Shown: positions 1 through 36,841 of the stretch, one piece after another
Layout of the letters: each line of letters opens with the position of its first letter
Position numbering within the stretch: the first letter of the stretch is position 1
NCBI GenBank assembly: GCA_017624675.1
Contig: JAGAMO010000005.1
Span: 1 to 36,841, forward strand
Direction: 5' to 3'
Source of the DNA: Clostridia bacterium
GTDB taxonomy: Bacteria > Bacillota > Clostridia > Oscillospirales > Acutalibacteraceae
Length of the DNA: 36,841 nt
Notes under the pieces: generated by a model
Told to the model about the DNA's origin: nothing
The model's input: the letters and a program-made list of their open reading frames with translations, nothing else
Database searches by the model: none
Position numbers and translations under genes: made by a program

Positions 1-972
1 GAGCAAACTCTTAACCAGTTGCTCGTTGAGATGGACGGCTTTAACGCTAATGAGGGTGTAATTGTTATGGCAGCAACCAACCGCCCTGACATTCTTGATA
101 AGGCTTTACTTCGTCCCGGTCGTTTTGACCGTCAAATTACCGTTAACTATCCCGATGTTAAGGGCAGAGAGGAAATTTTAAAGGTACACTCACGCGGTAA
201 GCCCCTAGGTCCCGATGTTAACCTTGCTACTATTGCAAAATCAACCGCAGGATTTACAGGTGCCGACCTTGAAAACCTTTTAAATGAATCTGCACTGCTT
301 GCCGTTCGCCACGGCAAGAAAGCCATTACTCAAGCGGAAATCGAGGAAGCCACCATTAAGGTTGTTATGGGCGCCGAGAAGAAGTCGCACATCATTAAAG
401 ACAAGGATAAGATGATTACTGCTTATCACGAAGCAGGTCACGCCGTTGTTTCCTATTTCTTGCCAACCCAAGACCCCGTTCATCAGATTTCTATCATTAA
501 GCGTGGTATGGCGGCAGGTTACACAATGTATCTTCCCACCGAAGAAAAAGGCCATGTTTCTAAAAATCAGATGCTTGAGCAGATTTGTTCCCTCTTGGGC
601 GGTCGTGCCGCAGAGCAACTAACACAAGATGATGTTTGCACAGGCGCTTCAAACGATATTGACCGTGCTACCGATTTGGCAAGAAGAATGGTTACCAAGT
701 TTGGTATGAGCGCAAGACTCGGTCTTGTTTCTTACGGAAATGATAACAACGAGGTATTCTTAGGCAGAGATTTCTCATCAACACCTAACTACTCCGAGAA
801 AACTGCCGCCGTTATTGACGAGGAAATTGAAAGCATTGTTATGGCTCAGTATTCAAGAGCATTAGAACTTCTTAAAAACTCAATGAATAAGCTTCACGAA
901 ACTGCGAAAGTTCTTTTTGAAAAAGAAAAAATCACAGGCGAAGAATTCAGAGCTATTATGGAAGCTGAATAA
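1..972 (+). CDS. ftsH: ATP-dependent zinc metalloprotease FtsH, C-terminal part (5' end outside window)
   Basis: This is the open left edge of a membrane-anchored AAA+ protease that degrades misfolded or regulatory membrane proteins. The reading frame is open from base 1 ([14 protein letters not shown]), so the gene begins outside the window. The visible part carries the AAA second region of homology ([20 protein letters not shown]). It also has the zinc-protease motif HEAGH (His codons near 427-441) and the conserved [13 protein letters not shown] stretch of the M41 peptidase domain. It ends at a TAA 8 bp before a strong intrinsic terminator, so it is the last gene of its transcript. The N-terminal membrane segments and Walker A motif are not in the window. 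Identification is firm from family knowledge. Confidence 0.97.
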
Positions 973-979
973 ACATTTA

Positions 980-1005
980 AAAACTCCCCTTTTGGGGAGT
1001 TTTTT
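980..1005 (+). terminator. Intrinsic terminator after ftsH
   Basis: A 10-bp perfect stem (AAAACTCCCC / GGGGAGTTTT) with a TTTT loop runs into a short T tract just after the ftsH stop codon. Confidence 0.9.
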
Positions 1006-1006
1006 A

Positions 1007-1035
1007 TTGAAATAATCTTTAATTTGTGGTAAATT
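1007..1035 (+). promoter_or_regulatory. Candidate sigma-A promoter for the asparagine-synthetase-like gene
   Basis: TTGAAA (1007-1012), a 17-base spacer and TAAATT (1030-1035) preceded by TGG (extended -10). It lies between the ftsH terminator and the next ribosome site. An alternative -10 TATAAT sits at 1035-1040 but has no well spaced -35. Confidence 0.45.
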
Positions 1036-1067
1036 ATAATTGTAAATTAAAAAGAAGGTATGATTTA

Positions 1068-2624
1068 ATGCTAAAGTTAAAGGAAAAAATCAGTCTTAAG
1101 GCTTACAGAGGTCATATAAGAAACCACTCTGAGCTTTGTGAAGAATTGGGAATTTCCACTTCTTTGCCCCGCGAAGACAAGGAAAAGGAAATTATAATAA
1201 AGGCTTACGAAAAGTGGGGTTATAATTTAGCCGAACATATTTACGGTATGTTCAGTCTTGCTTTGTTTGACGAAGAAAAACAAGAACTTTTCTGCCTTAG
1301 AGACCAATTTGGAACAAAGCCTTTTTACTATTATTTAACTGATGAAGGCACTCTTTTATACGGCACCACTATCAGAGAGATAATGGCACAAAAAGGCTTT
1401 AAAAAAGAACTTAATGATAAGCTTTTGCAGATTTATCTTACAATGACATATACAACAGGCGATGAGACTTTCTTTAAAGGTGTTAAAAAGCTTATGCCCG
1501 GAAGATATTTGATTTTCAAGAACGGTGAAATAGAAATCCACCGTTATTGGAAACCCGAGTTCAAGCCCGATAACACAAAAACTTTAAACGAGTGGGCTGA
1601 TGAAATCCACTCTACCCTTTTGGAGGTTTTGCCGCAGGTTAAGAGTGAGAACGAATATGTGGAAAGCTTTTTATCGGGCGGTGTTGATTCTTCTTATGTT
1701 TTAGCCGCTTCTGACATTAAGGTTAGCAACTCTTGCGGATACGACGACAGCCGTCTTGACGAATCGGGCCTTGCTAAAGAAACTGCCGACATTTTAAAGC
1801 GTGAAAACCGTCGTTGTCTGGTTACTCCCGAAGATTATTTTGCCGCTGTGCCCTATGTTATGTATAATATGGAGCAACCCTTGGGCGACGCCTCTGCTGT
1901 TGCCTTTGCACTTGGCTGTAAAGCTGTTGCAAACCACACTGATATTTGTTACTCGGGCGAAGGTGCGGATGAATTTTTCGGTGGCTATAATATGTACCGC
2001 AACGCTGAACGCTATGGCGAAAATCTTAAAACTTTCTATGTTGGAAACACCAACATTATGAAAGAGGATGAAAAGAAGAAAATCCTTAAAAAATATTACG
2101 AGGATTTCCTCCCAATTGACCTTGTAAAGGATATCTACACCGAAAACGAGGGTCTTGACCCCCTTTCTAAAATGAGTGATGTTGACATTCAGGTCTGGCT
2201 TGAGGGCGACATTTATCTTAATGTTGACAAAATGGGTCTAGCGGCAGGTCTTGAGGTTAGAATGCCATTGACCGACCTTAGAATTTTTGATATAGCATCC
2301 CGTATGCCTTCGGTTTATAAGGTAAACGACGAGCAAAACAAGGTAGCCCTTCGCACTGCTGCCGCAAAGGTTTTACCCGAAGAAATTGCTTTTCGCAAAA
2401 AGCTCGGTTTCGTAGTGCCTATTCGTGTTTGGATGGCAGACAGCCGATATAACTCTGATGTTATAAGACTTTTCAACAGCGATATTGCCGAAAAGTTTTT
2501 CAATGTTTCTGAAATTAATGCGATTTTCGATGAATACATTGGTGGAAATTCGGACAACTGGCGCAAAGTTTGGACAATTTACACCTTCCTTGTTTGGTAT
2601 GAGGAATATTTTGTAAAAAGATAA
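1068..2624 (+). CDS. Asparagine synthetase-like protein lacking the glutaminase N-terminus
   Basis: The protein has 518 residues. Start chosen at ATG 1068 because AGAAGG (1053-1058) lies 9 bases upstream; an in-frame GTG at 1026 has no ribosome site. The C-terminal two thirds is a clear asparagine synthase ATP-pyrophosphatase domain, with the PP-loop SGGVDSS at residues 203-209 and a GEGADEFFGGY motif. The N-terminal part matches only the second half of the class II glutamine amidotransferase domain. Family members begin MCG, with Cys as the nucleophile; that Cys, the RGPD region and about 70 residues are absent. The usual glutamine-binding NGE is replaced by RGH. A terminator closes ftsH only 60 bp upstream, so there is no room for a missing exon-like piece. 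Inference: it is either ammonia-dependent or has a changed substrate. The ATPase fold is certain; the reaction is not. Confidence 0.85.
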   Translation: MLKLKEKISLKAYRGHIRNHSELCEELGISTSLPREDKEKEIIIKAYEKWGYNLAEHIYGMFSLALFDEEKQELFCLRDQFGTKPFYYYLTDEGTLLYGTTIREIMAQKGFKKELNDKLLQIYLTMTYTTGDETFFKGVKKLMPGRYLIFKNGEIEIHRYWKPEFKPDNTKTLNEWADEIHSTLLEVLPQVKSENEYVESFLSGGVDSSYVLAASDIKVSNSCGYDDSRLDESGLAKETADILKRENRRCLVTPEDYFAAVPYVMYNMEQPLGDASAVAFALGCKAVANHTDICYSGEGADEFFGGYNMYRNAERYGENLKTFYVGNTNIMKEDEKKKILKKYYEDFLPIDLVKDIYTENEGLDPLSKMSDVDIQVWLEGDIYLNVDKMGLAAGLEVRMPLTDLRIFDIASRMPSVYKVNDEQNKVALRTAAAKVLPEEIAFRKKLGFVVPIRVWMADSRYNSDVIRLFNSDIAEKFFNVSEINAIFDEYIGGNSDNWRKVWTIYTFLVWYEEYFVKR

Positions 2625-2626
2625 GA

Positions 2627-2657
2627 AAAATCCCTGACATACAGTCAGGGATTTTTT
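2627..2657 (+). terminator. Intrinsic terminator after the asparagine-synthetase-like gene
   Basis: A 12-bp stem (AAAATCCCTGAC / GTCAGGGATTTT) with loop ATACA is followed by Ts, directly after the stop codon. Confidence 0.92.
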
Positions 2658-2768
2658 ATCACTTCTAAATCTTACTGCATAGTATATAAAAGAATTTTAA
2701 AATTAATGATTAACTTAAAGATTTTAAGGCAAAAATATAGGCAGAGAGATTTTGGAAAGTGTGATTTA

Positions 2769-3113
2769 ATGAATATTAAACGAGGAGATATATACTATGC
2801 CGACCTAAGTCCCGTTATCGGCTCGGAGCAAGGCGGAATCAGACCTGTACTTATAATTCAAAACGATGTTGGGAACAAATACAGTCCCACAGTTATTGCG
2901 GCGGCAATAACAAGTCAAAAAGAAAAGACCAAACTTCCCACCCATATCACTGTAATATCAGGAGATTGCGGTCTTGCAAAGGATTCTATTGTTTTATTAG
3001 AACAGGTTCGAACTATTGATAAACAACGCTTAAAGGAACGTATGGGAAGCCTTGATGAAGCATCTATGAGTATGGTGGACAAGGCGCTGACCGTAAGTTT
3101 TGGATTAAGTTAA
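2769..3113 (+). CDS. MazF/PemK-family endoribonuclease toxin (NdoA-like), no antitoxin partner
   Basis: The 114-residue protein reads [20 protein letters not shown], then [12 protein letters not shown] and [14 protein letters not shown], the hallmarks of the MazF/NdoA family of ribosome-independent mRNA interferases. Start at ATG 2769 is supported by GGAAAG (2754-2759) nine bases upstream; the longer frame from 2706 adds 21 residues that do not belong to the family. In Bacillus the toxin is preceded by the antitoxin ndoAI. Here the upstream gene is an unrelated asparagine-synthetase-like gene closed by its own terminator, and no small ORF fits between 2658 and 2768. So it is either an orphan toxin or its antitoxin is encoded elsewhere. 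Family assignment is secure, cleavage specificity unknown. Confidence 0.93.
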
Positions 3114-3114
3114 A

Positions 3115-3144
3115 ACAAAGGCACTGTTTAAACAGTGCCTTTGT
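3115..3144. terminator. Bidirectional terminator between mazF-like and HAD genes
   Basis: A near-perfect 30-bp palindrome (ACAAAGGCACTG then its complement CAGTGCCTTTGT) lies between convergent genes. The HAD reading frame ends inside it (stop at 3128-3130). Confidence 0.85.
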
Positions 3145-3826
3145 TAATTTTCTCAACAAGTTGAGGTATTTCCTCAACTGTGTTAACTTCATATTCACAG
3201 TGCTCAATGTCATCAAAATCCCAAGTGCCAAGAGTTTTAACCCAAACAGGAACGTAACCCGCATTTCTTGACGCCATAACATCATTTACGGGATTGTCGC
3301 CTACATATAAAAGTTCATTTGGCTGTAAACCTAATCTTTCAGACATAACTTCAAAAGGCAAGGTTTCAGGTTTTTGCACACCCAAAAGTCCACAAATTAT
3401 AGTTTCGTCAACAAACTTTCCAATGCCAAGCAAATCAATTTTTGTTTGTTGAGTCTCACAGTTGCCATTTGTTATAATTCCAATTTTAAGACCCATTTCT
3501 CTAAGTTTAATTAGCATAGGTTCGGTAAAAGGATATTTAACTGCCACCTTGGGCCAACAATGTTTGCAAACATAGCCCCAAAATTCTTTGCCTGACATTT
3601 TCCTTGATAAAATTCCTTTTTTAAATACGTCATCTGCAATAAGGTCAAAACTGTGGTAAATATGTTTCTTCTCGCTTTCAATTACACCCTCGACAAAATC
3701 CTCTAACAAAACACTGTCAGGAATTTCGTCTCTTAAAGCCTTGTATAACTCGGGTAAAGTCGCACGAAAGGTTGCGTATCTGTCAAACAAGGTATGGTCT
3801 AAATCGAATACTACACCTTTTATCAT
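3128..3826 (-). CDS. HAD-superfamily hydrolase
   Basis: A 232-residue haloacid-dehalogenase-type phosphatase. Motif I is FDLDHTLF near the N-terminus, with the nucleophilic Asp and the general-acid Asp two residues later. Motif II is ITNG, motif III contains the Lys of QKPE, and motif IV is GDNPVND. An alpha-helical C1 cap separates motifs I and II, as in the YjjG/phosphoglycolate-phosphatase-like subfamily. Start at ATG 3826 is preferred over 3865 because AGGAG (3833-3837) lies six bases upstream and motif I then begins at residue 5, normal for the family. It sits downstream of asp23, separated by a terminator. Substrate cannot be told from sequence; a nucleotide or sugar phosphate is a guess. 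Confidence 0.9.
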   Translation of the reverse strand: MIKGVVFDLDHTLFDRYATFRATLPELYKALRDEIPDSVLLEDFVEGVIESEKKHIYHSFDLIADDVFKKGILSRKMSGKEFWGYVCKHCWPKVAVKYPFTEPMLIKLREMGLKIGIITNGNCETQQTKIDLLGIGKFVDETIICGLLGVQKPETLPFEVMSERLGLQPNELLYVGDNPVNDVMASRNAGYVPVWVKTLGTWDFDDIEHCEYEVNTVEEIPQLVEKINKGTV

Positions 3827-3844
3827 TTTAAACTCCTGTTTTAC

Positions 3845-3877
3845 AAAAAAATCCCCGATAGACATTTGCCTATCGGG
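3845..3877 (-). terminator. Intrinsic terminator after the Asp23 gene
   Basis: On the minus strand CCCGATAG, a 7-base loop, CTATCGGG, then GATTTTTTT. It lies between the asp23 stop and the HAD start. Confidence 0.9.
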
Positions 3878-3886
3878 TTATTATTT

Positions 3887-4231
3887 TTATTCTTCCGGTT
3901 CTGCCAACTCAACATCAGAAACACTAACATTAACCTGAGTTACTGCAGTGCCTGTCATGGTTTGAATTTTTTCTTTAATGTTTTCCTGAACCTTTTCTAC
4001 CACCTCTTTAACAAAGGCGTCCTTCTTCACGCAAATATAAACATTAAGCTTCAAAGCGCCGTTAACACTTTCAATCTTAACGCCTGTAAAAGGAGTTTTT
4101 GTTTTAACCGCACCCTTTAAATTAATAGCTTTTTTTGCAAGACCTGCTACTCCATCAATTTCTTTAGCAGCAATTTCAGCCATCTTAGCTAAAACTTCAG
4201 TATTTACCGAAAGTTCTGTTCTGTTGCTCAT
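3887..4231 (-). CDS. Asp23/Gls24-family envelope protein
   Basis: A 114-residue protein of the Asp23/Gls24 (YqhY/YloU) family of cytoplasmic, membrane-associated proteins linked to envelope stress and lipid metabolism in Firmicutes. Typical features are the N-terminal TELSVNTEVLAKMAEIAAKE, the GVAGLA segment and the later VNVYICV strand region. It ends in an acidic tail (ELAEPEE). Start at ATG 4231 is set by CGGAGG (4241-4246) nine bases upstream; upstream in-frame codons up to 4321 come from the 202-bp repeat and are not protein. It lies directly after spoIIIAH, as the yqhY gene does in Bacillus. The 202-bp repeat sits immediately before the ribosome site. Confidence 0.92.
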   Translation of the reverse strand: MSNRTELSVNTEVLAKMAEIAAKEIDGVAGLAKKAINLKGAVKTKTPFTGVKIESVNGALKLNVYICVKKDAFVKEVVEKVQENIKEKIQTMTGTAVTQVNVSVSDVELAEPEE

Positions 4232-4251
4232 ATATTTATACCTCCGTAGTA

Positions 4252-4453
4252 TATAATGATTATAGTTTGCCAAAACGCTGAAAAGCGCTTCGGCAAGCCA
4301 CTTTTCAAGTGGCTTTGGCAAAATTGAATTTTAAAATTCAATTTTGCACAACACTCATTGCAATGGATATGGACAAATTTCAAAAGAAATTTGTTACAAA
4401 ATCAAAGATTTTGTGTCGAAACAAGAATGTTTCGACTAATCATAACCATTATT
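4252..4453 (+). repeat. 202-bp multi-hairpin repeat, copy 1
   Basis: Begins TATAATGATTATAG and ends CTAATCATAACCATTAT. Between these lie tandem hairpins: H1 near 4269-4294, H2 4295-4315, H3 4318-4347, a CATTGCAATG palindrome, H5 CAAATTTC/GAAATTTG, H6 CAAAATC/GATTTTG, and H7 GTCGAAAC/GTTTCGAC. It fills the gap between spoIIIAH and asp23. Its H1 end is 20 bp from the asp23 start codon. It shares about 90% identity with copy 3 by eye. No protein is supported inside it. Confidence 0.93.
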
Positions 4454-4461
4454 ACAATACC

Positions 4462-4489
4462 ATTATACCACACTTTCAAAATAAAACAA
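4462..4489 (-). promoter_or_regulatory. Candidate promoter reading through repeat copy 1 into asp23
   Basis: On the minus strand, TTGTTT (4484-4489), 16 bases, then TATAAT (4462-4467) preceded by TGG (extended -10). It sits just outside the H7 end of the repeat, so a transcript would carry the whole repeat as its 5' leader before asp23. The -35 is weak. Confidence 0.4.
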
Positions 4490-4497
4490 CAAAAATT

Positions 4498-5028
4498 TTA
4501 TTTTATAGGCACAATTTTTATATTTGCTAAGGCAACATTGGTCTCGTTAGTTACAATATCTTGAATTTGTAGGGTTTGACTTGAAGTAAGCCCCTCACTG
4601 TTCACAATAACGGTTACACCTGTATCATTTATAACGGCAAGTACCTTTTTAAAATCTTTTGCTTTTAAAAGCGTTTCAATATTACTCTCTTGCTCAATTC
4701 TTCCCGCAATTTCCTCCAACTTTGCTAATGCGGATTTTTTATCCTTTTCCTTTAGATTATCATTATCGAGTGTTTCTTCAATTAACTCTACTGCTTCTTT
4801 TCTGGCTTTCTCGCGTTCCTCTTTACTCTCGGCAAAATAATCTTTATCCGCTTTTGCAGAGGTCTCTACAGCCTTATCAGAAGAAGAATTACCAACATAA
4901 GACGTCTCTCCTAAATATTTGGTAGAGCTTGGCAAATATTTAGTGTTTAACCAAATGGCACCGCCCAATGCTATCACCATCAAAGCCACCGTTAACTGAC
5001 TTTTTCCAAATACCTTACCTTTTTTCAC
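4498..5028 (-). CDS. spoIIIAH: Stage III sporulation protein AH
   Basis: A 176-residue membrane protein of the forespore-mother-cell channel; in Bacillus it sits in the mother-cell membrane and its outer domain pairs with forespore SpoIIQ. An N-terminal membrane segment (LTVALMVIALGGAIWLNTKY) is followed by a charged Glu/Lys linker. The C-terminal YscJ/FliF-like ring-building fold ends ETNVALANIKIVPIK. Start is GTG 5028, overlapping the spoIIIAG stop codon by one base (TAGTG), with GGAGG (5037-5041) eight bases upstream. That arrangement implies translational coupling. It is the last gene of the spoIIIA operon. Confidence 0.95.
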   Translation of the reverse strand: MKKGKVFGKSQLTVALMVIALGGAIWLNTKYLPSSTKYLGETSYVGNSSSDKAVETSAKADKDYFAESKEEREKARKEAVELIEETLDNDNLKEKDKKSALAKLEEIAGRIEQESNIETLLKAKDFKKVLAVINDTGVTVIVNSEGLTSSQTLQIQDIVTNETNVALANIKIVPIK

Positions 5029-5564
5029 TATGTATTCCTCCCGCAAATATATACTCTTTTTGATGTTATATCCAAAGCCGCCGTAACAGCATTTTGAATT
5101 TTATTATATATAATTTCACTGTCTCCGCCATCGCATACAATGGCAACTCCCCGCACTTTTGGCATTTGGGCAGTGATAAGCAATGCTTCCTCACCGCCGT
5201 TTGCAGATTTTACTATTATATACCCCTCTTTAAGCTCGGAATCCGAACTTTTATTTTCCTTTTCTTCCCTTTCTACCAGTGTTTCTTCTTTTATGTCGGC
5301 ATAATCATATCTTATACCACTTTCCAAGGTAATAACTACTGAAACATTTTTACTGCCTGTAATCTGACGGACTACTTTCTTTACATCCTCTTCAAGTTCT
5401 AGTTTGTATTCTTCGGCTGTAATTTCGGTTTTAGTCTCTGTTTTTTTCTCACTCTTTGTAAAAACAGAGGAAAAAAATATAAGCAGTATACCAACAAGTC
5501 CCAAAATGAGTATCAATTTTGGTTTCTTAAACACAGACGTATATTTACCTATTATCTCACTCAT
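5028..5564 (-). CDS. spoIIIAG: Stage III sporulation protein AG
   Basis: A 178-residue protein with one N-terminal membrane segment (LILILGLVGILLIFFSSVF) followed by a Glu/Lys-rich stretch. A ring-forming domain follows, containing ITGSKNVSVVITLESG and the conserved MPKVRGVAIVCDGGD. In Bacillus SpoIIIAG forms a large ring in the intermembrane space of the engulfed forespore. ATG 5564 has AGGTG (5575-5579) ten bases upstream, inside the end of spoIIIAF, with which it overlaps by 8 bp. Confidence 0.95.
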   Translation of the reverse strand: MSEIIGKYTSVFKKPKLILILGLVGILLIFFSSVFTKSEKKTETKTEITAEEYKLELEEDVKKVVRQITGSKNVSVVITLESGIRYDYADIKEETLVEREEKENKSSDSELKEGYIIVKSANGGEEALLITAQMPKVRGVAIVCDGGDSEIIYNKIQNAVTAALDITSKRVYICGRNT

Positions 5565-5988
5565 TTACAACTTCCACCTCGAAACCGTCAATTTCTCCCC
5601 CTAAGGCACCGACGACTCTTTCTCTGCTACAGTCTGTAATAATTTTAATCTTATTACAACTTATGCCGTCTTTATTGTCATTATCCGTAAAAACAGAAAT
5701 TTCTTTAAAATTTATACCCGCATTGTCCAAAGCGGTTTCAAAAACAGCTACCGCAATATCCTTTTTAAAATCTTGTGTTTCTAATGAAGCTTCAATATCG
5801 TAGTTGAAATCTATATCGGCAGTTTTAATTCCAAAACCTGCCACAGCAATAATAATCACCAAAAAACAAAGGGATAAAACATATTTCACCGACCTTTCCA
5901 TTTTGCCCGAAGGAGAAAGTATAAAAAGTGCGCCGAAACAAATCCCCGCTGTACAAAATGCCGTTATAAACGATTTAAACCAACTCAT
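5557..5988 (-). CDS. spoIIIAF: Stage III sporulation protein AF
   Basis: A 143-residue protein with two N-terminal membrane segments (about residues 5-25 and 34-54) followed by a soluble domain ending GGEIDGFEVEVVNE. This layout and its position between AE and AG identify it. The N-terminal MSWFKSFITAFCTAGICFGA is typical of the family. It overlaps spoIIIAE by 4 bp and spoIIIAG by 8 bp. Confidence 0.93.
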   Translation of the reverse strand: MSWFKSFITAFCTAGICFGALFILSPSGKMERSVKYVLSLCFLVIIIAVAGFGIKTADIDFNYDIEASLETQDFKKDIAVAVFETALDNAGINFKEISVFTDNDNKDGISCNKIKIITDCSRERVVGALGGEIDGFEVEVVNE

Positions 5989-7079
5989 ACCTTACTCACC
6001 GAAACCACAACAGTTAATGATATTACAAAAAGCGCCATTGAAAGCAATATTATCCCACAAAGCACCGAAATCGCCATATCCACAGATTTTACAAGTTTAC
6101 TTATATTAGAAACCGATAGAACACCCGAAACAATAGAGGTGACATTAAGACATATCCGCCAAAGAACGAGTTCAATTAAAAGCGGAAGAAATATCACAAC
6201 ACAGGCTATAACCCCATAAATTGCAACAGTCGTTTTCAAAATTCCCAAAGAGGCGGTAACCGTTGTAAGGGCTTCTGCCAAGACCGTTCCCGCCAAGGGC
6301 ACAGATGCACCAATAACAAACTTTGCGGTTTTGATACTCAGTGAATCTGCAGAAGCATTTATAACTGTTTGAATACTCAAAATTCCTAAAAATATTGTGG
6401 TGAAAAATGACATTATCCAAAAAGAAAGCTTTTTTATGCTCTCTGACAATGCCGTTTTAGAAAGTATAGGAGAAACCGATGATGCAATACTAACACTCAA
6501 ATAACCGCACATTAAAGGGATAACCAAATGTGTCCCAACAAGTTCCACAACCTGTGTAGCACCTAGGAGCAAAGCACCCATTGATGTGCCTGTCACTGCC
6601 TGTCCGTTAGCCACAACAACCGTTGCAAATACGGGCACAAAGGCAGTCATAAAAACCGAAGCCGTTTGCATTATCTCACAAGCAGAATTAACTACATTAA
6701 AAATAGGTGTTGCAATCAAAACCGCAGAAACAGCCGTAACCGCAAATTCAGTGGTTTTAGATGAGGTGCTGTTTCCAATCGCCGTTAAACTGCTACTTAA
6801 CAAAACGACTCCAATCATAAGGCTCATTGTGGCAAAAGGATTAGTAACCTTAGACTTTAAAATCTCCCAAATATCATTTATAACGCTCGAAAAACTTAAA
6901 TTTTTTGCCCAATCGCCTGTCAAGGCACCGATTTCATTTTCTTCCATATATTCCCTTGCATCTTGCGGTAAAGCTTCGGTTAATTTTTCAGAATCGGATT
7001 CTTTTAAGAAACCTTCCTGTGCAGAGACAGGTATTGCAAAAATAAACATTAAAACTATAAATACTATTATCTTTTTCAT
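5985..7079 (-). CDS. spoIIIAE: Stage III sporulation protein AE
   Basis: A 364-residue polytopic membrane protein with a cleavable-looking signal sequence (MKKIIVFIVLMFIFAIPVSA, then QEG). A short extracytoplasmic region is followed by about eight hydrophobic segments. It resembles a permease-like component of the SpoIIIA-SpoIIQ channel. Residues SFWIMSFFTTIFLGILSIQ and VPLAGTVLAEALTTV match the conserved core. It starts at ATG 7079, overlapping spoIIIAD by 4 bp. Confidence 0.95.
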   Translation of the reverse strand: MKKIIVFIVLMFIFAIPVSAQEGFLKESDSEKLTEALPQDAREYMEENEIGALTGDWAKNLSFSSVINDIWEILKSKVTNPFATMSLMIGVVLLSSSLTAIGNSTSSKTTEFAVTAVSAVLIATPIFNVVNSACEIMQTASVFMTAFVPVFATVVVANGQAVTGTSMGALLLGATQVVELVGTHLVIPLMCGYLSVSIASSVSPILSKTALSESIKKLSFWIMSFFTTIFLGILSIQTVINASADSLSIKTAKFVIGASVPLAGTVLAEALTTVTASLGILKTTVAIYGVIACVVIFLPLLIELVLWRICLNVTSIVSGVLSVSNISKLVKSVDMAISVLCGIILLSMALFVISLTVVVSVSKV

Positions 7080-7468
7080 TTTATAAACCCTATTGCAGTT
7101 TCAAGTACCGACATTAAAACCGGCACCGACAAAAGAAATATAGCCGCTTTACCCGCAAGTTCTGCTTTTGAGGCTATTGAGGTTTGTCCTGCATCCCTTG
7201 AAGCATCGGCGATAAAATCGGTAATATAAGCAATTCCCACCGCTTTTAGTGCGATTTTAAAATATTCGGTTTTAACACCGCTGTCACTTAACTTTTCAAA
7301 AAGCAAATTTATCGGCTCGGCCACTGTTTTTATTGCAAAAAATAGTATTATTACGCCTGTTACAACTACTACGGCAAAGGCATATTCACTTGATTTTTGC
7401 TTCAAAACAAGGGTAAGTACTGCCCCTATAATGCAAATCCCCATAATCTTCCAAAATTCTGTAATCAT
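7076..7468 (-). CDS. spoIIIAD: Stage III sporulation protein AD
   Basis: A 130-residue membrane protein with about four hydrophobic segments and the conserved KIALKAVGIAYITDFIADA and GQTSIASKAELAGKAAI blocks of the SpoIIIAC/AD family. It overlaps spoIIIAC and spoIIIAE by 4 bp each, giving tight coupling. Confidence 0.95.
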   Translation of the reverse strand: MITEFWKIMGICIIGAVLTLVLKQKSSEYAFAVVVVTGVIILFFAIKTVAEPINLLFEKLSDSGVKTEYFKIALKAVGIAYITDFIADASRDAGQTSIASKAELAGKAAIFLLSVPVLMSVLETAIGFIK

Positions 7469-7659
7469 AACCCGAAAAGAGATTTAACGCTTGAAAACAA
7501 ATCTGCCACCGCGTTAACTACCATCAAAAGCACTACCACTAGCCCTGCCAAGGTTGTAAGTAATGCCTGTTCCTCTCTGCCCGAGCGTACAAGAACTAAG
7601 TTTAGCACCGTCACAATAATACCTATAGCGGCAATTTTAAATATAAAATCTACATCCAT
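7465..7659 (-). CDS. spoIIIAC: Stage III sporulation protein AC
   Basis: A 64-residue protein of two membrane segments separated by a basic loop (VRSGREEQALL). Length and sequence are standard for SpoIIIAC. It starts at ATG 7659, 9 bp after spoIIIAB, with a GGAGACG-type ribosome site overlapping the end of spoIIIAB. Confidence 0.95.
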   Translation of the reverse strand: MDVDFIFKIAAIGIIVTVLNLVLVRSGREEQALLTTLAGLVVVLLMVVNAVADLFSSVKSLFGL

Positions 7660-7668
7660 TTTCGTCTC

Positions 7669-8091
7669 CTAAATTAAAAAAATACAAAGGGACAGTCCAC
7701 CTAAAAAACCGAGAGAATTATAAAGCCTAGAAAGGCGTTTGCAGTCATCTTCAGCAGTCTCGAGTTGCTTTTCAAAAAGACTTTTACACAAAACAACACT
7801 ATTAAAATCTCTTTCTCTATCAGAAATCCCAATTTCAGAAAATAACTTTTCTAAAATTTCTTTATCTTCCTTTGAAATCCCGCTAGTATCAATTTCTCCG
7901 CCAAAACTTTCCCTTAGAAGAACATCTAAATCTTTAAATGAAGAAGTAATAAAGTGAGATAATTTTTCAAGCGAAACACAAAACTCAGATAATTTTCTAC
8001 ACCTTAAGTTTAATGTATATGATTTATAAAAACCAAGGCTTGTAGATGATAGCAAAACGCTTAAAAGCCCGAAAATTTTAAATACAGTCAT
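7669..8091 (-). CDS. spoIIIAB: Stage III sporulation protein AB (short form)
   Basis: A 140-residue protein with an N-terminal membrane segment, a helical region, and the diagnostic C-terminal block LYNSLGFLGGLSLCIFLI. The N-terminal LRCRKLSEFCVSLEKLSHFI is also typical. Family members are usually about 170 residues; here the middle helical region is shorter by roughly 30 residues while both ends are intact. The frame is uninterrupted, so this is probably a natural short form. In Bacillus AB partners the AA ATPase, with a fold like type II secretion GspF. It overlaps spoIIIAA by 14 bp. Confidence 0.92.
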   Translation of the reverse strand: MTVFKIFGLLSVLLSSTSLGFYKSYTLNLRCRKLSEFCVSLEKLSHFITSSFKDLDVLLRESFGGEIDTSGISKEDKEILEKLFSEIGISDRERDFNSVVLCKSLFEKQLETAEDDCKRLSRLYNSLGFLGGLSLCIFLI

Positions 8092-8992
8092 CTGAAATCT
8101 CCCTATCAGTTAAAACACGAATTTCACCGCCCAACGCCTTAGATAATAACGCCACTCGGCTTATAGCACCCGACTTTAATAATTCCCTCGTAACATCACG
8201 CTGTAAAAGTTCTGAAACCGAGCCAATATGAGCCGTTGTTATAACTGAAACACCCGCATTTAAACTTTGTTTTACTTGGTTTAGTTCCTCTAAATTTCCG
8301 ATTTCGTCAAAGGCAATAACCTCGGGAAACATTGTTCTAAGTGCTATTTCTACACCTAAAGCCTTGTCCTTAATATTCAAAACATCGGTAGAGAGACCTA
8401 AATCATTCTCTCCGCTACCACCTATTTCCCCTCTTGAATCTATAACTGCAACTCGATAATTCTTACCGCCTGTTCCGTTTGAAATTTGCCTTATAAAATC
8501 CCTTAAAAATGTTGTTTTTCCAGATGCGGGAGGACCTGCTATAAGCCACCCTTCACCCCTAAAGGAGTGGGCAATTTTATTTGCAACGCCCTTAATTTCC
8601 CTTGCAATTCTTATGTTTATACAAGTAACCTCTTCCATATTTCCTTTGGAATTTACAGTGCCAAAAATTCCCGCCCTGTATCCGTTATCGAGTTTCAAAT
8701 AACCGTTTTTAAGTTCTTCTTCATGAGCAAAGGCAGAATTTTTGCAAAGTTTCCTGAAACTATTTTCCACATTTTCTTTACTTACAAACTGTAAATCATT
8801 TTGAGGATAAAGCGAGGTTTGTCCGTCCTTTTTAACAAATACCGTTTCACCGTAAACCGTAAGTGCAAGGGGCAGACCCCGTCTTAGTCTTATTTCCTGT
8901 GTGTTTTGCTTTGTCACAGTTGGAAGTTTATTAAGTGTTTCTCTTATCTCCCCATCAATACCCCAAAGTATATTTTCAAATCTTTTAGACAC
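8078..8992 (-). CDS. spoIIIAA: Stage III sporulation protein AA, secretion ATPase
   Basis: A 304-residue cytoplasmic ATPase related to type II/IV secretion ATPases, presumed to energise the SpoIIIA channel. The Walker A motif is AGPPASGKTTFLRD; a Walker B-like VIAFDEIG follows, with a conserved VITTAHIGS segment. Start is GTG 8992 with GGAGAAGG just upstream. It is the first gene of the operon; a sigma-E-type promoter lies 28-56 bp before it. Confidence 0.95.
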   Translation of the reverse strand: MSKRFENILWGIDGEIRETLNKLPTVTKQNTQEIRLRRGLPLALTVYGETVFVKKDGQTSLYPQNDLQFVSKENVENSFRKLCKNSAFAHEEELKNGYLKLDNGYRAGIFGTVNSKGNMEEVTCINIRIAREIKGVANKIAHSFRGEGWLIAGPPASGKTTFLRDFIRQISNGTGGKNYRVAVIDSRGEIGGSGENDLGLSTDVLNIKDKALGVEIALRTMFPEVIAFDEIGNLEELNQVKQSLNAGVSVITTAHIGSVSELLQRDVTRELLKSGAISRVALLSKALGGEIRVLTDREISDDCI

Positions 8993-9019
8993 TGGCCTTC
9001 TCCTTTATTAGTTTGTTAA

Positions 9020-9048
9020 ATACTATGTAACGGTTGTCCTAAATAGAA
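9020..9048 (-). promoter_or_regulatory. Probable sigma-E promoter of the spoIIIA operon
   Basis: On the minus strand, TTCTATT (9042-9048), a 14-base spacer and CATAGTAT (9020-9027). This fits the sigma-E pattern KMATATT-N14-CATACAMT with a few mismatches. spoIIIA is known to be sigma-E dependent in Bacillus. The spacing and position support the call. Confidence 0.65.
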
Positions 9049-9050
9049 CA

Positions 9051-9080
9051 AAAAGCACTCGCAAATCTGCGAGTGCTTTT
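9051..9080 (-). terminator. Intrinsic terminator after the amidase gene
   Basis: A 13-bp perfect stem (AAAAGCACTCGCA and its complement) with a four-base loop and a T run on the minus strand, between the amidase stop and the spoIIIA promoter. It isolates sporulation transcription from the amidase gene. Confidence 0.9.
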
Positions 9081-9085
9081 AAAAC

Positions 9086-11143
9086 TTAAAATGTTTTCTT
9101 ATCCTCTGAACTAGTTACAGGTGCTGAAACATCGGGTAATTCGGGTTTTTGAGAAGGTAATTCAGGTTCCTGCAAAGGGGGTTCTGGTTCACTTTCAATT
9201 ATCGGAGTATACTGTATTGATATAAAGTAATCCGCAATACCTCTGACTATAGCCTTAGCCTTTGTTGTATTCAGTGATTCATTTACAATATTATTAAAGT
9301 CATATGTATTAGTAAAATATCCGTTTTCAGTCAAAACCACAGGACAAGTTGTAATTCGTGATAAAAAGAAATAATGCGATTGGAATTTAGACTTATTATA
9401 AATTCCCGTACTCATTGTTCTGTCATGCACCATTTTAGCCGCTGCTCTTGAAAAAGCATTAAAATGGTATCCTTCAAAACCGTTTGGCGAAGCAACGGAT
9501 GCGGCATTATGATGTATCGCTATACAGTAATCGGGGCGCTGATTTTTCATAAAGAGCCGTCTTTCATCAGAAGTAACGGTATAATCTCCTGTTCTGGTCA
9601 TTATTACTGTGGCTCCTATACTTTCAAGTTCTGCCTTAATTTTCCTAGCCAGACTTAAATTTCTTTCTTCTTCCTCAACGCTACCTCTCACTGCACCGGG
9701 GTCTCTGCCGCCGTGTCCCGCATCAATAAGTATTTTGGCGCCCGTCAAATCCACACCGTAAGCATTAGAGGAAAGTTTTGTATTGACAGGATTCAAAAAT
9801 TCAAAACAAAGTTGATTATCGCTATTATAGTAACTGTCCCATCCGTAAAATTTCCCTTGGGATTTAAGATGAAGTCTTAAAATATGTTTATCACCTGAGG
9901 GTATAATTTCAGCTTTACTAAAAATAGGATTACTTGCGGGGATTATGATTTCTCCCGTAAACTTGGTGGCATAACAAAAAGTTATATCAACATAATTAAA
10001 TGTGGCATTTGAAAAAGAGAAATCCTGAATAGACGGATTATTATAACTTTGAGGATAAATATCAAGCAAAAACGGTGCTTTCCACATTGTATCAAATTTA
10101 ATAACAGTATGCCTTCCCGACTGTGCAAAAGAAGCCACCGAAATCTCATTATGGTCTGGAAGTGTACCTTTATAACGGGTGGTGACAGCTATACGGCTTT
10201 TTTTATCATCGGTAGGTTTATCAACATATACTCTTCTGCCACATCTCAGCTTAATAAAAGTATTTTTGCTTGAGGGGTCATATACGAGTCCGCTATCACA
10301 GTAATCTACCGTTCCTTGTGGTAAATAATTGTTGCGTGGGTCAGAAAAATCATCGGAAGTGTTTCCGTTAAAGGTTTCGGCAGTAAATGCAACCACCTCG
10401 GCAACATAAGTTTTACCTGCTAAAATTTCATTTTTGAGACACACTATATTTCCACTATAAAAAACTTCGGTGATGCCGTTGCAAACGCCCGTGAATTTTA
10501 CTTTACCTAAATTAATATCTGTATCATTCTTATCCGTCAAAGTAAAACTGCCTGTAAAATTTATAAACTCCTTCTCATCCGCTTTTTCCGTCTGTTTAAG
10601 TGTTATAGTAGTTCCGTTAAATGTTGCGTTTACACTACTACCCACACGCGCCATAACAGATACAACAAATGTTGAGCCTGATGGATATTTTTCTTGCTTA
10701 CTGGGCGAGTAAGAATTTATAACAACATATCGGTAATTGATTTTACAAACCGTAGTAACGCCCTTATGTTCAAAAGTAAAAACATTAGCACCCTTGTTTA
10801 ATTCAACATCAATTGCGAAACTACCGTCTGAACTGCGTTCTACATTAACACCGTTCATCAAAAGAGGAAAAGCAATATCAGATGTTCCGGTTATAACTGT
10901 TTTTGAAGTGGTAACAGTAGAATCTAAAGAAACGGGAGAGGTAATAACAAGTCCTGTCTCTAAGTCCTGCTCTGAAGATATTTGTTGGCTTAAAGCAGAA
11001 GAAAGATAACTGCTGTTAAGTTCATTTACTTTGTTTTTGCCTAATTTTATGATAAAAATAACAGTCAACACGGCTAATAAAACTGCTAAAACACCACTGG
11101 CTGATATTAAGATAATATTCTTCTTAGTCCATGCGAATTTCAA
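9086..11143 (-). CDS. Membrane-anchored N-acetylmuramoyl-L-alanine amidase (Amidase_3)
   Basis: A 685-residue cell-wall hydrolase that cleaves the muramic acid-L-Ala bond. Start is TTG 11143 with GAGGTG (11150-11155) six bases upstream; ATG 11182 has no ribosome site. Residues about 8-33 form one membrane segment. Then comes a long beta-rich region of about 430 residues without a family I recognise, probably Ig-like or AMIN-like wall-binding domains. The catalytic domain spans roughly residues 470-650: zinc ligands in DAGHGG (His near 477), the Glu of EEEER and the His of AIHHNA, and the catalytic Glu in LTENGYF. A Pro/Glu-rich tail ends the protein. It is a single-gene transcript. A sporulation role is possible but not shown. 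Confidence 0.9.
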   Translation of the reverse strand: MKFAWTKKNIILISASGVLAVLLAVLTVIFIIKLGKNKVNELNSSYLSSALSQQISSEQDLETGLVITSPVSLDSTVTTSKTVITGTSDIAFPLLMNGVNVERSSDGSFAIDVELNKGANVFTFEHKGVTTVCKINYRYVVINSYSPSKQEKYPSGSTFVVSVMARVGSSVNATFNGTTITLKQTEKADEKEFINFTGSFTLTDKNDTDINLGKVKFTGVCNGITEVFYSGNIVCLKNEILAGKTYVAEVVAFTAETFNGNTSDDFSDPRNNYLPQGTVDYCDSGLVYDPSSKNTFIKLRCGRRVYVDKPTDDKKSRIAVTTRYKGTLPDHNEISVASFAQSGRHTVIKFDTMWKAPFLLDIYPQSYNNPSIQDFSFSNATFNYVDITFCYATKFTGEIIIPASNPIFSKAEIIPSGDKHILRLHLKSQGKFYGWDSYYNSDNQLCFEFLNPVNTKLSSNAYGVDLTGAKILIDAGHGGRDPGAVRGSVEEEERNLSLARKIKAELESIGATVIMTRTGDYTVTSDERRLFMKNQRPDYCIAIHHNAASVASPNGFEGYHFNAFSRAAAKMVHDRTMSTGIYNKSKFQSHYFFLSRITTCPVVLTENGYFTNTYDFNNIVNESLNTTKAKAIVRGIADYFISIQYTPIIESEPEPPLQEPELPSQKPELPDVSAPVTSSEDKKTF

Positions 11144-11207
11144 AAATAACACCTCGTGAAAATACTGTTTTAATGATATCATATTTGGTCGTTTTTTGCA
11201 ATGAATA

Positions 11208-11234
11208 AAGCCCGAATTCTATGAATTCGAGCCT
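11208..11234 (-). terminator. Probable intrinsic terminator after rpiB
   Basis: On the minus strand GGCTCGAATTC, a 3-base loop, GAATTCGGGCT, then TTATT. Two G-U pairs and a short T tail make it moderate in strength. Confidence 0.6.
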
Positions 11235-11239
11235 TAATT

Positions 11240-11677
11240 TTACTTTTCTATTTCGGTTATCATATCAACTCTTCTTTGATGGCGTCCACCCTCAAACTCG
11301 GTATCAACAAATAGGTCTGCAAGTTCTAAAGCAGTGCCAACGCCGATTACTCTGCCACCAAGACACAAAATGTTTGAATTATTGTGAAGCCTTGTGTATT
11401 TAGCGGAGAAATGCTCACTTACAGCAGCCGCTCTGATACCCTTAACCTTGTTTGCCGCAAGACTCATTCCAATACCTGTGCCGCAAACCAAAATTCCAAG
11501 CTCATTTTCGCCACTTGCAACACTGTTTGCTACCTTTAAAGCAATTTCGGGATAATCTACCGAAACCTGCTCGTAAATACCAAAATCGCAAACCTCAAAG
11601 CCTCTCTCCTTCAAATGCTCTGCTATTGCGTTTTTGTGTTCAAGACCGCCGTGGTCACAACCGATTGCTATTTTCAT
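11240..11677 (-). CDS. rpiB: Ribose-5-phosphate isomerase B (or related RpiB/LacAB isomerase)
   Basis: The 145-residue protein opens MKIAIGCDHGGLEHKNAI and has the active-site segment GILVCGTGIGMSLAANKVKG, whose Cys is the catalytic base in RpiB. The conserved SEHFSAKYTRLHNNSNILCLG follows. It interconverts ribulose- and ribose-5-phosphate in the pentose phosphate pathway; galactose-6-phosphate or allose-phosphate isomerases share the fold, so substrate is inferred. It overlaps tsaB by 4 bp, so it is the third gene of a tsaE-tsaB-rpiB operon. rimI, often found after tsaB, is absent here. Confidence 0.93.
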   Translation of the reverse strand: MKIAIGCDHGGLEHKNAIAEHLKERGFEVCDFGIYEQVSVDYPEIALKVANSVASGENELGILVCGTGIGMSLAANKVKGIRAAAVSEHFSAKYTRLHNNSNILCLGGRVIGVGTALELADLFVDTEFEGGRHQRRVDMITEIEK

Positions 11678-12384
11678 TTTTGTTCCTCTTTTCTTTTAAG
11701 TTCTCTCTCTGCCTGAGGCAGCCTTAGATATTTGGGTATTAGTTTTTCGGGAAAAATTTGCTCCCCCTTATTAAACAGTTTTTCAGCCAAAACCGATACG
11801 CCAACCGCATTTTGAAAACGGCGGTGTTCGTCGGCAATATAAACATTCTTCATTCCTTTTAAATGTGGATAAAAAACCTCAGCTCCGTCGCCCACAATAT
11901 ATATCGGCAATTTGCTTTTAGAAAGCTTTTTAATTTCGGGAATCAAATCATCAATACTTAACGCTCTATCCTCGCAAAGGCGGGAAATTTCGCCTTTTTT
12001 AATTGTAAAAAGTGCGTTATATACTTGTGAACACCTGGCATCCATAACCGCACATACAACACAGTCGGTATCGGAATAATTCTCTGCCATGGCTTCTAGT
12101 GTAGAGACTCCAACACAAGGGGTATTTTTGGCTTGTGCCATGCCTTTAATTGCACTGATACCGATTCTAACGCCTGTAAAAGAGCCAGGACCGCTGCTTA
12201 CGGCAAAACCCTCAATTTCCTTAATATCAACCAAGGCGGATTTCAAAACCGATTCAACCATTGGCATCAACGTTTGAGAATGGGTAAGCTTTATGTTGGA
12301 AAAAGCAGAAGCTAAAATTTTGCCGTCTTCAATTATTGCTACCGAGCAAGGGGTTGCAGAACATTCAACACTTAAAATTTTCAT
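11674..12384 (-). CDS. tsaB: tRNA threonylcarbamoyladenosine biosynthesis protein TsaB
   Basis: A 236-residue ASKHA-fold protein that dimerises with TsaD and activates t6A37 formation in ANN-decoding tRNAs. The N-terminus ILSVECSATPCSVAII and the block SSGPGSFTGVRIGISAIKGM are diagnostic. The nucleotide-binding residues of TsaD are not present, as expected for TsaB. It overlaps tsaE and rpiB by 4 bp each, so the three are co-translated. The only tRNA gene in the window, tRNA-Thr, lies just upstream and reads ANN codons, so it would be a t6A substrate. Confidence 0.95.
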   Translation of the reverse strand: MKILSVECSATPCSVAIIEDGKILASAFSNIKLTHSQTLMPMVESVLKSALVDIKEIEGFAVSSGPGSFTGVRIGISAIKGMAQAKNTPCVGVSTLEAMAENYSDTDCVVCAVMDARCSQVYNALFTIKKGEISRLCEDRALSIDDLIPEIKKLSKSKLPIYIVGDGAEVFYPHLKGMKNVYIADEHRRFQNAVGVSVLAEKLFNKGEQIFPEKLIPKYLRLPQAERELKRKEEQK

Positions 12385-12812
12385 ATATTCTCCCCTTTTT
12401 TGTAAATTATAATTTCACGTTTTTCTTCATCTAAAGATTTTATCTCAACAAAAACAGTATTCTCAGGCAGAGCGTTTTCAATGTTTTCACTCCACTCAAC
12501 AGCAACAATACCGTTTTCTTCAATATATTCAAAAAAACCGCTTGAATATAAATCTTCCCAACTGTCTATTCTATACATATCAAAGTGGTAAACATTAAGC
12601 CTTCCACCCAAATACTCATTGATTAAAGCAAAGGTTGGAGAAGTAACCTCTCCCTCATAACCCAAACCCTTTGCCAAACCCCTTGTGAAACAGGTTTTTC
12701 CCATACCGAGACCGCCCTTAAAAGCAACTACCTCGCCACCCTTAAGACTTTCAGCAAAAGAAAAAGCAATTTTCTCGGTTTCCTGTCTGGAATTTGAAAT
12801 ATATTTCTCCAT
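12381..12812 (-). CDS. tsaE: tRNA threonylcarbamoyladenosine biosynthesis ATPase TsaE
   Basis: A 143-residue P-loop ATPase of the t6A complex. Walker A is GGLGMGKTCFTRG. The conserved TSPTFALINEY and VYHFDMYRID blocks follow, then VAVEWSEN with the family's Trp-Ser-Glu. Start at ATG 12812 is preferred; an in-frame TTG at 12827 would add five residues. The ribosome site is weak (GAGTGAGTG). First gene of tsaE-tsaB-rpiB. Confidence 0.94.
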   Translation of the reverse strand: MEKYISNSRQETEKIAFSFAESLKGGEVVAFKGGLGMGKTCFTRGLAKGLGYEGEVTSPTFALINEYLGGRLNVYHFDMYRIDSWEDLYSSGFFEYIEENGIVAVEWSENIENALPENTVFVEIKSLDEEKREIIIYKKGENI

Positions 12813-12920
12813 AAAACACTCACTCAATAAAGGTTTTCTAACATTATGAGTATATCATAATACACATCTAAAATCAACCAAGTAAAAATTTTAATTTATA
12901 AAGTCGAAAAACTTACTTTC

Positions 12921-12949
12921 TTGACATATTATGTAATTAATGATAAAAT
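12921..12949 (+). promoter_or_regulatory. Strong sigma-A promoter reading antisense across tRNA-Thr toward the XRE gene
   Basis: TTGACA (12921-12926), exactly 17 bases, TAAAAT (12944-12949) with TGA before it (extended -10). The first plus-strand gene downstream is the XRE regulator at 13145. A transcript would be antisense to the tRNA gene. No better promoter is visible between the tRNA and 13145. Confidence 0.7.
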
Positions 12950-12964
12950 AATGGCAGAAAAAAC

Positions 12965-12996
12965 GAAAAAATCCCACTGCCAAAACAGAGGGATTT
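12965..12996 (-). terminator. Intrinsic terminator of tRNA-Thr
   Basis: Immediately after the encoded CCA on the minus strand: AAATCCCTCTG, a 6-base loop, CAGTGGGATTT with one internal mismatch, then Ts. Confidence 0.85.
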
Positions 12997-13072
12997 TGGA
13001 GCTGAAGATGGGACTCGAACCCACGGTCTGCTGATTACGAATCAGCTGCTCTGCCAACTGAGCCACTTCAGC
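12997..13072 (-). tRNA. tRNA-Thr (anticodon CGT)
   Basis: On the minus strand the acceptor GCTGAAG pairs with CTTCAGC, then discriminator T and an encoded CCA. The D arm contains GGCTCAGTTGGCAGAGC. The anticodon arm is GCTGA-TTCGTAA-TCAGC, placing CGT at positions 34-36, which reads ACG (Thr). The T arm GTGGG-TTCGAGT-CCCAT is intact. A 76-nt gene with promoter upstream and terminator downstream, so it is probably transcribed alone. Confidence 0.97.
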
Positions 13073-13087
13073 GTTTATCACCGTTAA

Positions 13088-13116
13088 ATTATAACAACTA
13101 AACTATCTTTAGTCAA
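13088..13116 (-). promoter_or_regulatory. Sigma-A promoter of tRNA-Thr
   Basis: On the minus strand TTGACT (13111-13116), 17 bases, TATAAT (13088-13093) preceded by TGT. The -10 lies 16 bp before the mature tRNA 5' end. Confidence 0.9.
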
Positions 13117-13144
13117 GAAAAATAATAGAAGCGAGGGAGCAAAT

Positions 13145-13561
13145 TTGAGTACCTTAAACGAACGCATTGCAGAATGTAGAAACAAATCAGGCAAAAATCA
13201 AACCGAGGTTGCCGAAATGTTAGGAATTAAATGCAGCACATATTCTCAAATGGAAAGAAAAGGAATTGTAAGTGCCGACCGTCTTTTTAAATTGGCAAAA
13301 ATTTTCGGCGTTACACCCTGCTATCTTTATGACGGAACAGAACCTTGCCGCCCACAAGAGCCCGACTCTATTATGCCACAAACCGAAGGTGAAATGACAA
13401 CCTTAAACAGTCCCCAAATTCCTTTTTTCAAAAATGACGTTTTCGTTATCACCAAAAAGGAAGAAAACCTTATAAAGATACTTCGCAAATTAAAGGGCAC
13501 CGAACATTACAACCAAGTTATAAAATATATTGAAGACCTTAATAGGAATAAAAAGAAATAA
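13145..13561 (+). CDS. XRE-family (Cro/CI-type HTH) transcriptional regulator
   Basis: A 138-residue protein. Residues about 6-60 are a helix-turn-helix: LNERIAECRNKSGKNQTEVA, then YSQMERKGIVSADRLFKLAKIF. The remaining 75 residues are a Pro-rich linker and a basic helical end (ending NRNKKK) with no recognised domain. Start is TTG 13145 with GAGGGAG (13132-13138) upstream. Its stop codon directly abuts the ATG of the ABC-F gene with no gap, so the two are translationally coupled and it may regulate that gene. The ligand or signal is unknown. Confidence 0.88.
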   Translation: MSTLNERIAECRNKSGKNQTEVAEMLGIKCSTYSQMERKGIVSADRLFKLAKIFGVTPCYLYDGTEPCRPQEPDSIMPQTEGEMTTLNSPQIPFFKNDVFVITKKEENLIKILRKLKGTEHYNQVIKYIEDLNRNKKK

Positions 13562-15451
13562 ATGCAACTGATTATTAAAAACGGCTCTCTCGATTTATCG
13601 GGAGAGCAAATATTACGCAATATTAACTTTGAAATAACCGATAATTCCCGCATTGCCCTTGTTGGCAGAAACGGTTGCGGTAAAACCTCACTGCTTAAAA
13701 TAATAAGCGGCGAATATTCTCTTACAAACGGTAACCTGACTCTTTCGGGAAAGCCTAAAATCGGCACCCTTTCACAGATGACCTTTAAAGACGAAAATCT
13801 TACCCTTGTTGAGGAAATTCGCAGTGCTTACGAAGATATTTTAAGTTTAAAGAAACGCCTAAATACTGCTCAAGAGAATATGAGCGTTATTGGTGATGAC
13901 AATAGCATTAGAATATATACCGAACTTTTAGACACCTTTACAAATATGGGTGGCTTTTATTTTGAAAAGGAATATGAGGCGGCTATTAAAAAATTCGGTT
14001 TCACATTTGAGGAAAAGTTCAAAAAACTGTCTGAATTTTCGGGCGGTCAGCGAACAAAAATCGCATTTTTGAAATTGCTTCTTTCAAAGCCCGATATTCT
14101 GCTTTTAGACGAGCCTACAAACCACCTTGATATTGAGGCTATATCCTGGCTTGAGGAATATTTAAAAAACTATAAAAAAGCATTTGTTGTGGTTTCCCAC
14201 GACCGAATGTTTTTAGATAATGTTGCAAATATCACCTATGAAATTGAATACGGTAAAACCGAAAAATATTTTGGAAACTATACTTTTTTTACCGCACAAA
14301 AAAAGATAAGACGCGAACAACAGCAAAAGGAATATAATGCCCAGCAAAAAGAAATTGCCGAGTTAGAGGGTCTTATTGACCGTTTTCGTTACAAAGCCAC
14401 TAAAGCGGATATGGCTCAATCAAAAATCAAGCAATTGGAGAAAATTGAGCGAATGGAGGCCCCCGACCGCGAGGACAAACGCACCTTCCACACATCATTC
14501 ACGCCCGAAGATTTAGGTGTTAAGGATGTTTTAAGTGTTGAAAACCTTGAAATTGGTTATGATTTGCCCCTCTCTACCGTTTCATTAGAGGTTAAACGAG
14601 GAGACAGAATTGGAATTATCGGCGGTAACGGACTTGGTAAATCCACATTTATTAAAACCATTGTAGGTAAGCTTTCTCCCCTTTCGGGAAGTTACCGTTT
14701 TGGCGGCCGTATTAAAATTGGCTATTTTGACCAGCAAATGGCAGAATATGAAAGTGCAGACACTGTGCTTGATGATTTTTACAAAGCGTATCCAAATCTC
14801 ACTGATTTTGAAGCAAGGTCTACCTTGGGTGCTTTTATGTTTAGCGGTGAAGATGTTTTCAAAACTGTAAGTATGCTCTCGGGCGGTGAGCGTGTTCGTC
14901 TTGCCCTTTGCAAACTGTTTTTGCAAAGACCGAATTTATTAATACTTGACGAGCCCACGAACCACCTTGACATTGTGGGAAAAGAAACGCTTGAGGATAT
15001 TTTAGAAAACTTTGAGGGAACAATTATCTTTGTTTCACATGACCGCTATTTCATTAAAAAAATTGCAGATAAAATTTTGTCTTTTGAAAAAGATAATGTT
15101 AGCCTTTTTGATTTCGGATACGAGCAATATCTTGAAAGTCAGCAGAATAAACCGATAGAAGAAAACGTAAAGGAAACCGAACCCAAACCCAAACGCAAGT
15201 TTACTACCCCTCTTAAAGAGCGTTCAAAAAAAGAACGCGCAGTTAAAAAAGCCGAAGAAAAAATCGCTCTTTTAGAAGAACAAATTGAGCAAAAAAACAA
15301 CGAGCTTGAGGCGGAAGAAAATCAGTCTGACTATGAGAAACTTACCGAACTTCAAAATGAATTAGATAATCTTAATTCAGAGCTTGAAGCAGTTATGGAA
15401 GACTGGGAAACACTAACCGAGGAATTGATTTCCTTGACAGAAAACACCTGA
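13562..15451 (+). CDS. ABC-F family ribosome-associated ATPase
   Basis: A 629-residue protein with two ABC ATPase domains and no membrane segments, the hallmark of ABC-F translation factors (YdiF/Uup group) that act in the ribosomal E site. First domain: Walker A GRNGCGKTS, signature SGGQRTK, Walker B LLLDEPTNHLD. The inter-domain linker of about 80 residues is rich in Arg/Lys/Gln. Second domain: GGNGLGKST, signature LSGGERVRLAL, and another LDEPTNHLD. The last 90 residues are a Lys/Glu coiled coil, typical of Uup/YdiF-like members. Its ATG follows the XRE stop codon with no gap. It could be a housekeeping factor or give antibiotic protection; sequence alone does not decide. Confidence 0.93.
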   Translation: MQLIIKNGSLDLSGEQILRNINFEITDNSRIALVGRNGCGKTSLLKIISGEYSLTNGNLTLSGKPKIGTLSQMTFKDENLTLVEEIRSAYEDILSLKKRLNTAQENMSVIGDDNSIRIYTELLDTFTNMGGFYFEKEYEAAIKKFGFTFEEKFKKLSEFSGGQRTKIAFLKLLLSKPDILLLDEPTNHLDIEAISWLEEYLKNYKKAFVVVSHDRMFLDNVANITYEIEYGKTEKYFGNYTFFTAQKKIRREQQQKEYNAQQKEIAELEGLIDRFRYKATKADMAQSKIKQLEKIERMEAPDREDKRTFHTSFTPEDLGVKDVLSVENLEIGYDLPLSTVSLEVKRGDRIGIIGGNGLGKSTFIKTIVGKLSPLSGSYRFGGRIKIGYFDQQMAEYESADTVLDDFYKAYPNLTDFEARSTLGAFMFSGEDVFKTVSMLSGGERVRLALCKLFLQRPNLLILDEPTNHLDIVGKETLEDILENFEGTIIFVSHDRYFIKKIADKILSFEKDNVSLFDFGYEQYLESQQNKPIEENVKETEPKPKRKFTTPLKERSKKERAVKKAEEKIALLEEQIEQKNNELEAEENQSDYEKLTELQNELDNLNSELEAVMEDWETLTEELISLTENT

Positions 15452-15462
15452 AATGGTAAAAT
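15434..15462 (+). promoter_or_regulatory. Sigma-A promoter of the cobalamin riboswitch transcript
   Basis: TTGACA (15434-15439), 17 bases, TAAAAT (15457-15462) preceded by TGG. It overlaps the last codons of the ABC-F gene and would start RNA near 15469, just before the riboswitch. Confidence 0.88.
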
Positions 15463-15477
15463 ACATTTACCAAAACA

Positions 15478-15645
15478 TAAGGTCTTCGGTAGCTTGAGAC
15501 CTCAAGCTTTAAACTGGAATAGAGGTGCAATTCCTCTGCGAACTCGTCGCCGTAATTATATGAGGTTTTTCAATATGTCACTGCGTTTGCGGGAAGGCGA
15601 AAAACCGAAAGTCTTTTACCCCGAGACTTACATATATAAGTCGGA
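15478..15645 (+). ncRNA. Cobalamin riboswitch aptamer
   Basis: The cobalamin-family core is visible: AGAGGTGCAATTCCTCT (15521-15537), followed by the CGAACTCGTCGCCGTAA region. Then GTCACTGCGTTTGCGGGAAG (15577-15596) leads into GCG, the counterpart of the conserved CCACTG...GGGAAGGC segment, and CCGAGACTTACA near 15620. The 3' domain is divergent from the textbook consensus, so edges are approximate. It lies between its own promoter and a terminator in front of B12-uptake-type genes. AdoCbl versus methyl/hydroxocobalamin preference is not decided. Confidence 0.88.
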
Positions 15646-15702
15646 ATACTCGCCGTAGACTGTCAGTACAAAGATGTCACGAGTAATTGACAGTGTACAA
15701 AA

Positions 15703-15735
15703 AACACAATGCTTACCGTATTGAGGGCATTGTGT
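15703..15735 (+). promoter_or_regulatory. Expression-platform hairpin between aptamer and terminator
   Basis: ACACAATGC and GCATTGTGT pair around a 14-base loop that contains GTATTG. That loop sequence could instead pair with CAATAC in the 3' arm of the downstream terminator, making it a candidate antiterminator element. The alternative pairing is inference. Confidence 0.5.
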
Positions 15736-15749
15736 AGATTTTGCATATT

Positions 15750-15796
15750 CTCCTTTGTATTGGCTGTGTTTTAGTACAATACAAAGGAGTTTTTTT
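15750..15796 (+). terminator. Riboswitch-controlled terminator that also hides the ribosome site
   Basis: CTCCTTTGTATTG (15750-15762) and CAATACAAAGGAG (15777-15789) form a 13-bp perfect stem followed by seven Ts (15790-15796), and the ATG of the next gene begins at 15797. The AAGGAG of the 3' arm is the ribosome site for that gene, seven bases before ATG. The same hairpin would therefore stop transcription and block translation. Confidence 0.92.
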
Positions 15797-16186
15797 ATGA
15801 AAAACAAGAAGTTAGTTTTAGCAATGTCCGCAGGTTTAATTATATTGATTGCACTCTTTTCTGCACTCTTTATTTTAAACAGACCAGACACCGAGCAAGG
15901 CTCTAAGCAGATTGGCGTAACAGTCGTCTTTGCCGATAAATCGGAAAAAGAATACACTATTAAGACCGATGCCGAGTATTTAGCCGACGCTCTTCTTGAG
16001 GAAAAAATTATTGAGGAAAAATCAAAAGACGGTATGTATACCGTAATCGCCGGGGAACGAGCAGATTACACCCTTGACGGCTCTTGGTGGTGCCTTAGCG
16101 TAAACGGAGAAATGGCAAGTGTTGGCATTAATGACCAACCTGTAACTGACGGAGAAAACTATGAACTCACCAACACGCCGAGCTAA
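15797..16186 (+). CDS. DUF4430-domain protein, probable cobalamin-binding surface protein
   Basis: A 129-residue protein with an N-terminal signal/membrane anchor (KLVLAMSAGLIILIALFSAL, no lipobox Cys). The domain resembles the transcobalamin-like C-terminal (DUF4430) fold: VTVVFADKSEKEYTIKTDAEYL, the GMYTVIAGERADY segment, WWCLSVNGEMA and the GENYELT end. Such domains accompany ECF transporters under cobalamin riboswitches, so extracellular capture of a corrinoid is likely. ATG 15797 is the only start with a ribosome site. Its 3' end overlaps the S-component gene by 26 bp. Confidence 0.88.
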   Translation: MKNKKLVLAMSAGLIILIALFSALFILNRPDTEQGSKQIGVTVVFADKSEKEYTIKTDAEYLADALLEEKIIEEKSKDGMYTVIAGERADYTLDGSWWCLSVNGEMASVGINDQPVTDGENYELTNTPS

Positions 16187-16673
16187 ATTATTTGAAACTC
16201 TCGTTTTAACCCTTTTAGGTGTTTTAATGTATGTGACTCAGGTAATTTTAGCACCCTTACCGAACATAGAAACCGTATCCGTTTTAATTATAATTACAAC
16301 CAGCGTCTTTGGGGTAAAGGCGCTTTGCTCGTTATATATTTTTGTGATTTGCGAAATTTTCACATACGGTATTCACATCTGGTCTATAAATTACCTTTAT
16401 GTTTGGGCAATATTATGTATAGCAGTTCTGCTTACAAGAAAATTCGAAAGCAGAGAGTTTTACGCCTTACTTTCAGCAATTTTCGGATTGTTATTTGGAA
16501 CTCTTTGCTCTATCCCATATTTTATTACGGGTGGTATTGCAGGTGGTGTGAGTTATATCATACAAGGATTTTGGTATGATATTTTACATTGTGTTGGAAA
16601 TCTAGTATTAACATATTTACTTTTCAGTCCGCTTAAATCTGTTTTGGTAAAAACTGTAAAAAAGTATAATTAA
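16161..16673 (+). CDS. ECF transporter substrate-binding S component, probably for cobalamin
   Basis: A 170-residue integral membrane protein with about six hydrophobic segments and the S-component layout, with GVKALCSLYIF in the middle and GGIAGGVSYIIQGFWYD later. ATG 16161 has GGAG at 16151-16154. It overlaps the DUF4430 gene by 26 bp, so the pair is coupled and both come under the cobalamin riboswitch. The ECF energising module (two ATPases and T protein) is not in the window and is presumably shared from elsewhere. Substrate is inferred from the riboswitch. Confidence 0.85.
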   Translation: MNSPTRRAKLFETLVLTLLGVLMYVTQVILAPLPNIETVSVLIIITTSVFGVKALCSLYIFVICEIFTYGIHIWSINYLYVWAILCIAVLLTRKFESREFYALLSAIFGLLFGTLCSIPYFITGGIAGGVSYIIQGFWYDILHCVGNLVLTYLLFSPLKSVLVKTVKKYN

Positions 16674-16734
16674 AACACTGTTTTTTCAACACTATGTTGC
16701 AACAATGATACATAAATTTGGTAATTTTAGATAC

Positions 16735-16763
16735 TTGACTTTTATGCATCAGTAATGTATTAT
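16735..16763 (+). promoter_or_regulatory. Sigma-A promoter of the sigma-factor gene
   Basis: TTGACT (16735-16740), 17 bases, TATTAT (16758-16763). It precedes the sigma-factor ATG by 39 bp. Confidence 0.8.
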
Positions 16764-16802
16764 TTAATAAGTAATGGTTAATTGTCACTAATTGAGGTAA
16801 AA

Positions 16803-17369
16803 ATGGGAGAAAAAATTGTAGAAAATTACGAAAATTTATCAGATGAGGCAATTGTTTCTCTTGTATGTAATGGCGATTTTGAAGCTGTTGGGGTTATAAT
16901 TAAACGCTTCTATCCTACCATTCTATATTACATAAATAATTTATGTCCTCCTGAATTCAGAGAGGATGCTATTCAAGAAGCTACTCTCGCTGTTTACAAT
17001 GCAATAAAGAGTTTTGACCCTGAGAAATCAAATTTTTCCACCTTTGCAGGTGTTTGTATTAAACGCTCAGTTTTGTCTTTTTTAAAAGTTCAGAACAGAA
17101 AAAAAAATATTCCGTCTGAGCTTTTAACCTCCCTGGAGGAAATTGATATTGCCGACAGCAACAGTCCCGAAAAAATATTTTTTGATAAAAATGATTATCA
17201 GCTTCTCACTGATAATATTAAGTTAGAACTATCCCCTTTAGAGTTTAAAGTGTTGCAACTTTATATATCGGGTTATAGATATTCAGTAATTGCGGACAGG
17301 CTGTCGCTCAGTGAAAAATCTGTAAACAACGCAATGACGAGGATAAGAAAAAAACTCAAGCAGGAATAA
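16803..17369 (+). CDS. Sigma-70 family RNA polymerase factor, SigH (Spo0H)-like
   Basis: A 188-residue factor with sigma regions 2 and 4 but no region 1 or 3. Region 2 spans about residues 20-100, with REDAIQEATLAVYNAIKSFD and the FSTFAGVCIKRSVLSFLK promoter-melting block. Region 4 is the last 60 residues, with LSPLEFKVLQLYISGYRYSV and LSEKSVNNAMTRIRKKLK. The region 4 wording and overall size resemble SigH, which starts sporulation and stationary-phase transcription, rather than extracytoplasmic-function factors. No anti-sigma gene is adjacent. ATG 16803 follows GAGG (16794-16797) by five bases; the longer TTG start at 16782 lacks a site. Exact role is uncertain. Confidence 0.85.
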   Translation: MGEKIVENYENLSDEAIVSLVCNGDFEAVGVIIKRFYPTILYYINNLCPPEFREDAIQEATLAVYNAIKSFDPEKSNFSTFAGVCIKRSVLSFLKVQNRKKNIPSELLTSLEEIDIADSNSPEKIFFDKNDYQLLTDNIKLELSPLEFKVLQLYISGYRYSVIADRLSLSEKSVNNAMTRIRKKLKQE

Positions 17370-17432
17370 GCGGTGTTGCCGTTTATATAAAAGGGTCTAA
17401 GACCTAAAAAACAACCAAGAGAGGTAAACAAA

Positions 17433-17732
17433 ATGTTTGAAGACAAAACCTTAGTTTGCAAAGAATGCGGAGAGGAATTCGTTTTTACTGCAAGAGAGCA
17501 GGAATTCTATGAGTCCAAAGGCTTTGTAAACGAGCCGCAGCGCTGTAAGCCCTGCCGTGACAAGCGCAAGAATGCTAGCAGAGCTCCCAGAGAGATGCAC
17601 GAAGCTACCTGTGCTGCTTGCGGTGGTGTAGCAACCGTACCCTTCATCCCCCGTGATGACCGTCCGGTATACTGCAGCGAATGCTTTGCAAAAATGCGTG
17701 AGCAAGAAAACGCCGGCGAAATCGCTGAATAA
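17433..17732 (+). CDS. Zinc-ribbon protein with two CxxC pairs per half
   Basis: A 99-residue cytoplasmic protein. The N-terminal half has CKEC and, 29 residues later, CKPC, around the conserved FVFTAREQEFYESKGF; this is the small zinc-ribbon domain common in Clostridia. The C-terminal half has a second pair, CAAC and CSEC, about 21 residues apart (CxxC-x17-CxxC-like). Eight Cys would bind two zinc ions. GAGAGG lies before ATG 17433. Function is unknown; nucleic-acid or protein binding is possible. It has its own terminator and may be transcribed with the sigma factor 63 bp upstream. Confidence 0.88.
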   Translation: MFEDKTLVCKECGEEFVFTAREQEFYESKGFVNEPQRCKPCRDKRKNASRAPREMHEATCAACGGVATVPFIPRDDRPVYCSECFAKMREQENAGEIAE

Positions 17733-17742
17733 TATGTTTTCT

Positions 17743-17767
17743 AACCGTCCTTTACGGGCGGTTTTTT
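17743..17767 (+). terminator. Intrinsic terminator after the zinc-ribbon gene
   Basis: AACCGTCC, loop TTTAC, GGGCGGTT with one G-U pair, then a T run. Confidence 0.9.
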
Positions 17768-17812
17768 GCTTTTTTTAAGTAAAATATTCATATTTTTGTA
17801 ATAAATATGTTT

Positions 17813-18014
17813 TATAATGGGTATGGTTAGTCGAAACATTCTTGTTTCGACACAAAATCTTTGATTTTGCAACAAATTTCTTTTGAAATTTGTCCATATC
17901 CATTGCAATGAGTGTTGTGCAAAATTGAATTCGTAAATTCAATTTTGCCAAAGCCACTCGAAAAGTGGCTTGTCGAATCGCTTTTCAGCGTTTCGACAAA
18001 CTACAATCATTATA
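17813..18014 (-). repeat. 202-bp multi-hairpin repeat, copy 2
   Basis: Reverse orientation to copy 1 and exactly the same length. Read on the minus strand it starts TATAATGATTGTAGTTTG and ends CTAACCATACCCATTATA. All hairpins are intact, with H3 arms of AAAATTGAATT/AATTCAATTTT and a CATTGCAATG palindrome, placing it in the same subgroup as copy 1. Its H1 end lies 46 bp before the response-regulator start. TATAAT at 17813-17818 could serve as a -10 reading through it, but no good -35 is visible. Confidence 0.93.
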
Positions 18015-18059
18015 ATCTATTTCATAATATGTTAATACCGCTAAAAACGGAGGCAACCC

Positions 18060-18746
18060 ATGCAATACAAAATTTTAATTGTTGACGATGATGAGAATAT
18101 TTGCGAACTTTTAAATCTCTATTTAAAAAAGGATGGTTTTGATACAGTTCTTGCATACAACGGTATGCAGGCTGTTGAATATGCTGAAAAATTTGCTCCC
18201 GACCTTATTTTGCTTGATATAATGCTGCCTCAGCTCGACGGTTGGCAAGTGTGTAGAGAAATAAGAAAAAAATCAGAAGTTCCTATAATCATGCTAACCG
18301 CAAAGGGTGAAACCTTTGACAAAATTTTAGGTTTAGAACTAGGCGCCGATGATTACATTACCAAACCTTTTGACACAAAAGAGGTCGTAGCAAGAATAAA
18401 GGCAGTTCTTAGAAGAACAAGTGACAAAGAAAATCAACAAAACATCAAGGAAGTTCGTTTTGAAAAGCTTATAATTAATCTTACAAATTACGAGCTTACT
18501 GTTAATGACAAAAGAATTGACACTCCTCCAAAGGAATTAGAACTTTTATACCATCTTGCAAGTAATCCAAACCGCGTTTACACGCGTGACCAGCTGCTTG
18601 ATGAGGTATGGGGATTTGATTACTACGGTGATTCAAGAACAGTTGACGTTCATGTTAAAAGACTTAGGGAAAAGCTTGAAAATGTTTCACAAGAATGGTC
18701 CTTAAAAACCGTATGGGGCGTTGGATATAAGTTTGAGGTTAAATAA
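18060..18746 (+). CDS. OmpR/PhoB-family response regulator
   Basis: A 228-residue two-component regulator. The receiver domain (residues 1-115) has the acidic pocket VDDDE (9-12) and phosphoacceptor Asp53 in LLDIMLPQLDGW. MLTAKGE and DDYITKPFD supply the conserved Thr and Lys. The winged-helix DNA-binding domain (about 130-228) has RVYTRDQLLDEVWGFDYYGD and ends VWGVGYKFEVK. CGGAGG (18048-18053) precedes ATG 18060. Its last stop base overlaps the kinase ATG (TAATG). With the kinase and HtrA next to it, a CssR-like secretion/envelope-stress role is likely by analogy. Confidence 0.95.
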   Translation: MQYKILIVDDDENICELLNLYLKKDGFDTVLAYNGMQAVEYAEKFAPDLILLDIMLPQLDGWQVCREIRKKSEVPIIMLTAKGETFDKILGLELGADDYITKPFDTKEVVARIKAVLRRTSDKENQQNIKEVRFEKLIINLTNYELTVNDKRIDTPPKELELLYHLASNPNRVYTRDQLLDEVWGFDYYGDSRTVDVHVKRLREKLENVSQEWSLKTVWGVGYKFEVK

Positions 18747-20176
18747 TGAAGCTGAAACTTTTTAACAAATACTTTTTTACAACCTCGGTAATTATCATTT
18801 TCAGTCTCACAATTATGATGATTATTTTGTCATTTGTGCTTAATAATCATATAACAAATACCAAGCGAAATACACTGACAATAGCTTGTGAAGAAATTGG
18901 CGAATATGTTTCTGAGTCTTACGAGAATGCAGAAACTATCGCAGAAAACGATTTTTTCAGTGTATTAAATTCTGTATCAAATGTTGCCGAGGCAGACCTA
19001 TTTATTGCAGATACCACGGGTAAAGTTTTTGCCTGCGGTTGTGCTGAATGGCAGGAAAACGCAAGATGTGTTCACTCAACAGTGCTGTTGCCAAAAGAGG
19101 AAATCAATAAAGGTTTAAACGATGAAGATAAACTTTATTTAGGCACCTTGTCTATATATCAAAAACCCCATTATGTTTCCTTAAATGCCGTAGAAGATAA
19201 CTCAGGAGTCCACTATGCGACAGTTATTGCAACCGCTCCCGTCTCTCTTGTAACGAATCTCCTTCGAACTGTTACCAAACTCTTTTTAGCCTCTGCCTTT
19301 CTGCCTTTGGCCTTGATGTTTATCTTTATTTATATTATGACCTATCGCCTGACTAAACCGCTTAAGCTTATGTCACAGGCGTCAAAGGCTATGGCAAAAG
19401 GTGATTTCTCCAGACGTATTCCTGTTACGAGCGATGATGAAATAGGTGAACTTTCTTTATCATTTAATATGATGACAAATTCACTCTCACAATTAGAGGG
19501 TATGAGAAAAAGTTTTGTGGCAAATGTTTCCCACGAATTAAGGACTCCTATGACCACAATTTCAGGATTTATTGACGGTATCCTAGACGGCACAATAGAA
19601 CCTAAAAAACACGATTATTACTTGAAAATTGTCTCTAGTGAAATTAAGCGATTATCCAGAATAGTGGAATCAATGCTTAATGTGTCTAAAATCGAATCTA
19701 ACGAGTTTAATTTACACAGAGAATTAATTGACTTTAGAGAATTATTGTGTAAAATAGTAATTAGTCAAGAACAAAATATTGTAAGCAAAAACCTTGATAT
19801 TATAGGGCTCGATACTATTTCTGATGTTTCCGCAAATGTGGACCGTGACCTTATGCATCAGGCTATATATAATTTAGTAGATAACGCGGTGAAATTCAAT
19901 TGTCAAAACGGTAATATTTCATTTAATTTGATAAAAGAAAACAAAACCCTAATTTTAACTATCAAAAACAGTGGTGACGGTATTCCTGAAAAAGACCTGC
20001 CTTTTGTGTTTGAACGTTTTTACAAGGTTGATAAATCTCGCTCTAATTCAAAGAACAGCACTGGCCTTGGTCTCTATATAACAAAGGCCATCGTTACTGC
20101 GCATTCAGGTACAATCTCTGTTGCAAGTAAACCTCAGGAATACACCGCATTCAAAATAACACTTCCCGTACTTTAA
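18746..20176 (+). CDS. Membrane sensor histidine kinase
   Basis: A 476-residue kinase. Membrane segments lie at about residues 13-33 and 176-198, flanking an extracytoplasmic sensor of about 140 residues that contains three Cys in the stretch FACGCAEWQENARC. HAMP follows (RLTKPLKLMSQASKAMAKGD). The dimerisation box is VSHELRTP with phosphorylated His263. ATP-binding boxes are N (HQAIYNLVDNAVKFN), G1 (NSGDGIPEKDLPFVFERFYK) and G2 (STGLGLYITK). It is coupled to the regulator upstream and lies 10 bp before htrA. The Cys-bearing sensor could bind metal or form a disulfide, but that is inference. Confidence 0.95.
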   Translation: MKLKLFNKYFFTTSVIIIFSLTIMMIILSFVLNNHITNTKRNTLTIACEEIGEYVSESYENAETIAENDFFSVLNSVSNVAEADLFIADTTGKVFACGCAEWQENARCVHSTVLLPKEEINKGLNDEDKLYLGTLSIYQKPHYVSLNAVEDNSGVHYATVIATAPVSLVTNLLRTVTKLFLASAFLPLALMFIFIYIMTYRLTKPLKLMSQASKAMAKGDFSRRIPVTSDDEIGELSLSFNMMTNSLSQLEGMRKSFVANVSHELRTPMTTISGFIDGILDGTIEPKKHDYYLKIVSSEIKRLSRIVESMLNVSKIESNEFNLHRELIDFRELLCKIVISQEQNIVSKNLDIIGLDTISDVSANVDRDLMHQAIYNLVDNAVKFNCQNGNISFNLIKENKTLILTIKNSGDGIPEKDLPFVFERFYKVDKSRSNSKNSTGLGLYITKAIVTAHSGTISVASKPQEYTAFKITLPVL

Positions 20177-20186
20177 GGAGAATATG

Positions 20187-21467
20187 ATGAACGATTTTTC
20201 AGAAGGTTTTGAAAATAAAGAAAACCAACAGGACGCTACCTGTAATCCTCAAAACGAGGAGCCTATTTTCAATCCCGTAAATTTAACCCACGTAACCCCA
20301 GTAAACGATTATAAACCGATGAATAAAGGTCTCAAGATTTTTGCGTTTTTGTTAGCATTAATTATACTGTTGACAGGTTCTTGCCTCACAGGTTATTTTA
20401 TTGGCAAAAGCAATGTTTTAATAAAAACACCTGTAAAAGTTGAGCTTGAATCTACCCCTGAAAACAGTAAAGAGCTATCCTTGGCAAAGGTTTATCAAAA
20501 TGTCAATCCCTCTATTGTGGGAATCACAGTATATAATGCTTCGGGAAATATGGCTCAGGCAAGCGGTATTGTATATTCGAAAGACGGATATATTATCACA
20601 AACGACCATATTTATTCCGAAATTGCAAACCCAAAATTCAAAATTTATACACATGACGGCAATGAATATGATGCAAAGTATATTGCCGGAGACCTTGTTA
20701 GCGATTTAGCGGTTTTAAAATTAACAAACGGCAATTTAGCCCCTGCCTCTTTTGGAAATTCCGACGATTTATATGTAGGTCAAAAGGTTGTAGCTATAGG
20801 CAGACCCAACGATTCTACCGATTCAAGCAGTCTTACAAGCGGTATTATATCTGCTACAGACCGCCGCGTTAGTAACACATCAAACTACCCTGCCCGTCTA
20901 ATTCAGACCGACACTCCTATAAACCCTGGCTCATCGGGTGGTGCTTTGGTTAATATGTACGGTCAAGTTGTTGGTGTTACAGCATCTAAACTCGCAAGTG
21001 TTGAGTATGAAGGAGTAGGTTATGCTATTCCAACTACTGTTATGAAACGCATTGTTGATGAACTCATTTCCAAAGGAAATGTTGTGACACGTGCAAAGTT
21101 AGGTATTACCTATACTGCTATTGATTCAGTTTTAGCTGAAATTAATAATATAAAAAACACAGGACTTATAATTCAGTCGGTTTCAAGTGACAGCGACCTT
21201 TTTGGTAAAATTTCCAAAGGAGATATAATCACAAAAATCAATAACACAGAGATTTATTCTGACGATATGGTGCTTGACATTATTGAAAACTGCCGTGCAG
21301 GTGATAAAATTTCAATAACCTTTGTCACCGAAAACGGTCAAACAAAGGAACTTGAGGTTAAACTCAGCGCTAATATAGGCCAGTCAAGTTATACAACTAA
21401 AGAGTCAAGCGCTAACCCTGCAAACCCCTCAAAAGGCGACATTTTTGATTTTCCTGAAGGTGAATAA
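20187..21467 (+). CDS. HtrA/DegP-like serine protease with PDZ domain
   Basis: A 426-residue membrane-anchored protease of the S1C family that degrades misfolded exported proteins. Residues 1-40 are cytoplasmic; a membrane segment covers about 44-68. The trypsin-like domain has His141 (TNDHIY), Asp173 (SDLAVLK) and Ser250 in NPGSSGGAL, where family members usually have GNSGG. A single PDZ domain occupies about 310-400, followed by a Ser/Pro-rich tail. ATG 20187 is chosen over ATG 20184 because AGGAG (20176-20180) is six bases before it. It is in one operon with the two-component pair, as CssRS and HtrA are functionally linked in Bacillus. Confidence 0.94.
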   Translation: MNDFSEGFENKENQQDATCNPQNEEPIFNPVNLTHVTPVNDYKPMNKGLKIFAFLLALIILLTGSCLTGYFIGKSNVLIKTPVKVELESTPENSKELSLAKVYQNVNPSIVGITVYNASGNMAQASGIVYSKDGYIITNDHIYSEIANPKFKIYTHDGNEYDAKYIAGDLVSDLAVLKLTNGNLAPASFGNSDDLYVGQKVVAIGRPNDSTDSSSLTSGIISATDRRVSNTSNYPARLIQTDTPINPGSSGGALVNMYGQVVGVTASKLASVEYEGVGYAIPTTVMKRIVDELISKGNVVTRAKLGITYTAIDSVLAEINNIKNTGLIIQSVSSDSDLFGKISKGDIITKINNTEIYSDDMVLDIIENCRAGDKISITFVTENGQTKELEVKLSANIGQSSYTTKESSANPANPSKGDIFDFPEGE

Positions 21468-21468
21468 T

Positions 21469-22080
21469 ATGGATTTTTCTCCCATTGTTGACAATCTAAA
21501 AAAAAGAGAGTATACTGTTTCTACATTTGAAAACAATATTGACGCTTGTGAATATCTAACTAAAGAAATTAACGGCTTTTCCGTTGGTTTCGGAGGGTCG
21601 ATGACCCTTAAGGAATTGGGCCTATTTGATTCCCTAAGTTCCAATAACGAGGTTTGGTGGCACGGCAAAGGCGACCAGCTAAAAGAATACGGCAGTGATT
21701 TCGTTATCAAAAAAGCCATGACTACAGATATTTACATAACATCTGCAAACGCTTTGACCGAATCGGGTCAAATCGTTAATATTGACGGCAGATGTAACCG
21801 CATTTCCTCTACTCTTTACGGTCATAAAAAAATATATTATATAATTGGCAAAAACAAGATAGCACCTACGCTAGAAAAAGCAATATGGCGTGCGAGAAAT
21901 ATTGCGGCGCCAAAGAATGCTCAACGACTGGGAATCAATACACCTTGTGCTGTCAAGGGCGACAAATGCTATGACTGTTCAAGTCCCCAGAGGATTTGCA
22001 GAGGCTTTTTGGTCCTTGAACGACCACCTAGCGGAATAGAGGTTGAAATTGTTTTAATTAATGATAGCTTAGGCTATTAA
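21469..22080 (+). CDS. LUD-domain (LutC/DUF162-like) protein
   Basis: A 203-residue single-domain LUD protein. Typical segments are VGFGGSMTLKELGLFDSL, the TTDIYITSANALTESGQIVN block, NIDGRCNRISSTLYG and the WRARNIAAPKNAQRL stretch. It ends with a Cys-rich CYDCSSPQRIC. LUD domains occur in lactate-utilisation proteins, but stand-alone members like this have no assigned reaction. ATG 21469 lies one base after the htrA stop, with AAGGTGA inside the end of htrA. It is co-transcribed with the protease and probably followed by hppA. Confidence 0.87.
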   Translation: MDFSPIVDNLKKREYTVSTFENNIDACEYLTKEINGFSVGFGGSMTLKELGLFDSLSSNNEVWWHGKGDQLKEYGSDFVIKKAMTTDIYITSANALTESGQIVNIDGRCNRISSTLYGHKKIYYIIGKNKIAPTLEKAIWRARNIAAPKNAQRLGINTPCAVKGDKCYDCSSPQRICRGFLVLERPPSGIEVEIVLINDSLGY

Positions 22081-22101
22081 TTAATATAAAGGAGAGAAAT
22101 T

Positions 22102-24213
22102 ATGGGAAATTTACTTATTCTACTCACTTTCATCGGCGCAGTTTTAGCTTTAGTATTTGCATTGTTTACTGCATTAAAAGTACTAAAGTTCTCTGAAGGT
22201 ACTGACCTGATGAAAAAAATCTCACAGTCTATAAGAAAAGGTGCAAACGCATACCTCAAAAGACAGTATAAGGTTGTTGCAATTTTCTTTATAGTTATGT
22301 TTGTGATTTTAGGCGCAATGGCTTTTGCTGACCTATTAACACCTTTTGTGCCGTTTGCCTTTATTACAGGTGGTTTCTTCTCGGCACTTTCAGGTTTTGT
22401 TGGTATGAAAATAGCAACAGCTTCAAATGCCAGAACTGCTAACGCTTGTCGCGAGGGCTTAAACAGGGGCTTACGTGTTGCTTTCTCTGCAGGTTCTGTT
22501 ATGGGCTTTACTGTTGTTGGTCTTGGACTTTTAGATATTTCTATTTGGTTCTTCCTTTTAAATAATGTATTTGAGCTCAACCCCACCGAAATTACAAGTG
22601 CTATGCTTACATTCGGTATGGGTGCTTCATCAATGGCTCTCTTTGCCCGTGTTGGTGGCGGTGTGTTTACAAAAGCTGCAGACGTTGGCGCAGACCTTGT
22701 TGGTAAGGTTGAAGCAGGTATACCCGAGGATGACCCGCGTAACCCCGCTGTTATTGCCGATAATGTTGGCGATAACGTTGGTGACGTTGCAGGTATGGGC
22801 GCTGACTTATACGAATCTTATGTTGGCTCTATTATTTCTGCCTCTGCTTTAGGTGTTGCCGCTTTCTCAAAGAACAGTGCTATCAATGATATTAACGCTA
22901 TGGCTGTTCCTATGCTTTTAGCTGCTTTAGGTATTCTTTGCTCGATTATTGGAACATTCTTTGTTCGCACAAAAGAAAATGCAACTCAGAAAAACTTGCT
23001 TAAATCTTTAAGCCGCGGCACTAATTTCAGTGCTATCGTTATTGCAATAATTGCCTTCCCCATCGTTTATTTCTGCCTTGATGGTATGAATTCAATTGGA
23101 CTTTATTTTGCAATTATTTCAGGCCTTGTTGCAGGTGTTTTAATTGGTCAAGCAACCGAGTACTTTACATCTGATACATATAAACCAACTAAACACTTGG
23201 CAACTAAATCCGAAACCGGCTCCGCTACAATTATAATCGGCGGTTTAGGTCTTGGTATGTTATCAACCATTTTACCTATCATAATCGTTGCTGTTTGTAT
23301 TTTGGTTGCTTACTATGCTTCAGGCGGCGGTGCAGATGCTAACCTCGGTCTTTACGGTATTGCTCTTGCTGCTGTTGGTATGCTTTCCACTTTAGGTATC
23401 ACCTTAGCTACCGACGCTTACGGCCCTGTTGCTGACAATGCCGGCGGTATCGCTGAAATGGCTGGTTTGGAGCCTGAGGTTAGACAGCGTACAGATGCTC
23501 TTGACTCTTTAGGAAATACTACTGCCGCTACAGGTAAGGGCTTTGCTATCGGCTCTGCTGCTCTTACAGCTTTAGCTCTTATGGCTTCATACATCAACAA
23601 GGTTGGCGAAGTTGCGGCAAGTTCAGGCAAAGCTATTGACCTTTCCTTTGACATTACCAACCCCACCGTTTTAGTTGGTCTTTTCATTGGTGCTTGTCTA
23701 CCCTTTGTTTTTGCAGCTCTTACAATGGAATCTGTTGGTAAAGCTGCTCAGTCTATAGTTGTTGAAGTTCGCCGTCAGTTCAGAGAAATCACAGGTCTTA
23801 TGGAAGGTAAAGCAGAAGCTGATTACACCTCTTGCGTTGACCTTTGCACTAAAGCTAGTCTTAAAGAGATGGTACTTCCCACCGTTGTTGCAGTTATCAC
23901 CCCTGTAGTTACCGGTATGATTTTAGGCTATCACGGTGTTGTTGGTATGCTCGCTGGTGCTACTGCTTCGGGCTTCTTACTTGCTGTGTTTATGTCAAAC
24001 TCAGGCGGTGCTTGGGATAATGCTAAGAAATACATTGAAAGCGGTGTTCACGGTGGCAAAGGCTCTGATAACCACAAAGCTGCCGTTGTTGGCGACACTG
24101 TTGGCGACCCATTCAAGGATACCGCAGGTCCTGCTATCAATATTTTGATTAAGCTTTTATCTATGGTTTCCATAGTATTTGCTGCAGTAGTTGTTAACTT
24201 CTCATTACTTTAA
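22102..24213 (+). CDS. hppA: Membrane-bound ion-translocating pyrophosphatase, K+-dependent type
   Basis: A 703-residue, about 16-segment membrane pump that couples pyrophosphate hydrolysis to H+ or Na+ export. The signature region DVGADLVGKVEAGIPEDDPR and the acidic IADNVGDNVGDVAGMGADLY bind Mg-pyrophosphate. A second acidic cluster lies near the end (VVGDTVGDPFKDTAGPA). GNTTAATGKG has Ala where K+-independent enzymes have Lys, so this is the K+-dependent class. H+ versus Na+ cannot be told by eye. AAAGGAGAG precedes ATG 22102. A terminator follows. Confidence 0.96.
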   Translation: MGNLLILLTFIGAVLALVFALFTALKVLKFSEGTDLMKKISQSIRKGANAYLKRQYKVVAIFFIVMFVILGAMAFADLLTPFVPFAFITGGFFSALSGFVGMKIATASNARTANACREGLNRGLRVAFSAGSVMGFTVVGLGLLDISIWFFLLNNVFELNPTEITSAMLTFGMGASSMALFARVGGGVFTKAADVGADLVGKVEAGIPEDDPRNPAVIADNVGDNVGDVAGMGADLYESYVGSIISASALGVAAFSKNSAINDINAMAVPMLLAALGILCSIIGTFFVRTKENATQKNLLKSLSRGTNFSAIVIAIIAFPIVYFCLDGMNSIGLYFAIISGLVAGVLIGQATEYFTSDTYKPTKHLATKSETGSATIIIGGLGLGMLSTILPIIIVAVCILVAYYASGGGADANLGLYGIALAAVGMLSTLGITLATDAYGPVADNAGGIAEMAGLEPEVRQRTDALDSLGNTTAATGKGFAIGSAALTALALMASYINKVGEVAASSGKAIDLSFDITNPTVLVGLFIGACLPFVFAALTMESVGKAAQSIVVEVRRQFREITGLMEGKAEADYTSCVDLCTKASLKEMVLPTVVAVITPVVTGMILGYHGVVGMLAGATASGFLLAVFMSNSGGAWDNAKKYIESGVHGGKGSDNHKAAVVGDTVGDPFKDTAGPAINILIKLLSMVSIVFAAVVVNFSLL

Positions 24214-24225
24214 AAAAATAAAATT

Positions 24226-24256
24226 AAAGCCGTACTTTAAAAGTACGGCTTTTTTT
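24226..24256. terminator. Bidirectional terminator between hppA and FTR-like gene
   Basis: AAAGCCGTACTT, a 3-base loop, AAGTACGGCTTT, then Ts. It lies between convergent genes; the FTR-like stop codon is in its T tail. Confidence 0.9.
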
Positions 24257-24455
24257 AATCCTTAGATTTATAATATAACATACAGTGGCAATAACCTTCA
24301 AAATCGGGGTCGGCTATCTGTTCTCTGAATTCCTGACACATACATTTATTTTCGGGAAGTCGTCCTAACTTACAAGGGCAAAATCCATCCTTTTTCTTTA
24401 GTCCCTCTTTAATTCTTTCAACAACTTCTCGGTTTTCATTAAGTTTTACTGCCAT
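24255..24455 (-). CDS. Ferredoxin:thioredoxin reductase catalytic-subunit-like protein
   Basis: A 66-residue protein with the Cys pattern CPC, CMC and CHC (GFCPCKLG, NKCMCQEF, YCHCMLYY). This matches the [4Fe-4S] and redox-active disulfide arrangement of the FTR beta subunit but is shorter than the usual catalytic subunit (about 110). Known family members reduce thioredoxin-like proteins using ferredoxin. No FTR variable subunit or thioredoxin gene is adjacent. It is the last gene after mutS2, 10 bp downstream. The start at ATG 24455 is preceded by AGGAGG. Confidence 0.85.
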   Translation of the reverse strand: MAVKLNENREVVERIKEGLKKKDGFCPCKLGRLPENKCMCQEFREQIADPDFEGYCHCMLYYKSKD

Positions 24456-24465
24456 AAATAACCTC

Positions 24466-26844
24466 CTATTTTAGTTCAGCTATTGTAACTCCGTTTTCGC
24501 CCTCTCCAAAGGTGCCTAAACGGAAGGTCTTAACTGCCTTGTGAGAACGCAAATGTGTCTGAACGCTTTTTCTAAGCACTCCCGTGCCTTTTCCGTGAAT
24601 AATGCGTATACTTTCAAGACCCGAGACTAAAGCGTTATCGATATAACGGTCAAGTTCTAACAATGCTTCGTCAGAAGCCATACCTCGGATATCAACCTCA
24701 CCCGAAACCTGTCTCTGAGCGTTAGATATCATATTTGATACACGGCGGGTCTTTTGAGGCTGTTGGGCAATTTTCTTAAATTTAGAATATCTCAAATCGC
24801 TGAAGTTTACCCATATTTTAATAGCACCTGACATTACTTGAGCCTGTTTTTTATCGGGTTTAACATCTATAACCTCGGCTTCTTTTCCTAAGTCAGCAAC
24901 AAGGACAATATCGCCTTTTCTTATAGAGGTTACAACCTCACCCTTGACCTTGTTTGCCTCAACGGGATTTGCGGTATCCTCAAGATCATTTAAAGCGGAC
25001 TTGTAACCTTGTCTTGCCTTTTCTAAAAGCTTTGCCGCATTTTCAGCGTTAAGGCTTTTTTTCATTTCTTCAAGCTCGTTTAAAAGCAAAGAGGATTTAT
25101 AACGGGCAATTTCAACTATATCATTAGCCTTTTGGCGTGTTTGCTCCATCAACTTTTTCTGCTTTAATTCAAGCTCGTTTTCAAGTTGCTCTGCCCTGTT
25201 GCGAGATTTTTCAAGCTCGGCTCGTATCTTAGAGGCTTTTCTTTGCTCCTCCTCGGCTTTATGCCGCGCATTTTCAAGGGTAGCTACTACCCTTTCGAAT
25301 CTCATATCCTCATCGGTGACCTGTTTTTTTACCTCTTCAATTAAATCTAAAGGCATACCAAGTCTTTGTGAAATTGCAAAAGCGTTAGACCTACCGGGCA
25401 AACCTAATATAAGCTTATATGTAGGCTTTAATGTTACAACATCAAACTCACAAGAGGCAATTTCCACGCCCTTTGTATCTATAGCATAGGACTTTAACTC
25501 GGGGTAATGGGTTGTAACCAAAACCCTTGTACCATAAGCCGCAAGGCGCATTAAAATAACCTTTGCAAGTGCGGCGCCCTCGATAGGGTCGGTACCCGCA
25601 CAAAGCTCGTCGAGTAAAACCAATGAGTCATCATCAGCTTTATCCAAAATTGAAATAATATTCACAATATGCGAAGAAAAGGTTGATAATGACTGTTCGA
25701 TACTCTGTTCGTCGCCGATGTCGGCAAAAACCTTGCTGAAAACCGCAACATTACTGCCGTCATCAACTGGTATCAGCATACCGCACATTGTCATAAGGGT
25801 TAAGAGTCCAACAGTTTTAAGGGTTACGGTTTTACCGCCTGTGTTAGGACCCGTAATGATTATTGAATTAAAGCTTTTGCCAAGTTCAACAGTTATGGGA
25901 ACTACCTGTTTATAGTTAATCAAAGGGTGTCTTGCGTTTTTCAAATAAACCTGCCCCTTATCGTTAATTTGCGGCAAGGTCGCTTTCATTTTAAAAGCCA
26001 AACGAGCCTTTGCAAATATTAAATTAAGTTCCACAAGGCAGTTATAGGAATTAATTATACTGTCAGCAAAGTTTCCTGACTCTGCTGATAATTCAGCTAA
26101 AATTCTGTCAATTTCCTCTTGCTCGCGAAGTTTTAAAACCCTGATTTCGTTGTTGGTTTCAACAACCGACATAGGCTCCACAAACAAGGTTGAGCCTGTT
26201 GAAGAAATATCGTGAACGATGCCCGAAAGCTGACCCTTATTTTCAACCTTAAGAGGTACAACATATCTGCCGTCACGCTGAGTAACGATAGCCTCTTGCA
26301 GATATTTTGCAGTGTTTCCACGAACAATTTTATCGAGAATATCCTTGATTTTCTCAGATTTTGATACAATTTTTCTACGGATATCGTAAAGGGTTTGAGA
26401 TGCGTTATCAGAAATCTGATTTTCGCCCTTGATGGCAAAGGTAATTTTATCCTCTAAATACTTATTTGGATAAAGTCCGTCAAAAAGGTAATCGATAGAG
26501 GTTTCGCCCATATTAAGACAGTCGCCACGCCAAGATTTAAGACTTCTTATAACTCGTAAGGTTTCGGCAATATCTAAAAGCTCACCAGTTGTTAGTACTG
26601 CCGCCGCGGCTGCTCGTCTTAATGGTGAAGCCACATTAACAGCGCTTCCAAAAGAGGGTGCTTGATATTTAAGCATAAAGGAATACGCGTCATTTGTAGC
26701 ATTAAGCTGACGCTTTACATCATTTATGTCGGTATCGGGTTTAATTTTAAGAATTTGCTCTTTAGCGTCTTCCAAAGTCGCCTCGTTTGAAAGAAGCTGC
26801 AAAATCTTATCAAGTTCCAAAGTTTTAATAGCTTTATTCAGCAC
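24466..26844 (-). CDS. mutS2: Endonuclease MutS2
   Basis: A 792-residue MutS2 protein. A DNA-binding/lever region occupies the first 300 residues. The ABC-type ATPase has Walker A TGPNTGGKT at about 332-340 and the LLDELCAGTDPIEGAAL signature. A long coiled coil (about 500-620) is followed by a C-terminal Smr endonuclease domain with VDIRGMASDEALLELDRYID and HGKGTG. MutS2 acts on branched DNA and, in Bacillus, in ribosome quality control. Start is GTG 26844 with AGGAG (26851-26855), which overlaps the recO stop codon, so translation is coupled. Confidence 0.97.
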   Translation of the reverse strand: MLNKAIKTLELDKILQLLSNEATLEDAKEQILKIKPDTDINDVKRQLNATNDAYSFMLKYQAPSFGSAVNVASPLRRAAAAAVLTTGELLDIAETLRVIRSLKSWRGDCLNMGETSIDYLFDGLYPNKYLEDKITFAIKGENQISDNASQTLYDIRRKIVSKSEKIKDILDKIVRGNTAKYLQEAIVTQRDGRYVVPLKVENKGQLSGIVHDISSTGSTLFVEPMSVVETNNEIRVLKLREQEEIDRILAELSAESGNFADSIINSYNCLVELNLIFAKARLAFKMKATLPQINDKGQVYLKNARHPLINYKQVVPITVELGKSFNSIIITGPNTGGKTVTLKTVGLLTLMTMCGMLIPVDDGSNVAVFSKVFADIGDEQSIEQSLSTFSSHIVNIISILDKADDDSLVLLDELCAGTDPIEGAALAKVILMRLAAYGTRVLVTTHYPELKSYAIDTKGVEIASCEFDVVTLKPTYKLILGLPGRSNAFAISQRLGMPLDLIEEVKKQVTDEDMRFERVVATLENARHKAEEEQRKASKIRAELEKSRNRAEQLENELELKQKKLMEQTRQKANDIVEIARYKSSLLLNELEEMKKSLNAENAAKLLEKARQGYKSALNDLEDTANPVEANKVKGEVVTSIRKGDIVLVADLGKEAEVIDVKPDKKQAQVMSGAIKIWVNFSDLRYSKFKKIAQQPQKTRRVSNMISNAQRQVSGEVDIRGMASDEALLELDRYIDNALVSGLESIRIIHGKGTGVLRKSVQTHLRSHKAVKTFRLGTFGEGENGVTIAELK

Positions 26845-26853
26845 TTTTTTCTC

Positions 26854-27612
26854 CTAATAATTAATAATCGAATGGTAGAAATCCAATGTGGAAAATCTAT
26901 AATCTGTTTGAAGTGTTAAGTATTTTTCGGTAATTTTAGAAAGCGTAACAGCACTTTTTTCGGGTATTGTAAAGGAATAAAGTTTAGAAAATTCCGAAAA
27001 TGCGATGTGTCTGAGAGCCGTAAGGCTTGTCCTGTCAAGAGCGGTCAAACCGTCAAAACTTTCGGCACAGTCTTTGCAAATCAAAGAGCCGTTTTGCATA
27101 TCAAAAAAGATAATATCATCTTCAAATTTTCCGCAACCCTCACAAGCCAAAAGGTCGGGTCTGTAACCCGAAATGACCGCAATTCTAAACTCGGTTATAG
27201 CCTTGATTAGTGGCGGATATTTATTTTCTTTTGTTATAAAGTGCAAAGAATTTAAAATAAGTCTTAAAAACTCCTCGTTTGGAATCATTCTCTCAACAAA
27301 AACCAAGGAAAGCTCACAAAAATACTGACAAAGGGATAAAACCTCAACATCCATTCCCATTGTAAAAAAGCTTGAAATGGGCTCTGCTTCGGTTATGCGG
27401 TAATTTTCTCCCTTACGCTTTATTGTAAAGGATGAATATGTAAGCAAAGAGCAACCCGAAGCCCTTTTGGACTTGATACTCTTTACTCCCGAAGCATATG
27501 CCTTTAAAATACCGTATTCTTTAGTGAAAATTGTTACTAAGCGGTCGTTCTCCCCCACGTTCAGTTCCTTTATCACTAAGCCTTGTGTTGTAAATGTCAG
27601 CTGTGTTTCCAC
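26854..27612 (-). CDS. recO: DNA repair protein RecO
   Basis: A 252-residue mediator protein that helps load RecA in gap repair. It has an N-terminal OB fold with the family opening TTQGLVIKELNVGENDRLVT and the helical core. A zinc-finger-like CEGCGKFEDD...CKDC lies at about residues 150-172. Start is GTG 27612; an AAGGAG lies 13 bases before it, which is long, and the start overlaps the end of yqzL by 92 bp in another frame. Downstream mutS2 is coupled. Confidence 0.95.
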   Translation of the reverse strand: METQLTFTTQGLVIKELNVGENDRLVTIFTKEYGILKAYASGVKSIKSKRASGCSLLTYSSFTIKRKGENYRITEAEPISSFFTMGMDVEVLSLCQYFCELSLVFVERMIPNEEFLRLILNSLHFITKENKYPPLIKAITEFRIAVISGYRPDLLACEGCGKFEDDIIFFDMQNGSLICKDCAESFDGLTALDRTSLTALRHIAFSEFSKLYSFTIPEKSAVTLSKITEKYLTLQTDYRFSTLDFYHSIINY

Positions 27613-27706
27613 CTAAAATTTCATTCTCCTTGCAAGAGTTTACATATTTTAAATAGTCTTCAACCTTACCCGACTTTATAAATCTTGTCCAGTTACTGTC
27701 TAGCAC
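27521..27706 (-). CDS. yqzL: YqzL-family small protein
   Basis: A 61-residue protein beginning MLDSNWTRFIKSGKVEDYLK. It fits the short YqzL pattern (MLD, Trp at 6, Phe, a TG/SG turn, an acidic residue then YL) that sits between era and recO in Bacillus and Clostridia. GTG 27706 is chosen because AAAGG lies nine bases upstream; longer GTG 27715 abuts that site. The C-terminal half is polar and poorly conserved. It overlaps recO by 92 bp. Function is unknown in the family. Confidence 0.7.
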   Translation of the reverse strand: MLDSNWTRFIKSGKVEDYLKYVNSCKENEILGGNTADIYNTRLSDKGTERGGERPLSNNFH

Positions 27707-27766
27707 ACAAAACACCCTTTCTAAAGGTAGTTTTGTGATAAAAAGAGAAAATATAAAAGGTAAAAT

Positions 27767-28687
27767 TTAGTCCAAACCGAAGGTATGTATAAGACCCTGA
27801 CGGTTACGCCAATCTTCCTTAACCTTAACCCATAATTTTACATTTGCTTTAATACCGAAAAACTCTTCAATATCCCGTCTTGCCATTGAGCCGATACGCT
27901 TGAGTGTTGCACCCTGTTTACCGATTATAATGCCTTTATGGGAATCTTTTTCGCAGATTATAACTGCCTCAACTTCAACAATAGGCTCACCCGAAACGGT
28001 ATCTCTCTCAACAAAACGCTCTAAATCAACCGCAATGCCGTGAGGCACTTCCTTATCAAGAGTGCGCAAAAGCTTTTCCCTAATCATTTCGGCAACCATA
28101 ACCTTTTCGGGTTGGTCGGTTATATCGTCCTCGGCAAAATAGTGGGGCGACGGTTTTGCATATTTTTCAAGTTCCAAAAGCATTAAATCAACGCCGTCAC
28201 CCGTTCTTGCCGATAACGGAATTATTGTTTCAAAATCAAACAAATTATTATATTTTGTGATAATAGACAAAAGCTCGTCCTTTTTCTCGAGCAAATCAAT
28301 TTTGTTAATTACAAGAATTGTCTTGATTTTCCTTTTTTTAAGTTCTTTTAAAAGCTCAGCTTCTGCAGGGGGAATACTTCCAGCCTCTTGCTTAAAAGGT
28401 GTTACCGCTTCAATAACCAAAATAGCAGCGTCAACATCGGACATACCCTCGCCCACAGCTTTATTCATATTTTTATCAAGTTCGTTTCTCGGTCTATGGA
28501 AACCTGGGGTATCAATAAATACAGTCTGCACTGCACCCTTTGTCATAACACCCATAATTCTAGTGCGTGTGGTTTGGGGTTTGTTTGAAACAATAGCAAC
28601 CTTTTGACCCAAAACTTTATTCATTAGAGAAGATTTACCAACATTCGGTCTTCCCACAATTGCAATAAAAGCTGATTTTTCCTTCAT
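27767..28687 (-). CDS. era: GTPase Era
   Basis: A 306-residue essential GTPase that binds the 3' end of 16S rRNA during small-subunit assembly. Walker A is GRPNVGKSS (residues 12-20), G2 TTRTR, G3 DTPGFH and G4 NKID. The C-terminal KH domain has IIIGKQGATLKRIGSMARRD. ATG 28687 overlaps the ybeY stop by 4 bp. Confidence 0.98.
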   Translation of the reverse strand: MKEKSAFIAIVGRPNVGKSSLMNKVLGQKVAIVSNKPQTTRTRIMGVMTKGAVQTVFIDTPGFHRPRNELDKNMNKAVGEGMSDVDAAILVIEAVTPFKQEAGSIPPAEAELLKELKKRKIKTILVINKIDLLEKKDELLSIITKYNNLFDFETIIPLSARTGDGVDLMLLELEKYAKPSPHYFAEDDITDQPEKVMVAEMIREKLLRTLDKEVPHGIAVDLERFVERDTVSGEPIVEVEAVIICEKDSHKGIIIGKQGATLKRIGSMARRDIEEFFGIKANVKLWVKVKEDWRNRQGLIHTFGLD

Positions 28688-29166
28688 ATTTTATTTACCG
28701 AAAGTCCCAACGCGTCAAGGACCTTCTCCTCCTTTTCTCTCATAACAGCCTGTTCTAATCCGCCGTCTACATGGTCATATCCTAAAAGATGAAGCATTGA
28801 ATGTACCGTTAAAAAGGCAAATTCACGCTCAATTGAATGACCGTACAAATCAGCCTGTCTTACAGCGGTTTCAGCAGAAATCACAATATCGCCAAGCATT
28901 AAGGCACCCGTTGACGGATTTTGGTCATACTCGCCGTTTTCGCCCAAAGGAAATGATAAAACATCGGTAGCTCTATCAATATTCCTCTGTTCTCGGTTAA
29001 TTTCCCAAATCTCATCGTCATCAACTATTGTAACATCAACCTCGGCAGAATTCTCAAAGCCCTCTAACTTCAGTGTAGCATTACAAGCCTTTCTGATTAA
29101 AAGCTTTGTGCCTGTAGGTAGTGTGATTTTTTTCTGCCTATTAAAAATGTTTACTTTAACACTCAT
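28684..29166 (-). CDS. ybeY: rRNA maturation endonuclease YbeY
   Basis: A 160-residue metalloprotein with the zinc motif HSMLHLLGYDH and the upstream TDVLSFPLGE and LMLGDIVISAETA strands. It processes 16S rRNA 3' ends and assists ribosome quality control, a function close to that of Era next to it. It overlaps phoH and era by 4 bp each. Confidence 0.97.
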   Translation of the reverse strand: MSVKVNIFNRQKKITLPTGTKLLIRKACNATLKLEGFENSAEVDVTIVDDDEIWEINREQRNIDRATDVLSFPLGENGEYDQNPSTGALMLGDIVISAETAVRQADLYGHSIEREFAFLTVHSMLHLLGYDHVDGGLEQAVMREKEEKVLDALGLSVNKI

Positions 29167-30122
29167 TTCTTTTCTCCGCTTCTTTCATAAGCCTTTATAA
29201 TTTCCTGAACTAAACGGTGTCTTACAACATCCTTTGCTTGAAGCTTGGAAATTGCAATACCCTCAATGCCCTTTAAAATCTTAACTGCATCCTTAAGACC
29301 CGAGGTTTTACCCTTTGGCAGGTCAATTTGTGTTATATCTCCCGTCACAACCGCCTTGGAATTAAAGCCCAAACGGGTTAAAAACATCTTCATTTGTTCG
29401 CAAGTGGTGTTCTGAGCCTCGTCAAGAATAATAAAACTGTCGTCCAAGGTTCTGCCACGCATATATGCCAAAGGAGCAACCTCAATATCGCCTCTTTCTT
29501 GGCATTTTTGGAAGTTCTCCGCTCCTAGCATTTCAAACAAAGCATCATAAAGAGGTCTTAAATACGGGTCAATTTTTTGTTGAAGGTCGCCCGGTAAAAA
29601 GCCTAAGCTTTCCCCTGCCTCAACTGCAGGTCTAGTCAAAATTATACGACTTACTTCCTTTGCTCTGAAAGCATTAACCGCCTGAGCCACAGCAAGATAG
29701 GTTTTACCCGTTCCTGCGGGACCCACGCCGATTGTTATTGTATTTTTTCTTATATTATCAACATAATTTTTTTGACCCAAGGTTTTAGGTTTAATGGGCT
29801 TTCCTTTTGCGGTTATGCAAATACAGTCCGCATCGGTAACAGCAGAAATACTGTCATCCGCACCGTCCTCAACCATTGATGCTACATATTCAACCGTTTG
29901 GTCGGTAATTTGTTCTCCTTTATTTATCATAAGAATAAGTCCTTTCACCGTTCTCACGGCTTCATTTACGGCGTTTACATCGCCTTTAATCTTAATTCGG
30001 TTGCCAACACTTGTTACCGAAACCGAATATTTTTTCTCAATAAGTTTGATATTTTTATCAAAATTACCAAACAAATCAATTAAATCCTCAATCCGTTCAA
30101 TATCCACAGTTTGTTCAAACAA
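29163..30122 (-). CDS. phoH: PhoH-family ATPase
   Basis: A 319-residue PhoH-like protein with a KH-like N-terminal domain and an RNA-helicase-type ATPase core. Walker A is GPAGTGKTYLAV, Walker B FIILDEAQN, and the TRPAVEAGESLGFLPGDLQQ block is diagnostic. Start is TTG 30122 with AAGGAG nine bases upstream. Its neighbourhood with ybeY and era suggests an rRNA-related role. Confidence 0.95.
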   Translation of the reverse strand: MFEQTVDIERIEDLIDLFGNFDKNIKLIEKKYSVSVTSVGNRIKIKGDVNAVNEAVRTVKGLILMINKGEQITDQTVEYVASMVEDGADDSISAVTDADCICITAKGKPIKPKTLGQKNYVDNIRKNTITIGVGPAGTGKTYLAVAQAVNAFRAKEVSRIILTRPAVEAGESLGFLPGDLQQKIDPYLRPLYDALFEMLGAENFQKCQERGDIEVAPLAYMRGRTLDDSFIILDEAQNTTCEQMKMFLTRLGFNSKAVVTGDITQIDLPKGKTSGLKDAVKILKGIEGIAISKLQAKDVVRHRLVQEIIKAYERSGEKK

Positions 30123-30175
30123 AGCAGACTTCTCCTTATATTATATTTCTTTTAATATTTTACCACAACAATCAA

Positions 30176-31327
30176 TCAATTTCCAGCATTAATTATCAAT
30201 TTATGGCTTTTCGCGATATTTTCCTTTTTTTCAACAACAGCCTTTAATTCTATACCTTTTTTACCTTCTATAAATTCCTTTGATAAAACCTTTATATCCT
30301 CTTTACTATTTAAGTCCTTTTCTAACATTTGGGTAATCTTATCCCTTTCATAAGTAAGGGAGATTTCCCTTTGAAAAGTGAATTTATTTTCATAGATTTT
30401 AATCGGCAAATGAGAGGAAAAAAGCTTTAAATTTTTGACCTTTTTCTCGGTTTCATATATCCCTTTTTCGCTTCCCAAATAAAGCGGTATTTTGAATCCG
30501 AAAAGTTCTATTATTCTTTTTGTTTTAACCTTTCCAAAAGGCACCAAACTTTTTTGCTTAAAATCTTCTTTTAATATTATTTCTCTTTGACTTCTTGCCA
30601 AAACAGTACCCTTTGATTTTACAAACCGTGTACCTGTTACAGTTTCAACTATTCCCGAAACCAGTAAATCGCCTTTCTTAACCGCCTGACCCACTGATAC
30701 AACACTTGTTCCCGACACAATATCAATTTTTTCTATAATACCATCTGCTGTTGCTAATAGATTGGTATATTCATCGGTTTCTTTGTCTTTTTCATTGGTT
30801 TCGGTTATATTAACGGTCAATCGGCACCCCTCAATATTTATAGAAGACCAAGCCACTCCCTCTAGTTCTAGCATCAGTTTTTCTCTTTCAAGTTTAGGGT
30901 ATATACTGTTTTTCTTTATCCCCTCGGTAATACCAATGCTTTTACACGCATCAATCACTGTTTTTTCCTTAATTTTTTCGTTTCCGTTTACATCAATTAT
31001 CCAAATATATCCTGACATAAACTGTAAAACAAATATAAATACCGCTGCACCCACAAGAATGCCAACTCGCTTTTTGTAGCGGTTCGTTATAAACGGTAGT
31101 CCGTATTTCTTTAAAATATGTACCCTTATTCCTTTGCCTCTTGCCAAATTCCTTAAAAACCTGAATTCCCTTACCGAAATAAAGCACTCTATTTTTCCGT
31201 CGTTCAGTTCATTACCCCAAAGAGTTATTCCGTTTTGGGCACACAAGGTCAGGGCGCGTTCCTTTAAATCTCCATAAAACTGCACCTTCAAAAAACCAGA
31301 TATAATTCTGTAAAGACTTATAATCAT
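30176..31327 (-). CDS. yqfD: Sporulation protein YqfD
   Basis: A 383-residue protein: an N-terminal cytoplasmic region, a membrane segment at about 87-110 (VGILVGAAVFIFVLQFMSGY), and a large outer domain. The opening GFLKVQFYGDLKERAL and the mid-region SINIEGCRLTVNITE are family features. It is required for efficient sporulation in Bacillus, where it is under sigma-E, and may be a forespore-engulfment or envelope factor. ATG 31327 lies 9 bp after yqfC. Confidence 0.95.
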   Translation of the reverse strand: MIISLYRIISGFLKVQFYGDLKERALTLCAQNGITLWGNELNDGKIECFISVREFRFLRNLARGKGIRVHILKKYGLPFITNRYKKRVGILVGAAVFIFVLQFMSGYIWIIDVNGNEKIKEKTVIDACKSIGITEGIKKNSIYPKLEREKLMLELEGVAWSSINIEGCRLTVNITETNEKDKETDEYTNLLATADGIIEKIDIVSGTSVVSVGQAVKKGDLLVSGIVETVTGTRFVKSKGTVLARSQREIILKEDFKQKSLVPFGKVKTKRIIELFGFKIPLYLGSEKGIYETEKKVKNLKLFSSHLPIKIYENKFTFQREISLTYERDKITQMLEKDLNSKEDIKVLSKEFIEGKKGIELKAVVEKKENIAKSHKLIINAGN

Positions 31328-31336
31328 TTTTATCTC

Positions 31337-31627
31337 CTATACAAACTCCACATCGGATATTTTTCCGCAAATCGTAATAAGTCGGTCCTCAAAAAAAGCA
31401 ATATTAAGTCCGCTTCCGCATATTATTACCGAGCCTTTATAAATTCTAAGTTTAATGTATGTATCGTTATATTCATAAACACCTAAACAACCGTCTATTG
31501 ATATTTTGCTATTGCCGAAAATTTCTAAATGTGCCGAGCCTAAAATCTCAGTATTCGTATTATCCGCAGATAGTTTAAACAGCCTCCATTTACTTCTCTT
31601 TTTTGGTATTTTAAGTTTTTTAGCCAC
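31337..31627 (-). CDS. yqfC: Sporulation protein YqfC
   Basis: A 96-residue protein of the YqfC/YabP family with the conserved LEIFGNSKISIDGCLGVYEY and IYKGSVIICGSGLNI strands. Start is GTG 31627 with GGAG and a nine-base spacer. It is the first gene of the yqfC-mutS2 run, with a probable sigma-E promoter just upstream and repeat copy 3 beyond that. Confidence 0.95.
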   Translation of the reverse strand: MAKKLKIPKKRSKWRLFKLSADNTNTEILGSAHLEIFGNSKISIDGCLGVYEYNDTYIKLRIYKGSVIICGSGLNIAFFEDRLITICGKISDVEFV

Positions 31628-31649
31628 AAAAATCCGCTCCTTACAAATA

Positions 31650-31678
31650 ATTCTATGAAGATTTTTTTGCTATCATAC
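31650..31678 (-). promoter_or_regulatory. Probable sigma-E promoter of yqfC-yqfD
   Basis: On the minus strand, GTATGAT (31672-31678), exactly 14 bases, CATAGAAT (31650-31657). The -10 is one base from the sigma-E consensus CATACAAT. It starts 3 bp from the end of repeat copy 3. Confidence 0.65.
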
Positions 31679-31681
31679 ATA

Positions 31682-31883
31682 TATAATGATTGTAGTTTGT
31701 CGAAACGCTGAAAAGTGCTTCGACAAGCCACTTTACAAGTGGCTTCGGCAAAATCAGATTGTACAATTTGATTTTGCACAACATTCATTTCAATGGATAT
31801 GGACAAATTTCAAAAGAAATTTGTTGCAAAATCAAAGATTTTGTGTCGAAACAAGAATGTTTCGACTAATCATAACCATTATA
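31682..31883 (+). repeat. 202-bp multi-hairpin repeat, copy 3
   Basis: Best-ordered copy. Hairpins: H1 31699-31724, H2 31725-31745, H3 31748-31777, weak H4 31786-31795, H5 31804-31823, H6 31827-31843, H7 31845-31866. Terminal repeats are TATAATGATTGTAGTTTG and CTAATCATAACCATTATA. It lies between divergent yqfC and ylbJ, with H1 facing yqfC. With copy 4 it forms an inverted pair around ylbJ. H3 arms AAAATCAGATT/AATTTGATTTT place it in the same subgroup as copy 4. Confidence 0.95.
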
Positions 31884-31898
31884 ACAAGGGTGATTAAA

Positions 31899-32951
31899 AT
31901 GAAAATTAAAAAACGGATTTTTTCCTTTTTAATGTGTATTTTGTTGTTGTCTTTTGCTGTTTTAATGATTATTAAACCCGAAATTTGCAAAAAAAGTGTT
32001 GCAAGTGCAATTTTACTTTGCGGTCAAGTTATAATACCATCTCTCTTCCCTTTTGGAGTTTGTGTTCTCTTTTTAATGAAATCGGGAATATGTGAAAATT
32101 TAGAGTTTCTATCCCCTATCACTCTAAAAATCTCAGGTCTTTCGGCATATCCTTTTTTTATTTTTCTTTTCTCAATGCTTGGCGGTTACCCCATTGGCGC
32201 AAAGCTTTTAAACGAAGCAGTTGAAAGTGAAATCTTAACGCAAAAACAAGCAGAAAAAATGCTGTGTTTTTGTGTTAATGCAGGTCCCGCTTTCATAGTA
32301 TCAGCTGTAGGAAACGCCGTTTTAAAAAACACCAACATCGGTTATATCCTACTAATTTCTCATATTTTGTCTTCACTTTCAATTTGCCGTTTTTCAGGTA
32401 AAATCACTGCCTGGCCACAAAAAACAAATACTTATTTATCCGCATCAGATAATTTTGTTTCCTCGGCATCGTCCTCAGCAAATGCTGTTACAGGCATTTG
32501 TTTTTATGTTATACTTTTTTCAGCGGTCACAGGATATATAGATTATTTTTCAAAAGAGTTTCCAATATTAAAGTCATTTCTATATATAACAGAGATTACT
32601 GGTGCAGTCACTAAAACCCGTAATGTATATATTATTTCCTTTTTACTGGCCTTTTCGGGAATTTGTATTTGGTGTCAAATATTTTCGGTAGCTAAAGCAA
32701 TAAAAATTAATGTCTTTAAGTTTGCTTTTTTTAGAATTTTTCATGGATTTTTAAGCAGTTTGATTACTTTTTTAATACTTAAAATTTACCCGCTTGAAAC
32801 CGAGACTTTTTCTAATATCTCAAGTTTTCCCACGAAAGTATTTGTTTCGGGCAAAGCATTGGGAATTTCACTTTTCATTTTGGGAATTGTTTTCATAATT
32901 TCTCTCTCAAACCGACAAAATTCTCAAAAAATGCTTGAAGAATTATTATAG
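31899..32951 (+). CDS. YlbJ-like sporulation integral membrane protein
   Basis: A 350-residue polytopic membrane protein of about eight segments. PSLFPFGVCVLF, the GGYPIGAKLLNEAVESE block and CFCVNAGPAFIVSAVGNAVL are the nucleoside-recognition-like motifs of the YlbJ family, sigma-E-dependent and needed for spore cortex formation in Bacillus. Family members are usually nearer 400 residues. ATG 31899 has AAGGG (31886-31890); the frame upstream is repeat sequence. It is flanked on both sides by inverted copies of the 202-bp repeat. Confidence 0.87.
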   Translation: MKIKKRIFSFLMCILLLSFAVLMIIKPEICKKSVASAILLCGQVIIPSLFPFGVCVLFLMKSGICENLEFLSPITLKISGLSAYPFFIFLFSMLGGYPIGAKLLNEAVESEILTQKQAEKMLCFCVNAGPAFIVSAVGNAVLKNTNIGYILLISHILSSLSICRFSGKITAWPQKTNTYLSASDNFVSSASSSANAVTGICFYVILFSAVTGYIDYFSKEFPILKSFLYITEITGAVTKTRNVYIISFLLAFSGICIWCQIFSVAKAIKINVFKFAFFRIFHGFLSSLITFLILKIYPLETETFSNISSFPTKVFVSGKALGISLFILGIVFIISLSNRQNSQKMLEELL

Positions 32952-32961
32952 ACTGTGGTAT

Positions 32962-33163
32962 CATAATGATAATGATTAGTCGAAACATTCTTGTTTCGAC
33001 ACAAAATCTTTGATTTTGTAACTAATTTCTCTTGAAATTTGTTCATATCCATTGAAATGAATGTTGTGCAAAATCAAATGCCACAATTTGATTTTGCCGA
33101 AGCCACTTGTAAAGTGGCTTGTCGAAGCGCTTTTTAGCGTTTCGACAAACTACAATCATTATA
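32962..33163 (-). repeat. 202-bp multi-hairpin repeat, copy 4
   Basis: Opposite in orientation to copy 3 and the same length. On the minus strand it starts TATAATGATTGTAGTTTG and ends CTAATCATTATCATTATG. H6 and H7 are identical to the other copies. H5 has two changes that weaken its stem. H3 arms AAAATCAAAT/ATTTGATTTT. The H1 end is 15 bp from the next start codon. An upstream TTGAAG (32935-32940)-N18-TATCAT (32959-32964) with TGG is a possible promoter reading through it. Confidence 0.93.
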
Positions 33164-33178
33164 CAAACGGTGATTAAA

Positions 33179-33391
33179 ATGAAAAAGATGTTTGATAAAA
33201 ATGTTATAAAAAAATGCGAATATTGTCTTTTCGGCACCCCTATAGGCGGCGAAGGCGAAATAATCTGCAAAAAACGTGGAATCGTCTATCGTGATGACCT
33301 TTGCCGAAAATATAAATACGACCCGTTAAAACGCGAACCAAAAAAGCAAACAATTTCAGACAATTATTCCCCTGAGGATTTCAAACTTTAA
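33179..33391 (+). CDS. Small Cys-containing protein of unknown function
   Basis: A 70-residue soluble protein with CEYC near the N-terminus, then Cys in IICKKRG and Cys in DDLCRKYKYDPLKREP. The pattern CxxC...C...C followed by KYDPLKR suggests a four-Cys metal site, probably zinc. Similar small proteins of unknown role occur in Clostridia as far as I recall; I cannot name a family. ATG 33179 follows ACGGTGATT. It is preceded by repeat copy 4 and followed by a strong terminator. Confidence 0.75.
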   Translation: MKKMFDKNVIKKCEYCLFGTPIGGEGEIICKKRGIVYRDDLCRKYKYDPLKREPKKQTISDNYSPEDFKL

Positions 33392-33417
33392 CAGATGCAT
33401 TTTGCATCTGTTTTTTG
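33391..33417 (+). terminator. Intrinsic terminator after the small Cys protein
   Basis: ACAGATGCA, loop TTT, TGCATCTGT, then Ts. The stem begins at the stop codon. Confidence 0.92.
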
Positions 33418-33446
33418 TTTAAAAAATATTTTTTTGAATTTATTTA

Positions 33447-33475
33447 TTTACAAATGATATAAAAAGTGGTATTAT
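33447..33475 (+). promoter_or_regulatory. Sigma-A promoter of pyruvate:ferredoxin oxidoreductase
   Basis: TTTACA (33447-33452), 17 bases, TATTAT (33470-33475) with TGG before it. The leader to the ATG is about 66 bases. Confidence 0.85.
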
Positions 33476-33547
33476 ATTAGCTGTAAGAGACTATCTTTAA
33501 AAGGTTTTCAAAATTTGTCTCAAATATTAAATTAGGAGGAATTTTCA

Positions 33548-36500
33548 ATGGCCAGAAAATTCAAGACCATGGATGGTAATAACGCTGCGGCTTATGTGTC
33601 TTATGCGTTTACCGAAGTAGCCGGTATTTATCCGATTACTCCATCCAGCCCTATGGCTGACTATGTTGACCAATGGTCCGCACAGGGTGTTAAAAACATT
33701 TTCGGTACAACCGTTAAGGTTTCCGAAATGCAGTCCGAAGCAGGTGCTGCAGGTACAGTTCACGGTTCTCTTAATGCCGGTGCTTTAACCACCACCTATA
33801 CCGCTTCTCAGGGACTTCTTCTTATGATTCCGAATATGTATAAAATTGCCGGTGAGTTACTCCCCAGCGTTTTCCACGTGTCTGCTCGTTGCGTAGCATC
33901 TCACGCTCTTAACATTTTCGGTGACCATTCTGACGTATATGCTTGCCGTCAAACCGGTTTTGCTATGCTCGCTGAAACAAATACTCAGGAAGTTATGGAC
34001 CTTGGTGCAGTTGCTCACTTAGCAACCATCAAATCCAGAGTTCCTTTCATCAACTTCTTCGACGGTTTCCGTACTTCTCACGAAATCCAAAAGATTCAGG
34101 TTTGGGATTACGAAGATTTGAAAGAAATGTGCGATATGGATGCTGTTAAAGCATTCCGTGACCGTGCTCTTAACCCCGAGCATCCCGTAATGCGCGGTTC
34201 TCACGAAAACGGAGATATCTTCTTCCAGCACCGTGAGGCTTGCAACAAGTACTATGATGCTACTCCCGCTATTGTTGAGGAGTATATGGACAAGGTTAAT
34301 GCTAAGCTTGGTACAGATTACAAACTCTTCAACTACTACGGCGCACCCGACGCTGAAAAAGTTATTATCGCTATGGGCTCTATCTGCGACGTTGCAGAAG
34401 AGGTTATCGATTACATGACCGCCGCAGGCGAAAAGGTTGGTCTTGTAAAGGTTAGACTTTACCGTCCTTTCTCTGCCGAAAAGCTTGTTGAGGCTATCCC
34501 CTCTACTGTTAAGAAGATTGCTGTTCTTGACAGAACTAAGGAACCCGGTTCTTTGGGTGAACCTTTGTACTTGGATGTTGTTACCGCTTTGGCAGTAACC
34601 GGCAGAAAGATTGATACTGTTATCGGCGGCCGTTATGGTCTTGGTTCTAAGGATACTCCTCCCTCCAGCATCTTTGCTGTTTACGATGAGCTTTCTAAGG
34701 ACGAGCCTAAACCTCAGTTCACATTAGGTATCAACGATGATGTTACCTGTCTTTCTCTTGACGAGAAAGAAGCTCCCAACACTGCTGCAGAAGGCACTAT
34801 TGAGTGTAAATTCTGGGGTCTTGGCGGCGATGGTACTGTTGGCGCTAACAAAGACTCTATCAAAATCATCGGTGACCACACTGACAAATATGTTCAGGCT
34901 TACTTCCAGTATGACTCTAAGAAGACCGGTGGTATCACCATTTCTCACTTGAGATTTGGCGACAAACCCATTAAAAGTCCTTACTACATAAACAAGGCTG
35001 ACTTCGTTGCTTGTCATAACCCCTCTTATGTAATCAAGGGTTACAAGATGGTTAACGATGTTAAACCCGGTGGCGTATTCTTAATCAACTGCCAGTGGTC
35101 CGCTGAAGAATTAGACAAATATATGCCGGCTGATGCTAAGCGTTATATTGCTAAGAACAACGTTCAACTTTACACCGTTAATGCTATTGACTTGGCTGCT
35201 GAGATTGGTCTTGGTAAGCGTACCAACACTGTTTTACAGTCTGCTTTCTTCTCTCTTTCTAAGGTACTTCCTGCTGAGGAAGCTATCGGCTATATGAAAG
35301 AAAAGGCTCAGAAGTTTATGAAGAAGGGTATCGAAATCGTTCAGATGAACGAGAAGGCTATCGATGCCGGTGCTTCTGCTTATGTTAAGATTGATGTTCC
35401 AGCTGACTGGGCAAATGCTACTGACGATGCTGCCATTGCTGACAATGCTCCTGATAGCAAACTCATCAAGATGGTTGACAACATTATGAAGCCCGTTGGT
35501 CTTATGGACGGTGACTCTCTCCCCGTTTCTGCATTTATGGACCATGCTGACGGTACATTCGAGCAGGGTGCTTCCGCTCACGAAAAACGCGGCGTTGCCG
35601 TTATGGTACCCGAGTGGAATAATGAAACCTGTATCGGTTGTAACAAGTGTGCGTATGTTTGTCCTCATGCTACAATCCGTCCCTTCGCTTTATCTGACGA
35701 AGAAAAGGCTAACGCTCCTGAAAACGCTAAGTTTGCAGTTAAAGAAAAGCTCGTAACAAATAAGGGTTACTCTTATATTATGACCGTTTCTCCTCTTGAC
35801 TGTATGGGATGCGGAGTTTGTATCGGCGAATGTCCCACAAACTCACTCAAGATGGTTTCTCAGGCTTCTCAACTTGCAGAACAGGATGTATTCGATTACT
35901 GTGTAGCTAACGTTACCGAGAAGGAAGGTATTGCTTCTGACGCTAACCTCATTTCTTCTCAGTTTAAGAAGCCCTTACTCGAGTTCTCTGGCTCATGTGC
36001 TGGTTGTGCTGAAACCGCTTATGCTCGTCTCGTAACTCAGTTGTTCGGCGAGAAGATGTATATCTCTAACGCAACAGGTTGTTCTTCTATCTGGGGCGGT
36101 CCTGCTGCTACATCTCCCTACACTGTAACTGCTGAAGGTCGTGGACCTGCTTGGGCTAACTCCTTGTTTGAGGATAACGCTGAGCACGGCTTCGGTATGT
36201 ATCTCGGTCAGAAGTCCTTAAGAGAAGGTCTTGCTGCTCAGGTTAAGGAAATGGCTGAGTCTGACAAGGCTTCTGCTGAACTCAAGGCTGCTGCTGATGC
36301 TTACTTTGAGACTTACAATGATACTAACAAGAACGACATTGCAACCAAGGCCTTAATTGCTGAAATTGAAAAAGCTGCCGCTGCAGGTTGCCCTGTTGCT
36401 CCTGAAATTCTTGCTAAGAAAGATTACCTCTCCAAGAAATCTATTTGGATTTTCGGTGGAGACGGTTGGGCTTACGACATCGGCTTCGGCGGTGTTGACC

Positions 36501-36841
36501 ACGTATTGGCTAGTGGCGAAAATGTAAACATTATGGTATTCGATACCGAGGTTTACTCTAACACCGGCGGTCAGGCTTCTAAGGCTTCTAACATCGGTCA
36601 GGTTGCTCAATTCGCAGCTGCCGGTAAAGCTATCAACAAGAAGAGCCTTGCTGAAATCGCTATGTCTTACGGCTATGTTTACGTAGCTCAGATTGCTATG
36701 GGCGCTGATATGAATCAAACCTTAAGAGCAATTAAGGAAGCTGAAGCTTATAATGGTCCTTCAGTCATTATCTGCTACTCTCCTTGCGAGATGCACTCCA
36801 TCAAGGGTGGTATGGTTAACTGCCAGAACGAGATGAGAAAA
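33548..36841 (+). CDS. nifJ: Pyruvate:ferredoxin (flavodoxin) oxidoreductase, 3' end outside window
   Basis: 1098 codons are visible of a protein usually near 1175 residues; the frame is open to the last base. It oxidises pyruvate to acetyl-CoA and CO2 and reduces ferredoxin, the central step of clostridial fermentation. Domains in order: pyruvate-binding N-terminal domain with YPITPSSPMADY; domain II; the gamma domain near residues 410-620; and a two-cluster ferredoxin domain (Cys695, 698, 701, 705 and Cys752, 755, 758, 762). The thiamine-diphosphate domain has CAGCAETAYARL (Cys817, 820) and GDGWAYDIGFGG...TEVYSNTGGQ. AGGAGG (33534-33539) is eight bases before ATG 33548. Codon use is strongly biased, fitting high expression. 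Confidence 0.98.
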   Translation, partial: MARKFKTMDGNNAAAYVSYAFTEVAGIYPITPSSPMADYVDQWSAQGVKNIFGTTVKVSEMQSEAGAAGTVHGSLNAGALTTTYTASQGLLLMIPNMYKIAGELLPSVFHVSARCVASHALNIFGDHSDVYACRQTGFAMLAETNTQEVMDLGAVAHLATIKSRVPFINFFDGFRTSHEIQKIQVWDYEDLKEMCDMDAVKAFRDRALNPEHPVMRGSHENGDIFFQHREACNKYYDATPAIVEEYMDKVNAKLGTDYKLFNYYGAPDAEKVIIAMGSICDVAEEVIDYMTAAGEKVGLVKVRLYRPFSAEKLVEAIPSTVKKIAVLDRTKEPGSLGEPLYLDVVTALAVTGRKIDTVIGGRYGLGSKDTPPSSIFAVYDELSKDEPKPQFTLGINDDVTCLSLDEKEAPNTAAEGTIECKFWGLGGDGTVGANKDSIKIIGDHTDKYVQAYFQYDSKKTGGITISHLRFGDKPIKSPYYINKADFVACHNPSYVIKGYKMVNDVKPGGVFLINCQWSAEELDKYMPADAKRYIAKNNVQLYTVNAIDLAAEIGLGKRTNTVLQSAFFSLSKVLPAEEAIGYMKEKAQKFMKKGIEIVQMNEKAIDAGASAYVKIDVPADWANATDDAAIADNAPDSKLIKMVDNIMKPVGLMDGDSLPVSAFMDHADGTFEQGASAHEKRGVAVMVPEWNNETCIGCNKCAYVCPHATIRPFALSDEEKANAPENAKFAVKEKLVTNKGYSYIMTVSPLDCMGCGVCIGECPTNSLKMVSQASQLAEQDVFDYCVANVTEKEGIASDANLISSQFKKPLLEFSGSCAGCAETAYARLVTQLFGEKMYISNATGCSSIWGGPAATSPYTVTAEGRGPAWANSLFEDNAEHGFGMYLGQKSLREGLAAQVKEMAESDKASAELKAAADAYFETYNDTNKNDIATKALIAEIEKAAAAGCPVAPEILAKKDYLSKKSIWIFGGDGWAYDIGFGGVDHVLASGENVNIMVFDTEVYSNTGGQASKASNIGQVAQFAAAGKAINKKSLAEIAMSYGYVYVAQIAMGADMNQTLRAIKEAEAYNGPSVIICYSPCEMHSIKGGMVNCQNEMRK

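What the first reader, a model, noticed from the sequence alone, without database searches (positions are those of the whole stretch)
31682..31883. A 202-bp repeat made of tandem hairpins, four copies of identical length, with compensatory stem changes
Copies at 4252-4453, 17813-18014, 31682-31883 and 32962-33163 are each exactly 202 bp and about 90% alike by eye. Nearly the whole element is a string of short palindromes. Ends form an imperfect inverted repeat: 20 of 25 positions match between TATAATGATTGTAGTTTG plus GTCGAAAC and the complement of the other end. Stem H3 has T-A and G-C at pairs 6 and 7 in copies 1 and 2, but C-G and A-T in copies 3 and 4. Stem H1 pair 2 is C-G in copy 1 and T-A in the others. 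H6 and H7 are unchanged in all four. Paired changes mean the fold is being kept. Inverted ends next to TA suggest a MITE mobilised in trans. I do not recognise a named family (not ERIC, BOX or REP by size and layout).
Basis: partly seen in the sequence, partly recalled or inferred. Interest (0 to 1): 0.85.

Follow-up and report, generated by a model that had tools for sequence, protein, structure and literature searches.

The report
Mobile twin-cloverleaf DNA repeat
The four repeats are copies of a small, gene-less mobile DNA element that folds into two cloverleaf shapes, inserts at AT dinucleotides, often in front of genes, and occurs in many gut Clostridia; what moves it is not known.

Summary
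The own genome holds 14 near-complete copies. Eighteen other genomes of the genus and one of another family match by DNA, some only over short stretches. A covariance model finds 11 of 295 genomes of the order, in 8 families.

The fold is two adjacent cloverleaf domains. Of 55 modelled pairs, 38 show kept double changes (0 of 500 shuffles as high). Empty sites in related species show one AT where filled sites have AT on both sides. The dinucleotide between the two domains is AT in 0 of 104 copies, the outer ones in 103 of 104 at each end. One-domain and one-hairpin members exist. Six dispersed copies in one genome are 98-99% alike.

A subset lies on -10 boxes with -35-like sequences 17 bp upstream. 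Five transposase families were tested; none is shared as an intact gene by all copy-rich genomes examined. I file it as a new, structurally unusual MITE-like family with an unknown mobiliser. The window's own copies have no clean empty site.

The parts
4252..4453 (+). Copy 1. Core AATG..CATT 4255-4450 between AT 4253-4254 and AT 4451-4452; domain D1 4255-4359, spacer GC 4360-4361, domain D2 4362-4450
   Evidence: boundaries by analogy with empty sites of other copies; its own empty-site alignments are gapped and ambiguous
17813..18014 (-). Copy 2 (minus strand). D1 17907-18011, spacer 17905-17906, D2 17816-17904; 45 bp upstream of a response-regulator gene (18060-18746)
   Evidence: no empty site found
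31682..31883 (+). Copy 3. AT 31683-31684, D1 31685-31789, spacer TC 31790-31791, D2 31792-31880, AT 31881-31882
   Evidence: no empty site found
32962..33163 (-). Copy 4 (minus strand). AT 32963-32964, D2 32965-33053, spacer 33054-33055, D1 33056-33160, AT 33161-33162
   Evidence: no empty site found
32935..32964 (+). Promoter-like pair TTGAAG - 18 bp - TATCAT reading into copy 4; the last two bases of the -10-like box are the AT at the insertion point
   Evidence: sequence; prediction only
31671..31676 (+). TATCAT -10-like box just upstream of copy 3; the leader TATCATACA..GGTGATTAAAATGAA is nearly shared with the gene behind copy 4
   Evidence: sequence; prediction only
31899..32951 (+). ORF of 350 aa starting 15 bp after copy 3; no Pfam match
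33179..33391 (+). ORF of 70 aa starting 15 bp after copy 4; no Pfam match, leader almost the same as that of the ORF behind copy 3

Best explanation
It is a non-autonomous, MITE-like mobile element. SHOWN: the unit begins AATG and ends CATT, lies between two AT dinucleotides, and holds one to three hairpins. The common form is a fused pair of three-hairpin units (D1, D2) whose inner junction CATT-NN-AATG never has AT as NN. The fold is conserved. Where an empty site is known, it has one AT and the filled site has AT on both sides. INFERRED: an enzyme supplied in trans recognises the ends, probably as folded or extruded DNA hairpins, and exchanges at AT. It either duplicates a 2-bp AT target or inserts between A and T; the data cannot separate these. 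It favours TT-AT-AA, and a new unit can land on the end of an older one; a fused pair whose middle AT has changed would then move as one. INFERRED in part: because TTATAA resembles a -10 box, a subset of copies lands on promoters and keeps or rebuilds the -10 box (TTATAATG), so the gene behind would still be transcribed, with the element as a structured leader.
For: Mobility: junction-spanning empty-site alignments for 6 of the 14 own copies; continuous through the AT for four (L010, L011, L013, L014) and for two of three aligned loci at L008; gapped for copy 1. Nearest relative in the same genome for 34 of 74 copies against 4.6 by shuffling, maximum 13 (15 of 104 copies had no genome label and 15 more were alone in theirs). 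Six dispersed copies 98.4-99.2% identical, gaps excluded. Fold: 38 of 55 pairs with double changes, 96.9% of cells paired, 0 of 500 shuffles as high; 101 tree-based Watson-Crick double changes against 1-5 with slid partners; nine members found by the covariance model and read: eight fold as 3+3 hairpins, one as 3+1. AT rule: inner AT 0/104, outer AT 103/104 at each end; among the 53 copies not found through a pattern that demands the left AT, left 52/53, right 52/53, inner 0/53. Modules. Promoter placement: -35-like at exactly 17 bp in 8 of 114 ends reading towards a gene, at most 3 of 114 at any other offset; in 15 of 114 reconstructed empty sites the -10 box of a promoter-like pair spans the AT, other 6-nt bins 0-5; 3 of 70 in ends not reading towards a gene.
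Against: No autonomous partner or shared intact transposase was found: Y1 absent in G000 and G023, IS630 DDE_3 in 13 of 13, rve in 9 of 13 including G000, IS110 above cut-off in 7 of 8; serine recombinase absent in G004 and G023, fragment only in G046 and G353. None of the window's own copies has a clean empty site. At L013 some aligned loci have CT, GT or TT in place of AT (L196, L204, L233, L234), and L210 has GT at L008, so the ancestral AT is not universal. No variable target duplication exists that would prove duplication independently. G-U exceeds A-C by 65 to 42, so some RNA-level selection is possible. The promoter signal is modest: in the control class other offsets (11, 25) reach mean likelihood ratios of 3.1 and 2.9 against 4.7 at offset 17 in the test class.
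Confidence: 0.66

Rival explanations
1. The element acts mainly as an RNA: transcribed from promoters at its ends, the two cloverleaves are a structured leader or small RNA, and the fold is kept for that RNA function.
For: Strong fold on both strands; promoter-like boxes at one end in a subset; 86 of 95 copies have at least one neighbouring gene whose start faces the element, only 9 lie between convergent genes; slight G-U excess 65:42.
Against: No clear orientation preference between co-oriented genes (23 same, 32 opposite), and promoter-like ends occur at both D1 and D2, so either strand would be transcribed. A transcript starting about 7 nt after a terminal -10 box (general knowledge) would lack the 5' side of the closing stem that is nevertheless conserved. 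G-U and A-C steps are of the same order. No Rfam match above threshold on the element.
Confidence: 0.15
2. The paired changes are made by mutation, not selection: template switching at cruciforms perfects hairpins, so covariation needs no function.
For: Loops occur in inverted versions (AAA and TTT, ATA and TAT in the fifth hairpin; GAAA and TTTC in the first), seen by eye in the alignment. Double changes (101) are about as common as single G-U plus A-C steps (107).
Against: The closing stems, whose partners lie 90-96 columns apart, also covary: columns 125/217 have 29 double-change cells, 126/216 19, 11/107 14. The layout persists in members of other families found only by the covariance model.
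Confidence: 0.12
3. A relative of IS200/IS605 or REP/RAYT systems, mobilised by a Y1 transposase acting on single-stranded hairpins.
For: Inverted pairs of hairpin units resemble REPINs; 10 of 13 genomes tested have a Y1 match.
Against: The own genome with 14 copies has no Y1 match, nor has G023. Y1 matches are as common without the element: 5 of 6 genomes without a DNA match against 5 of 7 with one.
Confidence: 0.08

Closest known systems
Correia elements / NEMIS of Neisseria
   Same: Short, gene-less, inverted ends, strong folding, mostly just upstream of genes, promoter sequences in the element (passages of PMC10969869; part 1 of 3 of the text of PMC2229807).
   Different: Listed with a TA motif at the termini and a target duplication (that the duplication is TA is recalled). 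Here the shared dinucleotide is AT. Two separately closed cloverleaf domains and the never-AT inner junction are not described in what I read.
REPINs (paired REP sequences)
   Same: Two inverted hairpin units dispersed in a genome as a pair (abstracts in listing; otherwise recalled).
   Different: Units here have up to three hairpins plus a closing stem; no Y1/RAYT match in the own genome.
RUP of Streptococcus pneumoniae
   Same: Small inverted-repeat element proposed to be moved by a transposase in trans.
   Different: RUP is linked to IS630-Spn1; no IS630-type DDE_3 match in 13 of 13 genomes here.

Membership tests
MITE (bacterial, general) | Under about 500 bp, no coding capacity, inverted ends | tested here: met
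   196-bp core in the window copies, inverted ends 18-20 of 25; no ORF of 90 aa or more lies within a copy, three begin inside copies 1, 3 and 4 and run out
MITE (bacterial, general) | Clean insertion relative to empty sites, with target duplication | tested here: met
   One AT in empty sites, AT on both sides when filled, at 5 of 14 own copies; duplication versus insertion between A and T not separable
MITE (bacterial, general) | Identifiable autonomous parent sharing the ends | tested here: inconclusive
   No gene-bearing element with these ends in end scans of 6 and 3 genomes (the first listing was cut) and the unpaired ends that I read
Correia/NEMIS | TA target duplication (recalled) | tested here: not met
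   The L011 target CGCCATCG has no TA; the dinucleotide shared at the junctions is AT
REP/REPIN | Cognate Y1 (RAYT) transposase in the genome | tested here: not met
   0 matches in G000, a 96.7% complete assembly
Any Rfam family | Covariance-model match | tested here: not met
   None on the element at the gathering threshold. In five loci at E up to 1, two weak matches touch elements (L054, L071), at 27 and 23 bits against gathering scores of 88 and 100
ERIC, BOX and other named repeats | Consensus similarity | not tested
   No library of named bacterial repeats was at hand

The most novel reading that the evidence does not exclude
A mobile-element class whose substrate is a folded DNA cloverleaf: each unit is recognised by its fold plus AATG/CATT ends and exchanged at an AT dinucleotide by an enzyme outside the five families tested, possibly a universal host recombinase. 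A dinucleotide change at an inner junction locks neighbouring units into a new compound element, and targeting of -10 boxes lets it insert in front of genes while rebuilding the promoter.
Probability: 0.27. Interest if true: 0.82.

Novelty: new variant of a known kind. Interest (0 to 1): 0.62.

Why it matters
It gives a natural set of over a hundred copies in which a fold is kept in eight families of one bacterial order while hairpin sequences change, so fold-dependent mobility becomes testable. The rule of AT outside and never AT inside predicts how compound elements are built and is simple to test. Placement on -10 boxes suggests how a small element can enter promoter regions without silencing the gene.

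Tried and rejected
Linked gene: clustering ORFs around 194 loci gave no common neighbour; the largest cluster covers 15 loci and looks ABC-ATPase-like by eye. Terminator role: only 9 of 95 copies lie between convergent genes. Gene interruption: no ORF of 90 aa or more spans a copy in 95, but that test can hardly see a broken gene. Frames stay open across joined flanks in 7 of 102. Two that I read (L097, L128) look like chance frames; the script then failed. Of the rest, L175 probably does break an alpha/beta-hydrolase gene, because the piece beyond the element lacks the first 21 profile positions. The two pieces at L159 belong to different families; L187 and L193 give no family at the element; L023 was not tested. 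Variable target duplications: none in 102 flank pairs. Phage or plasmid origin: no match with copy 3 in plasmids or phages, none with the pattern in viral contigs. Transposase families PF01797, PF00239, PF13358, PF00665, PF01548: none shared as an intact gene by all copy-rich genomes examined. Rows dropped: of 123 unique near-complete sequences, 19 were left out of the alignment (score of 100 bits or less, or length outside 195-216; several are reverse-strand hits of the same place). L284 and L287 were first read at wrong coordinates and reread.

Full report
WHAT IS THERE. The four 202-bp repeats are real. Copies 2 and 4 are on the minus strand; oriented identities are 88.1-93.6%, and the inverted ends match at 18-20 of 25 positions. 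The own genome (1.58 Mb, 41 contigs) has 17 matches: 14 near-complete copies, one partial match that is a three-hairpin member with a variant right end (L010/L015), one arm of a one-hairpin member (L016), and one reverse-strand self-match.

FOLD. Copy 3 folds into two adjacent closed domains, each with a closing stem and three hairpins. From 289 profile hits in 194 loci I kept 123 unique near-complete sequences and aligned 104. The predicted consensus is the same two-domain layout, with 38 of 55 pairs showing double changes. With controls, 96.9% of cells pair and 0 of 500 shuffles reach any of the five measures; sliding partners by 1-3 columns drops pairing to 33-52%. On a tree I count 101 Watson-Crick double changes against 1-5 with slid partners. 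The long-range closing stems covary too (columns 125/217, 126/216, 11/107), which hairpin-perfecting mutation does not readily explain; the inner part of the D2 closing stem is the weakest helix, 85.2% paired. Single steps to G-U and to A-C number 65 and 42. Under strand-symmetric mutation an RNA fold should favour G-U strongly and a DNA fold should be even, so the data lean to DNA with room for some RNA selection.

DISTRIBUTION. By DNA, 20 of 60 genomes match, own included: 19 of 37 in the genus and 1 of 23 others; several matches are short. A 201-position covariance model found 11 of 295 genomes in the order, 8 genera in 8 families, one a single-contig genome; at most 8 candidates per genome were scored, so copy counts are lower bounds. 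I read nine of these members, covering seven of the eight families (the eighth, f11, is in the alignment through G046): L282-L288 and L290 fold as 3+3 hairpins, L289 (the single-contig genome) as 3+1.

MOBILITY. The flanks of the 14 own copies, joined with one AT, were searched in 61 genomes of the genus; only 4 candidates per genome were scored and the listing was cut. Alignment to 50 fetched loci gave junction-spanning matches for 6 copies. L010, L011, L013 and L014 have loci continuous through the AT. At L008 two of three loci are continuous at the AT (one with a short gap 3 nt later) and one has GT. Copy 1 (L005) is gapped and ambiguous. At L013 some loci have CT, GT or TT instead of AT. 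At L011 the target is CGCC-AT-CG in four aligned loci from three places, which excludes a TA target there. No copy shows a variable duplication. Nearest relatives are in the same genome for 34 of 74 copies against 4.6 by shuffling. Six dispersed copies in one MAG are 98.4-99.2% identical.

MODULES AND THE AT RULE. One-hairpin members: L080, L247, L254 and L255 have clear ends, L016 and L078 variant ends, L071 and L074 an unclear right end. L084 has two hairpins. D1 alone with proper ends: L030, L066 and L295; D2 alone: L292. In the fused pair the inner dinucleotide is GC 68, TC 18, AC 6, GA 5, CG 3, GT 3, CC 1, AT 0 of 104; the outer ones are AT in 103 of 104 at each end. The pattern demanded the left AT for 51 of these; the other 53 give 52 left, 52 right and 0 inner. 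The nine distant members also have no AT inside (read by eye). Units also sit on each other's ends, sharing AT. I infer that exchange happens at AT and that losing it in the middle fuses two units.

PLACEMENT. Of 95 copies with usable context, 31 lie between divergent genes, 55 between co-oriented genes and 9 between convergent genes; no ORF spans a copy, though L175 probably interrupts a hydrolase gene. Flanks favour TT before and AA after. For ends reading through the element towards a gene, a 5-of-6 match to TTGACA lies exactly 17 bp before the terminal TATAAT in 8 of 114, at most 3 of 114 at other offsets, and in 1 of 70 ends not reading towards a gene. In reconstructed empty sites a promoter-like pair has its -10 box on the AT in 15 of 114 ends, and within 12 nt upstream in 9 more (24 distinct ends); in the other class 3 of 70. 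The resemblance of TTATAA to a -10 box contributes, but the -35 spacing is independent of it. The signal is modest and computed only. Copies 3 and 4 of the window lie in two nearly identical leaders at different AT positions and in opposite orientation, which looks like separate insertions of sister copies.

MOBILISER. Not found. Y1, IS630 DDE_3, rve and IS110 are missing from several copy-rich genomes; serine recombinases are missing or fragmentary in G004, G023, G046 and G353. Incomplete assemblies weaken these negatives. End scans showed no gene-bearing element with these ends, but the first listing was cut and only unpaired ends of interest were read.

LITERATURE. I saw search listings, passages of PMC10969869, part 1 of 3 of the text of PMC2229807 and passages of PMC2267715. 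Within these no two-cloverleaf element and no AT rule was described. That is not a claim that none is in print. REPIN and RAYT details beyond abstracts are recalled.

VERDICT. A new, structurally unusual family of MITE-like elements. Mobility and a conserved fold are well supported; the enzyme, the DNA-versus-RNA question and the promoter effect are open.

Noticed in passing
window 15470-15671 (+): Cobalamin riboswitch, 75.4 bits.
   Followed up: no
window 31671-31913 and 32959-33193: Two ORFs without similarity to each other by eye (350 aa and 70 aa) share an almost identical promoter-leader-start sequence, each hit by a sister copy of the element in opposite orientation.
   Followed up: partly
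L136, L133, L127, L142, L118, L138, L156, L146, L160: These metagenome contigs end about 140 nt inside an element, as expected when near-identical copies break assembly.
   Followed up: no
L283, L286, L292, L300: In one lineage a hairpin of D2 is replaced by a longer GGTTGGCTCC..GGAGCCAA-type hairpin, suggesting hairpins are exchangeable modules.
   Followed up: no
L246 3001-3207 (G000:C35:3292): A strongly diverged member with the same layout and ends in the own genome, 207 bp.
   Followed up: partly
alignment A2, loops of the first and fifth hairpins: Loops occur in reverse-complement versions (GAAA/TTTC, AAA/TTT, ATA/TAT), hinting at loop inversion by template switching (by eye).
   Followed up: no
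L175 833-1045: A copy that probably interrupts an alpha/beta-hydrolase gene: the ORF beyond it matches PF07859 only from profile position 22.
   Followed up: partly
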